Below, piece after piece: positions 1 through 64,000 of a stretch of DNA of 64,000 nt. Within the stretch, counting starts at the first letter, position 1. The number at the start of each line of letters is the position of its first letter. The position numbers and the translations under genes were made by a program. The notes below the pieces were generated by a model that saw only the letters and a list, made by a program, of their open reading frames with translations, made no database searches and was not told the origin of the DNA. The stretch is from Pyrodictiaceae archaeon (lineage in GTDB: Archaea; Thermoproteota; Thermoprotei_A; Sulfolobales; Pyrodictiaceae): the NCBI GenBank assembly GCA_027036135.1, contig JALVSY010000007.1:376880-440879 (forward strand), given 5' to 3'.

Positions 1-2
1 AT

Positions 3-1199
3 TATTATGCTCTTCTCGGCCCACTCAGAGGAATAATTCATGCAAAGCTAGGAGTAATCGTATTCACTGTAGCCGAGAACAATCCTCCAAGCCCCAGGCT
101 GTTACTTCATAGAATGAATGTAATACTATTTACAGCGCCCATAGCTGGGCTATATTTGTTGTACATTGCTATAAGGCGTAAAGAGCCCTGGCACCTTCCA
201 CTAGTAGTATCGTCTCTTGGTTTCTACCATGCACTCTTAGGAATGGCTTATTTCGAGCAAGTTGCATCGGTATTCGGCATACTTGTATCAGCTGCAATGC
301 TAGGGGTAATCATCAAAGATCTTGTATGGGAGGAAAAAACCGCTAAAAGAGGTAGAAGAAAGTATTCAGAGACCCACGAAATCCTCGCATTCTCAGCAAT
401 CCTATTAGCAATAATACTCGTTGCAGGTATGGCTGCAGGAGCTCATGTTTCAATCAACATGGTAAAGAACATGGCACCGATACAGCTCGACATGCCTAAT
501 ATGAATGCCCAGCAGTATGGATGGCTATACTTGCTCCATCTATTCCGGGATAGGACGCCAAACAATACCGTAGTAGTTGCTTGGTGGGACTACGGCTACT
601 TGATAACAGTAGGCTCCGATAGAGCAACTGTAGCCGACGGCGCAACAATAAATAGTACACAGATAAAGCTACTCGCAAAATTCTTCACAACCACTAACGA
701 GGACGAAGCATCAAATATACTGAGAGAATTACACTTGAAACCGAACAGAACACTGATATTGATACACGAGGCCGTACTCTACAATCCGGCCACCGGCGCC
801 ATAATATATACCCCAAGCATAGGAGACATAGCTAAGTCAACAGCAATGCTACTAATAGCAGGTGTAATGAAGCGTGGAGAGGGACTAACACAGCAAGTCA
901 TTAACCATTTCCTAAACTCAACAATATACCGTATGTTCGTCACCGCGCCATACTATATGAACAAGATCGGCATAGTATTCATCCCGTTCAAGGGCCCCAC
1001 TAGAGGCTTCAACGTTACCTCGGTATATGTTGCTGGAGTAAACAAGGTTGGCAAACCATACCACTTCAAGCATTTCAAACCATACCTAGTACTCATATCG
1101 CCCTTTGTTGATAGAAACGGTCACGTCCTAGTACAGAGGATAGGTAATGATACCTATCAGCTAGGCATAATATACGTCGTCTATAAGTGGACCGGCTAG
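3..1199 (+). CDS. aglB: AglB/STT3 oligosaccharyltransferase, C-terminal part (5' end outside window)
   Basis: Membrane enzyme that transfers lipid-linked glycan to Asn of exported proteins. The frame is open from the first bases, so the gene starts upstream. The first ~150 visible residues are hydrophobic membrane segments. The soluble catalytic part follows, with the family signature WWDYGY (582-599) and then a DRATVADGATINSTQ-like stretch typical of STT3/AglB. The protein ends normally at 1199. S-layer and archaellum N-glycosylation is the known role of the family. Which glycan is used cannot be read from the sequence. Confidence 0.9.
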   Translation, partial: YYALLGPLRGIIHAKLGVIVFTVAENNPPSPRLLLHRMNVILFTAPIAGLYLLYIAIRRKEPWHLPLVVSSLGFYHALLGMAYFEQVASVFGILVSAAMLGVIIKDLVWEEKTAKRGRRKYSETHEILAFSAILLAIILVAGMAAGAHVSINMVKNMAPIQLDMPNMNAQQYGWLYLLHLFRDRTPNNTVVVAWWDYGYLITVGSDRATVADGATINSTQIKLLAKFFTTTNEDEASNILRELHLKPNRTLILIHEAVLYNPATGAIIYTPSIGDIAKSTAMLLIAGVMKRGEGLTQQVINHFLNSTIYRMFVTAPYYMNKIGIVFIPFKGPTRGFNVTSVYVAGVNKVGKPYHFKHFKPYLVLISPFVDRNGHVLVQRIGNDTYQLGIIYVVYKWTG

Positions 1200-1332
1200 C
1201 ATAGATACAATATCGAGAAGAGACAACGGTTAGATATAAGTTCGCCTTAATGCCTCATTAACCCCCTGGTTTTTATAGGTGCAAGCAAGATAGCCTATGA
1301 ATCTACACCGGGTCTCCTAGATACAGTGTACC

Positions 1333-1839
1333 GTGGACTATGGGTGCTACACTGCCATGTTTTTCCGCAGCAAGAGGAGGACCGCGAGTCCCAGGGTACA
1401 GCTACTCGAGCTGGCAGTAGCTACTAGGTACGCAGTTTCAAGGCTTAGTCTCCTCGCTTCACGGCTCCGTTCGACATACGAAAGGACTAAGGATGAGTCC
1501 CTTAAAGCAATGCTGCAAAAGGTGCTCTATATGCAGGCCGTATTAGAGATAGCATCTGTCCGGCTTGAAACGCTCGCCGATATAGGACTTCTATCTTCAG
1601 AGGATCTCTCTATTCTTAAGCGCGTCGTCTCCGACTTAAAGGGTGCACAAGGCCTTGTAATGCCCGCTGTTTCTAGCATGCTTGCTGACCTCGACAATAT
1701 GATCTCGCACATGGCTTCTAGTGCTGGCATAGAATTGACTCCCCTAAACCCCGTGGTGGAGGAGCACGCAAAGAAGATAATGGAGGAGGCAAAACTCGTA
1801 GCTAATGAGCGCTTGAAGGAATATTTCCCGAGCACGTAG
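1333..1839 (+). CDS. CdvB-like ESCRT-III paralogue
   Basis: Predicted 168-residue, almost entirely helical protein. The pattern VQLLELAVATRYAVSRL, then a basic helix, then VLYMQAVLEIASVRLETL resembles the helical core of archaeal Snf7/CdvB proteins, which polymerise at the membrane during cell division and vesicle budding. It lacks the C-terminal winged-helix/MIM2 tail of full CdvB, so it looks like a CdvB1/B2/B3-type paralogue. The GTG at 1333 is the longest start. ATG at 1357 (MFFRSKRR) is at least as likely, since the basic N-terminus would then be membrane-proximal. A TATA-like TTTTATA at 1271-1277 precedes it. Family assignment is by eye, not by profile search. Confidence 0.65.
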   Translation: MDYGCYTAMFFRSKRRTASPRVQLLELAVATRYAVSRLSLLASRLRSTYERTKDESLKAMLQKVLYMQAVLEIASVRLETLADIGLLSSEDLSILKRVVSDLKGAQGLVMPAVSSMLADLDNMISHMASSAGIELTPLNPVVEEHAKKIMEEAKLVANERLKEYFPST

Positions 1840-1964
1840 ACTAGTAGGGAGAGAGCAGGCTATTAGCAACCTAATTTGTATCTTCTAAAAGAGGAAAAGA
1901 GTAGAGTCTTAGTATGTTTCTCGAGACTATTTGCATAAAGAAGACTTGGCCAGAGGCCTTTGAG

Positions 1965-2285
1965 ATGAGCCTTGAGGAAACCATTAGGGAGAAAATAATA
2001 AGAGTTCTCATGGAATCGCGTCGTCCACTAACTGCTAGAGAGATAGCCGAGGCCGTAGGGCTTGATCCTTACCGCGGCGAGGCAGAGGTCTACGAGCATT
2101 TGAGGCATATAGCGAAGACTCTTCGCAGAAGATATGGAGGCAGAGCGGTGCTATACATGATTCCTCCTCGGTGCAAAGACTGCGGCTACGTGTTTAAGGA
2201 TCTACGTGAGCCCCGAAAGCCTAGTAGGTGTCCTCGGTGCAAGAGCCAGCGCATAGAGCCCCCGAAATTCTATATAGAGACTTAG
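1965..2285 (+). CDS. HTH plus zinc-ribbon transcriptional regulator (COG3357-like)
   Basis: About 106 residues. A winged-helix domain comes first (REKIIRVLMESRRPLTAREIAEAVGL), followed by a C-terminal zinc ribbon with two CxxC knuckles (CKDCGY and CPRCKSQ). This matches the archaeal predicted transcription regulators of COG3357. The start MSLEET at 1965 is chosen over an in-frame ATG at 1914 because homology-like sequence begins there. The following gene starts 6 nt after its stop, so the two probably form an operon. The DNA target is unknown. Confidence 0.7.
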   Translation: MSLEETIREKIIRVLMESRRPLTAREIAEAVGLDPYRGEAEVYEHLRHIAKTLRRRYGGRAVLYMIPPRCKDCGYVFKDLREPRKPSRCPRCKSQRIEPPKFYIET

Positions 2286-2290
2286 CCTAG

Positions 2291-2545
2291 GTGCTAATTC
2301 TCAGGGAGAACAGTATGAGAACTATATTGACTTGGTTCCGGGGAGAAAAAGAAATTGTTGCACGCACATACGATGACGACGGTAAACTGGTAGCCGAGAA
2401 AATCTACAATGATGTATACCTCATAGAGGCCAAGGTGCCGATACTCCTGCCCACCACATTGGTTAGGGATATACGTGTCCTCGTGCTTGATCGAAACGTT
2501 GAGCTAAGGAGGAAGGGCTCTATACTAGTTATTGAGCAGCGGTGA
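2291..2545 (+). CDS. Small conserved-looking hypothetical protein
   Basis: 84 residues, with alternating charged and hydrophobic beta-type pattern (RTILTWFRGEKEIVARTY, then VYLIEAKVPILLP). I do not recognise a family. It lies 6 nt after the HTH/zinc-ribbon gene and 7 nt before the next frame, so it is probably co-transcribed with both. GTG at 2291 is used as the start; ATG 2315 (MRTILTW) is an alternative. Confidence 0.55.
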   Translation: MLILRENSMRTILTWFRGEKEIVARTYDDDGKLVAEKIYNDVYLIEAKVPILLPTTLVRDIRVLVLDRNVELRRKGSILVIEQR

Positions 2546-2551
2546 TGAGCA

Positions 2552-2974
2552 GTGCTGGAAGCGCGTGTGGAGAGGAGTAAGAGCAGGAGCGGTAAGCACG
2601 CTGTACGTGACCTTGTGCTCCTTGCGTCGAGTAAGGGTGAGGTTAGGGAGCCTCACCCCCGTTTACAACAGCCGGCGAGACCTATCTATTCTCGGGGAGA
2701 GGCTTACCACGTGTACATAGACGTCCCTGAAGGATGGTACTTGGTACAAGTGCATCTTGTCCGAAATCTTCGTGGCCATGTTAAGGGCTATATAGAGGTC
2801 TATTCTAATACTGGCGAGAAGCTCTTTCGCGCCGTGTATCGCAAGCTAAAACTAAGGTATAGTGAAGGGAATCCACAATATGCATGGATTGTTCAACGTG
2901 TAGCAGACTACCTCAAGCTACCTGTAAAGAACATTAACCTTGTACCACACAGTTATCGGAGTATGAAGAAATAA
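2552..2974 (+). CDS. Hypothetical basic protein
   Basis: 140 residues with a very basic N-terminal third (RVERSKSRSGKHAV) followed by a folded-looking beta/alpha segment (YHVYIDVPEGWYLVQVHLVRN). No family recognised. It follows the previous gene after 6 nt in the same operon-like run. The basic N-terminus could bind nucleic acid, but that is inference only. GTG start at 2552. Confidence 0.5.
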   Translation: MLEARVERSKSRSGKHAVRDLVLLASSKGEVREPHPRLQQPARPIYSRGEAYHVYIDVPEGWYLVQVHLVRNLRGHVKGYIEVYSNTGEKLFRAVYRKLKLRYSEGNPQYAWIVQRVADYLKLPVKNINLVPHSYRSMKK

Positions 2975-2986
2975 GGGCTTCTTTAA

Positions 2987-3067
2987 GCCACTCTAATAAG
3001 TGGCCGATGACCGGGGCCTCTAGCTAAGCCCGCCGCGAAAAGAGGGGCCATGACGTATTCACGGACC
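2987..3067 (+). ncRNA. GC-rich structured element A, related to the one at 29022
   Basis: A GC-rich patch between genes. It starts with a perfect 6-bp hairpin (GCCACT 2987-2992 with AGTGGC 2999-3004), then GATGACCGGGGCC (3006-3018), then a segment able to pair CCTCT with AGAGG, then GACGTATTCAC (3052-3062). The same core after a hairpin and the same 11-mer occur at 29022-29087. The 11-mer is complementary to the conserved 16S sequence GTGAATACGTC. No box D is visible, so it is not a standard C/D RNA. Strand is inferred from the antisense match. Confidence 0.4.
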
Positions 3068-3084
3068 GGGGGAGGCGCTTCGTC

Positions 3085-3234
3085 TTGAGCAAGCATGTTA
3101 TGCGACTACTTACAGAGAAGGAGATAAAACATATGCTCATCCAGGCCGCTAAGAACCAAGGTGTGTCTCTACAGGATATTGTTGAGTGGCTTTTACTACG
3201 AGGCTGGTATACGGGCGCGTCCTTCTTGGAGTGA
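3085..3234 (+). CDS. N-terminal piece of a probably frameshifted small protein
   Basis: A 49-residue frame starting at TTG 3085 encodes LSKHVMRLLTEKEIKHMLI and ends QDIVEWLLLRGWYTGASFLE just before TGA at 3232-3234. It looks like genuine coding sequence, with balanced charge and amphipathic helices. It overlaps the frame at 3161-3400, whose own N-terminus looks non-native. Reading on with a +1 shift at TTCTTGG (about 3223-3229) joins the two into one protein of about 104 residues. It could be a real frameshift, a sequencing error or two overlapping genes. Confidence 0.45.
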   Translation: MSKHVMRLLTEKEIKHMLIQAAKNQGVSLQDIVEWLLLRGWYTGASFLE

Positions 3235-3400
3235 TGTTGAGAAGAAGGTTCTTAGTAATGATGTTGATCCACGATCACTGGCTTCATTTCTCCTCGAGCA
3301 AGGTGTAGAAATAGATGAGGAGGAGTGGTTGAGAATACTTGACAAGTACTCCGGTCTCGAGGAGCCTAGATTTCTTAGGCGAGGAGAGAGAAGCAAATGA
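3161..3400 (+). CDS. Small acidic hypothetical protein (C-terminal part of the split gene)
   Basis: The segment from SWSDVEKKVLSNDVDPRSL to EEEWLRILDKYS looks like real protein. The first ~22 residues from GTG 3161 are antonymous to it in character and overlap the convincing upstream frame 3085-3234. No ATG/GTG/TTG exists in this frame nearer the good part. I infer that the native N-terminus is supplied by the other frame. The stop overlaps the next gene's start by 4 nt (ATGA), so the downstream gene is coupled to it. Function unknown. Confidence 0.5.
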   Translation: MCLYRILLSGFYYEAGIRARPSWSDVEKKVLSNDVDPRSLASFLLEQGVEIDEEEWLRILDKYSGLEEPRFLRRGERSK

Positions 3401-3990
3401 GGTGCAAGCCTGAAATAAATGAGTTCTTAGAGATAATACTAGGTTCCAAGTACGGTGTCTCTGAGCTAGTTTCAGCTCTTCTGGCTATAAGGGACTTCGA
3501 GCCCATTGGGCGAACCATGCTTTCTCGAATACTTGGGCTAGGGGATAAGAAAACAAGGAACCTGGTAAAGGCTCTTGAAGCCCTCGGCTTAGTAAGGGTT
3601 ACCCGTGCAGGGTCAAGCCTGACTAGCCGTGCTAGCATGTTCCTCAGGCTAATCAAGTGCTTTGACTCGCGTGGTTTCACGGTCTCACTAGTTCCTTGCG
3701 ATATCAGTGATGTAAATATTCTCTTTCTACGAGATAGGCTTATCATGTTGCTTGGAGACCCAGCGCTCCTTGTGGCAATTGGGTATTCCAGTAATTCTCG
3801 TATAGAGTTCCCCGGTGTACCACTAAGGCTTCAAAATGAGTTATCAAATATTGTAAGGGCGTTCACAGGAGCCGGGAACGAGGCTATAGCGCTTTTTGGG
3901 GCGAGGAAATGCTATGTTTGTTGCTCTAGCTTCTTACAAGCATTGATGGCCTCTCCTAGGCGATCGGCTACAATATCGCGTAGCCTCTGA
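3397..3990 (+). CDS. Winged-helix protein, DUF4443-like
   Basis: 197 residues. The N-terminal winged helix (SELVSALLAIRDFEPIGRTM, LSRILGLGDKKTRNLVKALE) is followed by an alpha/beta domain (residues ~100-165), the arrangement of crenarchaeal DUF4443 regulators. The last ~25 residues read antisense into the 3' end of nadM, giving a 79-bp tail-to-tail overlap. That tail (CCSSFLQALMASPRRSA) looks less protein-like. Start ATG overlaps the stop of the preceding gene (ATGA). Regulatory target unknown. Confidence 0.65.
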   Translation: MRCKPEINEFLEIILGSKYGVSELVSALLAIRDFEPIGRTMLSRILGLGDKKTRNLVKALEALGLVRVTRAGSSLTSRASMFLRLIKCFDSRGFTVSLVPCDISDVNILFLRDRLIMLLGDPALLVAIGYSSNSRIEFPGVPLRLQNELSNIVRAFTGAGNEAIALFGARKCYVCCSSFLQALMASPRRSATISRSL

Positions 3991-4487
3991 GCTGCATCAA
4001 TCCTCTCAAGAATATTGGCTACTGGCGGTGGAACGAGGTTACGCCAGTAATCGCTCCCCATTAGTAGTTTGCAGCGCACCATCTCGCCGCGCCACTTGTC
4101 TCGGCGAAGAAGCGGAGGCGTTACAGTCTTTATTCCTGCGTCGCGAAAAGCGCGTGCGACAGCTGGGTTAGCTGTGGCAACAGCTATTACAGGAGGAACA
4201 AAGGATAAGACGTATAATGCGTTTCCCATGAATATTCTGAGAGTATGAATGGTGGCCGTAATCACCCTTGATGCTTGGATCCCGCTCCACTTAATCGTCT
4301 CGTGTATCATTAGTAGTCTCTCGCCCGCGGTAAAGGGGTTTAGCCAAGTATGGCTCTCATCACTCATCCCGACAAGTACAACGACCTCGTCAAAGCGCTC
4401 CAGGAGCCACTTCAGCGCCTCAAAATGACCGTAGTGGAATGGCTGAAAGCGTCCAAAGAACAATACTCTGCTGGCATCACGGCTCAA
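3912..4487 (-). CDS. nadM: Nicotinamide-nucleotide adenylyltransferase (archaeal NadM type)
   Basis: Makes NAD from NMN and ATP in the cytosol. The nucleotidyltransferase signature GRFQPFHYGH lies at residues ~12-21. Further archaeal NMNAT features follow: GMSDESHTWLNPFTAGERL, and a C-terminal WRNLVPPPVANIL block like the archaeal enzymes. The usual second motif (SGTxIR-like) is replaced by GEMVRCKLL, which is worth noting. 191 residues is slightly longer than usual (~170). The NAD-kinase-like gene starts 98 bp away on the other strand, so NAD and NADP synthesis sit back to back. Confidence 0.9.
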   Translation of the reverse strand: MSRDASRVLFFGRFQPFHYGHFEALKWLLERFDEVVVLVGMSDESHTWLNPFTAGERLLMIHETIKWSGIQASRVITATIHTLRIFMGNALYVLSFVPPVIAVATANPAVARAFRDAGIKTVTPPLLRRDKWRGEMVRCKLLMGSDYWRNLVPPPVANILERIDAAQRLRDIVADRLGEAINACKKLEQQT

Positions 4488-4585
4488 GGTCCGTGGTCAC
4501 CCGGGGACGCGCCATCTAGGATTCTTAACTGGAACAAGAAAAGCTAATCTAATTAGCTCTGCACGGTGAATGTAAAGGGGCTAAG

Positions 4586-5725
4586 ATGGAGAAGGTATGT
4601 TTCATTGTTAATCCGTTGGCGGGGATAGGCGGGCCTCTAGGCCTTAAGGGTAGTGACGGGGAGGCTGGGCTTGAGGCTCTCCGGCGTGGAGCGAGACTAG
4701 TTGCTCCCAGTAGGGCTAGGGAGTTCATAGCTGAGGCTAAGAGAATAGGGGTACTGGATAAGGTTATAGTACTTACCGCTAATGGGTTAATGGGAGAGGA
4801 CGAGCTGAGGAGCGAGGGGTACCAGAGCCCAATCATAGTCTACAAGTATGAGACGTTCCCGACGAGGGTTGAGGATACAAAGAGGACTATTACTAAGTGT
4901 CTCAGAGAGGGGGCCGAGCTAATAGTATTTGTGGGCGGTGATGGAACTGCACGAGATGTTCTCTCTGCGCTAAAGCGAGCCGGGAGCACTGATACACCTC
5001 TGCTCGGGGTACCTGGAGGAGTAAAGATGTACAGCTCTGTATTCGCGGAGAACCCGAGAGCGGCTGCCCACGTTCTCCACGAATGGCTAGAGAACCCATC
5101 AACTTGTGAGGCGGAGATACTAGACATAGATGAAGAGGCATTTAGGCGTGGAGAGCTCCGCGTACGGCTCTATGGATACGCGCGCACTCCCTGTAGCAGG
5201 TTTCTCGTCGGCTCCTCTAAGCAACCAAGCCTTGGAACACCAGACGAGGAGGAAAACAAGGAAGGCATCGCCCGCTACGTAGTAGAGAACATGGAGCACT
5301 GTACTCTCTATGTGCTAGGGCCTGGCTCAACTACCGCAAAGATAGCTGAGCTAATGAAGGCTCCGAAGACGCTGCTAGGGGTTGATGTATACCATAATGG
5401 TAGGCTTGTTGCAAGCGATGTTGACGAGGAGACACTATACAATATTGTCAGCGATCATGTCAAGAGAGGCGGGAAAGTAAAGATAATTGTGTCGCCGATA
5501 GGTGGGCAGGGCTACATACTTGGACGGGGGAATCAGCAGATTTCTCCGCGTATAATCAGGCTAGTAGGGAAGGAGAACATAATAGTTATAGCAACTCATT
5601 CGAAAATAGCACGGCTTAAAAAGCTAAGAATAGACACTGGTGACCCTGAGCTAGACAAGGGTCTCCGAGGCTATATCCGCGTAGTAGTTGACTATGGCGA
5701 GGAATACGTCATGAAGATTGAGTAG
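4586..5725 (+). CDS. ATP-NAD kinase-like protein (COG3199)
   Basis: 379 residues. It has the diacylglycerol/NAD-kinase fold signatures FIVNPLAGIGG at the N-terminus, VFVGGDGTARDVLSAL (residues ~112-127) and GVPGGVKMYSSVFA. This is the archaeal COG3199 family, predicted to phosphorylate NAD using ATP or polyphosphate. ATG start at 4586 directly gives the family N-terminus. It is divergent from nadM and followed after 15 nt by a membrane protease gene. Activity on NAD is inferred from the family and the nadM neighbour. Confidence 0.85.
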   Translation: MEKVCFIVNPLAGIGGPLGLKGSDGEAGLEALRRGARLVAPSRAREFIAEAKRIGVLDKVIVLTANGLMGEDELRSEGYQSPIIVYKYETFPTRVEDTKRTITKCLREGAELIVFVGGDGTARDVLSALKRAGSTDTPLLGVPGGVKMYSSVFAENPRAAAHVLHEWLENPSTCEAEILDIDEEAFRRGELRVRLYGYARTPCSRFLVGSSKQPSLGTPDEEENKEGIARYVVENMEHCTLYVLGPGSTTAKIAELMKAPKTLLGVDVYHNGRLVASDVDEETLYNIVSDHVKRGGKVKIIVSPIGGQGYILGRGNQQISPRIIRLVGKENIIVIATHSKIARLKKLRIDTGDPELDKGLRGYIRVVVDYGEEYVMKIE

Positions 5726-5740
5726 GAGGGGATTTATCCC

Positions 5741-6337
5741 TTGTATACTCTCGGCAGAGAGGAAATAGAGCTACCCGAGCCTGCCTCCATAGCCGTAGCT
5801 GTTCTCGCAATTGCCTTCGGGTTCGAGGGAAAAGATCTAGTTAACATAGTGCATCACCCCCTCGGTATAGCTGGGGGAGTACTACTCGGCGCCATACTGG
5901 GTTTCATACTCCACGAGTACGCCCATAGATATGTAGCCGCCAAGGAGTCATGCTTTGCTAGGTTCACACTCTCCAAGACCGGGCTCTTGGTAACATTCTT
6001 CTCAGGGCTCTTAGTGAGCACAGGTATACCATTTGTAATACTAGCTCCAGGTTACGTCAAGATAGCGTTCTGCTGGGGTACTCCCCGCGAGGAAAACATA
6101 GCTATAGCTGGCCCTGCAACCAATATCGCTCTAGCCATAATTGCTGCCGCGTTAAGACCCGCCATACCAGGGTATAGTGGATTAATATCAGGCTTCGCCG
6201 GCATAAATGCCTGGTTCGCGCTCTTCAACCTTCTACCGTTCTACCCGCTGGACGGCTCAAAGATATTTAGAAGAAACCTAGCAGTCTGGATGATAATGAT
6301 ACTAGTTGCAGCATACCTAGCGGTTACAACCATATAG
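5741..6337 (+). CDS. Site-2-protease family (M50) membrane metallopeptidase
   Basis: 198-residue polytopic membrane protein. The zinc motif HExxH appears as HEYAH (residues ~62-66, in LHEYAHRYVA), and the distal motif as LLPFYPLDGSKIF. The segment AGPATNIALAII is the usual conserved loop of M50 proteases. The family cleaves substrates within the membrane. TTG start at 5741, 15 nt after the NAD-kinase-like gene, suggests co-transcription. Substrate unknown. Confidence 0.88.
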   Translation: MYTLGREEIELPEPASIAVAVLAIAFGFEGKDLVNIVHHPLGIAGGVLLGAILGFILHEYAHRYVAAKESCFARFTLSKTGLLVTFFSGLLVSTGIPFVILAPGYVKIAFCWGTPREENIAIAGPATNIALAIIAAALRPAIPGYSGLISGFAGINAWFALFNLLPFYPLDGSKIFRRNLAVWMIMILVAAYLAVTTI

Positions 6338-6343
6338 CTTTTT

Positions 6344-7069
6344 CTAGTATAAAAGGGTATAGTATATTCGCTTCCTCCTCCTACCCCTGCTCTCAAGCTT
6401 AACTATCTTTATCCCAGGTATCTCGCATGTATTCCTGACATGTGGTCCTCCATCAGCCTGTATATCAACGCCGGGTATCTCAACTATTCGGAGCTTCTCA
6501 ACACTTGGTGGAAGCCTGTCAGCTAGCTTAACTATGCCAGGTATACGGAGAGCCTCTTCACGAGGAAGCCAGTAAATCTTGACCCTAATGCATCTCTGCA
6601 TGATGTTATTAGTCTCCTCAACAGCGTCACTGATAGCTTTCTTCCAATCACCTACATGTATCTCGAAGTCATCGCGGGCAACATCCGGTGAAATATGTCC
6701 GCCGGTGACGCGGGCACCATACTTATTGTAGAGCACTGCTGCTAGCACATGACTAGCTGTATGTAGTTGCATCATTCTATACCGACGATTCCAGTCAATA
6801 ACGCCGTGAACTCGTGTACCAGGCCCTATGGCCTCAACATCTCCCTCAACAACATGGGCTACATCATCGTTATCCATAACCGTGTCTACTACTCGTAGCT
6901 CAACCCCATTCTCTGCTATTAGCTTACCAGTATCCGCGTCAAGGCCCCCGCTCGGCCTAGGATGAAAAGCCGTAGCATCAAGGAAGACCTTGTTGCCCTC
7001 AATCCTTGTAACAACCGCGTCAAACTCACGCATATAGCTATCTTGTTGGAAGAGAAGCTTAGCAGGCAT
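6344..7069 (-). CDS. alaX: Alanyl-tRNA editing protein AlaX
   Basis: Free-standing editing enzyme that hydrolyses Ser (or Gly) mischarged on tRNA-Ala. 241 residues. It has the N-terminal AlaX domain (FHPRPSGGLDADTG), the zinc-ligand motif HTASH (residues ~102-106), and a C-terminal block QADGGPHVRNTCEIPG. In many homologues a Cys sits four residues before the second His. Here it is Asp (ADGGPH), so the zinc site may differ. The stop is 6 bp from the convergent M50 gene. The upstream P-loop gene ends 39 nt away on the same strand. Confidence 0.88.
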   Translation of the reverse strand: MPAKLLFQQDSYMREFDAVVTRIEGNKVFLDATAFHPRPSGGLDADTGKLIAENGVELRVVDTVMDNDDVAHVVEGDVEAIGPGTRVHGVIDWNRRYRMMQLHTASHVLAAVLYNKYGARVTGGHISPDVARDDFEIHVGDWKKAISDAVEETNNIMQRCIRVKIYWLPREEALRIPGIVKLADRLPPSVEKLRIVEIPGVDIQADGGPHVRNTCEIPGIKIVKLESRGRRRKRIYYTLLY

Positions 7070-7108
7070 TACCTAGGCCACCAAGTACTCTACTACGCTT
7101 TCACAGTC

Positions 7109-7966
7109 TTAAGCGATTATCCTAGCTATCTCGCTTTTCTCTAGCAACTCGCCGAGCTCCCGAGGAGAACTTGCGGGCGGGACATCCACGATGATATAAG
7201 CGCTATAACGTGCCACTGATAGCAAGCTACTTGACCTAATACTTCTATCTCCTAGCAATTCTATAGCTTGTCTCAGTTTCTCCCCGGTGAATACAAGGGC
7301 CTTACCCGGCGCAACTAGAATGAGGAAATCAACACTATTCTCGACTCCACTATAAGGCAACAAGGAATCAGAGAAAGACTCTATAATGACAATATCCTTC
7401 TTAGCGCTTATGCGCTCCCTGCATTCCTCGAGAAGCGTGGATGCCTCGCTAGAAGCCAGGAATCCTAGAAACGATTTAGCATCGGATCTTTCTGCTCTCA
7501 GTAACTTAGCTAGCTCTACTAGCTTTTGCCTAGCAGCGCTGGGAACCAAGGAGAGATTCTCAACAAACACATAGTGACGCGTATCTGCTTCGTTGGTACA
7601 CCTGGTTACTCGCGCCATTACAAGCGACTTTTCTAGGCTAGATACGGATAACAGGTACTCACTAAAACCATGAAGCACCAAGGGATCAGGATACGCTATC
7701 AATAAATCAATAGGGTTCACAAAGCCCAGATCATCCAATGTGCCAAGATACTCCTCGTACATGAGCACATCGTTCCCGAGCAATATTCCACGCTTCTTAG
7801 ACTCAATAATAGAGCCGAACTTGTTCCAGAAACTATGCCCCGCCACAGGCTTATACATACCAACACTGAGGCCACGCCGCTTAGCAACAAGACCCAAACT
7901 GATACTGAGCCAAGTCTTCCCGGAATCGTATTCGAGTACCCCACTAACAATCACTGTTAGTGCCAT
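7109..7966 (-). CDS. Predicted P-loop ATPase (BioD/CobQ-like fold)
   Basis: 285 residues. The N-terminal beta strand and loop VIVSGVLEYDSGKTWLSISL has a deviant Walker A (DSGKTW, with long G-to-GKT spacing). KPVAGHSFW follows, as in the dethiobiotin-synthetase-like/archaeal P-loop ATPase group. A mid-protein segment ILLVAP/DFLILVAPGK and a C-terminal IIVDVPP complete the alternating beta pattern. Exact substrate unknown. It is transcribed away from the whiP-like gene and towards alaX. Confidence 0.6.
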   Translation of the reverse strand: MALTVIVSGVLEYDSGKTWLSISLGLVAKRRGLSVGMYKPVAGHSFWNKFGSIIESKKRGILLGNDVLMYEEYLGTLDDLGFVNPIDLLIAYPDPLVLHGFSEYLLSVSSLEKSLVMARVTRCTNEADTRHYVFVENLSLVPSAARQKLVELAKLLRAERSDAKSFLGFLASSEASTLLEECRERISAKKDIVIIESFSDSLLPYSGVENSVDFLILVAPGKALVFTGEKLRQAIELLGDRSIRSSSLLSVARYSAYIIVDVPPASSPRELGELLEKSEIARIIA

Positions 7967-8018
7967 GAGGCCCCCACTTTACTGTATTACTTAGGGCTAA
8001 GCCACAAGCAGAAAAGAT

Positions 8019-8027
8019 TAACTATAA
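8019..8027 (+). promoter_or_regulatory. TATA box of the whiP-like gene (leaderless)
   Basis: TAACTATAA is centred about 24 nt before ATG 8047. That distance places transcription start at or next to the start codon, as in leaderless crenarchaeal mRNAs. Nothing resembling a ribosome binding site lies between. Confidence 0.55.
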
Positions 8028-8046
8028 TCTAGTATGCGGGGACTGA

Positions 8047-8820
8047 ATGACCAAGAGGATAAGCATAGCCAGTAACACAGCCAGCTGGGACGAGGCATCA
8101 ATAGATACAATAGAGACCAATCAAGCAAAGAAGAATAAGCCGAGAAGCAAGCTAGTGGAAGCAATAGCGGTACTGTTGCTCGCTAGACCCATGCGTGCAT
8201 CGGAAATAGCACAGGTTGTTGGAAAGCCAACACGCTACATCAGTAGCTACCTTAGCTACTGGAAGACCAGAGGTCTCTTCGAGTACGATAATGGGTTCTG
8301 GATCCTAACTCCACAGGGAGAGGAATTTGCACGAAATATACTCGAACGAGAAATGAACTCGAGAGTTGCACAATACGCGGCCCTAGCAAGACAAATACTA
8401 GTTTCAACACAAGAAGAAAACATACACCAGGCAATAAACAGCAAAAAACAAGCACCACCCAGCCCTGTCTCAGGCCAGCTCCAGTCATTCATTGCTAGCT
8501 TTACCAACAATAGTGACAATAAACGGCAAAAGAAGCGTCCACGAAAACTCTGCGTAAGAGCGATAATAGAGGACCTAGAGCTCGAAGAGGACGAACGAAT
8601 AGTCATGGAAGCCCTAATGGAGCACTACCTAAAATGGAACATGACCTATACTTACCTAGACCAGCTTGAAAAACAACTAGAGGCAGATAGAACATGGCTA
8701 TTCATGGTGCTTAGAAGCCTACAAGCAAAAGGACTAATCTACATATACAATGATCGCAGACTCGGAACAAGAATAGGGCTATCAAAGAACACGAAGAAGT
8801 ACCTAGCACTCTGTAACTAG
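8047..8820 (+). CDS. Tandem winged-helix protein, WhiP-like replication initiator candidate
   Basis: 257 residues. The first winged helix spans residues ~38-105 (RPMRASEIAQVVGKPTRYIS, SYLSYWKTRGLFEY). A Gln/Ser-rich linker follows, and a second winged helix spans ~190-255 (DERIVMEALMEHYLKW, LRSLQAKGLIYIY). This two-domain plan, and the ASEIAQVVG/SSYLSYWKxxGL wording, resemble crenarchaeal WhiP, which in Sulfolobus lies beside replication origin oriC3 and binds it. The gene is followed by a 426-bp AT-rich gene-free stretch. It could instead be an ordinary regulator. Confidence 0.6.
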   Translation: MTKRISIASNTASWDEASIDTIETNQAKKNKPRSKLVEAIAVLLLARPMRASEIAQVVGKPTRYISSYLSYWKTRGLFEYDNGFWILTPQGEEFARNILEREMNSRVAQYAALARQILVSTQEENIHQAINSKKQAPPSPVSGQLQSFIASFTNNSDNKRQKKRPRKLCVRAIIEDLELEEDERIVMEALMEHYLKWNMTYTYLDQLEKQLEADRTWLFMVLRSLQAKGLIYIYNDRRLGTRIGLSKNTKKYLALCN

Positions 8821-8852
8821 TATACTCTACTCTCACAAATAACAAGTCAAAG

Positions 8853-8877
8853 AGGTATTCTTGTCACGGGAATACCT
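8853..8877. repeat. Perfect 8-bp inverted repeat
   Basis: AGGTATTC (8853-8860) and GAATACCT (8870-8877) are exact reverse complements around 9 nt (TTGTCACGG). It lies 33 bp after the whiP-like stop codon. Could be a hairpin at the mRNA end or a binding site for a dimeric protein. Confidence 0.7.
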
Positions 8878-9132
8878 AAACAAAGATTCGAACGCCTCTC
8901 GCATCCATTGTTCGCATTAACATTATTCAAATTATCTCATCAGTATCCATTATACAGTTTATACAAACCGACAATAAATCCTATAATAAAGTGAGTGCCA
9001 AGACCTTGTTACAAAGCCTATAATGACTATACACTCATGAATACACCATAGCAATGAGAATCTTTGTCTATAGTTGTAGTAGATACTGCACTCTAGGCCA
9101 TGGAGACAGATAATTATGCAGCTCTAAGAATA

Positions 9133-9150
9133 ATAGGGCAAAAGTCCTAT
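9133..9150. repeat. Short hairpin in the same gene-free stretch
   Basis: ATAGGGC and GTCCTAT around AAAA can form a 7-bp stem with one G-T wobble. No U-tract follows. Role unknown. Confidence 0.45.
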
Positions 9151-9246
9151 TCCCAAGCCATGTGTTCACTACAATTCTATTTGTTTTAAATGCAGAGGAA
9201 TGATATAGTGAATTTGGCAGAGTGCCAGGGGAAGAGTCTATGTCTC

Positions 9247-9468
9247 TTAAAGACCAAAAGCTTTCCTCCTATTCCTTAGCTTGATTCTCCAGTATAGGTC
9301 ACGTGTTTTTGGCGATGATCTTGTTTCAAGGATTTTTCCCGTGCTTGTAATAAAGTATATTCTATCCCCGCGTATTTCTGCGTCAACTAGGTCTTCAAAA
9401 TGTGATAAATCGGATATAATGTTTTCCTTGTTTCGTGAAGAGTAGAAATCGAGTGATCTCTTATTCAA
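9247..9468 (-). CDS. Small hypothetical protein
   Basis: 73 residues (FEDLVDAEIRGDRIYFITST, then a basic tail RIKLRNRRKAFGL). TTG start at 9468. The composition is protein-like, and on the minus strand an AT-rich TATA-like stretch (around 9490-9505) precedes it. No family recognised. Confidence 0.45.
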   Translation of the reverse strand: MNKRSLDFYSSRNKENIISDLSHFEDLVDAEIRGDRIYFITSTGKILETRSSPKTRDLYWRIKLRNRRKAFGL

Positions 9469-9544
9469 GGGTGTTCCCGTCCCTCGTATATAGAATTAAT
9501 TTAATGTACTGGTTTATTTAAGCTTGATGCATATGAGTAGTACG

Positions 9545-9610
9545 GGGGATGCGGAGGCCGATTTATCCTGACTAGGAGCATGTGATGAGTGGAGACCTCG
9601 CCGAAACCCT
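9545..9610 (+). ncRNA. Possible C/D box guide RNA with degenerate outer boxes
   Basis: Internal boxes are perfect: D' CTGA (9568-9571) and C' GTGATGA (9582-9588). A 12-nt guide (GTGGAGACCTCG) separates C' from a variant box D, CCGA (9601-9604). Twelve nt before D' lies a weak box C (ATGCGGA 9549-9555). The two 12-nt spacings are right for archaeal guides, but the outer kink-turn is poor, so this is tentative. Confidence 0.35.
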
Positions 9611-9648
9611 TTTACTTCCATAAAATGAAAAGAGGTAGTGTGTTTGTG

Positions 9649-10425
9649 TTAGTATAGTTCCTCTAGTTTTTGTTTTATTATTTTTTCTGCCTCTTCTTTC
9701 TCTATTTTCTTGTATTTTAGCTCATTTGCTTTTTGCGCTATTAGTGAAGGCGATGCTATTAGTTTCTCGAGGTCTGTTTCAATGAGCGCCTCGGCTCTAT
9801 AGGCCTCTTTCCCATAGACTATTATGAATGTTGTCTTTGTTTTGTCTTCGCTAGGTGCTAGTATTGCTAAGCCAGTGTTCTCGCCCCTATCGTTCTTTAG
9901 GAGTGCGAGTCCCTCTCCGTTCTTAGTCTTTCCAACAACTAGAGCATCCGCTATCGTCACTGGCGGTGATAGTTCCTCTTCGCGCTTCAGGGCTGCTTCT
10001 CTCCGGGCTGCTACCTCTTTCTCAACTTCCCTTTCTTTTGCCTCTGTCCAGGCTCTTTCCTCCTCTGTTACTGGTCTAGCCAGTACCTCCTTTGCGGCCT
10101 CTATGACCTCTTTGACGGCCTTCTCTACTTCTTTGTCAGGTATTCTTCTGAATGCTTCTACTCTTAGTGTGTCGAGTTTCCACTCGATGTCCCCGTCCCT
10201 TAGCTCGTACTCTATCCTGACTCTTACAACGTCTCCCTTGTCCAGCTTTAGCTTGTTTACCAGTATCTCGAATAGGAGGCGGTTAAGCTCTCCCGCCCGG
10301 TACGCGACTTGTCTCGACTCTATCTTGCCTGACCTTATCTCATCCCTGAGCTGCGCGAAGAGTACTCTCCGAATCTTGTCCGCATATGCACCAGCTATTA
10401 CGAGGCCCGAGGAGAGCTGGGGCAT
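9649..10425 (-). CDS. DUF2258-like conserved archaeal protein
   Basis: 258 residues. It starts MPQLSSGLVIAGAYADKIRR, and the N-terminal domain ends around DGDIEWKLDTLRVEAF, wording I associate with crenarchaeal DUF2258. A long charged helix with Glu/Lys/Arg repeats covers residues ~90-155, and a C-terminal alpha/beta part follows (ADALVVGKTKNGEGLALLKN). Biochemical role unknown to me. The gene lies 26 nt downstream of the Nre gene and probably shares its transcript. Confidence 0.6.
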   Translation of the reverse strand: MPQLSSGLVIAGAYADKIRRVLFAQLRDEIRSGKIESRQVAYRAGELNRLLFEILVNKLKLDKGDVVRVRIEYELRDGDIEWKLDTLRVEAFRRIPDKEVEKAVKEVIEAAKEVLARPVTEEERAWTEAKEREVEKEVAARREAALKREEELSPPVTIADALVVGKTKNGEGLALLKNDRGENTGLAILAPSEDKTKTTFIIVYGKEAYRAEALIETDLEKLIASPSLIAQKANELKYKKIEKEEAEKIIKQKLEELY

Positions 10426-10451
10426 AACTACCGCCGCTAAGGGAATTAGAT

Positions 10452-11732
10452 TTAGTAGAGGGTTAAATGTAGTCGGGCTACTGGGTTTTCTTTAGGAAAA
10501 TAGTCGAGTCTCTTCGTTTTCTCGTAGCTCTTTAGAATAGTGGATGATTGTAACGAGTCTAGGGCGGTTGCTGATTTAAAGAATCTTGATGCATATCTTA
10601 TCGCTTCCTCGAGGGATTGTGTCCTAAAGGGTTTCTGTGAGAGTGCTTTCCTGCTAGTTTCGCGTATATGCCAATTACCTACTGGTGCAAAGTATTCTCT
10701 CGTTATCTCTCTTATAATAATTGCTTTTGCCTGTCTTTTTCTACGGTAGAGATGCTCGGCTAGAGCTAGCCTAATAGCCATGTAGCCTCCATCGAGTGGG
10801 TTCATCTTTAGGCTATGGTACTCCCTTATACGATAAGCTACTGGTTCTAATGATTGCTTTGTCCATGGTGTTAGGGGATGCCAGATCTCGAAGAGTTCTG
10901 CCTCGAAGCCGCCCGGGAGCAGTATTATGGTGAAGTAGTTGCCGAGGTAAGATGCATGGTAGACCTCAATATCGTCTATGGATCTATATGTTCTTACTCT
11001 GTGCAGTAGCTTGCTCGATATTATTTGGTCAACAGCGGTTATGGCCCACCTTGTTGGTACGAGGCGGCGATTGCGTAGCCTGCCTAAAAGGCCCATTGAG
11101 AAAGCCCTCGTGATTAAATATGTGTCTAGCCCGCTACCATATAGTTCTAGGACCGCATCGGTGGCCGTAGCGTCGTCCCATATCAGTTTCTCTAGTCTTG
11201 GGTGCAGGGTTGGGTTCTCGCTTATTCTTAGATCCTTAGCGGGTGCTGAGGGCCCTTGTGGTGCTAGTAACCCATCGAAGCGAAGTGATGGTATAGGTGG
11301 TTTTTCGAGAACAGCCTCGCTATCAACAGGCTTGAGCGATGTCGCGGCCAACGATATTTCCTTCTCATACAGCTTCCAGGGATTTGATGCCTCTATGCGG
11401 GTTACCGCCCCAAGTAGCTGTGATCTTAGCTCTATGATCTCCCCCAAGGGTAGGTGGGCTTGGTGCCATCCGGGCGGGTTATCGTATATCTTAGCCTCCG
11501 CGCCGCTTATCCCGGGAGGTATCTGATAGATAACAGGGATTCTTGGATAATTCGCCTCACCCACTACTATGCTTGGTGGCGTGGAGCCGAGTACATCGCT
11601 AGGAGACGGTATACGCGACACAGCTTGTACTTGTGCACGGAAACGAGCAAGTATAGGGCAATAGGGCAATCCACATAACCGTTTGTAGCCCTTACAGCGC
11701 GCACATAGCTGCGGAGATATCCTCTTCGGCAC
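10452..11732 (-). CDS. Archaeal DNA repair protein Nre (DUF650/DUF651)
   Basis: 426 residues. The N-terminus carries a zinc-finger-like CARCKGYKRLCGLPYCP (residues ~11-27). It is followed by the Nre core (PPSIVVGEANYPRIPVIYQI and NPPGWHQAHLPLGEIIELRS) and a C-terminal DUF651-type region with KMNPLDGGYMAIRLALAEHL. Nre proteins act in repair of alkylation and crosslink damage and usually carry a C-terminal PCNA-binding peptide. Here the very C-terminus (ARLHLTLY) does not show a clear one. KRLDYFP about 15 residues earlier is a poor candidate. Confidence 0.85.
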   Translation of the reverse strand: MPKRISPQLCARCKGYKRLCGLPYCPILARFRAQVQAVSRIPSPSDVLGSTPPSIVVGEANYPRIPVIYQIPPGISGAEAKIYDNPPGWHQAHLPLGEIIELRSQLLGAVTRIEASNPWKLYEKEISLAATSLKPVDSEAVLEKPPIPSLRFDGLLAPQGPSAPAKDLRISENPTLHPRLEKLIWDDATATDAVLELYGSGLDTYLITRAFSMGLLGRLRNRRLVPTRWAITAVDQIISSKLLHRVRTYRSIDDIEVYHASYLGNYFTIILLPGGFEAELFEIWHPLTPWTKQSLEPVAYRIREYHSLKMNPLDGGYMAIRLALAEHLYRRKRQAKAIIIREITREYFAPVGNWHIRETSRKALSQKPFRTQSLEEAIRYASRFFKSATALDSLQSSTILKSYEKTKRLDYFPKENPVARLHLTLY

Positions 11733-11895
11733 TCCCTCTCCTCCCTTATAGCTGAGGGGTGTCTTAGCTTACCTTTCCGAATACTACTAAAGCTTTATTC
11801 TTCCTTCTTTAGGTTTATAGCATATCTCTGCCAAGTGATAAGTAGGTGTATAGAGACTTGGTTGTTGTGAATATGTCTAGGAGGAGGTTCCGAGG

Positions 11896-13005
11896 CTAGT
11901 ATAGTTTGAACCTGAGGACACCTACTAGTCCCTTGAATGTTCTCCTTATCCATTCTGCCTCCGGGTAGTCTCCGCTGAGTATGTAGACCTTTGTCCCGTA
12001 CTTCTTTGCCTCCTCGGCTAATATATCAGCATCTTCTCGCTCTTCGTCAACTATGAGGTACTTTAGGGCACCCATTTGTAGAGCTGTTTTAACGTCTCTA
12101 TCACCGTATATTGCTAGTCCGTCATCCTTTGCTAAGTGTATTTTGAACTCCTCTATGGCCTTGTGTAGCTCGGCGTACTTGTTCTTCTCTATAATGTCGG
12201 CGGCCTTTATTACGAGTTCGCGTAGCCCTGCCTCGCCTTGGTATGCCACGTCAACTGTTTGTGGCGCTATCTTTTGGCGCACACGGTAATCTAAGAAGTC
12301 CTTTGCCTCTTTCATGAAGTCTTGTTTAGCGTATGCTGGGCCTCCGAGGATAATTGCTCTTAGCTTCCCTTTCTCTATTAGTGGCAGGAAGTGCTTGTTC
12401 ATTGCCTCGGCTACTTCTTTGTAGAAGCCCTTAACGAATTGCTCTATTTGTCTATCGAATCGGCGCTGGCTTTGACCTCCTCTATGATGTTTTCCTGGAA
12501 CATAGCCTTCGAGTTCCTCGAGTACCTGTATCCGGCTACCCTTTAGCAAGCCTATGGTTGCTTCATCTCTCTCAACGATTACTAGTCCGTAGGTCTCCTC
12601 GCTCTCAACCATTTCCTCAAGGAACTCGGTGTGGAACCATTTATCGGTCCTATAGAAGAATACTGGTACAGACTCTGGCGGCGAGAACATTAGGCATATG
12701 AAGTCATTCGTGTCCATATCCTGGCCACAGAAGAGTACTAGCCCGTTGGGCGGTACCTTCTGCACCTTAGTAAGCCTATCCATAGCAGCAGCGAGTGCTC
12801 GTTGTACTGCGTCACGGGTCCGCTTGAGCTTAATGTTATCAGTTATCGAGTACTCTGTGCGCAGCAAGCTAACAACGTCGCTTATAGGCCTCCCTGGCGG
12901 AATATAGAGGCTTAAGAGCACTGTTGCTGGCGCCTTCCATTTCTTAAGCTCTCGTATTATCTTTTTCAGCGTGGTCTTATCGACTTCTAGCCTCGCTGTA
13001 CTCAT
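11896..13005 (-). CDS. prf1: Peptide chain release factor aRF1
   Basis: Recognises all three stop codons and triggers peptidyl-tRNA hydrolysis. 369 residues, normal for the archaeal family. The catalytic GGQ is in KHHRGGQSQRRFDRQ (residues ~174-188). The stop-codon-recognition motif usually written NIKS appears here as NIKL (TDNIKLKRTRDAV, residues ~55-67). The C-terminal eRF1 domain 3 ends GVLRFKLY. Start ATG 13005. It is a single gene with no operon partner visible. Confidence 0.93.
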   Translation of the reverse strand: MSTARLEVDKTTLKKIIRELKKWKAPATVLLSLYIPPGRPISDVVSLLRTEYSITDNIKLKRTRDAVQRALAAAMDRLTKVQKVPPNGLVLFCGQDMDTNDFICLMFSPPESVPVFFYRTDKWFHTEFLEEMVESEETYGLVIVERDEATIGLLKGSRIQVLEELEGYVPGKHHRGGQSQRRFDRQIEQFVKGFYKEVAEAMNKHFLPLIEKGKLRAIILGGPAYAKQDFMKEAKDFLDYRVRQKIAPQTVDVAYQGEAGLRELVIKAADIIEKNKYAELHKAIEEFKIHLAKDDGLAIYGDRDVKTALQMGALKYLIVDEEREDADILAEEAKKYGTKVYILSGDYPEAEWIRRTFKGLVGVLRFKLY

Positions 13006-13134
13006 AGAGTTCCCCCTTCACACTAGGAATAACGCCATACACTTATAACGATACAAGCTCCTCTACAAGGGTATTACTTAGCCCTTTGTTTTAGAAAAGC
13101 GTATTAGCAGTAACAATTATCTCGGGGATTAGCA

Positions 13135-13437
13135 GTGATAATGGAGGTAACCGTATTTCATGGCTATGGTTCACTAAGCCAAGGAGTCCTTAAGAATATT
13201 AGGAAAGCTACAGAGATCCTTCGTGACCAAGGCTACATAGTCATTATCCGTGAAGTAACGGTTCCAGCACTTGATGCTGAGGATGACTTTACCCCCTTTG
13301 TTATGGTTAATGGTGTTGAACTTCACATACCCTTTGTTGAGGTCGACGAAAATATTCTTGCCCAGTACATCGTAGAAAGTATTGAGGCCTATGAGAACAT
13401 GCTAGGGTTACCCGCACCACCAGTTGCTATTGCCTAG
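13135..13437 (+). CDS. Small hypothetical protein, possible thioredoxin-like fold
   Basis: 100 residues beginning MEVTVFHGYGSLSQGVLKNI, with beta-alpha-beta pattern and a later FVMVNGVELHIPF that resembles the VNG turn of thioredoxin-like folds. No CxxC is present, so it is not a redox protein. ATG at 13138 would also work. Its stop overlaps the stop of the minus-strand neighbour by 4 bp. Confidence 0.55.
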   Translation: MIMEVTVFHGYGSLSQGVLKNIRKATEILRDQGYIVIIREVTVPALDAEDDFTPFVMVNGVELHIPFVEVDENILAQYIVESIEAYENMLGLPAPPVAIA

Positions 13438-13865
13438 GCTACTTGCTCTGTCTTCGATCTAAGGCCTAGCTTGTAGAACGGGCATGTGCTCCAGTATTTT
13501 TCGCACCTAGCTACCTCGCTCCGCGTAAGAAGCCGATTAAGTACAGTACAGTAGGCCAGGTACCCGCCTCCATAGGTATATATCTTTATAAATGGGCAAT
13601 CCGAGCGAGGCTTAGACGATAACAAGTGTATAGCGGGGTAAGGTCTAAGCTGCTTCTCCAAAGCCGGTTTCATGGCTTGCTCAAGCGGTGATTTCCTCGT
13701 AGAGGCCTCTGGGTCAACGTAGAACCTGCATGACTTATACTCAGCCTCTGAGCCTAGGCACCTCTCCTTAGAGACCACTGCTGCAGAGGGCTTGCTAAGT
13801 TTCGGAGAGGTACAAACACCTCCCTGATACCACGGACACGGCATTACCGAGTCACCGCTACTCAA
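13434..13865 (-). CDS. Cys-rich hypothetical protein with two metal-cluster-like motifs
   Basis: 143 residues with nine cysteines in two groups. The first is CPWYQGGVCTSPK ... C ... CRFY near the N-terminus. The second is CPFIK ... YCTV ... CEKYWSTCPFY near the C-terminus. The two-fold Cys pattern suggests two Fe-S clusters or zinc sites. A similar CPYY...GKC...C...GCPVF arrangement occurs in the protein at 16256-16588, so the two may be related. Function unknown. Confidence 0.6.
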   Translation of the reverse strand: MSSGDSVMPCPWYQGGVCTSPKLSKPSAAVVSKERCLGSEAEYKSCRFYVDPEASTRKSPLEQAMKPALEKQLRPYPAIHLLSSKPRSDCPFIKIYTYGGGYLAYCTVLNRLLTRSEVARCEKYWSTCPFYKLGLRSKTEQVA

Positions 13866-13903
13866 GGTACTATGTTACTGTACCAGGGCTGTGTATTAGA
13901 GGA

Positions 13904-14137
13904 TTAGTTCTCTTCCTGCTCTTTTCTATCTCTGCATTTCTCCAGTTCTCTTCTAAGACGCTCATTCTCTTCAGATATTGCTTCGATGCGTTGCTCAAGC
14001 TTCCTTATAATTGCTAATAGCTCTTTAACTTCTTCCTGGGAATTACAAGAGGTTATGCACTGGGATAATTGGTATCTTAGCTCCTCGTTCTCTTTTCTAA
14101 GAAGCATGGCTTCTCTGCATTGCTTGTTAGCAGTCAC
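13904..14137 (-). CDS. Small coiled-coil protein
   Basis: 77 residues, almost wholly heptad coiled coil (LLAIIRKLEQRIEAISEENE) with an acidic tail and three Cys around residue 28-31. No enzymatic motif. ATG 14137. It lies in a run of minus-strand genes of unknown role. Confidence 0.5.
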   Translation of the reverse strand: MTANKQCREAMLLRKENEELRYQLSQCITSCNSQEEVKELLAIIRKLEQRIEAISEENERLRRELEKCRDRKEQEEN

Positions 14138-14194
14138 GAGGAGGCACCGTCCTCGATATGTCTTAGTACTAACCTCTTAGCCTCTTGAAGAGAG

Positions 14195-14581
14195 TTAGGC
14201 TAGGTTGCAGCAAGGAGGATTCTTGCAGCAAGGATCAAGGCCGCTTTGGCATCTAGTTTTAAACCATTCTCTAATAAGGAAAGCAGCTCTCTCATCGAGA
14301 ACCATCAAGCCGCTTATGATATACGTGTTTGCATGGCAGTAGCCCTCTTTTTTCATAGTCTTAATTATTGGTGATAGAAGGGACTTTATAAGAAATAACC
14401 ACAAGTTCCAGTCGGGTAACTCGAAGATCTCGGATTCATTCGTTATACCATAAGTGGCTAACGCCTCCTCGGCAATAACAAGTACCTTTGCAGCTACTTG
14501 CCCTGGCACCTTGGCTGCCCTGAGGCTAGTTCGCAATGCATCCAGTAACTTCAATACCTTTCCCTTGTAACACGGACACAC
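14195..14581 (-). CDS. Helical hypothetical protein with Cys-rich ends
   Basis: 128 residues. CPC lies at the N-terminus and DPCCKNPPCCNLA at the C-terminus, flanking a helical core (VAAKVLVIAEEALATYGI). The six C-terminal cysteines could bind metal or form disulfides. No family recognised. Confidence 0.55.
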   Translation of the reverse strand: MCPCYKGKVLKLLDALRTSLRAAKVPGQVAAKVLVIAEEALATYGITNESEIFELPDWNLWLFLIKSLLSPIIKTMKKEGYCHANTYIISGLMVLDERAAFLIREWFKTRCQSGLDPCCKNPPCCNLA

Positions 14582-14610
14582 ATGGGTACCATATAGTCTT
14601 TTACTATATC

Positions 14611-14629
14611 ATATCGCATTAAGCGATAT
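14611..14629. repeat. Perfect 7-bp hairpin
   Basis: ATATCGC (14611-14617) and GCGATAT (14623-14629) around ATTAA. A second hairpin, ATCTCC with GGAGAT (14670-14689), follows. Both lie just upstream of the guide RNA at 14698. Confidence 0.6.
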
Positions 14630-14697
14630 AGGTTTCTGAGAAATGCGAAGCTATTGCCTAAACAATATAATCTCCTAGGAAACGGAGATACCTTCTA

Positions 14698-14763
14698 GGG
14701 GATGATAATAAAAGGCCTCTACTGATGCACACCTCATTGATGACGCTTTAGGCCGTTGACCCC
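14698..14763 (+). ncRNA. C/D box guide RNA, 16S rRNA target
   Basis: Order: terminal stem GGG (of GGGG 14698-14701), box C ATGATAA (14702-14708), 13-nt guide, box D' CTGA (14722-14725), C' TTGATGA (14737-14743), 12-nt guide CGCTTTAGGCCG, box D TTGA (14756-14759), stem CCC. Box C has A instead of G at position 6 and box D has T instead of C at position 1. These two bases pair in the kink-turn, so the changes compensate. The D guide is complementary over 11 nt to GGCCTAAAGCG, a conserved archaeal 16S segment. Confidence 0.8.
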
Positions 14764-14784
14764 GCTAAGGTGCCTTACTCTAGG

Positions 14785-15150
14785 CTAAAACACCTTTAAT
14801 GGGTCTCTTTCCGGCTCTCCGTAGAGTAGTCTCTTGAGCTCGTAATGAATCTCGTATACTGTCGCTCTTATAGCTCCTGGCACGAACTGATTACTTATGA
14901 TCCTTGTGTATAGCTTATCTAGTTCGTTGTAGGCGGAAAACATGTTAGGAGAATCATTGCATAGCATCTTCTCAACCCTGCTTAATGCAAGCACAATGTA
15001 CTCAAGATTATCAACAACTTTCCTTAAGACCTCTGAATTACCGCTACTTAGTCGCTGTAGGTAATTCTCATAGTATGTCTGAGTAGTACTTATACCGTAG
15101 TGTAAGTGTTCGCATACAGAGATAAGCTCTAGCTTACTGTTAAGAATCAC
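14785..15150 (-). CDS. Helical hypothetical protein
   Basis: 121 residues, all-helical pattern (HLHYGISTTQTYYENYLQRL, VLRKVVDNLEYIVLALSRVE). No motif recognised. GTG/ATG choice is uncertain: the frame used starts at 15150. It sits alone between a guide RNA and a divergent HTH gene. Confidence 0.5.
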   Translation of the reverse strand: MILNSKLELISVCEHLHYGISTTQTYYENYLQRLSSGNSEVLRKVVDNLEYIVLALSRVEKMLCNDSPNMFSAYNELDKLYTRIISNQFVPGAIRATVYEIHYELKRLLYGEPERDPLKVF

Positions 15151-15267
15151 TTGTCAGTCCCCCAAGTAGCTATGATTATAGATAATAGGGGCAAGCTGTG
15201 TGCTCAAAGCGGTTCGGGGCAATAATACCCTTCAAGAGTAAGGTTTATCCCTTTAAAATGTAAGGGC

Positions 15268-15275
15268 TATAAAAG
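15268..15275 (+). promoter_or_regulatory. TATA box of the 15294 gene (leaderless)
   Basis: TATAAAAG in the context GGGCTATAAAAGG lies about 23 nt before ATG 15294, the crenarchaeal spacing for a leaderless transcript. Confidence 0.65.
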
Positions 15276-15293
15276 GGTGTGGGCTCGGAATAA

Positions 15294-15617
15294 ATGCATG
15301 GAGGCGGATTCGCAGTGGCAGCAGATCCCAGGCGCCGAAATAGCTCTGAAGAAGTATTTGTTTATGACCAAGGAATAGTACTTGATAAGCTATACGAGGA
15401 CGACGATGTAGTCGTTGTCGTGGCTCCTAATGAGGACCAACTCAGGGATATTATACTCGAGCTTCTCCAGGAAAGGCCAATGACTGTTAGAGAACTCCAT
15501 AGCAAGCTATCTGGGCTCGCAAGCGAGGACAAAATAAGGTATGCACTTAACAAGCTCATTGAAGAAGGTATTGTAGAGGGGGATGAGGAAGGTCGTTACT
15601 ACGCTCTATATACATAG
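15294..15617 (+). CDS. Winged-helix regulator
   Basis: 107 residues. An N-terminal acidic beta segment (DDDVVVVVAPNEDQL) precedes a winged helix (RDIILELLQERPMTVRELHS, RYALNKLIEEGIVEGDEEG). It probably binds DNA; the target is unknown. The strong TATA box in front fixes the ATG at 15294. Confidence 0.65.
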   Translation: MHGGGFAVAADPRRRNSSEEVFVYDQGIVLDKLYEDDDVVVVVAPNEDQLRDIILELLQERPMTVRELHSKLSGLASEDKIRYALNKLIEEGIVEGDEEGRYYALYT

Positions 15618-15689
15618 TATTAATTACCAGTATATTCTAGGCCTAATAGTTTCGGCTTACTTTTATACACTGGTGGTGTCTTCTTTTAT

Positions 15690-15828
15690 CTAATACAAAA
15701 GAAGAAAATTAGGTACACCCTAACAGTTTCTCTTAAACATTAAACTCCTACTGCTAGTTGTGCTAGGGTGCTTTAATATGGCTCTATTATTGCTGCTTAG
15801 TAGTTTTGTGTTGCTTCTTTTGTATTAG
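15690..15828. repeat. Nested inverted repeats, possible remnant of a small element
   Basis: The outer arms are CTAATACAAAAGAAG (15690-15704) and its exact complement (15814-15828), 15 bp. The inner arms are CACCCTA (15716-15722) and TAGGGTG (15764-15770). An additional copy of TCTTCTTTT (15680-15688) pairs with AAAAGAAGA (15697-15705), so the left arm can also form a local hairpin. There is no gene inside. It lies 31 bp before a frameshifted membrane-protein gene. Confidence 0.6.
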
Positions 15829-15859
15829 TACAGTAGTAGTTTCGATATAGGGTCTCTCT

Positions 15860-16244
15860 ATGCGGGTTATGCTTACCTTATTGGTTCCGCTGATTTATCT
15901 AATATTGCATGAATTTGTGCACTTTGCTGCTGCGCGTTTGCTAGGCCTTAGTGCATGTATCTATCTTAGTAGTGATAGCGTCCTTCCATCGCTTGGTGTT
16001 AACGTTGTTGGCGAAGTTAGTGGTGTTAATAGGTACCTGGTATTATATTCTCCTTATGTGATTAATATCGCAATGCTCCTTAGTGGCGGCAATTGTTTTT
16101 ATAAAAGTATTTAGTCTACTTACTCTAACGAATGCTGTACTCGAAGAAGAAAATAATAGACGTTTTAGACTAATTATTGCATTGGTAATATTCATGTTAA
16201 TGATATTGTTTTTAGAAAAATATGTACTTTTTAGTTGCTCTTAG
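15860..16244 (+). pseudogene. Small HExxH membrane protein, interrupted by a +1 frameshift
   Basis: The first frame (15860-16114) encodes a membrane segment with HEFVH (LILHEFVHFAAARLLG), like small putative zinc metallopeptidases of the M50/DUF3267 type, and continues to YLVLYSPYVINIAML. It then degenerates and stops at 16114. The next frame takes over convincingly: LVAAIVFIKVFSLLTLTNAV, a charged EEENNRR loop, and a further membrane helix (LIIALVIFMLMILFLEKYV), ending at TAG 16242-16244. The shift must lie around 16070-16100. It could be mutation, error or recoding. Confidence 0.6.
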
Positions 16245-16255
16245 TTTCTCGGGAT

Positions 16256-16588
16256 TTAGACTGCTAGTGTCAAGTCTAGGAAGTCCATGGGTAGTGGTCT
16301 TCCCTTTGACTTAAGCTCGTCATACTTCTGGGATAGCCACTCAATGAAGACCGGGCATCCGTCAAACTTGCCATCACGTTCGCAGCGCTCTCCTAGCTTG
16401 AGGAAGCACTTGCCTGTTCTCTTATCGTAGTATGGGCACATTTTGTGGTATTGCTTAGCGCTTCTTAGCATTCTCATAATCCATCGCTTTTTCGGGTCTT
16501 TCCGTTCCTTCTCCTCTGTTTGGCTTAGTATGCGCTCGAGTTCTTCATTTGATATATGTCTTGCTGTCACGGGTATCACCCCTTGCAT
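16256..16588 (-). CDS. Cys-cluster hypothetical protein
   Basis: 110 residues. A basic helical N-terminal half is followed by CPYYDKRTGKCFLKLGERC and GCPVF (residues ~52-80), four cysteines likely to bind a metal or Fe-S cluster. The C-terminal helix ends in LPMDFLDLTLAV. Similar Cys spacing is seen in the protein at 13434-13865. Function unknown. Start ATG 16588. Confidence 0.6.
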   Translation of the reverse strand: MQGVIPVTARHISNEELERILSQTEEKERKDPKKRWIMRMLRSAKQYHKMCPYYDKRTGKCFLKLGERCERDGKFDGCPVFIEWLSQKYDELKSKGRPLPMDFLDLTLAV

Positions 16589-16780
16589 GTGCTACGTATA
16601 TGTGAGGGGTAAGGGGCAAAGATATAGAGCCCTTTATGAGCCTCGTGGCATTGATACGAGTCTCTATCGTGGGTTATGCCAGTGTTTAGGTACTACATTA
16701 AAACTACCTATATTTTTGGCGGTTCAGTGTCCTATTCTACCTCGAGTTCTACGCGTCCTAGACGAGGGGTTTAGTGCGGC

Positions 16781-17830
16781 ATGTCTGATGTTCATAACTC
16801 TATCACGGTGCTCGGTGGCGGTGTTGCTGGCTCAGTACTGGCCTACTTAGCTAAGCGCGGCAACTTGGATGTGCAACTATATGATATAGTTCCTAAATAT
16901 GCAAAAGCTTGTGGAGAGGCAATTCCTGCACAGATATCTCAAGTCTTGTTAAAGAACGGTGTTCCTGAACCACCTATTATAGATAAGATACGCGTTTTTA
17001 GTATATATGGCCCGCTTGGCAAGATAGTTAGACGCGTCGTGTTCGAGAAACCGGTATGGTACATAATAGATAAGGGTAAATGGCTCAATAGATTACGGGC
17101 TAGTGTAGGGACTAGACTCGTTAAAGGAAAACAAGAGTGCGGTTCCCCTGGGCTCTCTGGCATAGTATTTGATGCACGTGGCCCCTTCAGCTCAGAGGGA
17201 GCCAAGATAGTTGTATGGCAAGCCTATGTGGAAAACATGATCGGTATTCGGGAAGAAGCATTACAAGTGGTTGATTTTCGGTATTCTCCTGGTCTTGTCT
17301 GGGCGTTTAGCAAGGGTGACGAGATCAATGTTGGTGGTGGTTTTGTTGGTGTTAATAATCCTCGGCATAGAAGTATAGAGATACTTGAAAAAATATTTAG
17401 TATAAATAATATAGATAAATACATAGTTAGAGAAAATTATTCTATTCTTACACTTATTCCGAGAATAAAGATCTTTGAAAAGAACTGCATACGAGTTGGC
17501 GAGGCTGCAGGACTTATCATGAGCCTCGGAGGCGAAGGCATAAGACCAGCTATTTTATCAGCAATAGCTGCGTATAAATCACTCAAAATAAGCAATAATG
17601 CCTTGAGCCTTGATATCAATGAATACGTTGCACAGATAAGACCGCTTATTTATCAAACAAGGCTCCATAGACTCATTTTCAGAGTTGGTGCTAGCCTAGG
17701 TCAACAAATTATTGAGAAAATATTAGGGAAAGTTGATGAAGATATGTTAGAGGAGTGGTTTAGTGGAAATCTTGGGCTTAAGACAAAGCTCGCAAAACTA
17801 ATCCATAATATTATCGTAGCATTGCTCTAG
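16781..17830 (+). CDS. FAD-dependent geranylgeranyl-reductase-family protein
   Basis: 349 residues. The N-terminal dinucleotide-binding motif is GGGVAGSVLAYLA, followed by ACGEAIP (the PCGD-equivalent of the family) and a C-terminal FAD-contact segment GEAAGLIMSLGGEGIRPAIL. The family saturates isoprenoid chains of archaeal lipids or quinones. This copy is shorter and more divergent than the one at 42865-44229, so its substrate is less certain. Its stop overlaps the stop of the minus-strand neighbour by 4 bp. Confidence 0.75.
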   Translation: MSDVHNSITVLGGGVAGSVLAYLAKRGNLDVQLYDIVPKYAKACGEAIPAQISQVLLKNGVPEPPIIDKIRVFSIYGPLGKIVRRVVFEKPVWYIIDKGKWLNRLRASVGTRLVKGKQECGSPGLSGIVFDARGPFSSEGAKIVVWQAYVENMIGIREEALQVVDFRYSPGLVWAFSKGDEINVGGGFVGVNNPRHRSIEILEKIFSINNIDKYIVRENYSILTLIPRIKIFEKNCIRVGEAAGLIMSLGGEGIRPAILSAIAAYKSLKISNNALSLDINEYVAQIRPLIYQTRLHRLIFRVGASLGQQIIEKILGKVDEDMLEEWFSGNLGLKTKLAKLIHNIIVALL

Positions 17831-18420
17831 CTAGTAAGCTTCAATAGCTTATCTACAAACTCGTCCTCATTAGCTGCGCTAAGTCCATGTACCTCAATGT
17901 CTGCTATTATTTTCGAGTCTTTCACTCTAGCTCCTAGAATTCTTATCCGCATAGCATCTTTAGATACCTCTATTAGTGCTTCCTTTTCATTAACTCGGAT
18001 TATTCTGAAGCCCTTCTCTTGGAGCTTCTCAGCCAGCCTTCTAATAGGGTGTTCTCTGCGAATCTCTCCCTTAATGGGTTCTCCTAGCTCTTTTAGCCTC
18101 TGTTCAATAGCTTCCACTACTTCAGGTATATCGCTGTAGGCCTTTTTTGCCTCTTCTAGTATTCGCCTAAGCACGTCCAGTCCTTCAGGAGTACTCTTTA
18201 GTATATTGACTAAGTCGTCAAAGTCTCTACTCCTAATGTAATCTGCCAGCCTTTTTACATCCCCACTAAAGGCATCAAACTTGAAACGATCCTCCGCTCT
18301 TCCCACCGCCTTCTTAATATCGTCTATTATTTGTTGGGATACTTTGCTACTTGCAAGCACCCTATTCACTATATGACGAAGGAAATCTATACGACGCTGT
18401 TGGCTCAGAGACTGTGTCAT
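17827..18420 (-). CDS. Hypothetical protein, helical N-terminus and small beta domain
   Basis: 197 residues. A helical, charged region (~1-120) is followed by an alpha/beta C-terminal domain (GFRIIRVNEKEALIEVSKDA, then KIIADIEVHGLS). No known family recognised. The mix resembles crenarchaeal proteins of unknown function. ATG 18420. Confidence 0.55.
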   Translation of the reverse strand: MTQSLSQQRRIDFLRHIVNRVLASSKVSQQIIDDIKKAVGRAEDRFKFDAFSGDVKRLADYIRSRDFDDLVNILKSTPEGLDVLRRILEEAKKAYSDIPEVVEAIEQRLKELGEPIKGEIRREHPIRRLAEKLQEKGFRIIRVNEKEALIEVSKDAMRIRILGARVKDSKIIADIEVHGLSAANEDEFVDKLLKLTS

Positions 18421-18586
18421 AGCTTTGCACCCAAGTATCTAGGTAGACCCATTTAGTTGTCCTTGCAGCCCAGCTTCCCCAATAATGAACCGGTCTCCTT
18501 TCTTACCAAACTTATCTGTTTCCGATAAAGTATACTATTCTACACCATTACACAGCTCTATGCGGCTAGGATAGGAGAGAAGGGTA

Positions 18587-18958
18587 TTGGTCATCATGAT
18601 TCTAAAATCAAGGATTATTCACAATAATGTAGTTGGTATAAAAGTACGAGAGCTTGACGATAGGGTAGAGATAGTCGTCGAGTGCTTAGCAGAGGGAAGA
18701 GTACTAGTAAATAAGCATAGGATATATGGTCGTCTTGATTCTGTTGATCTGAGGCTTAAGGGTGAAGCTGTGTATACTAGTATGTATGAAATAAAGTTTA
18801 AGAATCCTATAAATTGCTTAATTCTGGGTATAGATACGCTTATTGAGGATAAGAAGCAGCCACATGTTAGCATTCAGCTGGATGAATGTGATAAGGTTGC
18901 CACGGATACGGTTATCGATGAAATGTTCTCATATACTGATTTTGGTCGTTCTAGTTAA
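18587..18958 (+). CDS. Beta-rich hypothetical protein
   Basis: 123 residues, mostly beta strands (NVVGIKVRELDDRVEIVVEC). No motif recognised. The ATG at 18596 (MILKSRII) is an alternative to GTG 18587. The adenosine-specific kinase gene follows after 51 bp on the same strand. Confidence 0.5.
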   Translation: MVIMILKSRIIHNNVVGIKVRELDDRVEIVVECLAEGRVLVNKHRIYGRLDSVDLRLKGEAVYTSMYEIKFKNPINCLILGIDTLIEDKKQPHVSIQLDECDKVATDTVIDEMFSYTDFGRSS

Positions 18959-19009
18959 AGCCTATAGGTAATCTAATCCCTAATATCATTTAGTGGGGGA
19001 GATTGGTTC

Positions 19010-19516
19010 ATGGTTGAACTATCTCCTAGGATAAAAAAGATAGATGTTGTTGACGTACCTATCCCGGAGGGAGCTAACGTAATTATAGGACAAGCGCACT
19101 TTATTAAAACTGTTGAGGATTTGTATGAGGCCCTTGTTACAAGTGTACCTGGAATAAAATTTGGGCTCGCGTTTTGCGAGGCAAGCCAGAAGAGGCTAAT
19201 TCGGTTTGAGGGCAATGATGAGGAGCTGAAGAAGTATGCTATTGAGGCTGCTAAGCGTATTGCAGCGGGCCACGTTTTCGCAATATATATACGTGATGCA
19301 TGGCCAATAAACGTGCTTAACGCATTAAAGCATGTACAGGAGGTCGTAACACTTTATGCAGCTACAGCTAATCCATTGCAAGTAGTTGTCATCGAAACCG
19401 ATCAAGGGCGAGGGATAATAGGAGTAGTTGATGGCTATACTCCTGTCGGTGTAGAGGCTGGCAATAATATAGCTGAGAGAAGAGCATTCCTAAGGAAAAT
19501 AGGATACAAGAAATAA
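19010..19516 (+). CDS. Adenosine-specific kinase (DUF355/COG1839)
   Basis: 168 residues matching the archaeal family throughout: [40 protein letters not shown] and a C-terminal [19 protein letters not shown]. The family is named from structural work with adenosine/AMP. Its physiological role is not settled. ATG 19010 gives the standard N-terminus. Confidence 0.88.
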
Positions 19517-19562
19517 TGGTGTAAGAAAGGCCTCAAGGCCCGGCTGACTCATCATATCTTTC

Positions 19563-19790
19563 TTGAGCCCTCGTATCAGCTCCGCCGTAGTTGAGGAACT
19601 CTTCATAGGCCGTTTTTACCTAGTACATGTGCCCAGGCTATATGAGGTTGCCTGGTCTAGAGACTTAATTACGGAGGCAGAGCCAAGGAGGATTGTTTTA
19701 AGCTTAGTTATCCCCAACTATGTGAGGAGGAAGCAAGCATGGTCAGCCAGGTCACGGTACGCGTCTTCAATTCAGAAAAAAAGGATGTAG
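19563..19790 (+). CDS. Possible small protein overlapping the next gene
   Basis: 75 residues from TTG 19563 (VEELFIGRFYLVHVPRLYEV). The composition is plausible, but the last 17 residues overlap the start of the next gene in another frame, and no promoter is obvious. It fills what would otherwise be a 222-bp gap. Low confidence. Confidence 0.3.
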   Translation: MSPRISSAVVEELFIGRFYLVHVPRLYEVAWSRDLITEAEPRRIVLSLVIPNYVRRKQAWSARSRYASSIQKKRM

Positions 19791-20206
19791 AAGGAGTTAG
19801 CTTAACAGTTTTACGCCTAGAGAAGGAATGGAAGATGAGTGCTAGAGATTTCTATGAGTTAGTAGCAGATATGAAAGAGAGATATAAGTCGACGCCAAAC
19901 AAGGTGATAGTTCTAATAAGGCCTGGGCGAGGCTCTTCCGAGGCCGAGTATATAGCTTCTATATCAACTATTGATAAAGGTGTGTTGTTGTTCCCGGAAC
20001 CTGCGAAGCTTAAGGCGATTTACATAGCTGGCGAGGATTTGAAGCCAAGGGTTAAACAAGCCCTGTCTCTGTTCAAGCGCATAGAATTCAATGATGATGT
20101 TTACGTATATCAGGGCGATATAGTGCTAGGAGACGGAGTAAAACTTGTTGTATTAGAGACAGAGAAAGGCATCAAGGTGATAACTAGAGGCTCAATAAAG
20201 GAGTAA
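19739..20206 (+). CDS. Alpha/beta hypothetical protein
   Basis: 155 residues: SLTVLRLEKEWKMSARDFYE, KVIVLIRPGRGSSEAEYIAS, then FPEPAKLKAIYIAG. It has alternating strands and helices and no recognised motif. ATG 19739 follows a GGAGG-type sequence (GTGAGGAGGAAGC), a reasonable ribosome binding site, unlike the leaderless genes nearby. Confidence 0.55.
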   Translation: MVSQVTVRVFNSEKKDVEGVSLTVLRLEKEWKMSARDFYELVADMKERYKSTPNKVIVLIRPGRGSSEAEYIASISTIDKGVLLFPEPAKLKAIYIAGEDLKPRVKQALSLFKRIEFNDDVYVYQGDIVLGDGVKLVVLETEKGIKVITRGSIKE

Positions 20207-20223
20207 AAGTAAGGGAGAACCAT

Positions 20224-20294
20224 GGGGATGAAGATAGACTCCAATTATGAGCTCCACTCATGGAGCTGTGAGTAAGCTCCGCCCCTCCTGACCC
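20224..20294 (+). ncRNA. Possible C/D box RNA with internal hairpin
   Basis: Stem GGG, box C variant ATGAAGA (20228-20234), 12-nt guide, D' ATGA (20247-20250), a perfect 6-bp hairpin AGCTCC/GGAGCT, weak C' GTGAGTA (20268-20274), 13-nt guide, box D CTGA (20288-20291), stem CCC. Spacings fit, but boxes C, D' and C' are all variants. An alternative is a simple hairpin at the end of the preceding mRNA. Confidence 0.35.
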
Positions 20295-20302
20295 GTTGAA
20301 AT

Positions 20303-20620
20303 TTACGTGTTCTTTAATCGCCAGAGATACTCCTCTAGTTCTCGGCGTGCAAGCTGGTATACGTGATCTAGATGTACACGCCTTATGTGTAAGTATAGTC
20401 CTTTCTTCGTAAAAGGTCCTCTTCCACATAACTTGCATCGCAGCGTGTCTCTATCATGTAGGACGAGCTGTGACGCTACATGCTCGATTATTTCTCGGGC
20501 AGGTTTCCTAAGGCTTGGAGGCAGATTCTCTAAACTATACTGTAAGCCGCAAGCCCGTCTTATCGCTAGATCAGCTATCTTTGAAACTATCTCAACTAGT
20601 TGTACGCTCTGGCTATCCAT
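20303..20620 (-). CDS. C2H2 zinc-finger protein
   Basis: 105 residues. One classical finger CKLCGRGPFTKKGLYLHIRR-VH (residues ~62-83) follows a helical N-terminal region. Single-finger proteins of this type are common in crenarchaea and are presumed DNA- or RNA-binding. The gene is 3 nt downstream of the next minus-strand gene, so they form a transcription unit. Confidence 0.7.
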   Translation of the reverse strand: MDSQSVQLVEIVSKIADLAIRRACGLQYSLENLPPSLRKPAREIIEHVASQLVLHDRDTLRCKLCGRGPFTKKGLYLHIRRVHLDHVYQLARRELEEYLWRLKNT

Positions 20621-20623
20621 TTC

Positions 20624-21100
20624 TTATCCCTGGGCTGGAGTTATTAGGAGAGCTATTGACGCCGACCTCGTCCCCCAGCATTCTGCCTCCCTAGCCTTTT
20701 CTATTATTTTAGACCGTACTGGTTCCGCAACTCCTAGGTCATCCATAAGTAGATGGAGTGTTTGTATTTCCTCTCTTGGCTCGCACGCGCCGCTCTCTAG
20801 AGAAGATAGTATAAGTTCTAAGCCCTCTTCACCATACAAATCTACAAGGTGACTAATCTCCTTCTCCTTATAGCTGCACAACTCTATTAGCCCTTCTATA
20901 TATGTATAGGGCGTCCGAGAAGCCCATATAGCTAGGAGGTCATAGAGGTGCTCACGTATATCCTCGGCATGCAGCCCTAAGTTACTCAGAAACGAATACA
21001 TTGATGCTACTATTGTTATTTGCCTAACGAGGTCTTTTTCATTTATCTCATTCATTAATGCGAGGCCACTATACTGGTTCCTGGTAATAGCCTCGCTCAA
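20624..21100 (-). CDS. Helical hypothetical protein
   Basis: 158 residues, helical and acidic (LSNLGLHAEDIREHLYDLLA, LVDLYGEEGLELILSSLE). It is co-oriented with the C2H2 protein, separated by 3 nt, and may be its partner. No family recognised. A guide RNA on the same strand lies 120 bp upstream. Confidence 0.55.
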   Translation of the reverse strand: MSEAITRNQYSGLALMNEINEKDLVRQITIVASMYSFLSNLGLHAEDIREHLYDLLAIWASRTPYTYIEGLIELCSYKEKEISHLVDLYGEEGLELILSSLESGACEPREEIQTLHLLMDDLGVAEPVRSKIIEKAREAECWGTRSASIALLITPAQG

Positions 21101-21221
21101 GGCCGAGCCCCCGCATAGTAGTTATTGCTGGTTGTAGTGAAGGGGGATTCGGATAAGTAATACTGGAACGGTTCTGAGCAATAAGCTGTTATCGGGGATC
21201 CCTTACTCGTGGAGTGTAGGA

Positions 21222-21289
21222 GAAGAGTTCAGATGGACTAGGATACTTCATCGCTGTGCTCTGGCCGGGTACATTTCATCATTACTATT
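21222..21289 (-). ncRNA. C/D box guide RNA
   Basis: On the minus strand: box C ATGATGA (21282-21276), 13-nt guide AATGTACCCGGCC, degenerate D' AGAG, 5-nt spacer, C' CGATGA (21253-21248), 15-nt guide AGTATCCTAGTCCAT, box D CTGA (21232-21229). The flanks GAATAGT and ACTCTTC pair in six of seven positions with one unpaired base before box C, as a kink-turn needs. Target not identified. Confidence 0.65.
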
Positions 21290-21359
21290 CTTGCTTCCAT
21301 AAAGATATTTTCATTAGTTCCTGTCCCCATAGATGTAGAATAAGTAGGGGCTTGCTAAA

Positions 21360-22091
21360 ATGGGTAACATATGTGCCAGATGCGGTAGACCATTAGAGCC
21401 AGGTAAGCATGTTGGAGCCCTCTGTCTCGATTGTTTCTTAGAGACTACTAGGCTACTCTGTATAGAGTCTAGGCTTGAATTCGAGTACTGTAAGTATTGT
21501 GGAAGTATACGGCTTGGCCATAAATGGGTAGAGGGCGGGGACTTAGAGGAGGCCACGAGGCGGTTCCTTGAGTGGTATGTTAATGAGCATGTAAGGCCTT
21601 GCACTAGCTTAGTAAGAGAGTATAGATTCATAAATATGTATGCTGAGACCGTGCCTTCTTGGAGAACAGTTTATAGACTAGAATTTGAATTCATATTGGA
21701 AGGTATTGATGAACCCGTGACTCAATCGTATAGAGTGACTATTTATGCAAGGCCAACTATATGTCCTCTATGCAAGGATGCCCGTGGAGGAGACCATAAT
21801 GTCCTCGTCCAGCTTAGAGGAGTAGAGCCTAGAAGGCTTGCTGAGAAACTCTCAGTCCTCTTTAACAGTAATAGTCACCTAGTAGAAAGCATCATAGACA
21901 TAGTTGAGCTAAGGAACGGCGCTGATATATTCCTATCTGATAGGGGTAGTGCCTCAAGAATTATCAGGGAGCTGAGGAAGCATTTTAGCGTAAGAGTAGT
22001 AACAACTGGCGAGGATGTCGGCATATCCTCGAGAGGAAAACTTCGGCGGAGACTCGTCTACTCTGTTAGGCTTAGGGAAAGAAGGCGATAA
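21360..22091 (+). CDS. NMD3-like ribosome biogenesis protein
   Basis: 243 residues with the archaeal NMD3 zinc modules: CARCGRPLEPG ... LCLDC, CKYCGSIRLG, and CPLCKDARGGDHNVLVQLRG. The eukaryotic homologue is the adaptor for 60S export. In archaea a role in large-subunit maturation is presumed. ATG 21360. The next gene overlaps its 3' end by 77 bp. Confidence 0.85.
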   Translation: MGNICARCGRPLEPGKHVGALCLDCFLETTRLLCIESRLEFEYCKYCGSIRLGHKWVEGGDLEEATRRFLEWYVNEHVRPCTSLVREYRFINMYAETVPSWRTVYRLEFEFILEGIDEPVTQSYRVTIYARPTICPLCKDARGGDHNVLVQLRGVEPRRLAEKLSVLFNSNSHLVESIIDIVELRNGADIFLSDRGSASRIIRELRKHFSVRVVTTGEDVGISSRGKLRRRLVYSVRLRERRR

Positions 22092-22428
22092 AGTCTTGGA
22101 AGGGAACAAGTCTCTAGGCCTTGATTATGTGCCGGATGACGTATTAGAGGAGGTTTTGCAAGAAGAAGAGAAACTTAGGCAAAAACATAAGAAGAAATAT
22201 CCATACCCAAGTTCGAGAGATGTTGTTAACGCCGTTATCGAGGCTGTTAGGAGTTTTAGTGGTCATCCAGACGAGTTCCCGGATCACGTGATAGAGCTGC
22301 TCAGGGATAAAGGGTTCGATACAAGGCATGTAACTATTAAGCGTATATGGAGAACGTATGAGCTCCTTGTGAGAAAAGGAGTTATATCTGACCGCTTAGG
22401 TGTCGTGATCAGAGATTATGAGGATTGA
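22015..22428 (+). CDS. Hypothetical protein overlapping nmd3
   Basis: 137 residues from GTG 22015. The conserved-looking part is the second half (YPYPSSRDVVNAVIEAVRSF and RTYELLVRKGVISDRLGVV), with winged-helix-like wording. The first ~25 residues overlap the NMD3 frame, so a start further in (for example after 22091) is possible. Probably co-transcribed with nmd3. Confidence 0.55.
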   Translation: MSAYPREENFGGDSSTLLGLGKEGDKVLEGNKSLGLDYVPDDVLEEVLQEEEKLRQKHKKKYPYPSSRDVVNAVIEAVRSFSGHPDEFPDHVIELLRDKGFDTRHVTIKRIWRTYELLVRKGVISDRLGVVIRDYED

Positions 22429-22489
22429 TGCCACAATAGAGTTTATCTTATTAGTGTACTATTCCTCTTAGACACTGGCGGGGAATAAG

Positions 22490-22924
22490 GTGCGGGTGCT
22501 AATAAAGCACGGCGATGTATGGTTGCAGTTAAAGGAAGTCTATGTTCTTCAGAGGAGACCTCGGAAACGTGGACGAAAAAGCGCCTCGTCAAGGGCATCG
22601 CCTTATGGAATGGTTGCTGAAAGCGTAGACAAAATCAACGTCAATGGATACAAGTATAGTGAAGCAATAATAGTTCCGGCTAGCAAGGTTAGTAGGTTTG
22701 CTTCGCGTGCTCACCTTACCCCTCTCGATGCGGTTGTAGTTATAGAGCCCGAGGCCGCGGATAAATATAGGGCAACTATATATGCACGGTCTAAGAGGGA
22801 GCTAGAGGCTGCTAGAGAGGCAGCGTTGAAGATTCTATCATCACTATACTCGAGGCGTGGGGCAGGGGAAGAGGAAGCCGAAGAGGAGAGTGAAGAGGAA
22901 AGTGAGTCAGAGGAGGAAGAATGA
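22490..22924 (+). CDS. Hypothetical protein with basic N-terminus and acidic tail
   Basis: 144 residues: VYVLQRRPRKRGRKSASSRA, an alpha/beta middle (EAIIVPASKVSRFASRAHL), and a C-terminal run of Glu and Ser. Polyacidic tails are common in archaeal nucleic-acid-associated proteins. Function unknown. It is overlapped by the next gene. Confidence 0.55.
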   Translation: MRVLIKHGDVWLQLKEVYVLQRRPRKRGRKSASSRASPYGMVAESVDKINVNGYKYSEAIIVPASKVSRFASRAHLTPLDAVVVIEPEAADKYRATIYARSKRELEAAREAALKILSSLYSRRGAGEEEAEEESEEESESEEEE

Positions 22925-23279
22925 GTGTGAGATATGTGGTGCGCCTGCGAGCCATGTTTGCCCCATATGCGGCCGTGTTGTATGTGATAGGCATTGGGCT
23001 GGAGATAAGTGCATAATATGTGCCGAAACCATCTGCGCAATATGTGGGAAGAGACTATCCATCGCGACATGCGCTATATGTGGTAGACCCGTTTGCGAAG
23101 AGTGTTCCATACAAGTTAACCCCGTTGTCCGTGTATGTGTTAAGTGTGCGGAAAAGTATAGCATAGGGACCGGGGCCAGGGACTGGCCTCCCAGGGACAT
23201 TGTAGAGCTAGAGCTTAGGAAACTCTCAACTCGGCTAGAGGAGTTCGTTAAGAAATGGAGACTAGTCGCTAGGTCTTAG
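22857..23279 (+). CDS. Multi-zinc-knuckle protein
   Basis: 140 residues. A basic N-terminus (KRKPKRRVKRK) is followed by consecutive Cys pairs: CEICGAPASHVCPICGRVVC, CIICAETICAICGKR, CAICGRPVCEEC and VCVKC, reminiscent of B-box/ribbon-type zinc binding. GTG 22857 gives a 68-bp overlap with the previous gene; GTG 22902 would reduce it. The tail DIVELELRKLSTRLEEFVKK is a helix. It may act with the preceding proteins near ribosome biogenesis, but this is only context. Confidence 0.65.
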   Translation: MGQGKRKPKRRVKRKVSQRRKNECEICGAPASHVCPICGRVVCDRHWAGDKCIICAETICAICGKRLSIATCAICGRPVCEECSIQVNPVVRVCVKCAEKYSIGTGARDWPPRDIVELELRKLSTRLEEFVKKWRLVARS

Positions 23280-24230
23280 AAATGAGTCTAGTCTCCTAGC
23301 TTCTCTCCTAGCCAGCTGTACACGGTTAGGAATTAGGTGAGAGCCGTCACATGTAGGCGCGGTATGTAGGTGTGCGAATCCCTCGCGGCATGTAGCGTAC
23401 TCCATTCCTAGCCTCAGAGCTTCCTCTCTTACAGTCAATAGTATACGTTTCCTTACTTCTAGAGGCAGGTATCTATATCCATACAAGCGTTCTCCTTTAA
23501 TCTTATAGAGTTCTTTATACTTTTTCTCAAGCTCTGGAAACGCCTCTATTATTCTCTTGAAGTTATCTGGCTTTGCTTTATAAGTTGAGGTTACGACGAA
23601 GCGGGCGCCAGCTAAACGAGCTGCCTCCAGTACTTCCCTTATACTATCTCTCGAGTCATTGAGAAAAGGAAGTATGGGGTCAAGTCTTATACCAACAGGT
23701 ACCCCATTGCTCGATAGTTCTTCCAAAGCCCGTATACGTAAACGAGGCAGCGAGGCTCCTGGCTCAAGTTTCCTAGCTAGAGACGTGTTGAGAGTGGTTA
23801 TTGTCATTGTTACAGCAGCGTTTCCTTTGGAGAGTAGCTCCTTGTCTCTAGCAACTAGGGCGCCCTTCGTTATTATGAGCACCTTAAATCCTCTTGGCAG
23901 GAGTTGCTCGAGGCTCCACCTAGTTAGCTGATATTGTTCCTCTTCTGGGGGGTAAGGATCGCTGCTTGTAGAAATATCTATGTGGTAACGCGGATCAATA
24001 ACGTGGGCAATGTCGTATAGTAACCTTTTTTTGTAATCCTTCTTCGGCGTACTTGGTCTAAGCCCGATATATGATGTGGCATAGCAATAGAGGCAGAAAT
24101 GGCTACAACCGGTGTATGGGTTAAGGGAGTACTTAGGTGGACATGTGCAGAGAGGGTTGCCCCAAGGATCAAACGCGTTTACTACCTTGCCGCTCCTAAG
24201 TAGCGTTCTTCTCCTAGTAGCGCTGGGCAT
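23262..24230 (-). CDS. Radical SAM protein of the SPL/COG1533 family
   Basis: 322 residues. The radical SAM cluster motif CxxxCxxC is CSHFCLYC (residues ~42-49), preceded by SLNPYTG, the typical lead-in of spore-photoproduct-lyase-like proteins. A later GVPVGIRLDPILPFLND fits the family barrel. Substrate unknown: the family is only loosely linked to DNA lesion repair. Overlaps the zinc-knuckle gene tail-to-tail by 18 bp. Confidence 0.82.
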   Translation of the reverse strand: MPSATRRRTLLRSGKVVNAFDPWGNPLCTCPPKYSLNPYTGCSHFCLYCYATSYIGLRPSTPKKDYKKRLLYDIAHVIDPRYHIDISTSSDPYPPEEEQYQLTRWSLEQLLPRGFKVLIITKGALVARDKELLSKGNAAVTMTITTLNTSLARKLEPGASLPRLRIRALEELSSNGVPVGIRLDPILPFLNDSRDSIREVLEAARLAGARFVVTSTYKAKPDNFKRIIEAFPELEKKYKELYKIKGERLYGYRYLPLEVRKRILLTVREEALRLGMEYATCREGFAHLHTAPTCDGSHLIPNRVQLARREARRLDSFLRPSD

Positions 24231-24285
24231 TCCTCTGTCAGGTCCCCGCTACCCGAGGACTATGTATCTCTAGTTAGCGGGTGTC

Positions 24286-24888
24286 TTAGAGCTCTATATT
24301 TGCGTGTTTTGCTCGAAGGTCTTTCTCACTTTTGCCGAGGCGGTGCATGAGCTCTACTGTGACTCCGTCGAGGAAAACCATTGCTGTGTCCTCAAATAGT
24401 GTCCCTAGGGGTGCTAGGGGCTCGTGTATACCGAGTATCTGTCTAGCAAAGTAATCTATATCGGGTGCAAGCTTCGTCCTTCCAGGTATTTCTACAACAA
24501 TGTCTGCTAGCTTGGCTAATGGGCTATCAATATAGCTTGTGATTGCTATTATCTTCGCTTTTACCTTCTTAGCCGCCTCCGCGGCTGTTACTATTAGCTG
24601 TGTGCGGCCCGAGCCAGATATAGCAACAACAACGTCGTTCTCACCTATACTGGGTGTAATAGTTTCACCGAGAACATAGACGTTAAACCCTAGGTGCATA
24701 AGCCTCATTGCAAAAGCTCTTCCAACGAGTCCACTTCTACCAGCACCCATGACAAGGACCTTGCGCCCATTCCTATACGCATCAACAAGAGTGTCAATCA
24801 TGGCTCTTACTTCATCGTCTTTAAGCCTCTCTATTACCTTGTCGATGAATATCACTATTTCCTTCATAGTCTTTTTGACATACTCCAT
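24286..24888 (-). CDS. hxlB: 6-phospho-3-hexuloisomerase (PHI)
   Basis: 200-residue SIS-domain protein. [20 protein letters not shown] and [11 protein letters not shown] are the two phosphosugar-binding loops, and the C-terminal [24 protein letters not shown] ending is typical of PHI. With a hexulose-phosphate synthase it supplies ribulose-5-phosphate from fructose-6-phosphate in archaea lacking the oxidative pentose pathway. No synthase gene lies nearby. ATG 24888. Confidence 0.88.
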
Positions 24889-25099
24889 TAATAGCCCCCC
24901 ACAAGCTCCTCCATCATATGGCTCCCAGTAGTCAATAAATTATTTTCACTGCCAGATGGTAAGACGAGCAATGGTATCTGCGTCAACTTTTTATCCAGTA
25001 GGGATCATCAAGCGATGCAATGGCTATAGCAGTGTGGCACCCCCAAAGAAGCAAGGTACTTGGAGCTCGGAATGAAGGGAAAAGGAAGGGTGGTTAGTT

Positions 25100-28072
25100 A
25101 TTGCTTCGTCACCAGTTACTAGAAAAGAACCCATTAATGAGTACGCAAAATACCTCTTCGAAGTAGCGCAGAAATGGCAAAAGGCCTGGAGAGAAGCAAG
25201 GATACTTGAAGCAGACATAGATGAGACTAGGCCCAAATTCTTCCTAACAGCGGCCTTCCCATACCCTAATAGCCCGCTACACCTTGGACACGGAAGAACA
25301 TATACAATAACTGATGCATACGCCCGCTATCTAAGAATGAAGGGATACAATGTATTATTCCCAATGGGATTCCATTACACTGGCACGCCAATCCTAACAA
25401 TGGCTGAGCAAATAGCCGCTGGAGACCGGGAGCTAATAGACCTCATGATAAATGTTTATGATGTACCGCCAGAGGATATTGAGAAGCTAAAAGACCCGTT
25501 ATCGCTTGCTAGGTACTTCCATAATGATGCAAAAACAGCTATGAGTGAGATGGGTTATAGCATCGATTGGCGAAGAGAGTTCACTACAATAGATCCCGAA
25601 TTTAAGCGCTTCATTATCTGGCAGTTTACGAAGCTTAAGGAAAAAGGCCTACTAACCAAGGGCACTCACCCTGTTGGTTGGTGCCCGCGACACAATATGC
25701 CAGTCGGGATGCATGATACCAAGGGCGATGTTGAGCCAGAGATAGGGGAGTTTACTCTAATACTATTCCAACTAGATGACTCAAGTTACCTACCCGCCGC
25801 AACACTACGCCCGGAGACAGTCTTTGGAGTCACTAATATATGGGTAAACCCGGAGGCAGAGTACGTCTTTGTCGAGATAGATGGCAAGAAATACGTTGTA
25901 AGCAAACGTGCAGCTTTCAAGCTAAGGTTCCAGAGGGATAACGTAAAGGAAGGCAAGATAATTAAAGGAAGCGACTTGATAGGAAAACAAGTACTTAATC
26001 CGGCAACTGGTGAGAAGGTACCGATACTCCCAGCAAAATTCGTTGACCCTGACACGGCTACAGGTGTTGTAATGAGTGTACCTGCTCACGCACCCTACGA
26101 CTACGTAGCTCTTAAGGAGTTACTTGAGAAAAATAAAGAATTGTTAGAAAAACTTGGAATAGACGCAACGAGGCTTTCACCAATTCCCCTCATACGTGTT
26201 CCGGGTTATAGCGAGATACCCGCAAAAGATATCGTTGAGAAGATGGGAGTAAAGAGCCAGCTCGATACAAGACTCCTGGATGAGGCAACTAAGAAGCTCT
26301 ATAGCGATGAATTCAACAAGGGTGTTATGAGGGAAGATATAGTAAATAGAGTGTACCGGGATGTACCTGAACAATATAGGAAGTTTATAGTAGCAGCAAT
26401 AAAGTCGTGGATAGTTGGTCGCTCCGTGAAGGAAGCGAGGGATGCTACAACTAGCTGGTTAAATGCACTCGGCTACGCGGATAAGATGTACGAGATACTC
26501 AATAAGCCTGTCTATTGCCGCTGCGGGACAGAGATAGTAGTAAAGGTGCTAAAGGACCAGTGGTTCATAAACTATGGCGATAAGGAGTGGAAGGCAAAGG
26601 TTCTAGAACTACTAGGCAGCATGAGAATTGTTCCGGAGATAATGAGAGAAGAATTCATCAAGGTAATTGATTGGTTGCATGAACGCGCAGCAGCCCGTAC
26701 AAGGGGCCTCGGTACAGAGCTACCCTGGGCTAAGGGATGGATAATAGAGAGTTTAAGCGATTCAACAATATACATGGCATTCTATACCGTTATACATAAG
26801 ATAAGAGCCTATGATCTCAAGCCCGAGCAACTATCAATAGAGTTCTGGGACTATGTGCTCCTAGGTAGAGGCGATCCAAGGAAAGTATCAAAGGAGACTG
26901 GTATACCACTAGGAATCCTCGAAGAATTGCGCAGAGAATTTGACTACTGGTATCCACTAGACTCAAGACATAGTGGCCGCGACCTAGTACCCAACCATCT
27001 AACATTCTTCCTATTCAACCACGCAGCTATATTTCCGAAGGAGAAGTGGCCTCGGCAAATAGTAGTAAATGGCTTCGTGTTACTAGAAGGAAAGAAGATG
27101 AGCAAGAGCCTACGAAACATAGTGCCGCTAAGGAGAGCACTAAGAGTATATGGTGTCGACACTGTTAGGGCGACTCTCCTAGCAGCTGCGGAGATTCTAC
27201 AAGACGCTAACTTCACAGAGGACCTAGCAAAGAGTGTAATGTCGCAACTAAGGAAAATAGAGGATATAGTGGCTAGAGTCCAAGAAGCTGATACAGAAAC
27301 AAAGCTCATAGATAGATGGTTGCTGAGCAGATTACAGAGCCACATAAACCACGTTAGCAAGTCTTTCGATGAGCTAAGAATCAGGGCTGCGACCATAAGG
27401 GTGCTCTACGAGATGGAGAACGATGCTGAGAAATATCTCGAGATACGCGGGCACCCGGGACCTGCACTTAAGGAATACGTATCCGCGTGGATAAAGATGC
27501 TAACTCCAATAGCGCCTCACTTGGCTGAAGAGCTCTGGCACAAGCTAGGCAATAAGACGTTCGTCTCGCTGGAGCACTGGCCTGTAGCTGATAAGTCTAG
27601 GATAGATGATATCGCGGAACTCACAGTAGCATATATCAACAAAGTGATAGATGATATAAAGTCTATACTACGTGTATACAAGGGTACGGCATCCAAAGCA
27701 TTAATTATAACAGCTAGGCCGAGTGACTGGGTATACGCATCAATAACTGCTTCTATGATTTTAGAGAAGAGGCAGCTCCGTGATATAATACGCGAATTGA
27801 TAGCTAAAGGGGTACCCGGTGCAACAGCAGCTAAACTAGCGAAGAGGCTATATGAACATCTAAGAGGATTAGACGAGGAAGCGTTAAGAAAAATAGCGTC
27901 AGTTAAAGAATTCAATGAAAAGGAGGTTCTTGAAGAATTCAAGGAATATGTAGCAAGAAAGACTGGTATCCGTGAAATAAAAGTCGTTATCGTTGATGAG
28001 GCGCCGTTGAGTGCTCCACGCCAAAAGATAGAAGCGGCAATACCATCACGTCCAGCAATTATCATAGAATAG
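25100..28072 (+). CDS. leuS: Leucyl-tRNA synthetase, apparently with a non-standard start codon
   Basis: Class I synthetase. The HIGH motif appears as HLGHG in FPYPNSPLHLGHGRTYT (~25255-25305), and KMSKS as EGKKMSKSLRN (~27085-27115). The CP1 editing domain and the long archaeal C-terminus are present. The first ATG in frame (25337) lies after the HIGH motif and cannot be the start. The frame is open back to 25076, yet contains no ATG, GTG or TTG before 25337. ATT at 25100, following GGAAGGGTGGT, gives an N-terminus (IASSPVTRKEPINEYAKYL) of normal length. Confidence 0.88.
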   Translation: MASSPVTRKEPINEYAKYLFEVAQKWQKAWREARILEADIDETRPKFFLTAAFPYPNSPLHLGHGRTYTITDAYARYLRMKGYNVLFPMGFHYTGTPILTMAEQIAAGDRELIDLMINVYDVPPEDIEKLKDPLSLARYFHNDAKTAMSEMGYSIDWRREFTTIDPEFKRFIIWQFTKLKEKGLLTKGTHPVGWCPRHNMPVGMHDTKGDVEPEIGEFTLILFQLDDSSYLPAATLRPETVFGVTNIWVNPEAEYVFVEIDGKKYVVSKRAAFKLRFQRDNVKEGKIIKGSDLIGKQVLNPATGEKVPILPAKFVDPDTATGVVMSVPAHAPYDYVALKELLEKNKELLEKLGIDATRLSPIPLIRVPGYSEIPAKDIVEKMGVKSQLDTRLLDEATKKLYSDEFNKGVMREDIVNRVYRDVPEQYRKFIVAAIKSWIVGRSVKEARDATTSWLNALGYADKMYEILNKPVYCRCGTEIVVKVLKDQWFINYGDKEWKAKVLELLGSMRIVPEIMREEFIKVIDWLHERAAARTRGLGTELPWAKGWIIESLSDSTIYMAFYTVIHKIRAYDLKPEQLSIEFWDYVLLGRGDPRKVSKETGIPLGILEELRREFDYWYPLDSRHSGRDLVPNHLTFFLFNHAAIFPKEKWPRQIVVNGFVLLEGKKMSKSLRNIVPLRRALRVYGVDTVRATLLAAAEILQDANFTEDLAKSVMSQLRKIEDIVARVQEADTETKLIDRWLLSRLQSHINHVSKSFDELRIRAATIRVLYEMENDAEKYLEIRGHPGPALKEYVSAWIKMLTPIAPHLAEELWHKLGNKTFVSLEHWPVADKSRIDDIAELTVAYINKVIDDIKSILRVYKGTASKALIITARPSDWVYASITASMILEKRQLRDIIRELIAKGVPGATAAKLAKRLYEHLRGLDEEALRKIASVKEFNEKEVLEEFKEYVARKTGIREIKVVIVDEAPLSAPRQKIEAAIPSRPAIIIE

Positions 28073-28702
28073 CTATAGTTCGTGAATACGTATTTTCTTA
28101 TTCTTAACATCTATATCTATACAGCCTTTTTCTGACAAGCTAGCTATAATCTCCCGTGCCCTAGTTTTTGGTATTCCTAAGTCTATTGATAAAGCCTCAA
28201 TAGCCTCTCTAAGCAGTATTTCACCTAGCCCAAAGTATTTCTTAAGAATTTCAAGAGCAGTTATGTCTTTACAAGGACTAGGAGATCTTATGATATTATA
28301 ATTATTATCTATCGTTACATATTCCCTAAGAGTAGTATTGTTTAAATGAATCAGTAAAAGATATGTGCCCTGAGAAGCTCTTTTAACATCTACTTTTTCT
28401 AATCCACAGCTCCTATAATTTCTTATAATGGTGCCAGCTGCCAGTATGAGCCCCTCTGTGCACGTTCCCGGGCACCATAATAATGCATAGTTATTCTCGT
28501 TGTAGCATTCTTTGCAACTTTTGACTATTTCCTCGTTTAGTACGCTTAAAGCAATTCCTCTTAACGTGTCATAGGCGCAGATGGTAAAGTCCCTGAAAAT
28601 GCTAGCTGCGTACTTGGCAAGAGCTAGCGCTAGTCGTTGAGGAGACTTGGGCATGTATAGCCTGTGTCGCTTATCTAGAACCGAGAGAATCAGTGGTTTC
28701 AT
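28073..28702 (-). CDS. Hypothetical protein with C-terminal winged helix
   Basis: 209 residues. An N-terminal alpha/beta part with several Cys (CKECYNENNY, WCPGTCTEG) is followed by a C-terminal winged helix (ILLREAIEALSIDLGIPKTR, EIIASLSEKGCIDIDVKNKK). The stop codon abuts the leuS stop with no gap. A guide RNA on the same strand lies 33-90 bp before its start. Function unknown. Confidence 0.55.
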   Translation of the reverse strand: MKPLILSVLDKRHRLYMPKSPQRLALALAKYAASIFRDFTICAYDTLRGIALSVLNEEIVKSCKECYNENNYALLWCPGTCTEGLILAAGTIIRNYRSCGLEKVDVKRASQGTYLLLIHLNNTTLREYVTIDNNYNIIRSPSPCKDITALEILKKYFGLGEILLREAIEALSIDLGIPKTRAREIIASLSEKGCIDIDVKNKKIRIHEL

Positions 28703-28734
28703 TCCTATCCCCGTGCCATACCATACTCGGGGCC

Positions 28735-28791
28735 GGGATCAGCGTAGCTCAGCTTCCTCACCGCTCAGCGTTCGTTCCCTCGTCATATCCC
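28735..28791 (-). ncRNA. Compact C/D box guide RNA
   Basis: On the minus strand: stem GGGA, one free T, box C ATGACGA (28786-28780), 11-nt guide GGGAACGAACG, D' CTGA (28768-28765), 3-nt spacer, C' GTGAGGA (28761-28755), 12-nt guide AGCTGAGCTACG, box D CTGA (28742-28739), stem TCCC. The outer stem and all spacings fit the archaeal type. The D guide is complementary to CGTAGCTCAGCT, wording typical of tRNA positions ~6-17, so a tRNA target is possible. Confidence 0.75.
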
Positions 28792-28870
28792 AGCCAAATA
28801 AATAATCAAGTACTGGTATAACTTCATAAATTCAGCGCGGTGCACTAGGTTAGAAGCAACGCTGTTCCAA

Positions 28871-28946
28871 TTATCGTGATGAATAAGAGGGTCTCTGATT
28901 CATCGAGTAATGGGGTAGTGATGAGCGCCGGATAATGCTGATACAA
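28871..28946 (+). ncRNA. C/D box guide RNA, 23S helix 69 target
   Basis: Box C GTGATGA (28876-28882), 12-nt guide ATAAGAGGGTCT, D' CTGA (28895-28898), 19-nt spacer, C' GTGATGA (28918-28924), 13-nt guide GCGCCGGATAATG, box D CTGA (28938-28941). All four boxes are perfect. The D' guide is complementary over 10 nt to GACCCTCTTA, the 3' strand of helix 69 in archaeal 23S rRNA as I remember it. The spacer is longer than usual. Confidence 0.85.
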
Positions 28947-29021
28947 ATCCTGGGCGTGCCTCATATATGTCTTGATACTATACGCTTTTAATTAACCTAT
29001 GGTTTTATGCTGTTTTAGAAT

Positions 29022-29087
29022 GGAGGCCTCGCAACAGCTCCGTAGGGAGCAGGATGAGCGGGGCCGGGACGTATTCACCGCGCCTCC
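29022..29087 (+). ncRNA. GC-rich structured element B with 16S-antisense segment
   Basis: The ends pair perfectly (GGAGGC 29022-29027 with GCCTCC 29082-29087). Inside is a hairpin GCTCC/GGAGC (29037-29050), then GATGAGCGGGGCC (29053-29065), then GGGACGTATTCACCGCG (29066-29082). The last segment is complementary over 17 nt to the 16S sequence before the decoding helix as I recall it for Desulfurococcales. A TATA-like TTTTAATTAA at 28986-28995 lies about 27 nt upstream. The core and the 11-mer recur at 3006-3062. No box D. Confidence 0.5.
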
Positions 29088-29111
29088 TATCCTCTTCGTT
29101 TTCATCAAACG

Positions 29112-29837
29112 ATGAAAAAGGGATGGTGGGCTCTAGTGTTGACGATAATGGCTACATCGGATGTTCATAGTCCGAGATTCTTGTTGCATTACATGGGCGC
29201 TTTGAGTAAGCATCGTGAAGAATGTAATAGAGTTGAACTTGTGCTTTGGGCCGGAGATATGGTTGAGAAAGGCAATGTTGGGGCCCTTAGGAGCGTTTTA
29301 GAAGCAACCAAACGTATTTGTAATCGGGCTAGAATAGTAGCAGTATTCGGCAACGAGGAGTTCATGGATAGGGAGCACGAGTTTGTTAAAAGTTATCCTG
29401 AGATAGTCTGGCTTAATGACAGTTACTATATTTTTGTCTCGTCAAAGGGCGAGGAGATAGCAATATATGGTACAAGGGGCTCATTAGACAGACCGACAAG
29501 GTGGCAGCGAAAACACATACCGGGTATTGAAAGAATTTATAAAGAGCGTGTAGAGAGGCTTAGAAAAATAGTCAAGGAGCTGAAAAAGAACTATGATAAA
29601 GTTGTAGTGCTCACGCACTATGCGCCAACCTATGTCACCCTAGAAGGCGAAGATAGAAGAATATGGCCCGAGGTTGGTAGCCTATTAATGGAGGCAGCCA
29701 TAAAAGAGGTAAAACCCGCAATCGTTATACACGGTCATGCTCATAACTCTAAGAGGCTTGAAGCGTATATTGACGGTGTGCGTGTGGTTAATGTTGCTTT
29801 TCCCGCGCGAAAAGACGTAGTGATACTAGGTCTCTAG
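29112..29837 (+). CDS. Calcineurin-like metallophosphoesterase
   Basis: 241 residues with the five metal motifs in order: SDVHS (~17-21), WAGDMVE, FGNEEF, LTHYAP and IHGHAHNS. The family hydrolyses phosphoesters using two metal ions. Substrate is not predictable. The start at 29112 adds 13 residues of low conservation before MATSDVHS; ATG 29151 may be the true start. Its stop codon overlaps the first bases of a guide RNA. Confidence 0.85.
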   Translation: MKKGWWALVLTIMATSDVHSPRFLLHYMGALSKHREECNRVELVLWAGDMVEKGNVGALRSVLEATKRICNRARIVAVFGNEEFMDREHEFVKSYPEIVWLNDSYYIFVSSKGEEIAIYGTRGSLDRPTRWQRKHIPGIERIYKERVERLRKIVKELKKNYDKVVVLTHYAPTYVTLEGEDRRIWPEVGSLLMEAAIKEVKPAIVIHGHAHNSKRLEAYIDGVRVVNVAFPARKDVVILGL

Positions 29838-29899
29838 CCGATGATACAGGGCCGCCTTTGCTGAAGACAATATGATGAATCTTTTACGGCGTTGAGGCT
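29836..29899 (+). ncRNA. C/D box guide RNA abutting the phosphoesterase stop codon
   Basis: Stem AGCC (29836-29839), one free G, box C ATGATAC (29841-29847), 13-nt guide, D' CTGA (29861-29864), 7-nt spacer, C' ATGATGA (29872-29878), 13-nt guide ATCTTTTACGGCG, box D TTGA (29892-29895), stem GGCT. Again A6 of box C and T1 of box D match each other. The D guide resembles the complement of 16S GCCGTAAACGAT (11 of 13). The 3' stem overlaps the 3' end of the opposite-strand guide RNA. Confidence 0.7.
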
Positions 29900-29957
29900 C
29901 AGACAGCCGCCACACCGTCATCGCTGCCTCATTGATGTCGGGATGGTCATCACAGCC
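29896..29957 (-). ncRNA. C/D box guide RNA, convergent with its neighbour
   Basis: On the minus strand: stem GGC, one free T, box C GTGATGA (29953-29947), 14-nt guide CCATCCCGACATCA, D' ATGA (29932-29929), 5-nt spacer, C' CGATGA (29923-29918), 15-nt guide CGGTGTGGCGGCTGT, box D CTGA (29902-29899), stem GCC. The D' guide contains the complement of GATGTCGG, found in the 23S peptidyl-transferase loop, an 8-nt match only. Confidence 0.75.
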
Positions 29958-30038
29958 TAGGTACTTGTTAACTCTACTAAGACTAATTTAAGTCTCTGTG
30001 TCTACTTAGGTGCAGAAGTAAACTGGGTGGCGAGATAA

Positions 30039-30800
30039 TTGACAATGATGATTGATATTCATAGTCATATACACGAGTTCGATGTTGAAGAGCTAAAGGC
30101 CTTACTCAATCAAGCAGAGAATATAGTCATAGTTGGTGTAGGCGACGATCTAGAAAGTTCTAAGAAAGTCATAGAGTTATCCAAGAATTATAATCAGATA
30201 GCACCATGTATTGGTCTTCATCCATGGAGTGTTAAGAGGAAAGAATCAATTAAGGAGGCTTTGCTAATAGTTAAGCTAGCGCTTGAGAACAATATAAAGT
30301 GTCTAGGAGAAGTAGGTCTTGACACGAAATTCGTGCCTCAGACGATAGAGCTGCAACGAGAGGTTTTCAAGGTATTTCTTGAAGCGGCGCGCGATCACGA
30401 TATGTTCCTTAACCTACATACAGCTGGGACCTGGGAGGAAGTATTCAATCTACTAGTTCGATACGATATAGGTGCAGCTAATTTCCACTGGTATACAGGG
30501 CCTAGAACATTACTCAAAGATATAGAGGCACATGGCTACACGATATCCATTAACCCGGCAGTAAAGATACAGAAAAAACATCAAGAAATAGTACAAGTAG
30601 CGCCGATCGAGATAATGCTTACAGAATCCGATTCACCTTATGAGTATAGAGGCTTAAGATTAACGCCATTAATGATAAGCGAAACACTGAGAATTATAGC
30701 AAATATCAAGGCGTTGGGGGTAGAAGAAACTGCTAAAAGTATTTGGGACAACTTTGTCAAAAAATACCTAAAATATTTTGATAATTGGCTAAAGCTTTAA
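30039..30800 (+). CDS. TatD-family metal-dependent hydrolase
   Basis: 253 residues. Metal ligands are in MIDIHSHIHEF at the N-terminus, CLGEVGLD (residues ~88-95), NLHTAG, and SDSPYEYRG near the end. The family includes nucleases and other hydrolases. GTG/ATG choice: the start with MTMMIDIHSH at 30039 is nearly minimal. A second, more divergent TatD-like protein is at 47457-48329. Confidence 0.8.
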   Translation: MTMMIDIHSHIHEFDVEELKALLNQAENIVIVGVGDDLESSKKVIELSKNYNQIAPCIGLHPWSVKRKESIKEALLIVKLALENNIKCLGEVGLDTKFVPQTIELQREVFKVFLEAARDHDMFLNLHTAGTWEEVFNLLVRYDIGAANFHWYTGPRTLLKDIEAHGYTISINPAVKIQKKHQEIVQVAPIEIMLTESDSPYEYRGLRLTPLMISETLRIIANIKALGVEETAKSIWDNFVKKYLKYFDNWLKL

Positions 30801-30806
30801 GAAAAA

Positions 30807-32633
30807 TTAGTCCTCCTTATGCTTGCCGTACAGTATCTCGTCGGGTACGATGCCTCTATAAGCTTCATAGTATATTGGTGTGCTTTTTAGTAGCTTTATG
30901 TTCCTAACATACTTGACATTGGGTCCTACGCCTTTGCCACCATACTTCTTCTTGTATTCTTCAAGCGGTATACCGTATTTCTTGATCACGTAGTCCCTAT
31001 AGAGATCATTTAGCACGTTGTATGCACAGAACGGCACTATTCTGCCATCTGGCATTAGGTAGTGGATGTTGCATCGCATAACTCTCTCAACATCGTAGTT
31101 ATACTGGTCCATGAAGTGCATGTTGCCCAGGAATAGTAGGCGGTAGTGTAGTTCGCCTAGCGCCTCGTAGTTGCGCTTTATAAATACGTTAACTAGTAGC
31201 TTGGTTATATTGAGGTCTCTTGGTATTTTCTCCTTTATAGTAAACTTTGGTAGGTCTTTGACTATGGATGCAAGCCTAAGCGTTTTTCTAAACCTAGCAC
31301 CAAAGCTTTCTGCATCCTTTCTAAGCTCTTGTGTCTTCTGATCCATGTACTCTATGAAGCCCTCAACATCGAAGAACTCTGTTATGGGTATGAATTTCTT
31401 GGGTAGACCATCAGCTCCCCGCTCAACAAAGACATAGGTCGCTGAGCCACATGCGGGATGGTTACCCATACACACTTTAAGCTCGCCACTCACAGCTTCA
31501 AGGAAATAAGCGAACTTGGCGGCCACAGGTATAGGGAACCACGCATCCATGGGTATTTGGCCGTCCGTTTGCTCTTCCACCCATTTCAGGACATCCGGTA
31601 TGGTTACTCTATACTTTCTTCTCTCATCTCGTTTCATCCTACCAGTAAGGCTCACTGGCTGGAAGTTTACACCTCTCACAACATCTATGTGCTTTGCTGC
31701 AAACTTTACTATAGCTCCCAGTTCCTGGTCATTTATAGTCTTGATAACCGTTGGTACTAGTACAACGCTGGTCATCCCCGCTTTACGAAATACCTCGAGT
31801 GTGTATGGGGCCTCCCAGTGATTCTTTGGATTCGCCCTAGGTGTCACGCCGTCAAAACTCATGTAGACGGTGTTTACTCCCGCCTCTCTGAGAACCCGTG
31901 CATATTCGACAGCAGCCTCCGGGCTTTTCTCGAACCATAGTCTCGCAAAGGTTATCCCATGCGTATTAAGCTGTATATGTGTCACACCCTCCTCCTTTAG
32001 CATCTTTATTATCTCCGGCAAATCCTCCCTAAGCGTCGGCTCTCCACCAGTTATCTGGACAGCCATTGAGACTCCTTGCTTCTTATACTGACGAATCATC
32101 TTTCTAATCTCTTCAAGACTAGGCTCGTACACATAGCCCATTTTCTCTGCGTAGAAAAAGCAGTACCAACACGACAGGTCACAACGATTAGTCACGACAA
32201 GATTTGCCAAAGCTGTGTGATTCTTATGCATTGGGCAAAGTCCACAGTTAAACGGGCAAGGCGCCTTAAGCTTTACATAGGGTACTACTCCAACTCCTTC
32301 CTCCTCGTACTTGAAGAAACGATGATATGTTCTTGCATCACCAAAATATAGTTCCTCAATCTCGCCGTGCTCCGGGCATACCTTCCTTATATAGACCTTA
32401 TTGTCTCTCTCAAATATTATCGCTGGTAATAACCTAAGACAGTATGGGCAAATGCTAGTAGTATATGCTATGAATTTTTCGCCTTCTTTGAGCTTCGGTA
32501 TCGGTCCTCCTATCTTTATTTCTCTCCCAGCAATTCTTATCGTCTTAGTCTTTGGGTCATATGTGCCTGGCGCTTCTAGTACCACATTCCCGTCGGTACT
32601 AGAGATTATTCTCTTAGCGTGAGTACTCGCCAA
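30807..32633 (-). CDS. tes: Tetraether lipid synthase (Tes) family radical SAM protein
   Basis: 608 residues. The N-terminal Cys module is ICPYCLRLLP ... VCPEHGEIEEL. It is followed by KAPCPFNCGLCPMHKNHTA and the radical SAM motif CDLSCWYC (residues ~150-157) in VVTNRCDLSCWYCFF. Further clusters are CMGNHPACG and CNIHYLMPDGRIVPFCAYN. This layout is that of Tes, which joins two C20 archaeol chains end-to-end into membrane-spanning tetraethers. It fits a hyperthermophile with monolayer membranes. It is a lone gene; the two downstream radical SAM genes are separate units. Confidence 0.85.
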   Translation of the reverse strand: MASTHAKRIISSTDGNVVLEAPGTYDPKTKTIRIAGREIKIGGPIPKLKEGEKFIAYTTSICPYCLRLLPAIIFERDNKVYIRKVCPEHGEIEELYFGDARTYHRFFKYEEEGVGVVPYVKLKAPCPFNCGLCPMHKNHTALANLVVTNRCDLSCWYCFFYAEKMGYVYEPSLEEIRKMIRQYKKQGVSMAVQITGGEPTLREDLPEIIKMLKEEGVTHIQLNTHGITFARLWFEKSPEAAVEYARVLREAGVNTVYMSFDGVTPRANPKNHWEAPYTLEVFRKAGMTSVVLVPTVIKTINDQELGAIVKFAAKHIDVVRGVNFQPVSLTGRMKRDERRKYRVTIPDVLKWVEEQTDGQIPMDAWFPIPVAAKFAYFLEAVSGELKVCMGNHPACGSATYVFVERGADGLPKKFIPITEFFDVEGFIEYMDQKTQELRKDAESFGARFRKTLRLASIVKDLPKFTIKEKIPRDLNITKLLVNVFIKRNYEALGELHYRLLFLGNMHFMDQYNYDVERVMRCNIHYLMPDGRIVPFCAYNVLNDLYRDYVIKKYGIPLEEYKKKYGGKGVGPNVKYVRNIKLLKSTPIYYEAYRGIVPDEILYGKHKED

Positions 32634-32740
32634 CGGCGAATCCCTCTAACTACCTAACCCTAAAATAATAGGTGCTTTTTCACGCCCATTTAAATAGTAC
32701 AGTTCATAATGCTATCTCTACTCTTTAACACAATCGGGGG

Positions 32741-34471
32741 TTAGCATGTATGTCCTCTTATACTAAAGAACTTCGAATTCTCGCCAAGAACTTCTCTAAT
32801 CTCGTGGTCATTCTTAAAGGGCTTGCTGAGAGCGATTCTCCGAGCTAGTCTCTCTCCCACTATTTTCGACATAATAGTAAGTGCTGATTTGTTAGGGTTG
32901 AGGGGTATAGGTATTCCCCTAACGCTTCGAGCGGAATGAGAATATACATAAACATCTATAATTCCTCGCCGCGTTAGTCTGCATGGAATTTCAACTACTA
33001 TTGGATAGCTTCCTGCTTGTCGGGCGAACGTTACCTCGAGCCTCGGGTCATAGTATTCGATGTATACATAGCGAAGAATGGTACCGCTTGGCACTACTTG
33101 TTGAAGAAAGAGCCTTGAGTAATGCAATACTTTTTTCTCGAACCTCTTAGCAAGAGCTCTATACTTATCTATGAACCTTGTACCATATTTGTAGAGCTGC
33201 GTTCCTGGGAGTACGAGCACTTTCCTAACATTTATCCTTCTTACAAGTACCTTTCTCGAGTAGAGTTTTTCTATAAATTCCTCATTCAGTTTATACGTGA
33301 GTGGGCTCTCACCTATAAGCCCAAGCACGAAGTTTATCCCAGGCAAGAGCTCTGGTAATCCATTATACCCACGTCTTGATCCAAGCTTGGCTATAAGCTC
33401 GATGGCCTTTAGGGATTCATCTGGGTAGGTCTTTAGGTTATTAAGTTTAATAACCCTTGGATCAGCTGTCTCAATACCTAGCGCGGCAACATCGCCTGGT
33501 GTATGGTACTTAATGATAACCTTAAGCGCCTCAATGCTCTCCCTCTCGTGACGCACTATTGTACCTGCATTCGCGTTATCTATATGGAGCGTAAAGAGAC
33601 CGGGTGCAGCAACTCTGATGCCATAAAGTAGTTTCTCTAGTTCATTAGGGTTAGGCTTGGGCCACTCCCCTGTACTAAGTTCATTGCTTCCAAACACGAG
33701 TATGTCGGCTTGCCTACCGAGCCGGAAATGTCTAACTCCATGATTATAGAGAGCTTCAACCTCTCTAACAATATCTTCCACGCGTCGTTGCCTTGGCTTG
33801 CCGTAGAGCTTTGTAACGCAGAAGCTACAACCACCACTAATCCAACGAGGGCAGCCTCTATACGTCTCTATCTCTGCTATGAGATTGTAGCCGTGATTTG
33901 GGTGTTGTTCAACAATTTTTGCGCCTAGTATCGCGAACCTAGACACTGGTTCGAGATACTCGTTGTCAATTATTGCCCATGGTCTTGCTCTCTCCTCGCC
34001 ATACTTTACAAGCTCATAGATATATGCCTCAGGCTCGCCGGTCACGATTACGTCGAAGTTCTGCTTAACGGTCCGGGGGAGTGCTGCTACGCTTCCCCCG
34101 ATGTTTCCTATCCCCCATCGGGCTGCAGCACCTACTAGTACTTTGAATGGCTTGTTAATGAGTTTAAACCATGTCTGAAGCTCTTGGAGTGTTATAGGTG
34201 TTCCGCCAAGATATCTGCCTGGAACAACTGCTCCAGCTACTACTATGAGTAAGTCATACGTGTTTGCCCTCTTAATGAACTCCGGTATGTTGTTCCTAGC
34301 CTCGTCAATGGTGAGATAATGAACTGTTATACTTTTATCAACACTCCATATTGCCCCAGCAATATATCTTGGATAAACATCAATGTAGGGAGGTACGCCG
34401 AAGCCTGCAGGCTCGTCAGTATAACCATCAAGTATTAGCACCTTGCTTGGCCTAGCCAAGGCATGATTCAC
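32741..34471 (-). CDS. B12-binding-like radical SAM protein (COG1031-like)
   Basis: 576 residues. An N-terminal alpha/beta segment (KVLILDGYTDEPAGFGVPPY) is followed by the radical SAM region AEIETYRGCPRWISGGCSFC (residues ~200-220) with HFRLGRQADIL. This is the archaeal COG1031 Fe-S oxidoreductase group, reaction unknown. Its start overlaps the end of the next upstream gene by 4 bp (ATGA), so it is translated together with the PFL-activase-like protein. Confidence 0.75.
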   Translation of the reverse strand: MNHALARPSKVLILDGYTDEPAGFGVPPYIDVYPRYIAGAIWSVDKSITVHYLTIDEARNNIPEFIKRANTYDLLIVVAGAVVPGRYLGGTPITLQELQTWFKLINKPFKVLVGAAARWGIGNIGGSVAALPRTVKQNFDVIVTGEPEAYIYELVKYGEERARPWAIIDNEYLEPVSRFAILGAKIVEQHPNHGYNLIAEIETYRGCPRWISGGCSFCVTKLYGKPRQRRVEDIVREVEALYNHGVRHFRLGRQADILVFGSNELSTGEWPKPNPNELEKLLYGIRVAAPGLFTLHIDNANAGTIVRHERESIEALKVIIKYHTPGDVAALGIETADPRVIKLNNLKTYPDESLKAIELIAKLGSRRGYNGLPELLPGINFVLGLIGESPLTYKLNEEFIEKLYSRKVLVRRINVRKVLVLPGTQLYKYGTRFIDKYRALAKRFEKKVLHYSRLFLQQVVPSGTILRYVYIEYYDPRLEVTFARQAGSYPIVVEIPCRLTRRGIIDVYVYSHSARSVRGIPIPLNPNKSALTIMSKIVGERLARRIALSKPFKNDHEIREVLGENSKFFSIRGHTC

Positions 34472-35388
34472 CTACTTGCCGGCTCATACAGTATGCCCAG
34501 CTTCGCTGCATAGGCCATTACTTCCTCTACTTCATCTCTATAGACGGGGCGAGCTAGCTCCGGCCATCTTTTCGGATATCGAGCTACAAGATTCTCTGGA
34601 CGATACTGGTCCATTATGTTCACGAGTATTCTATCCCGCGGCAGATTATTAGCTATCCATCTCATTATGGCTTTACTGCAACAATTGACATGTCCAGGTA
34701 ATACTAGGTGGCGGATAATCATGTCGCCTTCCTTGGCCGCTATTATGTGATTCCGTGACACTATGCTAAAGTAGTTCCTAACACCAGATAACCGGAATGC
34801 ACACTTATCATTACCGTACTTGAAATCGGGTAGCCACAAATCAATAACGTCTGTTAGGACCCTAGTTACCTGCTCTGTCATGTACATATTACTGTTCCAT
34901 ATCTGAGGAACATTCGTGTCAAGGTACTTGAAGGACTCTATTATAGTATGTAAACTAGGTGTAGGTTCACCGCCAACGTGATTAATATTACGTGCACCCA
35001 TTACACGTAGCTCGTGCTGAATCCGAGCTAACTCGCGGGGAGTAACTACATCACCACCCCTAGGATATTTTTGACTTATATCATAATTTTGGCAAAAGAC
35101 ACAAGTAAAGTTACAAGCACCGTAGAAAATAGTCCCACTAGGAACAAGAGGAGCTTCTTCGCCTAGGTGATGGAACCAACTATGTACATACGTCTTCTCG
35201 TCAAGCCGGCATGCACCGAGTCTCCTACTACGATCAACGAGGCACCTCCTTTCACAAAGCCTACATGGCTTGAATATTCTCTTAATAATCTCCACGTCTA
35301 GGTCCAAGAGCGAGACTATATCTCGAATTCCTCTCCTATCAACAATGTAGTCTTCAAGGAGATACCGTTCTTTGAGGGCCTTGTTCAC
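34468..35388 (-). CDS. Radical SAM protein of the PflA/PflX type (COG1313)
   Basis: 306 residues. An N-terminal Cys module (CRLCERRCLVDRSRRLGAC) precedes the radical SAM motif CNFTCVFC (in YGACNFTCVFCQNYDIS). NHVGGEPTPSLHTIIE follows, as in COG1313 proteins. It is flanked by 4-bp overlaps with the 83-residue protein before and the COG1031-like protein after, making a three-gene operon. The glycyl-radical partner, if any, is not in this window. Confidence 0.8.
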   Translation of the reverse strand: MNKALKERYLLEDYIVDRRGIRDIVSLLDLDVEIIKRIFKPCRLCERRCLVDRSRRLGACRLDEKTYVHSWFHHLGEEAPLVPSGTIFYGACNFTCVFCQNYDISQKYPRGGDVVTPRELARIQHELRVMGARNINHVGGEPTPSLHTIIESFKYLDTNVPQIWNSNMYMTEQVTRVLTDVIDLWLPDFKYGNDKCAFRLSGVRNYFSIVSRNHIIAAKEGDMIIRHLVLPGHVNCCSKAIMRWIANNLPRDRILVNIMDQYRPENLVARYPKRWPELARPVYRDEVEEVMAYAAKLGILYEPASR

Positions 35389-35636
35389 GAGCCCACGATG
35401 CTCCCTGACACTTTTTCACGTAGATCCAGCAGGGTCTCCTCATCAAGTTTTTCTAGCTCCTTCTCGCCTATCTCAACTATCTTGGCTAAGAGGAAACGTG
35501 CGGGCACGCGATCAATCATCACTAAATAGTACCATTTAAGCCTCTTCCTTACCTCCTCGTTCTCCCAAACATATATAGCATCGGGTCTTAATCGCTGCCA
35601 TATGTGTTCCGGGACGAATCTTTCAAAGAATAGCAT
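35385..35636 (-). CDS. Small hypothetical protein, first gene of radical SAM operon
   Basis: 83 residues, helical (YVWENEEVRKRLKWYYLVMI, LEKLDEETLLDLREKVSGS). Its stop overlaps the start of the COG1313-like gene by 4 bp. No family recognised. It may be an accessory subunit. Confidence 0.55.
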   Translation of the reverse strand: MLFFERFVPEHIWQRLRPDAIYVWENEEVRKRLKWYYLVMIDRVPARFLLAKIVEIGEKELEKLDEETLLDLREKVSGSIVGS

Positions 35637-35684
35637 AGAGACCCCTTACCAGGAATACAGAACTAGCAGAGATGATGCAAGTCA

Positions 35685-35975
35685 TTAGTCTGACTGAGAG
35701 GCTCCTCCTTTCTCGGTCCGCTCTTTGACTATTTTGTATGCCTTCCAGAAGGGTAGTCTAACATAGTACTCTGCTAGCTCTAAGAGTTTTTCGAGTTCCT
35801 CGCGAGTTGCGTAGTCTATGGGCTCGCCCTCGTGCCCAGCTTCCTCCCACCTACTATGTAGCTCAACGACTAGCTTCTCTACATAGGGGTCACTGTAAAA
35901 GGCTGCCTTGTTTATCTGCGGAGCAGTTTCTACGAGAGAAAGTATCCGTTCCTTAAGCTCCACCTGTCTCACCAC
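35685..35975 (-). CDS. Small acidic hypothetical protein
   Basis: 96 residues, helical (LKERILSLVETAPQINKAAF, EELEKLLELAEYYVRLPFWK). It lies 18 nt downstream of serS and 48 nt upstream of the radical SAM operon on the same strand. Function unknown. Confidence 0.55.
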   Translation of the reverse strand: MVRQVELKERILSLVETAPQINKAAFYSDPYVEKLVVELHSRWEEAGHEGEPIDYATREELEKLLELAEYYVRLPFWKAYKIVKERTEKGGASQSD

Positions 35976-35993
35976 TCGCCCTAGGCTCTCGCC

Positions 35994-37376
35994 TCATTTT
36001 TCTCTACGCTTAGCCGGGTATATTGCTTCCTTTGGCGCCTTCTTAAACGGCTCTAAGTACTTCCTAAGAACTCTTGGAATAACTACAGTGCCGTCCGGTT
36101 CTTGGAAGTTCTCAAGTATCGCTGTGATAGTTCTTGTTGAGGCTATTGCTGTTGAGTTTAGTGTATGGACATATTCTCTTTCCATGCCCTTTCTCCTCAC
36201 AAGCCTTATGTTAAGACGATAGCTTTGCCAATCAGTTGTATTACTAGCGCTCACCATTTCACGGTACCTGCCCTGTGCGGGCATCCACACCTCTAAGTCA
36301 TACTTCTTAGTAGCTGGTGCGCCAAGCTCGCCGGAAACAACATTAACAACCCTGTAAGGGAGCCCAAGGCCTTGGAACAATTCCTCCGCATTCCTTATGA
36401 GCTCTTCATGTATCTGCCAGCTCTCCTCGGGCTTCGCGAACACGTATTGCTCAACCTTATGGAACTGGTGAACTCTAAATATTCCCTTGAGGTCACGGTT
36501 ACCTGCTCCCGCCTCGCGGCGGAAACAGGGACTAATACCAACAAGTTTTATTGGCAGTTCGTCTTCCATAATTTCCTCATTATAGTATAGAGCTGCTAGA
36601 GAGTGCTCAGCCGTAGCTATTAAGTAAAGATCCTCCCCCTCTACCTTGTATATAGCGTCCTTAAATGTCTCTAGATCTATTACGCCCATCATTATCTTGT
36701 GCCTAAGCATGTAAGGTGGTTGCACAAGCTTATAGCCCTTAGAGGTTAAAGTATCTATGGCATATAGTAAGAGAGCGAAATCAAGCCAAACTAGGTCATC
36801 GAATAAGTAGAAGAACCTAGAACCTGCTACCTCGGCAGCTTTCTGCGTATCACCTAGCTTGAGGACGTGCTCTAGCATATCTGCATGGCCAACAGGTTTC
36901 CAGTCAATTAGTTCATAATCTATCTTAAAGCCCCATTTCTCTGTCTGCTCCTTAAACTTGTCCAAGTATCCAATATATACCCGAGGCCTACCCCAGAACC
37001 GTACTGGCACGTTCTCTTCATCAGAGAAACCTACCGGCACTGACTCGTGCACTATATTAGGTAATGAAAGAAGCACGCGCTGTCTTTTCTCCTCAATCTC
37101 GCGTAGACGCCTTTCAAGCTCCTCTCGGGCCTTAAGAAGCTTCTTAGCCTCCTCAATAAGCCTTCTTCTCTCTTCCTCGTTTCTAGCCTTGGCGATGCTT
37201 CTCGTGATAACATTGTGCTTATGCCTTATCTCATCTACTTCTCTCTTGAGCCTTCTCCACTCCTCGTCAAGCCTCCTAGCCTCGTCAACTAGGCTCTCAT
37301 CCATTCCTCTTTTCCGAAGACTCTCTCTAAGAATTTCAGGATTTTCTCGCAAATATTTCAGAATACTCCACGTCAA
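35994..37376 (-). CDS. serS: Seryl-tRNA synthetase
   Basis: Charges tRNA-Ser. 460 residues. The long N-terminal coiled-coil arm (residues ~30-110, highly charged helices) is followed by the class II catalytic core: motif 2 [20 protein letters not shown] and motif 3 near [18 protein letters not shown]. This is the common bacterial/eukaryal-type SerRS rather than the rare methanogen form. ATG 37376 gives [14 protein letters not shown], the normal N-terminus. Confidence 0.95.
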
Positions 37377-37483
37377 GCGAGAACCTCCCTCGCAATACCT
37401 TGTAGCTCTAAGTAGTTCTCCGGGTTAAAAGACAGTAACACTGAATGACGAAAACTAGGCTTTTATTCGCACAAACCTTAATA

Positions 37484-37492
37484 CCCTATAAA
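37484..37492 (+). promoter_or_regulatory. TATA box of the 50-residue Cys-rich gene
   Basis: CCTATAAAT lies about 32 nt before ATG 37521. Transcription would begin a few nucleotides before the start codon. This supports the small frame being expressed. Confidence 0.55.
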
Positions 37493-37520
37493 TACTCCTC
37501 AAAAATCCAGAGGATGCACA

Positions 37521-37673
37521 ATGACCCTTAAATCATGTGAAGATATCTGTAGTGAGCGCTGCATTCCATATGAAAACAGCGGATTCGAAGCCTATAACTC
37601 ATGCGTAGAAGAGTGTATATACCAATGCGCTACAATGAAAGATCTCAAAATAATAGATAAAAGACATAAATAG
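37521..37673 (+). CDS. 50-residue protein with twin CX3CX3C motif
   Basis: A short frame from ATG 37521 to TAG 37671-37673. It contains CEDICSERC and CVEECIYQC, two CX3CX3C helical motifs separated by 13 residues, then a basic tail. Six Cys in such regular spacing in 50 residues is not chance coding, and a TATA box precedes it. The same twin CX3CX3C motif is found in the protein at 52384-52728. Possible roles are metal binding or a disulfide-stapled helical hairpin. Nothing is known from the neighbours. Confidence 0.65.
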   Translation: MTLKSCEDICSERCIPYENSGFEAYNSCVEECIYQCATMKDLKIIDKRHK

Positions 37674-37721
37674 CTAGACTGATGTCGCAGCATTAAGAGA
37701 TAGGTCCTTATCATTTCCTCT

Positions 37722-38141
37722 CTAGCCTTGTTTATTTTGCTGGCCTTGTTGACCATATATCTCATCGTAGCGCTGAATCCATTCCTCAACAACATCGTAT
37801 CCAAAGAGTTCCTTGAGCTGTTTTCTACCTTCTGGAGTAACTCTGCGAGGATCCCATGGTGTTTCAAGATCAAGCTCTATCTCAACATCCTCTGCCTCGG
37901 GCACTGCTTGGCGAATCGCCTCCTCGGCCATAAATGCAATCTGGCCAGCTATGGGGCAGCCAGGCGCTGTTAGTCCTAGCCGTACCTTGATTTTCCCATC
38001 ATCTATTTTAAGATCGTATACTAGTCCTAAATCATAAATGTTTACAGGGATTTCTGGGTCATAAACGTTTCTAAGAGCTTCTATAACTTTCTTCTTAACC
38101 TCTTCCGGGTCAAGCTTTTTTACAACTTTTTGCTCGCTCAT
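37722..38141 (-). CDS. MIP18/PaaD family (DUF59) Fe-S assembly protein
   Basis: 139 residues. DPEIPVNIYDLGLVYDL (residues ~28-44) and LTAPGCPIAGQIAFMAEEAI are the two conserved blocks of the SufT/MIP18 family, which helps Fe-S cluster maturation. A C-terminal Gln-rich tail is extra. ATG 38141. It is a single gene here; several Fe-S enzymes lie in the window. Confidence 0.85.
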   Translation of the reverse strand: MSEQKVVKKLDPEEVKKKVIEALRNVYDPEIPVNIYDLGLVYDLKIDDGKIKVRLGLTAPGCPIAGQIAFMAEEAIRQAVPEAEDVEIELDLETPWDPRRVTPEGRKQLKELFGYDVVEEWIQRYDEIYGQQGQQNKQG

Positions 38142-38233
38142 ACGCTTCTCTCCTTTAACTAGTGTAAAAGGGAGTATCGTTTATATAGTCTACTCCTTCT
38201 TCTCAGAAACTCTTCACGTCCACTATGAACTCC

Positions 38234-38419
38234 TCATACATGTGTCATTCTCTTCGTAATGTAGTAGGCTATAAAGGGCGATAGCACTACTAGTACTGTT
38301 ACGGCATAAACGCCATATATACTCCTAGCTCTGATAAAGACATAAAGTAGAATAAATAGTGTTACAACAATAGGAATAAGCACAATGTTATATAACTTAA
38401 TAAGCCTAGAAAAACTCAT
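38234..38419 (-). CDS. Two-helix small membrane protein
   Basis: 61 residues with two hydrophobic helices (IVLIPIVVTLFILLYVFI and VYAVTVLVVLSPFIAYYI) and basic ends. The start overlaps the stop of the CinA-like gene by 4 bp (ATGA), so it is translated from the same mRNA. Function unknown. Confidence 0.65.
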   Translation of the reverse strand: MSFSRLIKLYNIVLIPIVVTLFILLYVFIRARSIYGVYAVTVLVVLSPFIAYYITKRMTHV

Positions 38420-39192
38420 TTCCCAGCACCCGCGAGTAATCTATCAAGCTCTTCTAGTACAAGTCTTGCCTTTCTCTCAGCTTCTTCACACTTCTCGGCA
38501 GAAGCGAGAACCTTAACATCAATAATAGGCTTTTCGAGCTCGTGTCCCTTGGGATGACTCTTAACATAACAATCTGGGCACTTTTTTGAAGCCCTGCGTA
38601 GTAGTGGTGCTAGACTCGACTCGGGTATACCCTTGATTTCCTTGCCTAGTTCCCGGATACATATCTCTGGGAAAACGTGTTGTATCTTATCAAGGGCTAA
38701 GGGTAGCATTGCCTCCATTTCGCGGGGAACACCTGGCAGCGAAATTATGTAAGTTCCATCAGCGAAGAGAAGTGAGCCAGGAGCAGCTCCTACTGGATTG
38801 GGGATAGGAATCGCTCCTGCTGGGAGATAGGCCATTTTTACACGTTCCCTTGTTAGTTGTAGTTGTTTGCGTGAGTAGAACTCATTAACCATTCGGAGAG
38901 CTTTCTCGTTTAACACTAGGGCTCTATTAGTAGCAGCAGCTATTGCCTCAAGGGTCTTATCATCATCTGTTGGCCCGAGCCCCCCTGTCGTAACCAATAT
39001 ATCGGCTCTTGATATGCCACGGCGCACTTCATTGACGATATCATCGATAGAGTCCCCAACATCAATGATTCTGTCAACGATTGCGCCACGTAGTGTTAGC
39101 TCCCTCGCTATATGGGAGGCGTTTGTATTAACTATACGTCCTATCAAGAGCTCGTATCCAATAGTTATTATCCATGCCCGGGGCCTGTACAT
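38416..39192 (-). CDS. CinA-like molybdopterin-binding-domain protein
   Basis: 258 residues. The MoCF/CinA N-terminal domain shows IITIGYELLIGRIVNTNASH, then VTTGGLGPTDDDKTLEAIA and AAPGSLLFADGTYIISLPG with VPREMEAMLP. The C-terminal NMN-deamidase domain of bacterial CinA is absent, as in many archaea. Role uncertain: nucleotide-related hydrolysis is assumed for the family. ATG 39192. Confidence 0.82.
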   Translation of the reverse strand: MYRPRAWIITIGYELLIGRIVNTNASHIARELTLRGAIVDRIIDVGDSIDDIVNEVRRGISRADILVTTGGLGPTDDDKTLEAIAAATNRALVLNEKALRMVNEFYSRKQLQLTRERVKMAYLPAGAIPIPNPVGAAPGSLLFADGTYIISLPGVPREMEAMLPLALDKIQHVFPEICIRELGKEIKGIPESSLAPLLRRASKKCPDCYVKSHPKGHELEKPIIDVKVLASAEKCEEAERKARLVLEELDRLLAGAGK

Positions 39193-39259
39193 CTCAAACG
39201 ATACCTAGAAAACCCTATTCCAGGAACTCCTATTCAAAATGCGCGCCGCCCCCCAGACA

Positions 39260-39301
39260 GCCCCGCGGCACGGGGCATGGATGAAGGTAAGGGGACTTGC
39301 C
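39260..39301. ncRNA. Tandem GC-rich hairpins, possible structured RNA
   Basis: In an otherwise AT-rich gap: GCCCCG/CGGGGC (39260-39276, loop CGGCA), then ATGGATGAA, then GGTAAG/CTTGCC (39286-39301, loop GGGA, one G-T pair). GC-rich islands between genes in hyperthermophiles often mark structured RNA. No C/D or ACA boxes. It could also belong to the end of the glyA mRNA or the leader of the cinA-like mRNA. Confidence 0.35.
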
Positions 39302-39425
39302 TCCCGCACCTTTCTAATAAATATATTATAGTCAAACAATGCCTTATTGTTAGTATTAGAGAGAACAATAGAGTATACCTAATAACATAGATAATAATAG
39401 ATAAAAGTGAGAGAAAAGAGTATTA

Positions 39426-40763
39426 TTACATGAGTAGGTAGAGTTTACCATCTCTAATCGTGTTTATGTCAAAGCAGTACTTAACCTCAGTATACTCTCT
39501 TCTATACTCTGTTACCTCTTTTGCAACTCTCTTCGGATCTTCCTTGTCTATTAATACCCTCCTCATGAACCTTGCAATATCCTTCATATTGTCCTCTTTC
39601 ATACCATACCTAGTCATTTCCTGGACGCCGAGCCTCAGCCCGCTTGGATCTTTTATCGCGTCGGGAGGATCATAGGGTAAGAGATTCTTGTTAACTATGA
39701 TGTTAGCTTCCTCTAGTAATTGGGCAGCCTTAGCTCCCCCGCCCTGCGGCCTCACATCTAGTACTACTTGGTGGCTTCTAGTGTAGCCTAGATGTTCCCC
39801 TAACACCTTAAAGCCTTCAGCTGCAAGGGCCTCGGCTAGTGCCTTTGCGTTTCTCACTACTTGGTCTGCATATGCTTCTCCGAAGTATTTCATCTCTATC
39901 GCTGTCACAGCTAGTGCCGGCAATCTATGTAGGTGATGGTTACTGACGAAATAGGGGAATATCGCCTTACCTATGGACTTATAGAGTTTTTCGTCACGTG
40001 TAGCGACTATGCCGCCCTGTGGTCCGGGAAAAGTCTTGTGGGTAGATGCGGTCATTACGTCGGCTCCATGGTCTAGTGGGTTTCTCCATCTCTTACCAAC
40101 GATTAGCCCCAGTACATGTGCTGCGTCATATACTAGTTTTCCACCAACGCTATGAATAGCGTCGGCAATCTCCTTAACAGGATGTGGGAATAGGTAGACG
40201 CTGCCTCCTAGAACAGCGAATGACGGCTTAATCTCCTCTATGAGTTTTACTGCTTTATCCGCATCAACGTTCAAGTTCTCAGCATCGTATGGCATCTCTA
40301 TATGTTCTATGCAAAGTGCTCCCAGCGTGCCGAACTTTGTGTGGCTGACATGTGCTCCAGCTTGTACCGGGGCTATTACTGCCCTAGAGCCGCACTTACC
40401 TAGTACGCGAAAGACGGATGCATTAGCTGTGGTACCGCTTATAGGACGAGGATCGACTAAAGCTCCTCCGAGAAGCTCACCCATTATCCTTGAGACACGT
40501 ACCTCTACTTCATCAACGTATCTTGTTCCTTGATAGTATCTCTTGAACGGCTTACCTTCAGCATATCGATGCATCATATCAGATACATAAGCCGATAGGG
40601 CTAGCGGACTCATAGCATTCTCGCTCGCTATTAGGTTTATGGTCTCTTTCTTTCGCCAAATATTATGCCTCATAGTATAGTCTATTATTTCCCTTAGCTC
40701 TGGCGGTATTTTTGAGGAAGCTTCTACCCAGAACTCGTTGGACAAAAGCCGCACCAATAACAT
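39426..40763 (-). CDS. glyA: Serine hydroxymethyltransferase
   Basis: PLP enzyme that interconverts serine and glycine using a pterin one-carbon carrier. 445 residues. [14 protein letters not shown] lies near the N-terminus. The PLP lysine motif is [12 protein letters not shown] (residues ~236-247), and [14 protein letters not shown] is present. The N-terminus from 40763 has ~12 extra residues before the conserved [10 protein letters not shown]. Single gene; a gene of unknown function ends 33 bp upstream. Confidence 0.95.
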
Positions 40764-40796
40764 GAAAACACGTATTCTTCTTTAGTAAACCTAGCG

Positions 40797-41105
40797 CTAC
40801 ATGTTACCAGCAGAGGCTTTCCCCGAAAGATCAGAGCTAAGGGCGGCCCCGTGTAGCTTCATCTCTACGTGTCTTAGTCGGCGGGTCAGCTTGAGCTCAC
40901 GTATAGCTATTTCGTAGGCCTTTTCAACGATATCATAGGTAATGGGAACTCCTACTTCATCCTCATAGCGGCGAAGAAGCCAATAAGCCTCAACGATGCT
41001 ATTCCACTCTCTGTAATGCTCCACAAGTATTCTTGCAGCTTTCTGTGGGGCCTCACGGAGACGCGGATCAATGTAGTCTCTCGTACTCTCTTTATTGTCT
41101 CGCAC
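40797..41105 (-). CDS. Helical hypothetical protein
   Basis: 102 residues: APQKAARILVEHYREWNSIV, EAYWLLRRYEDEVGVPITY, VEKAYEIAIRELKLTRRLRH. A helical bundle is likely; it somewhat resembles the DUF357 style of archaeal protein, but I cannot assign it. A TATA box 20-25 nt before ATG 41105 implies a leaderless transcript. Confidence 0.55.
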   Translation of the reverse strand: MRDNKESTRDYIDPRLREAPQKAARILVEHYREWNSIVEAYWLLRRYEDEVGVPITYDIVEKAYEIAIRELKLTRRLRHVEMKLHGAALSSDLSGKASAGNM

Positions 41106-41120
41106 TACCCGATACCCGTA

Positions 41121-41130
41121 ATACTATATA
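41121..41130 (-). promoter_or_regulatory. TATA box of the 41105 gene
   Basis: On the minus strand CTTATATAGT is centred about 21 nt before ATG 41105. The sequence is close to palindromic (ACTATATAAG on plus), so it might serve both directions. Confidence 0.5.
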
Positions 41131-41311
41131 AGTAGTACTACCCTATTTTGGTGTTACAGCTCTTTAACAGTACTACTGGAAACGAATAAGAGGAGTTTAA
41201 CTAAGTGTAGCCTAGGTCTTGTTTGTATTCTAGTTTCAATACTTGTGGGCTTACTTGGGTTGAGTGCCTTAAACTTCTTCTTTGGAGGAGTAGTTACGCT
41301 GGGGTCTCACT

Positions 41312-41734
41312 GTGTCAGCTGTAATGGACTCTATAAATGTGTCAACACATGACGTTGGTATAAGTGCAGAAATTGAACTAGACATACCAGTTGATTTAGA
41401 GATAGTTGTGTATGGCGGCCTAGATCCAGCTACACAAGACCTCATAGATAATGTGCGTGAAGCTGTAGACAAGCTCTATAAGAACTATGGTGTAGAGGCT
41501 GTTTTTGTCCCAAGAATAGTGTATTGGGATGTCTTTGCTCTTGCCCCTATAGCTGATGCCGATATCCCGGTGCTAGTCATAAATGGTAAGGAAGTTATAC
41601 GTGGGCGTAGTGCATCTGTTGAAGAGATTATACGAATAGCTTTATCTATGCTTGGTATAAGGGAACAAGAGAAACCCCTCCCGCTCCTATCTAGGAGGGA
41701 TGGGGAGGTAGCCCAAGCAGCACTTATTGCATAA
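41312..41734 (+). CDS. Thioredoxin-fold-like hypothetical protein
   Basis: 140 residues. VDLEIVVYGGLDPATQDLID, NYGVEAVFVPRIVYWDVF and ADIPVLVINGKEVIRGRSAS follow the beta-alpha-beta-alpha-beta-beta-alpha order of thioredoxin-like proteins, but there is no CxxC. GTG 41312 or ATG 41324 are possible starts. The last ~16 residues overlap the 3' end of the PfkB-like gene by 48 bp. Role unknown. Confidence 0.55.
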   Translation: MSAVMDSINVSTHDVGISAEIELDIPVDLEIVVYGGLDPATQDLIDNVREAVDKLYKNYGVEAVFVPRIVYWDVFALAPIADADIPVLVINGKEVIRGRSASVEEIIRIALSMLGIREQEKPLPLLSRRDGEVAQAALIA

Positions 41735-42613
41735 AAAGTGCTGTTTCTTGACCTTGCTATACCCTTCTGTGAAGGCTTCTTGGCATCTGCCGAACGAGAC
41801 TTTGTTCTTCTCTAGGCTAAGCAATATACATGCCGTTGCTGCTACGGCTCTAGCTACAGCTTCTCGTATTGTGAGTCCTTTACGGATTCCGTAGAGAATG
41901 AGTGTTGATAACATATCACCTGCTCCTATAGACTTGTTGGATACAGTTCGTGGGGCTATATGGGTGCACTCGTTACCTTTAATAATAATCGATCCATGTT
42001 TCCCCATAGTTAGTACTAGCGGTATTGAGTACTCATGTGCAATACTAATAATGATATCAATTATTAATGAGTTGTAGTCTATGTCCTCTATGCTTAGTTT
42101 GATAACAACATTATCGGTCGCGCGGAGAGTATTCATAATAACGGGGACAAATACAGCGTTGTTAATTATTTTCCCGTCGCTGAGCCTAATTCTTGTAAAC
42201 CCTTGCAGGTCTACAACGCTTAGTACATGCGACGTAATTATCTTTAGCAGGTCGTAGGAGCTTATTTCGAGCTGGAGAGGCGATATAAGCGCATATTCTC
42301 CTAACGTGGTTAGGGGGTATCTTTTAATAGTGTTGAGTAGTCTTAGCTCGCGTCCATCGTTTCTAGTGGTTATATTGAATAAAAAAGTATAGCCATCTAT
42401 GTGGATGGGATCCATACTTAAAGGATCGAGATATTTTGAAACTAATTCGGTATTAGCAGGAATGCTTAGGTATACCTTGTACTTGGCCCCGACCATGTAG
42501 AGTGCTAGAGAGGCGTAGTAAGCAGGTCCTCCCTTCACTCTTAAATAATCATCTATAATGTCTATCGTTGGCGCAGAGTACACATCTAGTAAGAAAAAAT
42601 CATTCCTCCCCAT
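41687..42613 (-). CDS. PfkB/ribokinase-family carbohydrate kinase
   Basis: About 309 residues. RVKGGPAYYASLALYMVGA is the N-terminal sugar-binding block. The catalytic anion-hole motif is GAGDMLSTLILYGI near residue 240. The start MGRNDFFLLDV at 42613 is chosen over an ATG at 42673, because the extra basic residues overlap the neighbouring zinc-finger gene. Substrate unknown. It lies in a same-strand run with a zinc finger and a lipid reductase. Confidence 0.75.
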   Translation of the reverse strand: MGRNDFFLLDVYSAPTIDIIDDYLRVKGGPAYYASLALYMVGAKYKVYLSIPANTELVSKYLDPLSMDPIHIDGYTFLFNITTRNDGRELRLLNTIKRYPLTTLGEYALISPLQLEISSYDLLKIITSHVLSVVDLQGFTRIRLSDGKIINNAVFVPVIMNTLRATDNVVIKLSIEDIDYNSLIIDIIISIAHEYSIPLVLTMGKHGSIIIKGNECTHIAPRTVSNKSIGAGDMLSTLILYGIRKGLTIREAVARAVAATACILLSLEKNKVSFGRCQEAFTEGYSKVKKQHFLCNKCCLGYLPIPPR

Positions 42614-42860
42614 ACTCCTCTTCGCCTTCCTCTTCAATGGGCTTTGTTGGTACAAAGACTTGGTGTCTCTCAATTCTCTTAGTGTGCGAGAGTATATGTC
42701 TTATCAGGTCCTCAACGCTGAAAAAGTATATTGCATTATCACCTTCGCCACAGATAGGGCATGCTAGCAACTTAGTTTCCTTGTCTCTTTTCACTCTTAG
42801 CCTTATACCATGGCTTTCAACTACCACTTCCTCCCATATAGGTGTCCATTGGAGCGCCAT
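42600..42860 (-). CDS. C2H2-like zinc-finger protein
   Basis: About 87 residues from MALQWTPIWEE (42860). The finger-like segment is CPICGEGDNAIYFFSVEDLI-RHILSH, and the C-terminus is acidic (EEEGEEEYGEE). The start at 42860 lies 5 nt after the GGR stop with AAAGGG in front. A longer start at 42914 would overlap that gene and is less likely. Presumed nucleic-acid or protein binding. Confidence 0.6.
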   Translation of the reverse strand: MALQWTPIWEEVVVESHGIRLRVKRDKETKLLACPICGEGDNAIYFFSVEDLIRHILSHTKRIERHQVFVPTKPIEEEGEEEYGEE

Positions 42861-42864
42861 TGCG

Positions 42865-44229
42865 CTACCCTTTCTCTGCAAGTTTTGCCTCAAACTCTGA
42901 GAATATTCTCTCAATGCTGGTTATCCATTGCGGTAGCTTCTCCGGCTCTTCGGGATACTCTAGGTAGGCTTGCTTCGCCTTCTTCATATAATCAGCAACT
43001 ATTTTGAGCTTGGCCAAGAGACTTGGTCTCCTAAGACCTCGTAGAACTATCTTAGCCTTCTCCAATGTACTTATTTTTATCTCGCCGGCCGAGCTAGTGT
43101 ACAGTACATCCTGTTCGGGGATAAGTTTCTTCTCCATACCATATCTTATTTCATCGTTTGATAGTCTTTGAAGGAATCGGCGGAATATGTCAAGTGCTGC
43201 TTGCTTTGCACCGAGTCCTCTCATGTAGTTAGTGTTTAAGCTCCATAGTCCTTTCTCGCTAAAGTCTCCCCTATTATGAGCCTCCTCTATCGCCTTGGCA
43301 GCGTAGTAGGCCGCTCTGAAACCGTACCCCATGCCTCCACCATGTACAGGATTCACGGTATAGCCTGCGTCTCCTATGACTAGAACGCCGGGACCAACAA
43401 GGGTGTTTGAGGGTCTTCGTGTAGGTAATGGCGCGCCAGCAGCCGTTACTACTTTATAGTTCCTTGATAGAAGTGGGTGTTTGGTTAACTTCTCTCTATA
43501 TATTTGCATTGGGTTGGGGTATCCCATGCCGCCCTGTACGCCAAGGCCGACATTTACTCCATGCTTTGACTCAGGGAAGTACCACCAGTATCCCCCGGGA
43601 GCTATTTCTTGGTCAAGATATATTCTTATTACCTCCGGTTCCTCTATTTCGTAGTCTTCATACTCTATAATCTCTCTATAGGCTATGTTCGTGTCCTTCG
43701 GATCTATAGGCTCATATATAAGCCAGTTGTGAGGTAACTTATTTCGAATCGCTCTCGAGAACCCTGTGGCCTCTATGACAACATTCGCGTGGAACTCCTC
43801 TACGCGGTCGCCTATACGGACTCTTATCCCTTTAACACTGTTATTCTTTATTATGGGTTCTAGCACCTTGGCGCCTAAAAATACGTCAACATTGTCTTTA
43901 TCGATAACATCGCTTAGCAGCCATTTACCGAACTTATTCCTATCAATAATATAGCCGTCGCCATATACGCGGTACCTTACCTTTTCACCAGGAGCATATA
44001 TATCTATAGCTTTAACAGTATTCTTTATAGTTGAGCTGGGTGGATCAGGTAGCCCTGCTTCACGTGGATGGTGTGCACCAAGTGCATCACCGCAGGGTTT
44101 ACCCCAAAGCGTGTCGCTTGTTCTCCAATCAAATGCCGCTACGTAGAACCCCATGCGTGCGAGATGCCAGAGCGCTACTGTTCCTGCAGGGCCTAGTCCA
44201 GCGATAATGACATCATACCTTTTGTTCAC
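42865..44229 (-). CDS. Digeranylgeranylglycerophospholipid reductase-type flavoprotein
   Basis: 454 residues. FAD motif IIAGLGPAGTVALWHLARMG at the N-terminus, then KPCGDALGAHHP (the PCG motif with catalytic Cys), PGGYWWYFPESKHGVNVGLG, and GDAGYTVNPVHGGGMGYGFR for FAD binding. This is the full-length archaeal geranylgeranyl reductase that saturates lipid side chains. It complements the tetraether synthase at 30807-32633. ATG 44229. Confidence 0.85.
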   Translation of the reverse strand: MNKRYDVIIAGLGPAGTVALWHLARMGFYVAAFDWRTSDTLWGKPCGDALGAHHPREAGLPDPPSSTIKNTVKAIDIYAPGEKVRYRVYGDGYIIDRNKFGKWLLSDVIDKDNVDVFLGAKVLEPIIKNNSVKGIRVRIGDRVEEFHANVVIEATGFSRAIRNKLPHNWLIYEPIDPKDTNIAYREIIEYEDYEIEEPEVIRIYLDQEIAPGGYWWYFPESKHGVNVGLGVQGGMGYPNPMQIYREKLTKHPLLSRNYKVVTAAGAPLPTRRPSNTLVGPGVLVIGDAGYTVNPVHGGGMGYGFRAAYYAAKAIEEAHNRGDFSEKGLWSLNTNYMRGLGAKQAALDIFRRFLQRLSNDEIRYGMEKKLIPEQDVLYTSSAGEIKISTLEKAKIVLRGLRRPSLLAKLKIVADYMKKAKQAYLEYPEEPEKLPQWITSIERIFSEFEAKLAEKG

Positions 44230-44427
44230 GAAACCACCTCGTTGCCTCTAAGGGTAGAGTTCCGGGCATTCTCCCTAAAGGTACTAAGCCCTAATTAGTG
44301 CTAGTACACTTGAAAACATAACACATTACCATATCTACGCCTCGCATAGACTATGTGTTCTCTAAAACACTCGCCGTGATAATATTAGGGGGCATACACG
44401 AAATTATAGAATGGAGGGGACAAGACA

Positions 44428-44982
44428 ATGGGGTATCCCTGGAGACGTAGATTTAGTCTAGGAGACATTTTTGATGAAATTGAGGAAACAATACGCGAAA
44501 TGGAGCGATTCGTATCAAGAATGATGGAGGAGTTCGAGGCCAGAGCCCTAAGACCAGCTATCGAGACCAAGGGAGAAGTTAGAGGCCCCATAGTCTATGG
44601 AGTAAGAATAACCATAGGGCCCGATGGACAACCAATAATAGAAGAGTTTGGAAACGTAAAGAGAATTGGTAGAAAGGCAATAGTAGAGGAAACAGTTGAG
44701 CCGCTCGTTGATGTTATTGAGGAAAAGGACAAGGTTACAGTAATAGCTGAGGTACCCGGCGTTGACAAAGATAAGATAAAGATACGTGTAAAGGACAACA
44801 AGCTGATAATAAAGGCTGAGGACAAAGATAGGAAATACTACAAGGAGATAGAATTACCTACAGAGGTTAAGCCGGAGACGGCGAAGGCAAGGTACAGGAA
44901 CGGGATACTTGAGGTTACTTTTGAGAAGAAAACTAAGGAGAAAGAAGAAGAAGAGGAAGGCATAGAAGTAAAAGTTGAGTAA
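44428..44982 (+). CDS. hsp20: Small heat-shock protein Hsp20
   Basis: 184 residues. The N-terminus is helical (IFDEIEETIREMERFVSRMM). The alpha-crystallin domain spans ~85-170 (EPLVDVIEEKDKVTVIAEVP, ending ARYRNGILEVTFEKK), and the C-terminal IEV resembles the IxI/V anchor. ATP-independent chaperone forming oligomers. A GGAGGGG sequence 10-16 nt before ATG 44428 is a good ribosome binding site, in contrast to the leaderless genes. Confidence 0.92.
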   Translation: MGYPWRRRFSLGDIFDEIEETIREMERFVSRMMEEFEARALRPAIETKGEVRGPIVYGVRITIGPDGQPIIEEFGNVKRIGRKAIVEETVEPLVDVIEEKDKVTVIAEVPGVDKDKIKIRVKDNKLIIKAEDKDRKYYKEIELPTEVKPETAKARYRNGILEVTFEKKTKEKEEEEEGIEVKVE

Positions 44983-44993
44983 GCATAAACAAG

Positions 44994-45563
44994 TCATTCC
45001 TTTTCACCGCTTCGTCTATTAAGGGGCTCGGTCCTTGCCTTATCGCTAATTATTGTGCTAACGCCTTCGGGATCATCAATAATTACAGTGAATTCTTTTT
45101 TCCCGTTTTTTGCATCTTGGATCCAACTTAGTAGCTCGTTACATTTCTGTTTATTGGCTCCGGGGTCTCGGCAAGCAAGCTCTATGGCTTCTTTAAAGCG
45201 TTCAAGAAGTCCCTCAACAGTTGTTATAAAGCCCTGAGACGCAGGTCCTGGGTGCATTTCAAGCCCCGTCTCAGGTATTATAATTGATGCGGTAGATGCT
45301 CTAACAACCAATGCGTTTAGGTCGCGTTGGTTAGTGACTCTAAGTATTATTCTCCTTGGAGGATTGGTTTCCGCTAATCGTACGTCATTGTACTTATATC
45401 CACACTTTGTACACTTGCCAGTTGTAAGAATAACTCTACCTACAAGTGGTACATCATATAAGTAATCTGTTATTCTGAGGGATTTTGTTCCGCATACGGG
45501 GCAAGTAATTGTTGCTTCACCTATTTTTACTAGTTTCTCGTTTTGCAGTATCTTGTCCACCAT
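44994..45563 (-). CDS. ZPR1 zinc-finger domain protein
   Basis: 189 residues. CPVCGTKSLRITDYLYDVPL and CTKCGYKYNDVRL form the ZPR1 zinc finger, followed by the archaeal single ZPR1 domain (GLEMHPGPASQGFITTVEGL). Eukaryotic ZPR1 acts on eEF1A folding; archaeal roles are inferred. Ends 12 bp from the convergent hsp20 gene. Confidence 0.85.
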   Translation of the reverse strand: MVDKILQNEKLVKIGEATITCPVCGTKSLRITDYLYDVPLVGRVILTTGKCTKCGYKYNDVRLAETNPPRRIILRVTNQRDLNALVVRASTASIIIPETGLEMHPGPASQGFITTVEGLLERFKEAIELACRDPGANKQKCNELLSWIQDAKNGKKEFTVIIDDPEGVSTIISDKARTEPLNRRSGEKE

Positions 45564-45623
45564 TTAGGTGCACCAAGTATTTGACGGGTTGTAGAGGGTC
45601 CTAATGTATCATGTTGCCCTCAG

Positions 45624-45636
45624 AGGGTATTACCCT
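45624..45636. repeat. Palindrome AGGGTATTACCCT between zpr1 and RHH gene
   Basis: AGGGT and ACCCT around ATT, a perfect 5-bp dyad. It lies 61 bp upstream of the zpr1 start and about 80 bp before the TATA box of the ribbon-helix-helix gene, so it could be an operator. No second copy was seen. Confidence 0.35.
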
Positions 45637-45745
45637 TGACAATGTTTCACGGATTCAGTAAAGTATTTCAAGAATATGCCTCAAGGAAGTTAACTGAGTT
45701 TATGAAAAGCTTTCTATATTATGGTTTAACACTAGACTATGAAGT

Positions 45746-46090
45746 GTGCGGGACATGTGTGCGGTGAAGCTTATGGCTAGGACTGTGCATGGTGAGGATT
45801 TTGACCTAGTAATACCGTCGCCTAAGAGAGTGGTTAGTATAAAACTTGAGGTAGATCTAATAGAGGAAATTGATAGATTATGGCGAAGCCTTGGCTATAC
45901 CTCGCGCAGCGAGTTTATACGCGAGGCAATAATATATTATATGCAAATAGTTTCTTTAAGAAGTGGGGAAAAACAATCAATGGTAAAGGCTACTAGTAAT
46001 GATCTAGAAGAGCCCAAATCCCGCAGTGAAGGGTCATTGAGAAAGGATGAGCCTTATTTAGTCATTGATACCACGACTGATATTGCCTAG
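45746..46090 (+). CDS. Ribbon-helix-helix (CopG-like) regulator
   Basis: 114 residues. The RHH fold is VVSIKLEVDLIEEIDRLWRS LGYTSRSEF, with the DNA-contacting strand near residue 33. The C-terminal part is unstructured. A TATA-like TCTATATTA (45713-45721) ~28 nt before GTG 45746 favours that start; ATG 45773 is the alternative. Confidence 0.7.
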   Translation: MRDMCAVKLMARTVHGEDFDLVIPSPKRVVSIKLEVDLIEEIDRLWRSLGYTSRSEFIREAIIYYMQIVSLRSGEKQSMVKATSNDLEEPKSRSEGSLRKDEPYLVIDTTTDIA

Positions 46091-46109
46091 TTTTCCTTGG
46101 TTCCTATTT

Positions 46110-46508
46110 TTACTTCTTTAGTTGCTTAAGTAGGTTTTGTAATACTTCTCTATATATTTTAGCACAATGTTCGAAATCTTCTATAATCTTATTTATAACT
46201 TTTTCTGGGTCAGATATATAGTATTTATATTTAGGTCTTCCGGCTCCTCCCTTCTTTTCACGTGTCCTCGTTACAAACCCTATTTCTACAAGCTTTGTAA
46301 GGCCTCTATTGACGGTGGCTTTGCTTAGTTTAAGTTTTTCGGCTAATTCATCCACAGTATACTCTTTTCCTTTAAGTAGCTCGAAGAGTATAGCTGTATC
46401 TGTTTCGCTAAGGTCGTAGCAGAAGCGGAGGCCCTCAACTATATTGGCTTCCCTCCCTGTTGGTAACCTTAATCTTAGCTCCTCTATTTCAGTAGCCATG
46501 TGCATCAC
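46110..46508 (-). CDS. TrmB/MarR-type winged-helix regulator
   Basis: 132 residues. Helix-turn-helix: ELLKGKEYTVDELAEKLKLS, KATVNRGLTKLVEIGFVTRT, then the wing REKKGGAGRPKYKYYIS and a C-terminal dimerisation helix. Probably a local transcription factor. MATEIEEL (46499) may be the real start. Confidence 0.75.
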   Translation of the reverse strand: MMHMATEIEELRLRLPTGREANIVEGLRFCYDLSETDTAILFELLKGKEYTVDELAEKLKLSKATVNRGLTKLVEIGFVTRTREKKGGAGRPKYKYYISDPEKVINKIIEDFEHCAKIYREVLQNLLKQLKK

Positions 46509-46569
46509 CTATTAGGCTAGTTTCTTCACCATTTTTGATAATATAGTTAGACTATTTATTATCTTTTTC

Positions 46570-47118
46570 TCAGTCAGTTACCAGTGAAGCGATTCTTGCT
46601 GTGATAAATGCCTCGATAAATGCGGCTATGAATAAAATTATGGCTGCGTATAGTAATCCATATAACTGGCTAGTTAATATTTCTTTCACATTGTTTCTTT
46701 TTCTTAGGACATTAAATGGTAGCGATATGGCTGCTGCAGATGCGTATATAAAGGCATAGAGCTCGAAGATGCCGTGAGGCGCTAATAATAGGAATACAGT
46801 AAGTCCTCCTACATTCTTTGAGCCAATAGCAGCAACGCTACCTATAATGTAGCCATTATTGAACAGGATTATGAGTCCAGGGATTATGACCACAGATAGA
46901 GCATACAATAATATCATTACAGACGTATTATTCATATATATCGCTATCATTTGCCATGCATTACTAAGTCTAGTTACCTTTTCCAAATCCTTGTTTTGCT
47001 CTAGAGCCTTAAGGGAGGGATTACTAATACCGTAAAGTATTCCGGCAATAAGCACTACTAGCGAGATAATAGCAGCCCATTTACCAATATTACCTCCTAT
47101 TCTCGTTATATAAGGCAC
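46570..47118 (-). CDS. SpoIIM-like (DUF95) membrane protein
   Basis: 182 residues with about five membrane helices. The family signature is LLLAPHGIFELYAFIYASAA (residues ~108-127). Archaeal DUF95 proteins are of unknown function; the family name comes from sporulation protein M. ATG 47118. The regulator gene lies 61 bp downstream on the same strand. Confidence 0.8.
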   Translation of the reverse strand: MPYITRIGGNIGKWAAIISLVVLIAGILYGISNPSLKALEQNKDLEKVTRLSNAWQMIAIYMNNTSVMILLYALSVVIIPGLIILFNNGYIIGSVAAIGSKNVGGLTVFLLLAPHGIFELYAFIYASAAAISLPFNVLRKRNNVKEILTSQLYGLLYAAIILFIAAFIEAFITARIASLVTD

Positions 47119-47202
47119 CGCTATTCCCTTCTCCTACCCTAGTGCAGTGATACACGTATAGCTGGGGAAAATTACTTTCATCCCTCCACGCTCTATCAGT
47201 AA

Positions 47203-47262
47203 ATGGATGATGAGCGATTCCGGGCGGAACCACAATGAAGAGCCGTGTGAGGACTGAAACAT
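47203..47262 (+). ncRNA. Probable C/D box guide RNA
   Basis: Box C ATGATGA (47207-47213), 11-nt guide GCGATTCCGGG, D' CGGA (47225-47228), 6-nt spacer, C' ATGAAGA (47235-47241), 12-nt guide GCCGTGTGAGGA, box D CTGA (47254-47257). Outer boxes are perfect and every spacing fits. There is no clear terminal stem. Target unknown. Confidence 0.5.
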
Positions 47263-47293
47263 ATCGTTCTAGATAAAACATTACGAGCAGCAA

Positions 47294-47370
47294 GCTATGA
47301 AGAAGCCCCTACACAGTATTGATACCGAGCGGAACACCGGTAGATGAAGAAGTGGTCCTTCGCTGAGCCT
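47294..47370 (+). ncRNA. Possible second C/D box RNA in tandem
   Basis: Box C variant ATGAAGA (47297-47303), 15-nt guide, D' TTGA (47319-47322), 21-nt spacer able to pair ACCG/CGGT, C' ATGAAGA (47344-47350), 12-nt guide AGTGGTCCTTCG, box D CTGA (47363-47366). Both C boxes carry the same U-to-A change at position 5. Weaker than the upstream candidate. The rest of the 338-bp gap 47119-47456 shows only promoter-like AT sequence before 47457. Confidence 0.35.
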
Positions 47371-47456
47371 AGCACTTATTTATTTGTTAGCCTTTAATGG
47401 CGTATATGAAACTACTTTAGCGCATAACTAGTCTAAGTGCATGGGGGCTGCTCGGT

Positions 47457-48329
47457 ATGAGAAAGCTAGTTTTCGCTGATGCGCATGCTCATACATCTCC
47501 CGAAGGCCTAGGGGCGTATAAGGTTGCATCCAGGTTCCGTGAGCACGATGGCTGGTTCATGGCTCTGGTTATGCTTCCTCCCTGGCACTATGGTGTTTCG
47601 CTGTCTCCTAAGAGCCTCGTAGAGGGCTATAGTAAAGCCATTGAGATCTTCCTAGGTGAGTGCAGTGCTGCCAGGGAGGCTGGGATAAAGGTATCGTGTC
47701 TCGCTGGATTTCATCCAGCCGAGGTGGATAAACTAATAGGTATTGGAGTAAAGCCCGAAGATGTATTAGCACTTGCTGAGCAGGTATTAGAAATGGAAGC
47801 CTCGTTGTGTAGGAAGGGCATAATTCAAGGTATAGGTGAGGTTGGTAGACAGCATTATAAAACCATGCCGGAGCGGGTAGCTATAGTAACAAGTATCATG
47901 ATTAAGGCCTTTGAGTATGCTAGGGATTATGATTGTCTTGTCCATCTTCACTTAGAGAATGCAGGGTATGTGACTGTTCGCACAGTTAATGATCTTGCTC
48001 GCCTTGTAGGTGTGCCACCTCATCTCGTAGTGTTTCACCATGCTTCGCTAAGGGTTGCTGAGGCGGCGGAAAATAATGGTTACTATACAACTCTGCCGGG
48101 AAAGAAAGAGCTACTAAGCCGTGCATTTAGTAAGAATATACCTATAGAGACACTGCTCATAGAGTCCGATTACATAGATGACCCTAAAAGACCGTGTGTA
48201 TCTTCTTGCCCCTGGGAGATTATTGAGAACGAGCTAGCACTTATGAGAGAAGGCATTGTTGATGAAGAAACTCTGTTTAGAATAAACGTTGATAATGTTG
48301 TAAAATACTATGGTGTCGAGCCTCCCTGA
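47457..48329 (+). CDS. TatD-related metal-dependent hydrolase (COG1099-like)
   Basis: 290 residues. Ligand motifs: FADAHAHTSPEG, GFHPAEVDKLIGIG, GIGEVGRQHYKTMP, HLHLENAG, ESDYIDDPKRP. More divergent from bacterial TatD than the protein at 30039. Substrate unknown. The 3' end overlaps the VWA gene by 22 bp tail-to-tail. Confidence 0.75.
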   Translation: MRKLVFADAHAHTSPEGLGAYKVASRFREHDGWFMALVMLPPWHYGVSLSPKSLVEGYSKAIEIFLGECSAAREAGIKVSCLAGFHPAEVDKLIGIGVKPEDVLALAEQVLEMEASLCRKGIIQGIGEVGRQHYKTMPERVAIVTSIMIKAFEYARDYDCLVHLHLENAGYVTVRTVNDLARLVGVPPHLVVFHHASLRVAEAAENNGYYTTLPGKKELLSRAFSKNIPIETLLIESDYIDDPKRPCVSSCPWEIIENELALMREGIVDEETLFRINVDNVVKYYGVEPP

Positions 48330-49636
48330 CCTAGCATAACTACTTTTAGTGCTTCCTGTCTATCTAGCTTTGTTGCGACCATGTAGCTCTCTGATATTGC
48401 TCGAAGATCCGGGTTATTGCCGTGTATCATGACTGTGTGTAGCCTGGCATTGGCGCGGGCTAGGCCCTTCCTAACCATGTCTATAGCTACTCGATCCTCG
48501 CCATCTGTTATCAAGATTATATCTGATACCCTAGACCGAGGCGTCGTCGATACTATGTCGTCTACAGCTGTTAGTATCGCTCTTGTTATATCGGTTCCGC
48601 CGTTTGCCCTTATTCGCGCAAGATATTCGAGAAGCTTAATTACGTCTCTTCCGTGGATTCGTCTAGAAATATGAATGGGCGGGTAGGGAATGCTATCAAA
48701 GAATCTAACATAGAACTCTCTGCGCTCCCTTACAGCTCGCTGAGCTAGAGCCAGGGCTACTGCTTTTGCCCAGATTATCTTTAACCCCATCATGCTCCCG
48801 CTCTTGTCAAGTAGTATGTAGAACTTTCCATAGTCTCGGGAGACTACTTTGCGGTAGAGAAGAAGGTCTCTTTCAGCATACTTTACTAGGAAAAGTTCCT
48901 TGGGTAGCGCTAGTTCACTAGGAACTATCTTTTCGACATCGTTCCCTAGTTCGTATCCTTCTAATTCTCCTCGCGGACTTGGGATCTTTTTTACCCTTAT
49001 ATAGGTATCAGTCTCCTCTATCAGTTTCAAGACCTCGAGGATTGCTTTCACATTGGTATTTTTGGCTAGGTTTATTACGTCCTGGATTACGTCATCGAGT
49101 GAAAGCATTGAGGCATTCCCAGCAGCGAACTTCATGGCAAGATTCGTTATTTCCTTGGCTTGTTTGGCTATGTCCTTTACTGATTCCAGGGCCTTATCCA
49201 CAGCATTAGAGAGATCGGTGCTCCTAGATTCTCCAAAAGGCGTGTTTTGATTTTGCTTTGCGTTCATGTCGCCGCCGTGTGGCTGCCCCATTCTCTGTAG
49301 CTCTTCTACAATTGTTTCAAGGAATACTGCGGATACGACAGTACTTGTTGTTGAATCTGCTACTGTGTGCTGCTTAACTGCTCGGAGATTATTCGACGAA
49401 AGAAGAGCAGATATGAGCGCGTATTTTGTTAGCTCCTTTGGATCCCTCTTCTCAGGCTCCTTGAGTATCGGGTATGGGAGGAAGAGTGCATAATATATGG
49501 ATATAGCTAGTTTTTCGTCCAGAAAATCCGGCTCATTTGGGGAGTCTGGCATTAGTTTTCTTAGAAGCGAGATTATACGCTCGGCCCTATACTTAGTCGG
49601 TGGATCATCGAGTCTTACTCCTCGGATATATGGCAT
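48308..49636 (-). CDS. VWA-domain protein, partner of MoxR ATPase
   Basis: 442 residues. The C-terminal von Willebrand A domain has an intact MIDAS: DKSGS (in YILLDKSGSMMGLKI), a Thr in NGGTDIT and an Asp in LITDGED. The N-terminal ~220 residues are helical, as in ViaA/CoxE-type partners. Starts 5 bp after the MoxR gene in the same operon. Together they probably form a metal-dependent chaperone-like pair; the client is unknown. Confidence 0.82.
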   Translation of the reverse strand: MPYIRGVRLDDPPTKYRAERIISLLRKLMPDSPNEPDFLDEKLAISIYYALFLPYPILKEPEKRDPKELTKYALISALLSSNNLRAVKQHTVADSTTSTVVSAVFLETIVEELQRMGQPHGGDMNAKQNQNTPFGESRSTDLSNAVDKALESVKDIAKQAKEITNLAMKFAAGNASMLSLDDVIQDVINLAKNTNVKAILEVLKLIEETDTYIRVKKIPSPRGELEGYELGNDVEKIVPSELALPKELFLVKYAERDLLLYRKVVSRDYGKFYILLDKSGSMMGLKIIWAKAVALALAQRAVRERREFYVRFFDSIPYPPIHISRRIHGRDVIKLLEYLARIRANGGTDITRAILTAVDDIVSTTPRSRVSDIILITDGEDRVAIDMVRKGLARANARLHTVMIHGNNPDLRAISESYMVATKLDRQEALKVVMLGQGGSTP

Positions 49637-49641
49637 AGTGG

Positions 49642-50796
49642 TTACATCCCCAGTTTATAGGATATTTTCTCTAGTAGCTTGTCTATTTCCTCTAATGTCT
49701 TCTCAGCAAGGGCCTTTACGCTTTGGTTATCAGTTTCTTTAAGTATATTAACTATTCTACTTTTAGCTATCTTTAGGCTTCGGAACAGATCTACAAGCCT
49801 GGGATCATAACTTCGCATTGTGTCAACTAAGTGGTAGGTCTCTCTAACATTAGCTCGTATATCATTTAGTTCCTTAATAAATCGTTCTGGCATTTTCAAC
49901 TCTTCCGACAATATTATATTGACTTTCTCGAAGTCCTCTATATCCCTAGGCGCTACATACTTTAGCGCAACTAGGTCTTTTTCCTGAGTAATGATTCTTC
50001 CCTCCAGGAGGGCATGGGCAGCAATAACTTTTAGCGCCTTAGCCTTTCTCCTATCTGTTAAATGTATTCCCCTCTCCTCAAAGATAGCGTAGAGTCTTAA
50101 CAACTTGGACTTAATAGGTGACAAGTCAACTCTGAAAATCAATTTATGTATCTGGGCAAGTGTATCCATATCTAGTACAGGCTCTGCTGGCGGTATTTGT
50201 CCCGACTCAATTCTCCATCCAGCATCTAGTAGCTCGTTCCACTTATTCTCAGGCACGGGTTTAGCGTACTGACGAACAAGGAACCTATCATATACTGCTT
50301 CAAGCTCTGGCTCCTCAGGAACCCGGTTCGTAGCGCCAATAAGGGTCCATAAAGGAACTCTTATCTCTGTGTATCCATCGTACCATACTCTCTCCTGCAT
50401 TATACTGAGAAGCGCGTTAAGTATAGCTGAATTTGCGTTGAAGACCTCATCTAGAAACACTATCTCGGCTTCCGGCATCTTTCCCTTTGTTATTCGGACA
50501 TACTTGCCCTCCTTCAACGCATTTAGGTCTAGAGGGCCGAAGAGCTCGCTTGGCTCAGTGTACTTCGTCAAAAGATACTTGAAGAAATTCGCGTTAATGA
50601 GCTCAGCAGTTCTTCGAGCAATTGCCGACTTAGCTGTACCTGGCTCTCCTATTAGTATCACGTGCTCGCGCGCCACAAGCGCTAGTGTTAGTGCCTTGAT
50701 CTCGTCCTCTCTAGCGACGAAGGGCTCTTGTAGAACCTTGTAGAAAGTTTGTATCTTTTCTATTAGCCCTGAAGCACCCCGTTCTGGCGTTATCAA
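49642..50796 (-). CDS. MoxR/RavA-type AAA+ ATPase
   Basis: 384 residues. Walker A is GEPGTAKSAIA (residues ~56-66), Walker B is EIVFLDEVFNANSAIL, sensor 1 is LIGATNRVPEEPE. The C-terminus is a long helical region. LTKYTEPSELFGPLDL is typical of the RavA branch. First gene of the operon with the VWA protein. Start at 50796. Confidence 0.88.
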   Translation of the reverse strand: MITPERGASGLIEKIQTFYKVLQEPFVAREDEIKALTLALVAREHVILIGEPGTAKSAIARRTAELINANFFKYLLTKYTEPSELFGPLDLNALKEGKYVRITKGKMPEAEIVFLDEVFNANSAILNALLSIMQERVWYDGYTEIRVPLWTLIGATNRVPEEPELEAVYDRFLVRQYAKPVPENKWNELLDAGWRIESGQIPPAEPVLDMDTLAQIHKLIFRVDLSPIKSKLLRLYAIFEERGIHLTDRRKAKALKVIAAHALLEGRIITQEKDLVALKYVAPRDIEDFEKVNIILSEELKMPERFIKELNDIRANVRETYHLVDTMRSYDPRLVDLFRSLKIAKSRIVNILKETDNQSVKALAEKTLEEIDKLLEKISYKLGM

Positions 50797-50909
50797 TTAC
50801 TTTCTCCCCTTTGTCCAATAATACCCTTATTCTTAGCAGGGAATATATTTACTGCCTAGCCCTCTTATTAGCCATTATGGTAATAGTGTGGACTGCATAC
50901 TTTTTCGCG

Positions 50910-50980
50910 GGCGGGGATGAGCCCGGTTTTCAGCTGACCGCTGGCTACCGGGGATGACGAGGAGTTGCTCAGCTGAGTAC
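50910..50980 (+). ncRNA. C/D box guide RNA made of two near-repeat halves
   Basis: First half: GGGATGA (50914-50920), 13-nt guide GCCCGGTTTTCAG, CTGA (50934-50937). Second half: GGGATGA (50951-50957), 15-nt guide CGAGGAGTTGCTCAG, CTGA (50973-50976). Both halves read CGGGGATGA ... TCAGCTGA. The C boxes have G in place of the usual T at position 2, which is unusual. Spacing and paired CTGA boxes otherwise fit. Targets unknown. Confidence 0.6.
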
Positions 50981-51237
50981 TAAGAGGCATCAATATCGCT
51001 TCGTTCTTGTAATGAAGGCTTCTACTGCAAAAATGTTAGAGTATGGTTACAAAGCAGAACCTCTCTTCACCTTGGCGTAGAAGCCGGGGGATCGGTAACC
51101 GGTGCATTCTTCATCTATTGGTCAAGAGACGGGGTTTATCCTCATTCCCCGGATCATTTATTACCAGATTGCTCTATCTCATAAAAATAGCTCGCTTCAC
51201 CATTGTTACTAGGAGGAGTGCTTATTCTTAGTCATAG
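50981..51237. other. Gene-free stretch between two guide RNAs
   Basis: Part of the 573-bp gap 50797-51369. I see no convincing coding frame; short frames here look like chance. A GC-rich patch at 51086-51110 (GAAGCCGGGGGATCGG) and AT-rich promoter-like sequence near 51175-51230 are the only structure. Confidence 0.4.
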
Positions 51238-51299
51238 GGCAATGATGAAGATTGCACGTCAGTGATAAAAATATGAGCGGCCTCCACCGGTACTGAGCA
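51238..51299 (+). ncRNA. Probable C/D box guide RNA
   Basis: Box C ATGATGA (51242-51248), 13-nt guide AGATTGCACGTCA, D' GTGA (51262-51265), 7-nt spacer, C' variant ATGAGCG (51273-51279), 13-nt guide GCCTCCACCGGTA, box D CTGA (51293-51296). The outer boxes are perfect, with a two-pair GC terminal stem; inner boxes are degenerate, as is common. Lies 74 bp before the next gene. Confidence 0.5.
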
Positions 51300-51369
51300 A
51301 TAGCTCTTCTCACCTAGCCTTTTAAATGCCACTTAAACACTACTAAATAGCATTGGAGGGCGTATCATA

Positions 51370-51723
51370 TTGTCTAACGAGAGCATTATTAGGTCTATTG
51401 AGCGTTGTCTTTCCTATAGTCTTCAAGATTCCTCGATAGCTCTTAGGAATAATTGCGATAAACCTGTAAACATAAAAGCTATTGAGATAGAATATTATAT
51501 ATACATTCATCGTGCGTCAGCGGCCCAGTCGAGCGAGAAGGTTGAACTCGGGCATCTCCGTAGAAGAGTTGTTGAAAGAATAAGTATAGAACAATCTATT
51601 GAACCTGGTTCTGTTCTAAACATATACTTTGGTGCGCTAAAGAATATCGAGAATGTATTCGCAATAATAGAGTATGATGACAAGGAGTATAAAATTAGGG
51701 TAAGTCAAGAGAAGCAAAGCTAG
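51370..51723 (+). CDS. Beta-rich hypothetical protein
   Basis: 117 residues (IEIEYYIYIHRASAAQSSEK, VLNIYFGALKNIENVFAIIE). Probably a small beta-sandwich. No motif recognised. The TTG start at 51370 follows GGAGGGCG, a good ribosome binding site. Confidence 0.55.
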   Translation: MSNESIIRSIERCLSYSLQDSSIALRNNCDKPVNIKAIEIEYYIYIHRASAAQSSEKVELGHLRRRVVERISIEQSIEPGSVLNIYFGALKNIENVFAIIEYDDKEYKIRVSQEKQS

Positions 51724-51776
51724 TACTTTATGGCAAGGATAACAATAGTTGCAGCAGCCATGGCAAAAACTAGTGA

Positions 51777-52400
51777 TTAGTGCCCTGTGTATCTTATTGC
51801 TTCTAGTATTCCTGTTCTTATCATAGATATAGCTATTGCTGCGAGCATCATTGACATTATTTTTGATAATGCTAGTGCCCCGTTTTCTCCCATGACTTTT
51901 AGCATTTTGCCACTATTTGTCAGCATAATATATGTAATAGCTATATTGGCAACTATGCTTATCAATGAGTACAATAATCCATAAATGGCCTTTATGTATA
52001 GCACGGTCGCGATTGCTGCAGGACCAGCTAGTAAAGGAGTTGCTAGAGGTACTATAGCTATTGCCTCTGCCTCCTCTGGATGCCTTATGCCGGCGGCCTC
52101 GGTCCATCCAAGTATTCCTGCAATGCCATAGATTAGTAATATTATTCCACCTGCTATTCTGAAATCAGCAAGCGTTAGTCCAAAATAATAGAGAATTAAG
52201 TCACCAATGAGAGCGAATAATAGTAGGATTAACGATGCAATTTCACAACTATTTTTGACAATTTTCTCCCTCTTCTCATCAGAAAGCATTGTGGTTAGGC
52301 TATAAAATAATGGAGCATTTCCTAGGGGGTCGATTGCTATAAATAGAATTGTTACCGAGTGAATGAGGAACGTTATATTTATGTCAATGTTTGGCAACAC
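51777..52400 (-). CDS. MarC family membrane protein
   Basis: 207 residues, six hydrophobic helices. LFIAIDPLGNAPLFYSLT near the N-terminus and IAIVPLATPLLAGPAAIATV in the middle are the two repeats typical of MarC/NAAT proteins. Transport substrate unknown. Its start lies inside the end of the next upstream gene (17-bp overlap), so both are co-translated. Confidence 0.88.
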   Translation of the reverse strand: MLPNIDINITFLIHSVTILFIAIDPLGNAPLFYSLTTMLSDEKREKIVKNSCEIASLILLLFALIGDLILYYFGLTLADFRIAGGIILLIYGIAGILGWTEAAGIRHPEEAEAIAIVPLATPLLAGPAAIATVLYIKAIYGLLYSLISIVANIAITYIMLTNSGKMLKVMGENGALALSKIMSMMLAAIAISMIRTGILEAIRYTGH

Positions 52401-52728
52401 GTTGGGCGTACCTCTCTAGTATCTCCGCTATTTTCGCTATTATCTCGCTTCGACATTTATCCATGCACTCACTAGTACATTTAGGATCATCTCCGCAACT
52501 CGAATTACACGACACTTTGCAGCGTCTATCTATCGGTACAAGTGCATATATTCTCTTCTTTGGATCAAGCAATGCTACACTTAACGCGAGATTCACGCCA
52601 GCTTCACGAATTACTTCAATTACGGTGCTGTGCTTATCTAAGTCATCCTCATATATAAAGCCTCCATAATATCGTAGCGCACTAGCTATTCTTCTCGCTA
52701 GCAGGGTCTTCTCCTCCGTATTTGTCAT
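52384..52728 (-). CDS. Hypothetical protein with twin CX3CX3C motif
   Basis: 114 residues. A helical N-terminal half leads into CKVSCNSSC GDDPK CTSECMDKC (residues ~70-92), two CX3CX3C motifs separated by five residues, then a C-terminal helix. The same twin motif occurs in the 50-residue protein at 37521. Metal binding or paired disulfides are possible. Overlaps the marC start by 17 bp. Confidence 0.65.
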   Translation of the reverse strand: MTNTEEKTLLARRIASALRYYGGFIYEDDLDKHSTVIEVIREAGVNLALSVALLDPKKRIYALVPIDRRCKVSCNSSCGDDPKCTSECMDKCRSEIIAKIAEILERYAQRVAKH

Positions 52729-52814
52729 CTTAACCCCCTATTGGCGCATGAAGGCAGGGGCCTAAAAATAAATACGTAAATACGATTAGGTATGTTTTAG
52801 GGCTATCTTTTAAC

Positions 52815-53003
52815 TTGGGGTGTAGAAGGATAAACGTAGCAATACTTGCCTCCGCTTTACTACTAATCATAGGTATATTAATATTTGATAAACTTGTCGA
52901 GATGGAAGGAGCTAGGCATAAATATATAGCAATCACTAATTATTTAGCACTAAGCATTGCCGTCACATCGCTATTAGTATTTTTGTTAAGGAGTTGTGCA
53001 TGA
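52815..53003 (+). CDS. Two-helix small membrane protein
   Basis: 62 residues from TTG 52815: INVAILASALLLIIGILIF, a charged loop (DKLVEMEGARHKY), then YLALSIAVTSLLVFLL. The pattern of two helices with a charged loop looks genuine. No family recognised. Confidence 0.5.
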   Translation: MGCRRINVAILASALLLIIGILIFDKLVEMEGARHKYIAITNYLALSIAVTSLLVFLLRSCA

Positions 53004-53087
53004 GAATGTCTTCACCCGTAGCTATTATTTAGGATTATTCTAGCGTTTTTCTAGGGGACTTGGTGGATACCCAAGTGGTGTTGAGTA

Positions 53088-53372
53088 GTGGTTAAGCCGG
53101 GCTACGAGAAGATACATGTCGCGCATCTTGAAGGATTAGTGGCGCTGGGTAAGGCTAAGAGATACTGGTGGGAGAAATGTAATGTCCCTAATATGGTAAG
53201 ATTTTACGTTGAAACAAAAGATGGTAAAATATATGAGACAAAGTGCATTGATGAGAGAGGTGCTAAGAAGGTAATAACTTACCTGGGTATAGCCTTGAAG
53301 CTGAGTAAAGACATCGTCCTCGATATAGAAGTCAACAAGGATGAAGTCTTTATCCCTGAAGATGAGGGCTAG
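53088..53372 (+). CDS. Small hypothetical protein
   Basis: 94 residues (YEKIHVAHLEGLVALGKAKR, VRFYVETKDGKIYETKCIDE). Alpha/beta pattern, no motif recognised. GTG start at 53088. The His-rich protein gene follows after 111 bp. Confidence 0.55.
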   Translation: MVKPGYEKIHVAHLEGLVALGKAKRYWWEKCNVPNMVRFYVETKDGKIYETKCIDERGAKKVITYLGIALKLSKDIVLDIEVNKDEVFIPEDEG

Positions 53373-53483
53373 GATAAGCTACAGTGGGATACAAGGTAAT
53401 TTTAACAGCAAGTTAATTAGGATGCTTCGTGCTTGCAACATTTGGTGCCTTGGGTAAATGGCTAGGTGTAAGCAGTTATAGGG

Positions 53484-53825
53484 GTGAATAACATGGGTAA
53501 GCGAATGAGGATGACGTTGCCTAAGAAAGAAGAAGATTTACAAAAAGTAGTGGAAGAAGTAGAAGAGACACATCATGATCATCATCATCACGAGCATGTA
53601 GAGGGACTTGACGAGATTCTTCACACCATTGACGTATTAATGGATGTTATGAATACGCGTATTACTGATTTAGAGGAGAAGGTCGAATTTCTTAGGGACG
53701 AGATAATTAACTTATACAAGCTCTTTGGTGCAGTAGTTGAGGCGCTGACGAGCCAGAGCGAGGAGGAGCGTAAGGCTGCTATAAACAAGGCTTATGAAAT
53801 ACTGAGCAAGTCTTTAAAGAAATAA
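53484..53825 (+). CDS. Coiled-coil protein with His-rich segment
   Basis: 113 residues. A metal-binding-looking cluster HHDHHHHEH lies at residues ~30-38. A coiled coil follows (DVMNTRITDLEEKVEFLRDE) and a C-terminal helix. The His run could bind Ni, Zn or Cu. The coiled coil suggests oligomers. ATG at 53484 or 53493. No partner evident. Confidence 0.6.
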   Translation: MNNMGKRMRMTLPKKEEDLQKVVEEVEETHHDHHHHEHVEGLDEILHTIDVLMDVMNTRITDLEEKVEFLRDEIINLYKLFGAVVEALTSQSEEERKAAINKAYEILSKSLKK

Positions 53826-53889
53826 CTTGATTATATGGTTAATTAAGAAACCATGATATATTTTCGCTAAACGTTTCTTTGAGATATGG

Positions 53890-54921
53890 CTATTCTCTGT
53901 ACATAAATGTTTTAGACTCTGCAACGCCTACTACTATTGCATCCAGGGTCTCTCCGCCTAGGATTATCTTTGCCTTAATACCTTGTACAACTACTTTGCC
54001 TCCTTCAAATAATAAGGGAACATATATACCGTCGTAAGAGACTATGTGTTCATTGCTTGTCTCAACTAAGCCGGGGTAATCACCTGCACTTATCTGATAG
54101 GGTTCAATGTATACTTCTTTTCTCACAACCTTATTAGTTAGCACAAATATCCTCGTCTCTGGTTTTAGCCGGGAGCTAACATTTACAAGTGATATACTTA
54201 TATCTGTTGTACCTATTCGCAATCGTTGCCATTTTCGCAACGCTTTTCTCAAGATCTCGGTACCTATGTCTCTCCATTTTGCTTCCCGTGCTATGTATTG
54301 AGGCGTTAGCGCCGATTGTAGTTTATTAGGCGAAGACGTGTAGAAGCTCTCTACGAGCTCTATGGTCCTCTTATAGCAGCTGGAGGTATCTATGCGGAAA
54401 ACTATATCGATATCAGAGAACTCTCTAAAGGAGCCTAGCAGTAGGGAGCCCGTAGGCCATATGCACTCATTTAGTGCATTTATTTCTAGTAAGCCTATTT
54501 CTTCAACTAGATAGCTAATGATATTTGACCACTTGTAGTTGCTGTACTTATCTAATTTACTTATATCTCTTATTGGATCTATGTTGCTGCCGGAGCAAAG
54601 ATATATGTGAGTCATATTGCTGGACACGGCCTCTACTGGTATCGGTACTCCATAGTGAGGACTATACTTAACTATAGTATAGGTCAATGTGCTCTTTACT
54701 GCCTTTGGTGCATATAATTCTATAAGACGATGTAATGAGCCAAGGTACTTTGTACTCCACGGTCCTCTGCTCAATGCTCTATACTTTGGTATAACAAGGT
54801 ACTCATTATCTATTATTTTCCTAACTACTACTGAGATGAGTCCTTTTTCTTCGTTAATTACAAGGTCGTTGGGCAATACCTCGTTAGTGGGTCTACCGCA
54901 CCAGTTTGGTACTGATAGCAT
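53890..54921 (-). CDS. Predicted nucleotidyltransferase
   Basis: 343 residues. The nucleotidyltransferase signature is GSLLLGSFREFSDIDIVFRI (residues ~168-187), i.e. GS followed by DxD. The rest is poorly conserved, with a C-terminal beta domain (KVVVQGIKAKIILGGETL). It is the archaeal type of predicted nucleotidyltransferase with unknown substrate. It is convergent with the His-rich protein gene. Confidence 0.65.
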   Translation of the reverse strand: MLSVPNWCGRPTNEVLPNDLVINEEKGLISVVVRKIIDNEYLVIPKYRALSRGPWSTKYLGSLHRLIELYAPKAVKSTLTYTIVKYSPHYGVPIPVEAVSSNMTHIYLCSGSNIDPIRDISKLDKYSNYKWSNIISYLVEEIGLLEINALNECIWPTGSLLLGSFREFSDIDIVFRIDTSSCYKRTIELVESFYTSSPNKLQSALTPQYIAREAKWRDIGTEILRKALRKWQRLRIGTTDISISLVNVSSRLKPETRIFVLTNKVVRKEVYIEPYQISAGDYPGLVETSNEHIVSYDGIYVPLLFEGGKVVVQGIKAKIILGGETLDAIVVGVAESKTFMYRE

Positions 54922-55026
54922 GGTCTTGCGCCGTGGATAGATATTATTTATAGGAGCAGAACTCCGGGCACGGCCTCGACATGTTGTATCGCGTAGAGCC
55001 TTATGAGATGAGGGAATTTACGCAAA

Positions 55027-55104
55027 TGGCGGGCCCGCGGGGATTTGAACCCCGGACTACCGGCTCCGCAGGCCGGCGTCCTATCCTGGCTAGACTACGG
55101 GCCC
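55027..55104 (-). tRNA. tRNA-Arg (anticodon GCG), CCA encoded, no intron
   Basis: Minus strand: acceptor GGGCCCG pairs with CGGGCCC; D stem GTCT/GGAC; anticodon stem CCGGC/GCCGG with loop CTGCGGA, anticodon GCG (reads CGC/CGU, Arg). T stem CGGGG/CCCCG encloses TTCAAAT, and discriminator G is followed by encoded CCA. The intact cloverleaf needs no intron. Confidence 0.95.
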
Positions 55105-55145
55105 TCCTTAGGCCCGTGTTCATAGTTTTCTATCTCCTTTTTGCC

Positions 55146-55154
55146 TTTAAAAGC
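55146..55154 (+). promoter_or_regulatory. TATA box of the polB gene
   Basis: TTTAAAAGC lies about 33 nt before ATG 55183. With transcription starting ~27 nt downstream, the start codon at 55183 would be almost leaderless, which supports it over TTG 55141. Confidence 0.5.
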
Positions 55155-55182
55155 CTTGTTTGAATCCCGTTTCATAGAGCTA

Positions 55183-58179
55183 ATGTCTAAGTGCTCTTAT
55201 ACGGTGTTACATAAAGATAGTATGAAATACGGGTGTTTCCAGTACATGCCTGCTAAGAAACGGAAAAGGCCTAGCGATGGTACGAGAAGTCTCCTATTCT
55301 ATTTAAAGAATTTGAAGAATTCTGAGGGCATTAGCGTTAATGAGAGGCAACATGGCTCGGAACACAAGCGTATAGATAGTGGTAACGATACAATAGATGA
55401 GGCTCTAAGGCAGAGGGAGGAGTATTTTGAAGAGTTATTAAAAGAATTAAGGAGAAAAAGTGTTGCTTCTTCGCAGAGTACTGTTGGTATTGAAATGAGT
55501 GTTGAAAGGAATACTGGGATTGGAAAAGACTTGGTAATTACGGATACTGAGAAAGGAAATCAGGTAGAAAGCAAAGCAGTGATTCCAGCGGCTACTTTGC
55601 TTAAGTCACTTCAGGGAGGGGGCGTTAAGGAGCTTGAAAAACTAGGGGATAAGCCGCTGGTGAGGTTTCCAAAAGAGGCGGAGAATGGAGATGAAGGATT
55701 TCTTTTGCAGACGTTCTATGATGGAGATAAAGAAGTTGCCGTTGCTAAACTTTACGATGATTCAACCGGAGAAATAATTTTATACCACGATAAGACGGGG
55801 TATAGGCCTTACTTCTTAACAGATATTCCCCCTGATAAGTTGCGTGAAATACCTGAAGTGGTTAGACATAAAGGATTTGAACGTGTTGAAGTAGTGGAGA
55901 AATTTGATCTCCTGCGTTGGCAGAAGAAGAGAGTTACTAAGATAGTTGTAAAGACTCCGGATGTTGTGAGAATATTAAGGGATAAGGTTCCACGTGCATG
56001 GGAAGCTAACATAAAGTTTCATCATAACTACATATATGATTATGGATTAATACCTGGAATGAAATATAGAGTCATCAATAATCGTCTCGAGCAAGCTGGC
56101 GATGTAATTGCCGAGGACAACAAGATAAGAGAAGTCTTTAGAGACGAAGACAAAGAAACTATAGAACTGGCAGTAAAGTGGCTACCCATATTTGAGGCAT
56201 CCCCACCCAAGCCTCGCCGAGTCGCGGTCGACATCGAGGTATTTACTCCCTTCAAAGGTAGAGTACCTGATCCCAAGACGGCTGCATATCCTATTATTAG
56301 CGTAGCATTTGCTTTCGAGGACGGTAGTCAAGCTGTATTCGTTCTTGCACGTCCTGGTCTCCAGCCAGGGGTTTTAAGAGATAGACTACCTGAGAGAATT
56401 CACATAGAAATATTTGATGATGAAAGATCCTTAATTCTTGAAACGTTTCGTATATTGTCTAACTATCCTATAGTTATAAGCTTTAATGGCGATCACTTCG
56501 ACTTTCCCTACCTATATATGCGTGCTCTTCGCCTCGGTATCGATAGGGATTATATACCGTTTCGCATAACTAGGAACTACGTTTCGTTAAAATATGGTGT
56601 ACATATTGATTTATACCAGTTTTTCAACATAAAGGCTATACAGGCATATGCGTTTGGTAATGCTTACAAAGAGTTCACGCTTGATGCTATAGCCTCTGCA
56701 CTGCTTGGCGAGCACAAGGTAGAAGTAGAGTCATCTATAAGTGACCTCTCTATGCTTGAGCTAATACGCTATAATGCTAGAGATGCTTACCTTACGCTTA
56801 AACTAACTAGCTTTAATAGCAACTTAGTATGGACACTAATAATCCTGCTCATGCGAATATCGAAGCTGCCTATCGAGGATGTAACCCGCAGTCAAGTATC
56901 AGCATGGATTAAGAGCCTATTTTATTGGGAGCATCGAAGAAGGGGCTATCTTATACCAACGCGAGAAGAAATAATAAAGCTAAAGGGTGGAACTAAATCA
57001 GAGGCTATTATTAAGGGTAAGAAGTATCAAGGAGCAATAGTTCTTGACCCCGCTAGTGGGGTGTTCTTTAATGTTGTTGTGCTAGATTTTGCGAGTCTAT
57101 ACCCAAGCATTATTAAGCAATGGAATCTAAGCTATGAGACAGTAAACCCAGTTTACTGTCCGGGTTCAAGGCTGGTTGAGGTTCCGGGAGTTGGGCATAA
57201 AGTATGCATGAGTATACGTGGATTAACTTCGCAAATAGTAGGTTTGCTAAGAGATTATCGTGTAAGGATATATAAGAAGAAGGCTAAATCAAGGGAGCTT
57301 CCCAAGGAAAAAAGAGAATGGTACAATACCGTCCAAGCCGCTATGAAAGTATACATAAACGCCAGCTACGGGGTCTTCGGGGCGCCTTCATTTCCTCTAT
57401 ATGCACCTCCTGTAGCTGAAAGTGTTACCGCCATAGGGCGCTATACGATTAAGCAGACGTTAGAGAAAGCCTCAGAACTAGGTCTTCGCGTGCTGTATGG
57501 CGATACTGATTCCCTATTCCTATGGAACCCCGATAAAAATAGCCTAAGAGAGCTCCAAGACTATGTGGAAGAAAACTTCGGGCTTGACCTCGAGGTCGAT
57601 AAAGTCTATAGATTTGTAACATTTAGTGGATTAAAGAAAAACTATATAGGTGTTTACGAGGATGGAAGTGTTGATGTTAAAGGCCTTGTCGCAAAGAAGC
57701 GAAATACCCCTGAATTCCTTAAGAAGGAATTTGCCGAAATAATAAAAGTAATAAGCTCAGTGCGGTCTGCCGAGGAGTTCATCAAGGTACGTAACTATAT
57801 TAGGGAGAGGCTAAGGCTGATGTACAGAGGCCTTCGTGACCTAGAGTATAACTTAGATGAACTCGCTATTAAGATGGCTCTTAATAAACATGTAAATGAA
57901 TATACAAAGAATACTCCTCAACATGTTAAGGCAGCTCGTCAACTTCTTCAAGTAGGTGTCCAAGTTCTTCCGGGTGATATTATCTCCTTTGTCAAGGTTA
58001 AAGGAAAGGAGGGAGTAAAGCCAGTACAATTAGCCCGATTAACGGAGGTTGATATTGAGAAGTATATTGATAGTATGAAGAGCGTGTTCGAACAACTTCT
58101 ATCAGCTATAAATATGGGTTGGGATGAGATAATTGGTGCATCAAGGCTTGAAGCGTTTTTTGCGCCAAGAGCCAGATAG
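55183..58179 (+). CDS. polB: Family B DNA polymerase (PolB1-like) with long N-terminal extension
   Basis: About 998 residues. Exonuclease motifs: VDIEVF (~350), SFNGDHFDFPYLY, and YNARDAYLTLK. Polymerase motifs: A DFASLYPSIIKQWNLS (~635), B KVYINASYGVFGAP, C YGDTDS (~772). HKVCMSIRG and NTPEF wording fits the crenarchaeal B1 replicative group. The first ~150 residues are charged, low-complexity and not part of the polymerase fold. ATG 55183 is chosen over an upstream TTG (55141); later ATGs (55222, 55249) are possible. The tRNA-Arg gene lies just upstream on the other strand. Confidence 0.9.
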   Translation: MSKCSYTVLHKDSMKYGCFQYMPAKKRKRPSDGTRSLLFYLKNLKNSEGISVNERQHGSEHKRIDSGNDTIDEALRQREEYFEELLKELRRKSVASSQSTVGIEMSVERNTGIGKDLVITDTEKGNQVESKAVIPAATLLKSLQGGGVKELEKLGDKPLVRFPKEAENGDEGFLLQTFYDGDKEVAVAKLYDDSTGEIILYHDKTGYRPYFLTDIPPDKLREIPEVVRHKGFERVEVVEKFDLLRWQKKRVTKIVVKTPDVVRILRDKVPRAWEANIKFHHNYIYDYGLIPGMKYRVINNRLEQAGDVIAEDNKIREVFRDEDKETIELAVKWLPIFEASPPKPRRVAVDIEVFTPFKGRVPDPKTAAYPIISVAFAFEDGSQAVFVLARPGLQPGVLRDRLPERIHIEIFDDERSLILETFRILSNYPIVISFNGDHFDFPYLYMRALRLGIDRDYIPFRITRNYVSLKYGVHIDLYQFFNIKAIQAYAFGNAYKEFTLDAIASALLGEHKVEVESSISDLSMLELIRYNARDAYLTLKLTSFNSNLVWTLIILLMRISKLPIEDVTRSQVSAWIKSLFYWEHRRRGYLIPTREEIIKLKGGTKSEAIIKGKKYQGAIVLDPASGVFFNVVVLDFASLYPSIIKQWNLSYETVNPVYCPGSRLVEVPGVGHKVCMSIRGLTSQIVGLLRDYRVRIYKKKAKSRELPKEKREWYNTVQAAMKVYINASYGVFGAPSFPLYAPPVAESVTAIGRYTIKQTLEKASELGLRVLYGDTDSLFLWNPDKNSLRELQDYVEENFGLDLEVDKVYRFVTFSGLKKNYIGVYEDGSVDVKGLVAKKRNTPEFLKKEFAEIIKVISSVRSAEEFIKVRNYIRERLRLMYRGLRDLEYNLDELAIKMALNKHVNEYTKNTPQHVKAARQLLQVGVQVLPGDIISFVKVKGKEGVKPVQLARLTEVDIEKYIDSMKSVFEQLLSAINMGWDEIIGASRLEAFFAPRAR

Positions 58180-58201
58180 TCATCTAGTCATAATATATCA
58201 G

Positions 58202-58738
58202 CTATTTACTCTTCTTTCGTCTCCTTCGGCTCTTCTTCGGTTTTTGCTCTTCTAGCTCTTCTAATCCCTCTTCAAGTCTTCTTAGCTCCTCCTCTCCTAA
58301 TGCTAATTCCCCGCCTTCTTGTTGTATTTTCTTCGGCTCCTTAGTAGCGTCTATGAGGTAGTCCTCAAGCTGTTTTACTTCATTGTCATCTATGTATGGT
58401 GCTATTATGTACATACGTCTATCTAGGTATGAGTCCCCTAGCCACGCATTGTCAAAACTTATTGTAAGTACGGGTATATTTACTACAAGTTCGTTACCTT
58501 CTCTAAACATTTCTAGGTTGAGCTCTTGGAGAGTGTCGTATAGCTCTGGATTTATAGGTAGCTTGTACCTGACTTCGAACTTTGTCCGTATAGCAGTAAA
58601 GTCGCTATTCTCGGGATTCCACTCTTCAAGGGCTTTTTTAGCTATGTTCTTTGCTACTTCGCTATAGGGCTCATCTAGTATATCTTTTTGGGTAATTTTC
58701 CCCTCGTCTGAGCGTAGCACTACTACCTTTATCATCAA
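58202..58738 (-). CDS. Hypothetical protein with basic tail, convergent with polB
   Basis: 178 residues. An alpha/beta N-terminal domain (TISFDNAWLGDSYLDRRMYI) is followed by an acidic helix (LGEEELRRLEEGLEELEEQK) and a Lys/Arg-rich end. In Sulfolobus, small proteins bind PolB1. This gene's place next to polB invites that comparison, but I cannot show homology. ATG 58738. Confidence 0.55.
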   Translation of the reverse strand: MMIKVVVLRSDEGKITQKDILDEPYSEVAKNIAKKALEEWNPENSDFTAIRTKFEVRYKLPINPELYDTLQELNLEMFREGNELVVNIPVLTISFDNAWLGDSYLDRRMYIIAPYIDDNEVKQLEDYLIDATKEPKKIQQEGGELALGEEELRRLEEGLEELEEQKPKKSRRRRKKSK

Positions 58739-58779
58739 TCACCATGATATAGAGGCTTCTATTAGGCTATTTTTAAATT

Positions 58780-59274
58780 TTAAGTTTCATTTGCTGAGTC
58801 AGAAAAGCCCCTAACATAGACGTATATGTTGTGCGAAACTCTACCATCATTTATCGTTGAAAAGATTATTGGATTCCATTTAGTTATTCTGAATTCGTGA
58901 GAAACTATTCGCGCCCCCTTCTTTAGCTCTGTCCGGAACTTTTCTGCAAGTGCATCATTTACGCTCGTTAGCAAGAAGAGTGTAACTATGGTAGCTTCGC
59001 TAATATTTATATTAAACATATCATTATTAATAACTATTACTTTATTTTCAAGATTTAACGCTTTAATGTTCTCTTTAGCTTTTTTGGCTAATTCTTTCCT
59101 AATCTCTATGCATACAGCTTTACGGACACCAAACTCTCGAACAGCTATAATCGGTATTCGTCCGTCACCACAGCCTAAATCATAAACTATATCGTCATTA
59201 CTAGCATTGACTAGCTCTAGCATCTTACGTGCAACAGGTAAGGGTGTAGGCACAAAAGGGACGAGTATAGTCAT
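58780..59274 (-). CDS. aKMT-like protein lysine methyltransferase
   Basis: About 164 residues. VPFVPTPLPVARKMLELVNA, DDIVYDLGCGDGRIPI (SAM motif I), a D in NNDMFNINISEATIVTLFLL, and RIVSHEFRITKWNP follow closely the remembered sequence of the Sulfolobus lysine methyltransferase aKMT. That enzyme methylates many cellular proteins. ATG 59274 is preferred to TTG 59292 because the family starts just before VPxVPTP. Confidence 0.8.
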   Translation of the reverse strand: MTILVPFVPTPLPVARKMLELVNASNDDIVYDLGCGDGRIPIIAVREFGVRKAVCIEIRKELAKKAKENIKALNLENKVIVINNDMFNINISEATIVTLFLLTSVNDALAEKFRTELKKGARIVSHEFRITKWNPIIFSTINDGRVSHNIYVYVRGFSDSANET

Positions 59275-59336
59275 ATGATACCATGCACCCAAATAAATTA
59301 TACATTATAAACTTAAGGGAAATGTATTATAATCCT

Positions 59337-59651
59337 TTACTGTAGTTCCTCGAGCCTTTTCATCACTTCCTTCTTTGCTAACTCTAGGCTTGGCTGCAGA
59401 TTTTCATCAAGGGGCATTCTGGATAGGAGGAGTTTTATTTCACCATTATCCAGTTCCACTAGTAACTGCGGGAGCCACGCCATACCAAGGTCATCTGTGT
59501 CACCGTGCTCAACTAGAAGCACATAGTCTTCTATTCTAACCTCTTTATCAAGACTTTTCTCATTAGCTACTTCTTCGAGTAGTTGTATCCAGAGCTTATG
59601 TTGAGGATGATGTGGTGCTGTAACTAATATTAATTTGCGAGGTTTTGCCAC
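59337..59651 (-). CDS. Small hypothetical protein
   Basis: 104 residues: KLILVTAPHHPQHKLWIQLL at the N-terminus, then WLPQLLVELDNGEIKLLLSR. The alternation and the cis-Pro-like WLPQLLV suggest a thioredoxin-like fold without Cys. Its start overlaps the preceding winged-helix gene by 22 bp. Confidence 0.5.
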   Translation of the reverse strand: MAKPRKLILVTAPHHPQHKLWIQLLEEVANEKSLDKEVRIEDYVLLVEHGDTDDLGMAWLPQLLVELDNGEIKLLLSRMPLDENLQPSLELAKKEVMKRLEELQ

Positions 59652-59872
59652 GGCTCTTTTTCACCAGGCACAAGCTCCGTGATGAGGAGCTTATATGTTC
59701 TCTTGCTCCACCTTTCTACGAGGCCTCTTCTCTTCATCTCTGCTAATATACGGCCAGCAGTTTTTGTTGATACTCCTAAGAGTCTTGCCAATTGATCGAC
59801 AGATATGTAGACGAGACCTAACGCTACGAGTGTTGAGGCGAGTTTCTCTACTTGTAGCCTTATCTGCGGCAA
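59630..59872 (-). CDS. Small winged-helix regulator
   Basis: 80 residues, a single helix-turn-helix (YISVDQLARLLGVSTKTAGR, ILAEMKRRGLVERW) and wing. The downstream 104-residue protein overlaps its end, so they are co-expressed. DNA target unknown. It is divergent from the PINA gene, 141 bp away. Confidence 0.65.
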   Translation of the reverse strand: MPQIRLQVEKLASTLVALGLVYISVDQLARLLGVSTKTAGRILAEMKRRGLVERWSKRTYKLLITELVPGEKEPWQNLAN

Positions 59873-60013
59873 AGCTTTGCCCCATGTATGTGTCTAGTGA
59901 TTGTAGCCTATGGCGAGGTGAGAGCCGGGCGAAGATATTCGGTATATTGGCGGAAAAAGCAAAAAAGAACACACACTTAGCTCCAAGGAATTAATGGGGG
60001 ATGTAGTAGCGCC

Positions 60014-61585
60014 GTGAGTATAGTAAATGAGGCTATTACGCCAATCTATGTACCTGATACTAGTGTCTTAATAGAGGGAATAGTCTCTAGGCTTGTAGAA
60101 GAAGGCAGAATAAGCGGTAAGATAATAATACATAGGGCGGTGTTATCTGAGCTAGAGAACCAGGCTAATCAAGGCAGAGCTACTGGTTACGCAGGGCTTG
60201 AGGAGGTAAAGAAGCTCCGCGAACTTGCGCGCCGAGGTAGAATAGAGCTCGAGATAGCAGGTGCCCGACCGTCGCCCAGCGAGATACGATTAGCAAAGAG
60301 CGGTACTATAGACGCCTTAATACGCGACTACGCTTACGAGGTTGGAGCTACTCTAATAACCTCTGATAGAGTTCAAGCTCTGGTAGCTGAGGCAATGGGA
60401 ATGAGTGTAATCTATATTCCTCCTAGGGTAACTAGTCTAGAGCAACTACGCATAGAGAAACTATTTGACGAGAACACAATGAGTATTCATATCAAGGAAG
60501 GCGCGCCAATAGTTGCAAAGAAAGGCACACCCGGTAACTGGGTCCTAGTCGAACTCACGTCTTCGCCGCTAAGCAGGGAGCAGGTAGAGGAAATTGCTAG
60601 GGAAATCGTAGAGGCGGCGAGAAGACGCCAAGATGGATTCATCGAGATAGATAGAGAAGGTTCTACTATCATACAGCTAGGAAGCTTTAGAATAGTTATA
60701 ACGCGGCCGCCTCTAAGCGAAGGCTGGGAAATAACAGCTGTAAGACCTGTTAAGAAGCTACGGCTCGAGGATTATAAGCTACCAACAAAACTACTCCATA
60801 GGCTCGAGTCAAAAGCAGAAGGTATATTAATAGCAGGCGCGCCAGGTATGGGTAAAACAACGTTTGCACAAGCCCTAGCCGAGTACTATGCATCCAAGGG
60901 CAAGGTCGTAAAAACCATAGAATCGCCTCGGGATATGAAGCTACCACCGCAAATAACCCAGTACTCAAAGAGCTTTGCACAACTAGGTGAACTTCACGAT
61001 ATACTCCTCCTAAGCAGACCCGACTACACGGTATTTGATGAGCTACGTACAGACGAGGACTTCAAACTATACATAGACCTTAGACTCGCAGGAATAGGTA
61101 TGATAGGAGTCGTTCATGCAACTTCGCCCATTGATGCTATTCAGCGCTTTATACGAAGAGTAGACATAGGTATACTTCCAAGCATAATTGATACAGTAAT
61201 ATTTATCGATAAAGGCACTGTTGATAAAGTTTATGGTTTAAGAATGACTGTAAAGCTTCCTACGGGCCTCCGAGAAGCTGAGCTAGCTCGTCCAGTCGTC
61301 GAGGTACGTAATGTCTTAACCGATGAACTTGAGTACGAGATCTATACATTTGGGGAACAAACAGTAGTCGTGCCAGTAAAGACTGTACAAGCTCCTATGC
61401 AAGGAGATAAAATAAGACGAATAATAGAACGAATAATACCGGGAGCGCAGGTAGACATACACGATAACGTAGTGGTAGTCAATGTCCCAAGGTTAGCAGC
61501 AAGAACTTTAATGAAGAAGATGAAAAAGATAAGAAAACTCGAAGAAAAATACGGCGTCACAATACGAGTAAACATGATTGGGTAG
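60014..61585 (+). CDS. PINA: PIN-domain, PilT-like ATPase with KH domain
   Basis: 523 residues. The N-terminal PIN domain has acidic residues in YVPDTSVLIEG (~9-19) and ITSDRVQALVAEAMG. The ATPase has Walker A GAPGMGKTTFA (~275) and Walker B TVFDELRTDED (~338), and a C-terminal KH domain contains NVPRLAARTLMKKMKK. In Sulfolobus this protein is a hexameric ATPase that promotes Holliday-junction migration and interacts with Hjc. GTG start at 60014. Hjc follows after 8 nt. Confidence 0.9.
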   Translation: MSIVNEAITPIYVPDTSVLIEGIVSRLVEEGRISGKIIIHRAVLSELENQANQGRATGYAGLEEVKKLRELARRGRIELEIAGARPSPSEIRLAKSGTIDALIRDYAYEVGATLITSDRVQALVAEAMGMSVIYIPPRVTSLEQLRIEKLFDENTMSIHIKEGAPIVAKKGTPGNWVLVELTSSPLSREQVEEIAREIVEAARRRQDGFIEIDREGSTIIQLGSFRIVITRPPLSEGWEITAVRPVKKLRLEDYKLPTKLLHRLESKAEGILIAGAPGMGKTTFAQALAEYYASKGKVVKTIESPRDMKLPPQITQYSKSFAQLGELHDILLLSRPDYTVFDELRTDEDFKLYIDLRLAGIGMIGVVHATSPIDAIQRFIRRVDIGILPSIIDTVIFIDKGTVDKVYGLRMTVKLPTGLREAELARPVVEVRNVLTDELEYEIYTFGEQTVVVPVKTVQAPMQGDKIRRIIERIIPGAQVDIHDNVVVVNVPRLAARTLMKKMKKIRKLEEKYGVTIRVNMIG

Positions 61586-61593
61586 AGGACACA

Positions 61594-62046
61594 GTGCCGA
61601 GGAATCGGCGAAGAGGCTTCCAAGCAGAAAGAGAACTAGTGAAAAAACTATGGGACCACGGCTTTGCAGTAATAAGGGCACCAGCCAGCGGCTCCGGTGC
61701 ACGTAGAATTTTCTACCCAGATATTGTCGCAATATATCATGGCAAAATATTTGTCATAGAGGTAAAGTATCGTTCATCCAATGACCCTATCTATATGAGT
61801 AAGGATAAGATAGATAAACTACTAGATTTCGCCAAACGTGCTAATGCCCGAGTATTTATCGCAATAAAGATTAGGAGCAGAGGCTGGTACTTAGCACCGC
61901 TTATGGAAGCATGTGTCGCAACTCTTCAAGGCTGCAAAATAGAAATTAATGATAATAGTATTATATCTTTAGAAGATTTTATAAACAGGATTACAAATGA
62001 TAGTTTAGATAAATATATTAGTAGCAACGCTTTATCAGCCGGATAA
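61594..62046 (+). CDS. hjc: Holliday junction resolvase Hjc
   Basis: 150 residues. Catalytic residues: Glu in GFQAERELVKKLWDHGF, Ser/Arg loop RAPASGSGARR, Asp in YPDIVAIYHG, and ExK in VIEVKYRSS. A C-terminal extension after ~125 residues (EINDNSIISLEDFINRITND) is longer than the core. GTG start at 61594, 8 nt after PINA: one operon for junction processing. The last 12 bp are covered on the other strand by a guide RNA. Confidence 0.92.
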   Translation: MPRNRRRGFQAERELVKKLWDHGFAVIRAPASGSGARRIFYPDIVAIYHGKIFVIEVKYRSSNDPIYMSKDKIDKLLDFAKRANARVFIAIKIRSRGWYLAPLMEACVATLQGCKIEINDNSIISLEDFINRITNDSLDKYISSNALSAG

Positions 62047-62090
62047 GTTATCGTCATCTATTATCAGGCCGGGAGTAATTCATCACGTAT
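62035..62090 (-). ncRNA. C/D box guide RNA overlapping the hjc 3' end; 23S helix 69 target
   Basis: Minus strand: box C GTGATGA (62086-62080), 12-nt guide ATTACTCCCGGC, D' CTGA (62067-62064), 6-nt spacer, C' ATGACGA (62057-62051), 12-nt guide TAACTTATCCGG, box D CTGA (62038-62035). Four clean boxes and canonical spacing. The D' guide contains the complement of CGGGAGTAA, the 5' strand of 23S helix 69. It lies 40 bp after the stop of the minus-strand gene at 62126, in the same orientation. Confidence 0.85.
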
Positions 62091-62125
62091 CTGCTCTTTA
62101 CTGTTAGTCTTGGATGGGCTCACTT

Positions 62126-63124
62126 TTATGAAGGTCTAATCTTTTTCTCAACGATATACGTATTATCCTTAAACCGCCATATAGCTCGTATAATATTAAG
62201 ATGGTCTGGCTTCATCTTTATAACAATATTCTTCTTTTCGCCCGCCTCTATTTGTTCGATAACTTTTCTATCTACAACAGTACCTACAGCGATATCAACA
62301 ATGACAACATTGGTTGCAACATTATTACCATTATTCTCTACTACTATCTCAGCTTTACTATTATTAAGTTTTCTAATATTAATATCTATATTCGGTCTAG
62401 GTATGTTTGTTTCGTAAATTAGGAGTGAGGAAACTATAATTTCCTTAGGAAGGTAGGCACCACTACCTATATGAGCTATAGTCAGTGCTTGAACTTCCTT
62501 AATGTTGTCTGTATACTCAAGTGAACCCTGATACCCAGAGATTTCTACTTTTGAATGGTTACTCGCCAATATTAATTGTGCCGAGGAATGAGGAATTGTA
62601 AGAGTCATTTTGATGTATGCGTCCCCAAGCCTAAAGGGAAGTCCTATACGAGTTTTTTCGCCAGGACCTAGTATTAGGGGTTCATTTAGATAGACATACT
62701 TTGTATGTGCTTTTTTGTTGCTCGTAAGTGTTAAGAACCCTATATGAAGCAAGTTAATTTCGTTATTCATTTCGGGATAAAATATGCTGACCCTATACCT
62801 TGCTGAGGGCTTAGACTTTACTATAGGAGTGACATCGAATACAATTTTACATACATAACCATTACTATATCTTTTACATACTTGCGGCTTAAACTCACGT
62901 GTTAGGACAACATCGGATAACTCTATTTTCCATTTTCTCGCATTATTACTTTTAATGGATACAACTATATCAAGTAAAGCTCTTACTATTTCTTCCGAAC
63001 CATAAGAGGCGATAGCAAAGTCAATGTAGTAATGTGTCTTATTTCCGACACCGCCTAGAATTACTTGAGGAGCAATGGCCTCGTATGCTAAATCAAAGCT
63101 ACCACTCTCATGTACTACTTGCAT
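62126..63124 (-). CDS. Beta-sandwich hypothetical protein
   Basis: 332 residues, predominantly beta strands in repeated Ig-like/CARDB-like units (IDINIRKLNNSKAEIVVENN GN near the C-terminus is typical of CARDB domains). There is no signal peptide or membrane anchor in the frame as given, although Ig-like repeats usually occur outside the cell. Function unknown. ATG 63124. Confidence 0.6.
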   Translation of the reverse strand: MQVVHESGSFDLAYEAIAPQVILGGVGNKTHYYIDFAIASYGSEEIVRALLDIVVSIKSNNARKWKIELSDVVLTREFKPQVCKRYSNGYVCKIVFDVTPIVKSKPSARYRVSIFYPEMNNEINLLHIGFLTLTSNKKAHTKYVYLNEPLILGPGEKTRIGLPFRLGDAYIKMTLTIPHSSAQLILASNHSKVEISGYQGSLEYTDNIKEVQALTIAHIGSGAYLPKEIIVSSLLIYETNIPRPNIDINIRKLNNSKAEIVVENNGNNVATNVVIVDIAVGTVVDRKVIEQIEAGEKKNIVIKMKPDHLNIIRAIWRFKDNTYIVEKKIRPS

Positions 63125-63215
63125 AGTTATTGCATCTTCACCTCCTTCTCTGCTCCAATCATTATTGCTTACCGCTACTATAAGGAAGTTTAATCCTTAC
63201 CCCCCCATAGTAATC

Positions 63216-64000
63216 TTACACAATTAACCCTAGGTATTCTTGCGCCTTGCTTAGTACTTTTTTCATAGTTCTCTCTTCTTGGGTATCTTTGAGCGCCACA
63301 TAATAAAGTCGAGCGGTTTTTCCCTCGGCGGGTCTAAGTAAGCGCCCCAATCTCTGTATGAATTGGCGTGTAGACGAGGTACCTGAAACTATTATTCCTA
63401 CATTCGCATCTGGTATATCTATACCTTCATCACCAAGCGTTGTCAATATTAGTACTTTATATCTATTATTCTTAAATAAATTAAATACAAGGTTCCTAGT
63501 ATTCTTATTGGTCTTGCTAGTGACTACTGGTGCTCCAAGTTTCTTCCCAAGTTTTTTCGCTTGTGATACATATTGCGTAAATATTATTATTTTTGAATTA
63601 TTTTTTAATTCTCTTTCAACTATTTCTTTTACTGAATCAAGCTTCTTTTCAGAGCTTAATAATATCCTCCTTATTTCGTTCATTATTTGTAATGCCTGCT
63701 TAGCCGATTCCTCGCCAAAAGCAGCTGCTTGTATAAGCTCACGTATTTCTCTACCCTTGGCAAGGGCAAAGAAACGTTTCCTTAGTTCTTTATATTTTGT
63801 GCGAAGTTTCTCCTCTAATGGAACCACAACTGGTATTATATTAAAAGGTGCTATAAAGCCAGCACTTATTAGATCAGCTAAACTCCTTGAATAGACTATG
63901 CCGCCTACAAGACTGAATAACTCTTCGTGTTTGCCGTCCTCTCTATAAGGTGTTGCCGATAAACCTAGGCGATAAGGTGCTAAAATACCCTCTGCAATTG
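63216..64000 (-). CDS. XPB-like DNA helicase, C-terminal part (5' end outside window)
   Basis: The minus-strand frame is open from the window edge. It shows APYRLGLSATPYREDGKHEE (motif III and the RED-like loop of XPB), VVPLEEKLRTKYKELRKRFF, then the second RecA domain with IIIFTQYVSQAKKLGKKLGA, LILTTLGDEGIDIPDANVGI and RQFIQRLGRLLRPAEGKT (motifs V and VI). XPB homologues act in repair and transcription in archaea. The helicase N-terminal domain lies beyond 64000. No Bax1 nuclease gene follows within view. Confidence 0.85.
   Translation of the reverse strand, partial: IAEGILAPYRLGLSATPYREDGKHEELFSLVGGIVYSRSLADLISAGFIAPFNIIPVVVPLEEKLRTKYKELRKRFFALAKGREIRELIQAAAFGEESAKQALQIMNEIRRILLSSEKKLDSVKEIVERELKNNSKIIIFTQYVSQAKKLGKKLGAPVVTSKTNKNTRNLVFNLFKNNRYKVLILTTLGDEGIDIPDANVGIIVSGTSSTRQFIQRLGRLLRPAEGKTARLYYVALKDTQEERTMKKVLSKAQEYLGLIV

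Follow-up and report, generated by a model that had tools for sequence, protein, structure and literature searches.

Apparent translation of a leucyl-tRNA synthetase gene from a conserved AUU codon in the Pyrodictiaceae

A synthetase gene without a conventional start codon

Where does translation begin in a gene that has none of the conventional start codons ahead of its active site? The question is raised by leuS, the gene for leucyl-tRNA synthetase (LeuRS), in a stretch of 64,000 nucleotides (the window; contig C7, 376880-440879) from a genome of the Pyrodictiaceae, heat-loving archaea of the deep sea; the genome measures 2.2 Mb and is 99.6% complete (G000 in what follows; positions given without a contig or L label are those of the window). 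The leuS frame is closed upstream by a TGA at 25073-25075 and is open from 25076, and, as the first-pass annotation had pointed out, it holds no ATG, GTG or TTG before the HIGH motif, of which HLGH is read at 25280-25291 (+ strand). The first such codon in frame is the ATG at 25337-25339 (+), and a start there would delete the motif.

That the gene encodes an archaeal leucyl-tRNA synthetase is established. Taken from the ATT at 25100 to its stop codon (25100-28072, + strand; 990 aa), its full-length product matches TIGR00395 (leuS_arch) at 1027 bits against a curated cut-off of 648.5, also lies above the cut-off of NF008957, and matches PF00133, PF08264 and PF13603 as well as P. horikoshii LeuRS (1wz2/1wkb); the KMSKS motif is found at 27095. 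It is the single LeuRS of the genome, the runner-up match to the query being the isoleucine enzyme IleRS (2e-23). The normal LeuRS N-terminus that had been claimed for the region ahead of the HIGH motif is indeed encoded there, as the TIGR00395 match runs from residue 21 (counted from the ATT) and residue 9 of P. horikoshii LeuRS aligns with residue 22, so that the start of translation must lie upstream of about 25160. Because the neighbouring genes are a divergent SIS-domain-like gene (24286-24888, - strand) and a convergent gene (28073-28702, - strand), leuS heads its own transcript, and there is no co-transcribed upstream gene feeding it ribosomes.

The lack of a canonical codon in one leuS gene is by itself only weakly improbable, the chance of finding none over 87 codons being about 4% at the 3.7% rate of the same coding sequence; the strength of the case lies in its conservation over nine genomes.

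A conserved ATT at Shine-Dalgarno distance

The nine assemblies compared represent two Pyrodictiaceae genera, have leuS genes that are 70-100% identical, and include several that are single-contig (G004, G011 and G014 among them). Identity to the gene of G000 is 97% in G001, 93% in G002, 80% in G003 and 77% in G004, and 70-74% in the second genus (G011, G014, G005 and G016). All nine leuS 5' ends share, without any indel, the block GGKGRTYAGYT-ATT-GCT-TCR, ahead of which the leader has diverged in both sequence and length. The motif GGTYAGYTATTGCTTC occurs once each in eight genomes of the family and nowhere else among the 20 searched, and was not found in a reversed control; in the ninth genome, G016, GGTGATCAGTTATTGCTTCG stands in its place.

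A usable canonical start is missing in all nine genomes, and in eight of them there is none at all upstream: G000-G003 have none before the active site, and G004, G011, G014 and G016 have none upstream of the conserved core. Such canonical codons as occur in G004, in G006-type genomes and in those of the second genus are confined to conserved sequence (TTG 19, GTG 6, ATG 31). Only in G005 is there an in-frame ATG, 29 codons upstream of the ATT and part of an upstream ATGG; it would add 29 residues, and to the extent that it could serve instead it counts against a start at the ATT. By contrast, in-frame stops only 3 codons (G016) or 6 codons (G014) before the ATT confine initiation to that spot.

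The ATT itself (25100-25102, +), the putative start codon, is present in 9/9 genomes; no other near-cognate codon stands at a column conserved in all of them. A single T-to-G change would convert it to ATG, and this is seen in none of the nine; nor did comparison with these close relatives disclose any indel or substitution that restores a normal start. A single codon is used throughout the nine genomes at 41 of 514 invariant residues. Among the 35 invariant isoleucine columns there are 12 with a single codon, which in 11 is the major codon ATA, and in the remaining one, column 1, the minor codon ATT. In relatives belonging to another genus, L009 has ATG at the same alignment column, and L010 and L012 have TTG two codons before it.

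Upstream of the ATT, as the first-pass annotation had also recorded, lies a GGAAGGGTGGT sequence. More fully, the Shine-Dalgarno element is GGAAGGGTGGTT (25084-25095, +), with its core GGTG at 25089-25092, 7 nt before the ATT; it is complementary to the 3' end of 16S rRNA, ...GGATCACCTCCT, as found in G004. The reference for spacing was a set of 386 ortholog pairs with canonical starts from 1.2 Mb of G000 and 1.6 Mb of G004. Where GGTG lies within 20 nt upstream of a canonical start (n = 152), the commonest distance is 7 nt (39 cases), followed by 8 nt (28), so that the leuS ATT stands at the modal spacing of G000, and the chance of an ATT falling 6-8 nt after GGTG is 1.1%. Codons so placed in both G000 and G004 are ATG in 41 pairs, GTG in 10, CTG in 5, TTG in 5 and ATT in 1, the lone ATT being that of leuS; the equal frequency of CTG and TTG indicates that near-cognate codons are acceptable as starts in this lineage. 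The second codon of leuS, GCT, and the resulting N-terminus M-A-S would be ordinary.

The missing canonical start, the Shine-Dalgarno sequence with its spacing, and the conservation of both are thus matters of observation, and from them we infer, with a probability of roughly 0.83, that leuS is translated in the cell from AUU at 25100 under the direction of the Shine-Dalgarno sequence, to give a 990-residue product M-ASSPVTRKEPINEYAK.... Transcription would start near 25015-25020, after a TATA-like box CTTTTTATC (24987-24995, +; predicted promoter) that reads CTTTTTATCC in G001-G003 and is represented by a T-rich box in the others. The transcript would carry a leader of about 80 nt containing GGAAGGGTGGTT, by which the small subunit and initiator Met-tRNA would be placed on the AUU, 7 nt after GGTG, and initiation there would presumably be with methionine.

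Weighing the alternatives

The first-pass annotation had proposed an AUU start, perhaps coupled to a short upstream frame, with a sequencing error near 25090 as the alternative; the AUU start is now strongly supported, by nine genomes, by the modal spacing and by being the sole conserved near-cognate codon, while of the other two suggestions the error is rejected and coupling finds no support. For an error of sequencing or assembly that erased a normal start, nothing speaks beyond the oddity itself, and the same sequence is carried by nine assemblies from different projects, several of them single-contig (G004, G011 and G014 included), with 3 to 30% protein divergence, so that this explanation has practically no chance of being right. 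Much the same is true of the idea that ATG 25337, or another codon downstream, is the true start and that the upstream conservation has some other cause. Although this is the first canonical start, its use would sacrifice the HIGH motif, and the 80 residues upstream of it show protein-level conservation in every LeuRS, the differences between G000 and G004 over this region falling mostly at third positions (13, 11 and 40 at codon positions 1, 2 and 3 respectively).

Coupling is a more specific proposal. The 25-codon frame (MAIAVWHPQRSKVLGARNEGKRKGG*; 25020-25097, +), which begins at ATG 25020 near the predicted transcription start, does end in G000 right beside the ATT, its TAG finishing at 25097 and leaving 2 nt (25098-25099) between, and the ATGG with which it begins (window 25015-25022) is kept in eight of the nine genomes. 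However, its length and stop are not kept: the frame ends far upstream of the ATT in G001 and G002, even though their LeuRS sequences are 97% and 93% identical, ends after 5 codons in G003, overlaps the ATT in G004 and is in frame with leuS in G005, and G011 has no ATG. Since the frame stops at a different position in each relative, stop and start do not stay adjacent as coupling would require, and coupling must be considered very improbable. A conserved leader RNA was also considered and rejected, since a search of the window against Rfam returned no match but a tRNA and so assigned the leuS leader to no RNA family, its folding is no better than that of shuffled sequences (z +1.2), and it diverges between relatives.

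A further possibility is that ribosomes initiate at the GTG within the Shine-Dalgarno sequence (25090-25092, +) and shift by +1 into the LeuRS frame within about 6 codons. This GTG is present in 8/9 genomes, the two changes seen most often (GTT/GTC, AGT/AGC) alter no residue in its frame, and the ValRS, IleRS and P5C reductase genes of the genus have a canonical start solely in a neighbouring -1/+1 frame. On the other hand, the GTG is lost in G005, which has GGGGTC, and a change lies next to it in G016; G004 has no Shine-Dalgarno sequence before it; its frame meets a TAG after 10 codons in G000; and in Zestosphaera that frame is closed by TAA after just two codons, with the ATT still 6 nt after GGTG. 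Neither the conserved start in the neighbouring frame nor the conserved shift site expected of programmed +1 frameshifting was found: the genomes have no slippery site in common, and other lineages share none either. The +1 relation is in any case the arithmetic outcome of a start placed 7 nt after GGTG, and initiation at this GTG seems improbable.

In bacteria, AUU is a weak start codon. In Sulfolobus, aIF1 favours discrimination against non-canonical starts (PMC6237735). This factor is present in G000, which counts against an AUU start at leuS, and discrimination against weak starts should therefore operate; probably the strong Shine-Dalgarno sequence compensates for the weak start. The idea that start choice is relaxed because aIF1 has been lost was rejected, SUI1 being found in 38/39 genomes, G000 among them. 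That AUU has been retained unchanged in two genera, when one T-to-G change would yield AUG, suggests that a modest LeuRS output, or one that can be adjusted, is selected for.

Unusual starts in other genes and lineages

Several other genes of G000 also have unusual starts. The gene for aIF1A (PF01176; C7:820673-821116, +; L123:673-1116) has no usable canonical start, and a CTG at about C7:820777 (CTG GCA AAG AAG AAG) lies 8 nt after GGTG (GGTG...CCCTGGCNAAGAAGAAG); a comparison that permitted ATG, GTG or TTG at this position nonetheless found CTG kept in G000, G001, G002, G004 and G014. CTG starts that are conserved with G004 and lie 6-10 nt past GGTG are seen also in genes for RIO1 kinase (C7:821168-821974, +), MoaA (C7:371531-372628, +), two CBS-domain proteins (C7:838298-839086, -, and C7:351486-352298, +), and LPG_synthase_TM (C7:338730-339665, +), DUF3782 (C7:168659-169390, +) and AAA_14 (C7:684092-685435, -) proteins. 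In the gene for an ARMT1-like protein (C7:616544-617485, +) a well-spaced Shine-Dalgarno sequence precedes a TTG that is out of the protein frame, in both G000 and G004.

In a second set of genes the protein frame offers no start of any obvious kind. The ValRS frame (C7:923349-925811, +; L128:3349-5811) opens at a TAG/TAA right before CCT TCG TCC, and in the three genomes compared (G000, G003 and G004) there is neither a canonical nor a near-cognate codon where the protein begins; GGTGTTARCCTTCGTCC is conserved in all three, with a GTG in the frame that lies one base ahead. In IleRS (C7:627478-630450, -; L113:7478-10450) a canonical start is missing from G000 and G001, as is a near-cognate one at the beginning of the protein, and G004 has a GTG; just after a TATA box a conserved ATG-ACT-ATT-ATT-CGC occupies a neighbouring frame in which changes are silent, so that the pattern looks like a +1 shift. 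In the ProC-like P5C reductase gene (C7:719939-720748, -) a conserved ATGAGTCTTCCAGGG stands in the frame one base before that of the protein, which has no start of its own, in G000 and G004. These three genes may rely on frameshifting, on initiation at a non-cognate codon that follows a Shine-Dalgarno sequence, or on another process, and they cast some doubt on leuS as well: with ValRS and IleRS lacking both a canonical start and a near-cognate codon in its place, another process might act in all three synthetase genes. The comparisons of ValRS, IleRS and aIF1A starts covered no more than two to five genomes.

Outside the two genera there are four lineages in which leuS has no canonical start before its core and GGTG is followed at 6-8 nt by a near-cognate codon: ATT at 7 nt in G048 and G057, ATT at 6 nt in Zestosphaera (L048), where a TAA closes the GTG frame, CTG at 7 nt in G036 and ACG at 8 nt in L047. 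Three further lineages (G006, L050 and L054-L056) also have no canonical start, and have no equally clear alternative; in all three of L054, L055 and L056 (other Thermoprotei MAGs) the sequence is ATGGGGGATC, with an ATG one base out of frame. G009, G049, G039, G032, L069 and L075 are ambiguous, having a well-spaced ATT or ACG with a canonical codon near. With lineages classified by eye and some of them MAGs, near-cognate leuS starts in 4/26 lineages against a background of about 2% in the genus are more than expected (p about 0.002-0.003), which is suggestive of over-representation. A single rule, namely a codon one letter off AUG at the usual Shine-Dalgarno distance, would explain both the nine sequences and those of the other lineages.

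AUU starts as such are already known: infC (IF3) and pcnB of E. coli start at AUU, and that of infC is the basis of IF3 feedback (PMC9410913). The leuS gene appears to be of this kind, a chromosomal gene with no usable AUG, GUG or UUG and with an AUU at Shine-Dalgarno distance in 9/9 orthologs, but it differs in depending on archaeal initiation (aIF1, aIF1A and aIF2, with no IF3), in encoding an aminoacyl-tRNA synthetase, and in that any feedback would be hypothetical. Nearer in lineage is L12ae of Staphylothermus marinus (Smar_1096), likewise an essential gene of a crenarchaeon without a valid start, for which an ATC start was proposed from an alignment; it differs in the codon and in concerning one genome, with no conservation reported in the part of that paper dealing with the gene (PMC2678158). 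Switches from AUG or GUG to AUU or CUG among close prokaryotes were found by Belinky et al. (2017) to be rare, AUG to AUU occurring at 1/61,358 (PMC5622118), whereas the ATT of leuS has persisted through two genera and turns up again in that gene in other families. In the published figures on start codons of P. delaneyi only ATG, GTG and TTG appear (PMC5556600), and no report of an archaeal AUU start for leuS was found in the open-access literature. What is notable here is the unusual conservation and the recurrence of the leuS AUU.

On the practical side, gene finders confined to ATG, GTG and TTG would truncate leuS or miss it altogether, with the loss of 79 residues that include the active-site motif. 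A weak start kept in two genera and paralleled in other families also makes start choice by aIF1, aIF1A and aIF2 testable on a natural gene. It is possible, though on balance doubtful, that leuS in Sulfolobales and Desulfurococcales is restrained by selected near-cognate starts (AUU, CUG, ACG) that answer to initiation-factor levels. We know of no route by which LeuRS could alter start-codon discrimination; a link to the initiation factors themselves is made possible by the conserved CUG at which aIF1A appears to start in the same genomes. If that were true, the CUG of aIF1A and the near-cognate starts of leuS together would be to these archaea what the IF3/AUU feedback loop is to bacteria. 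The restraint on leuS, if regulatory, would give archaea an analogue of a device known from bacterial textbooks.
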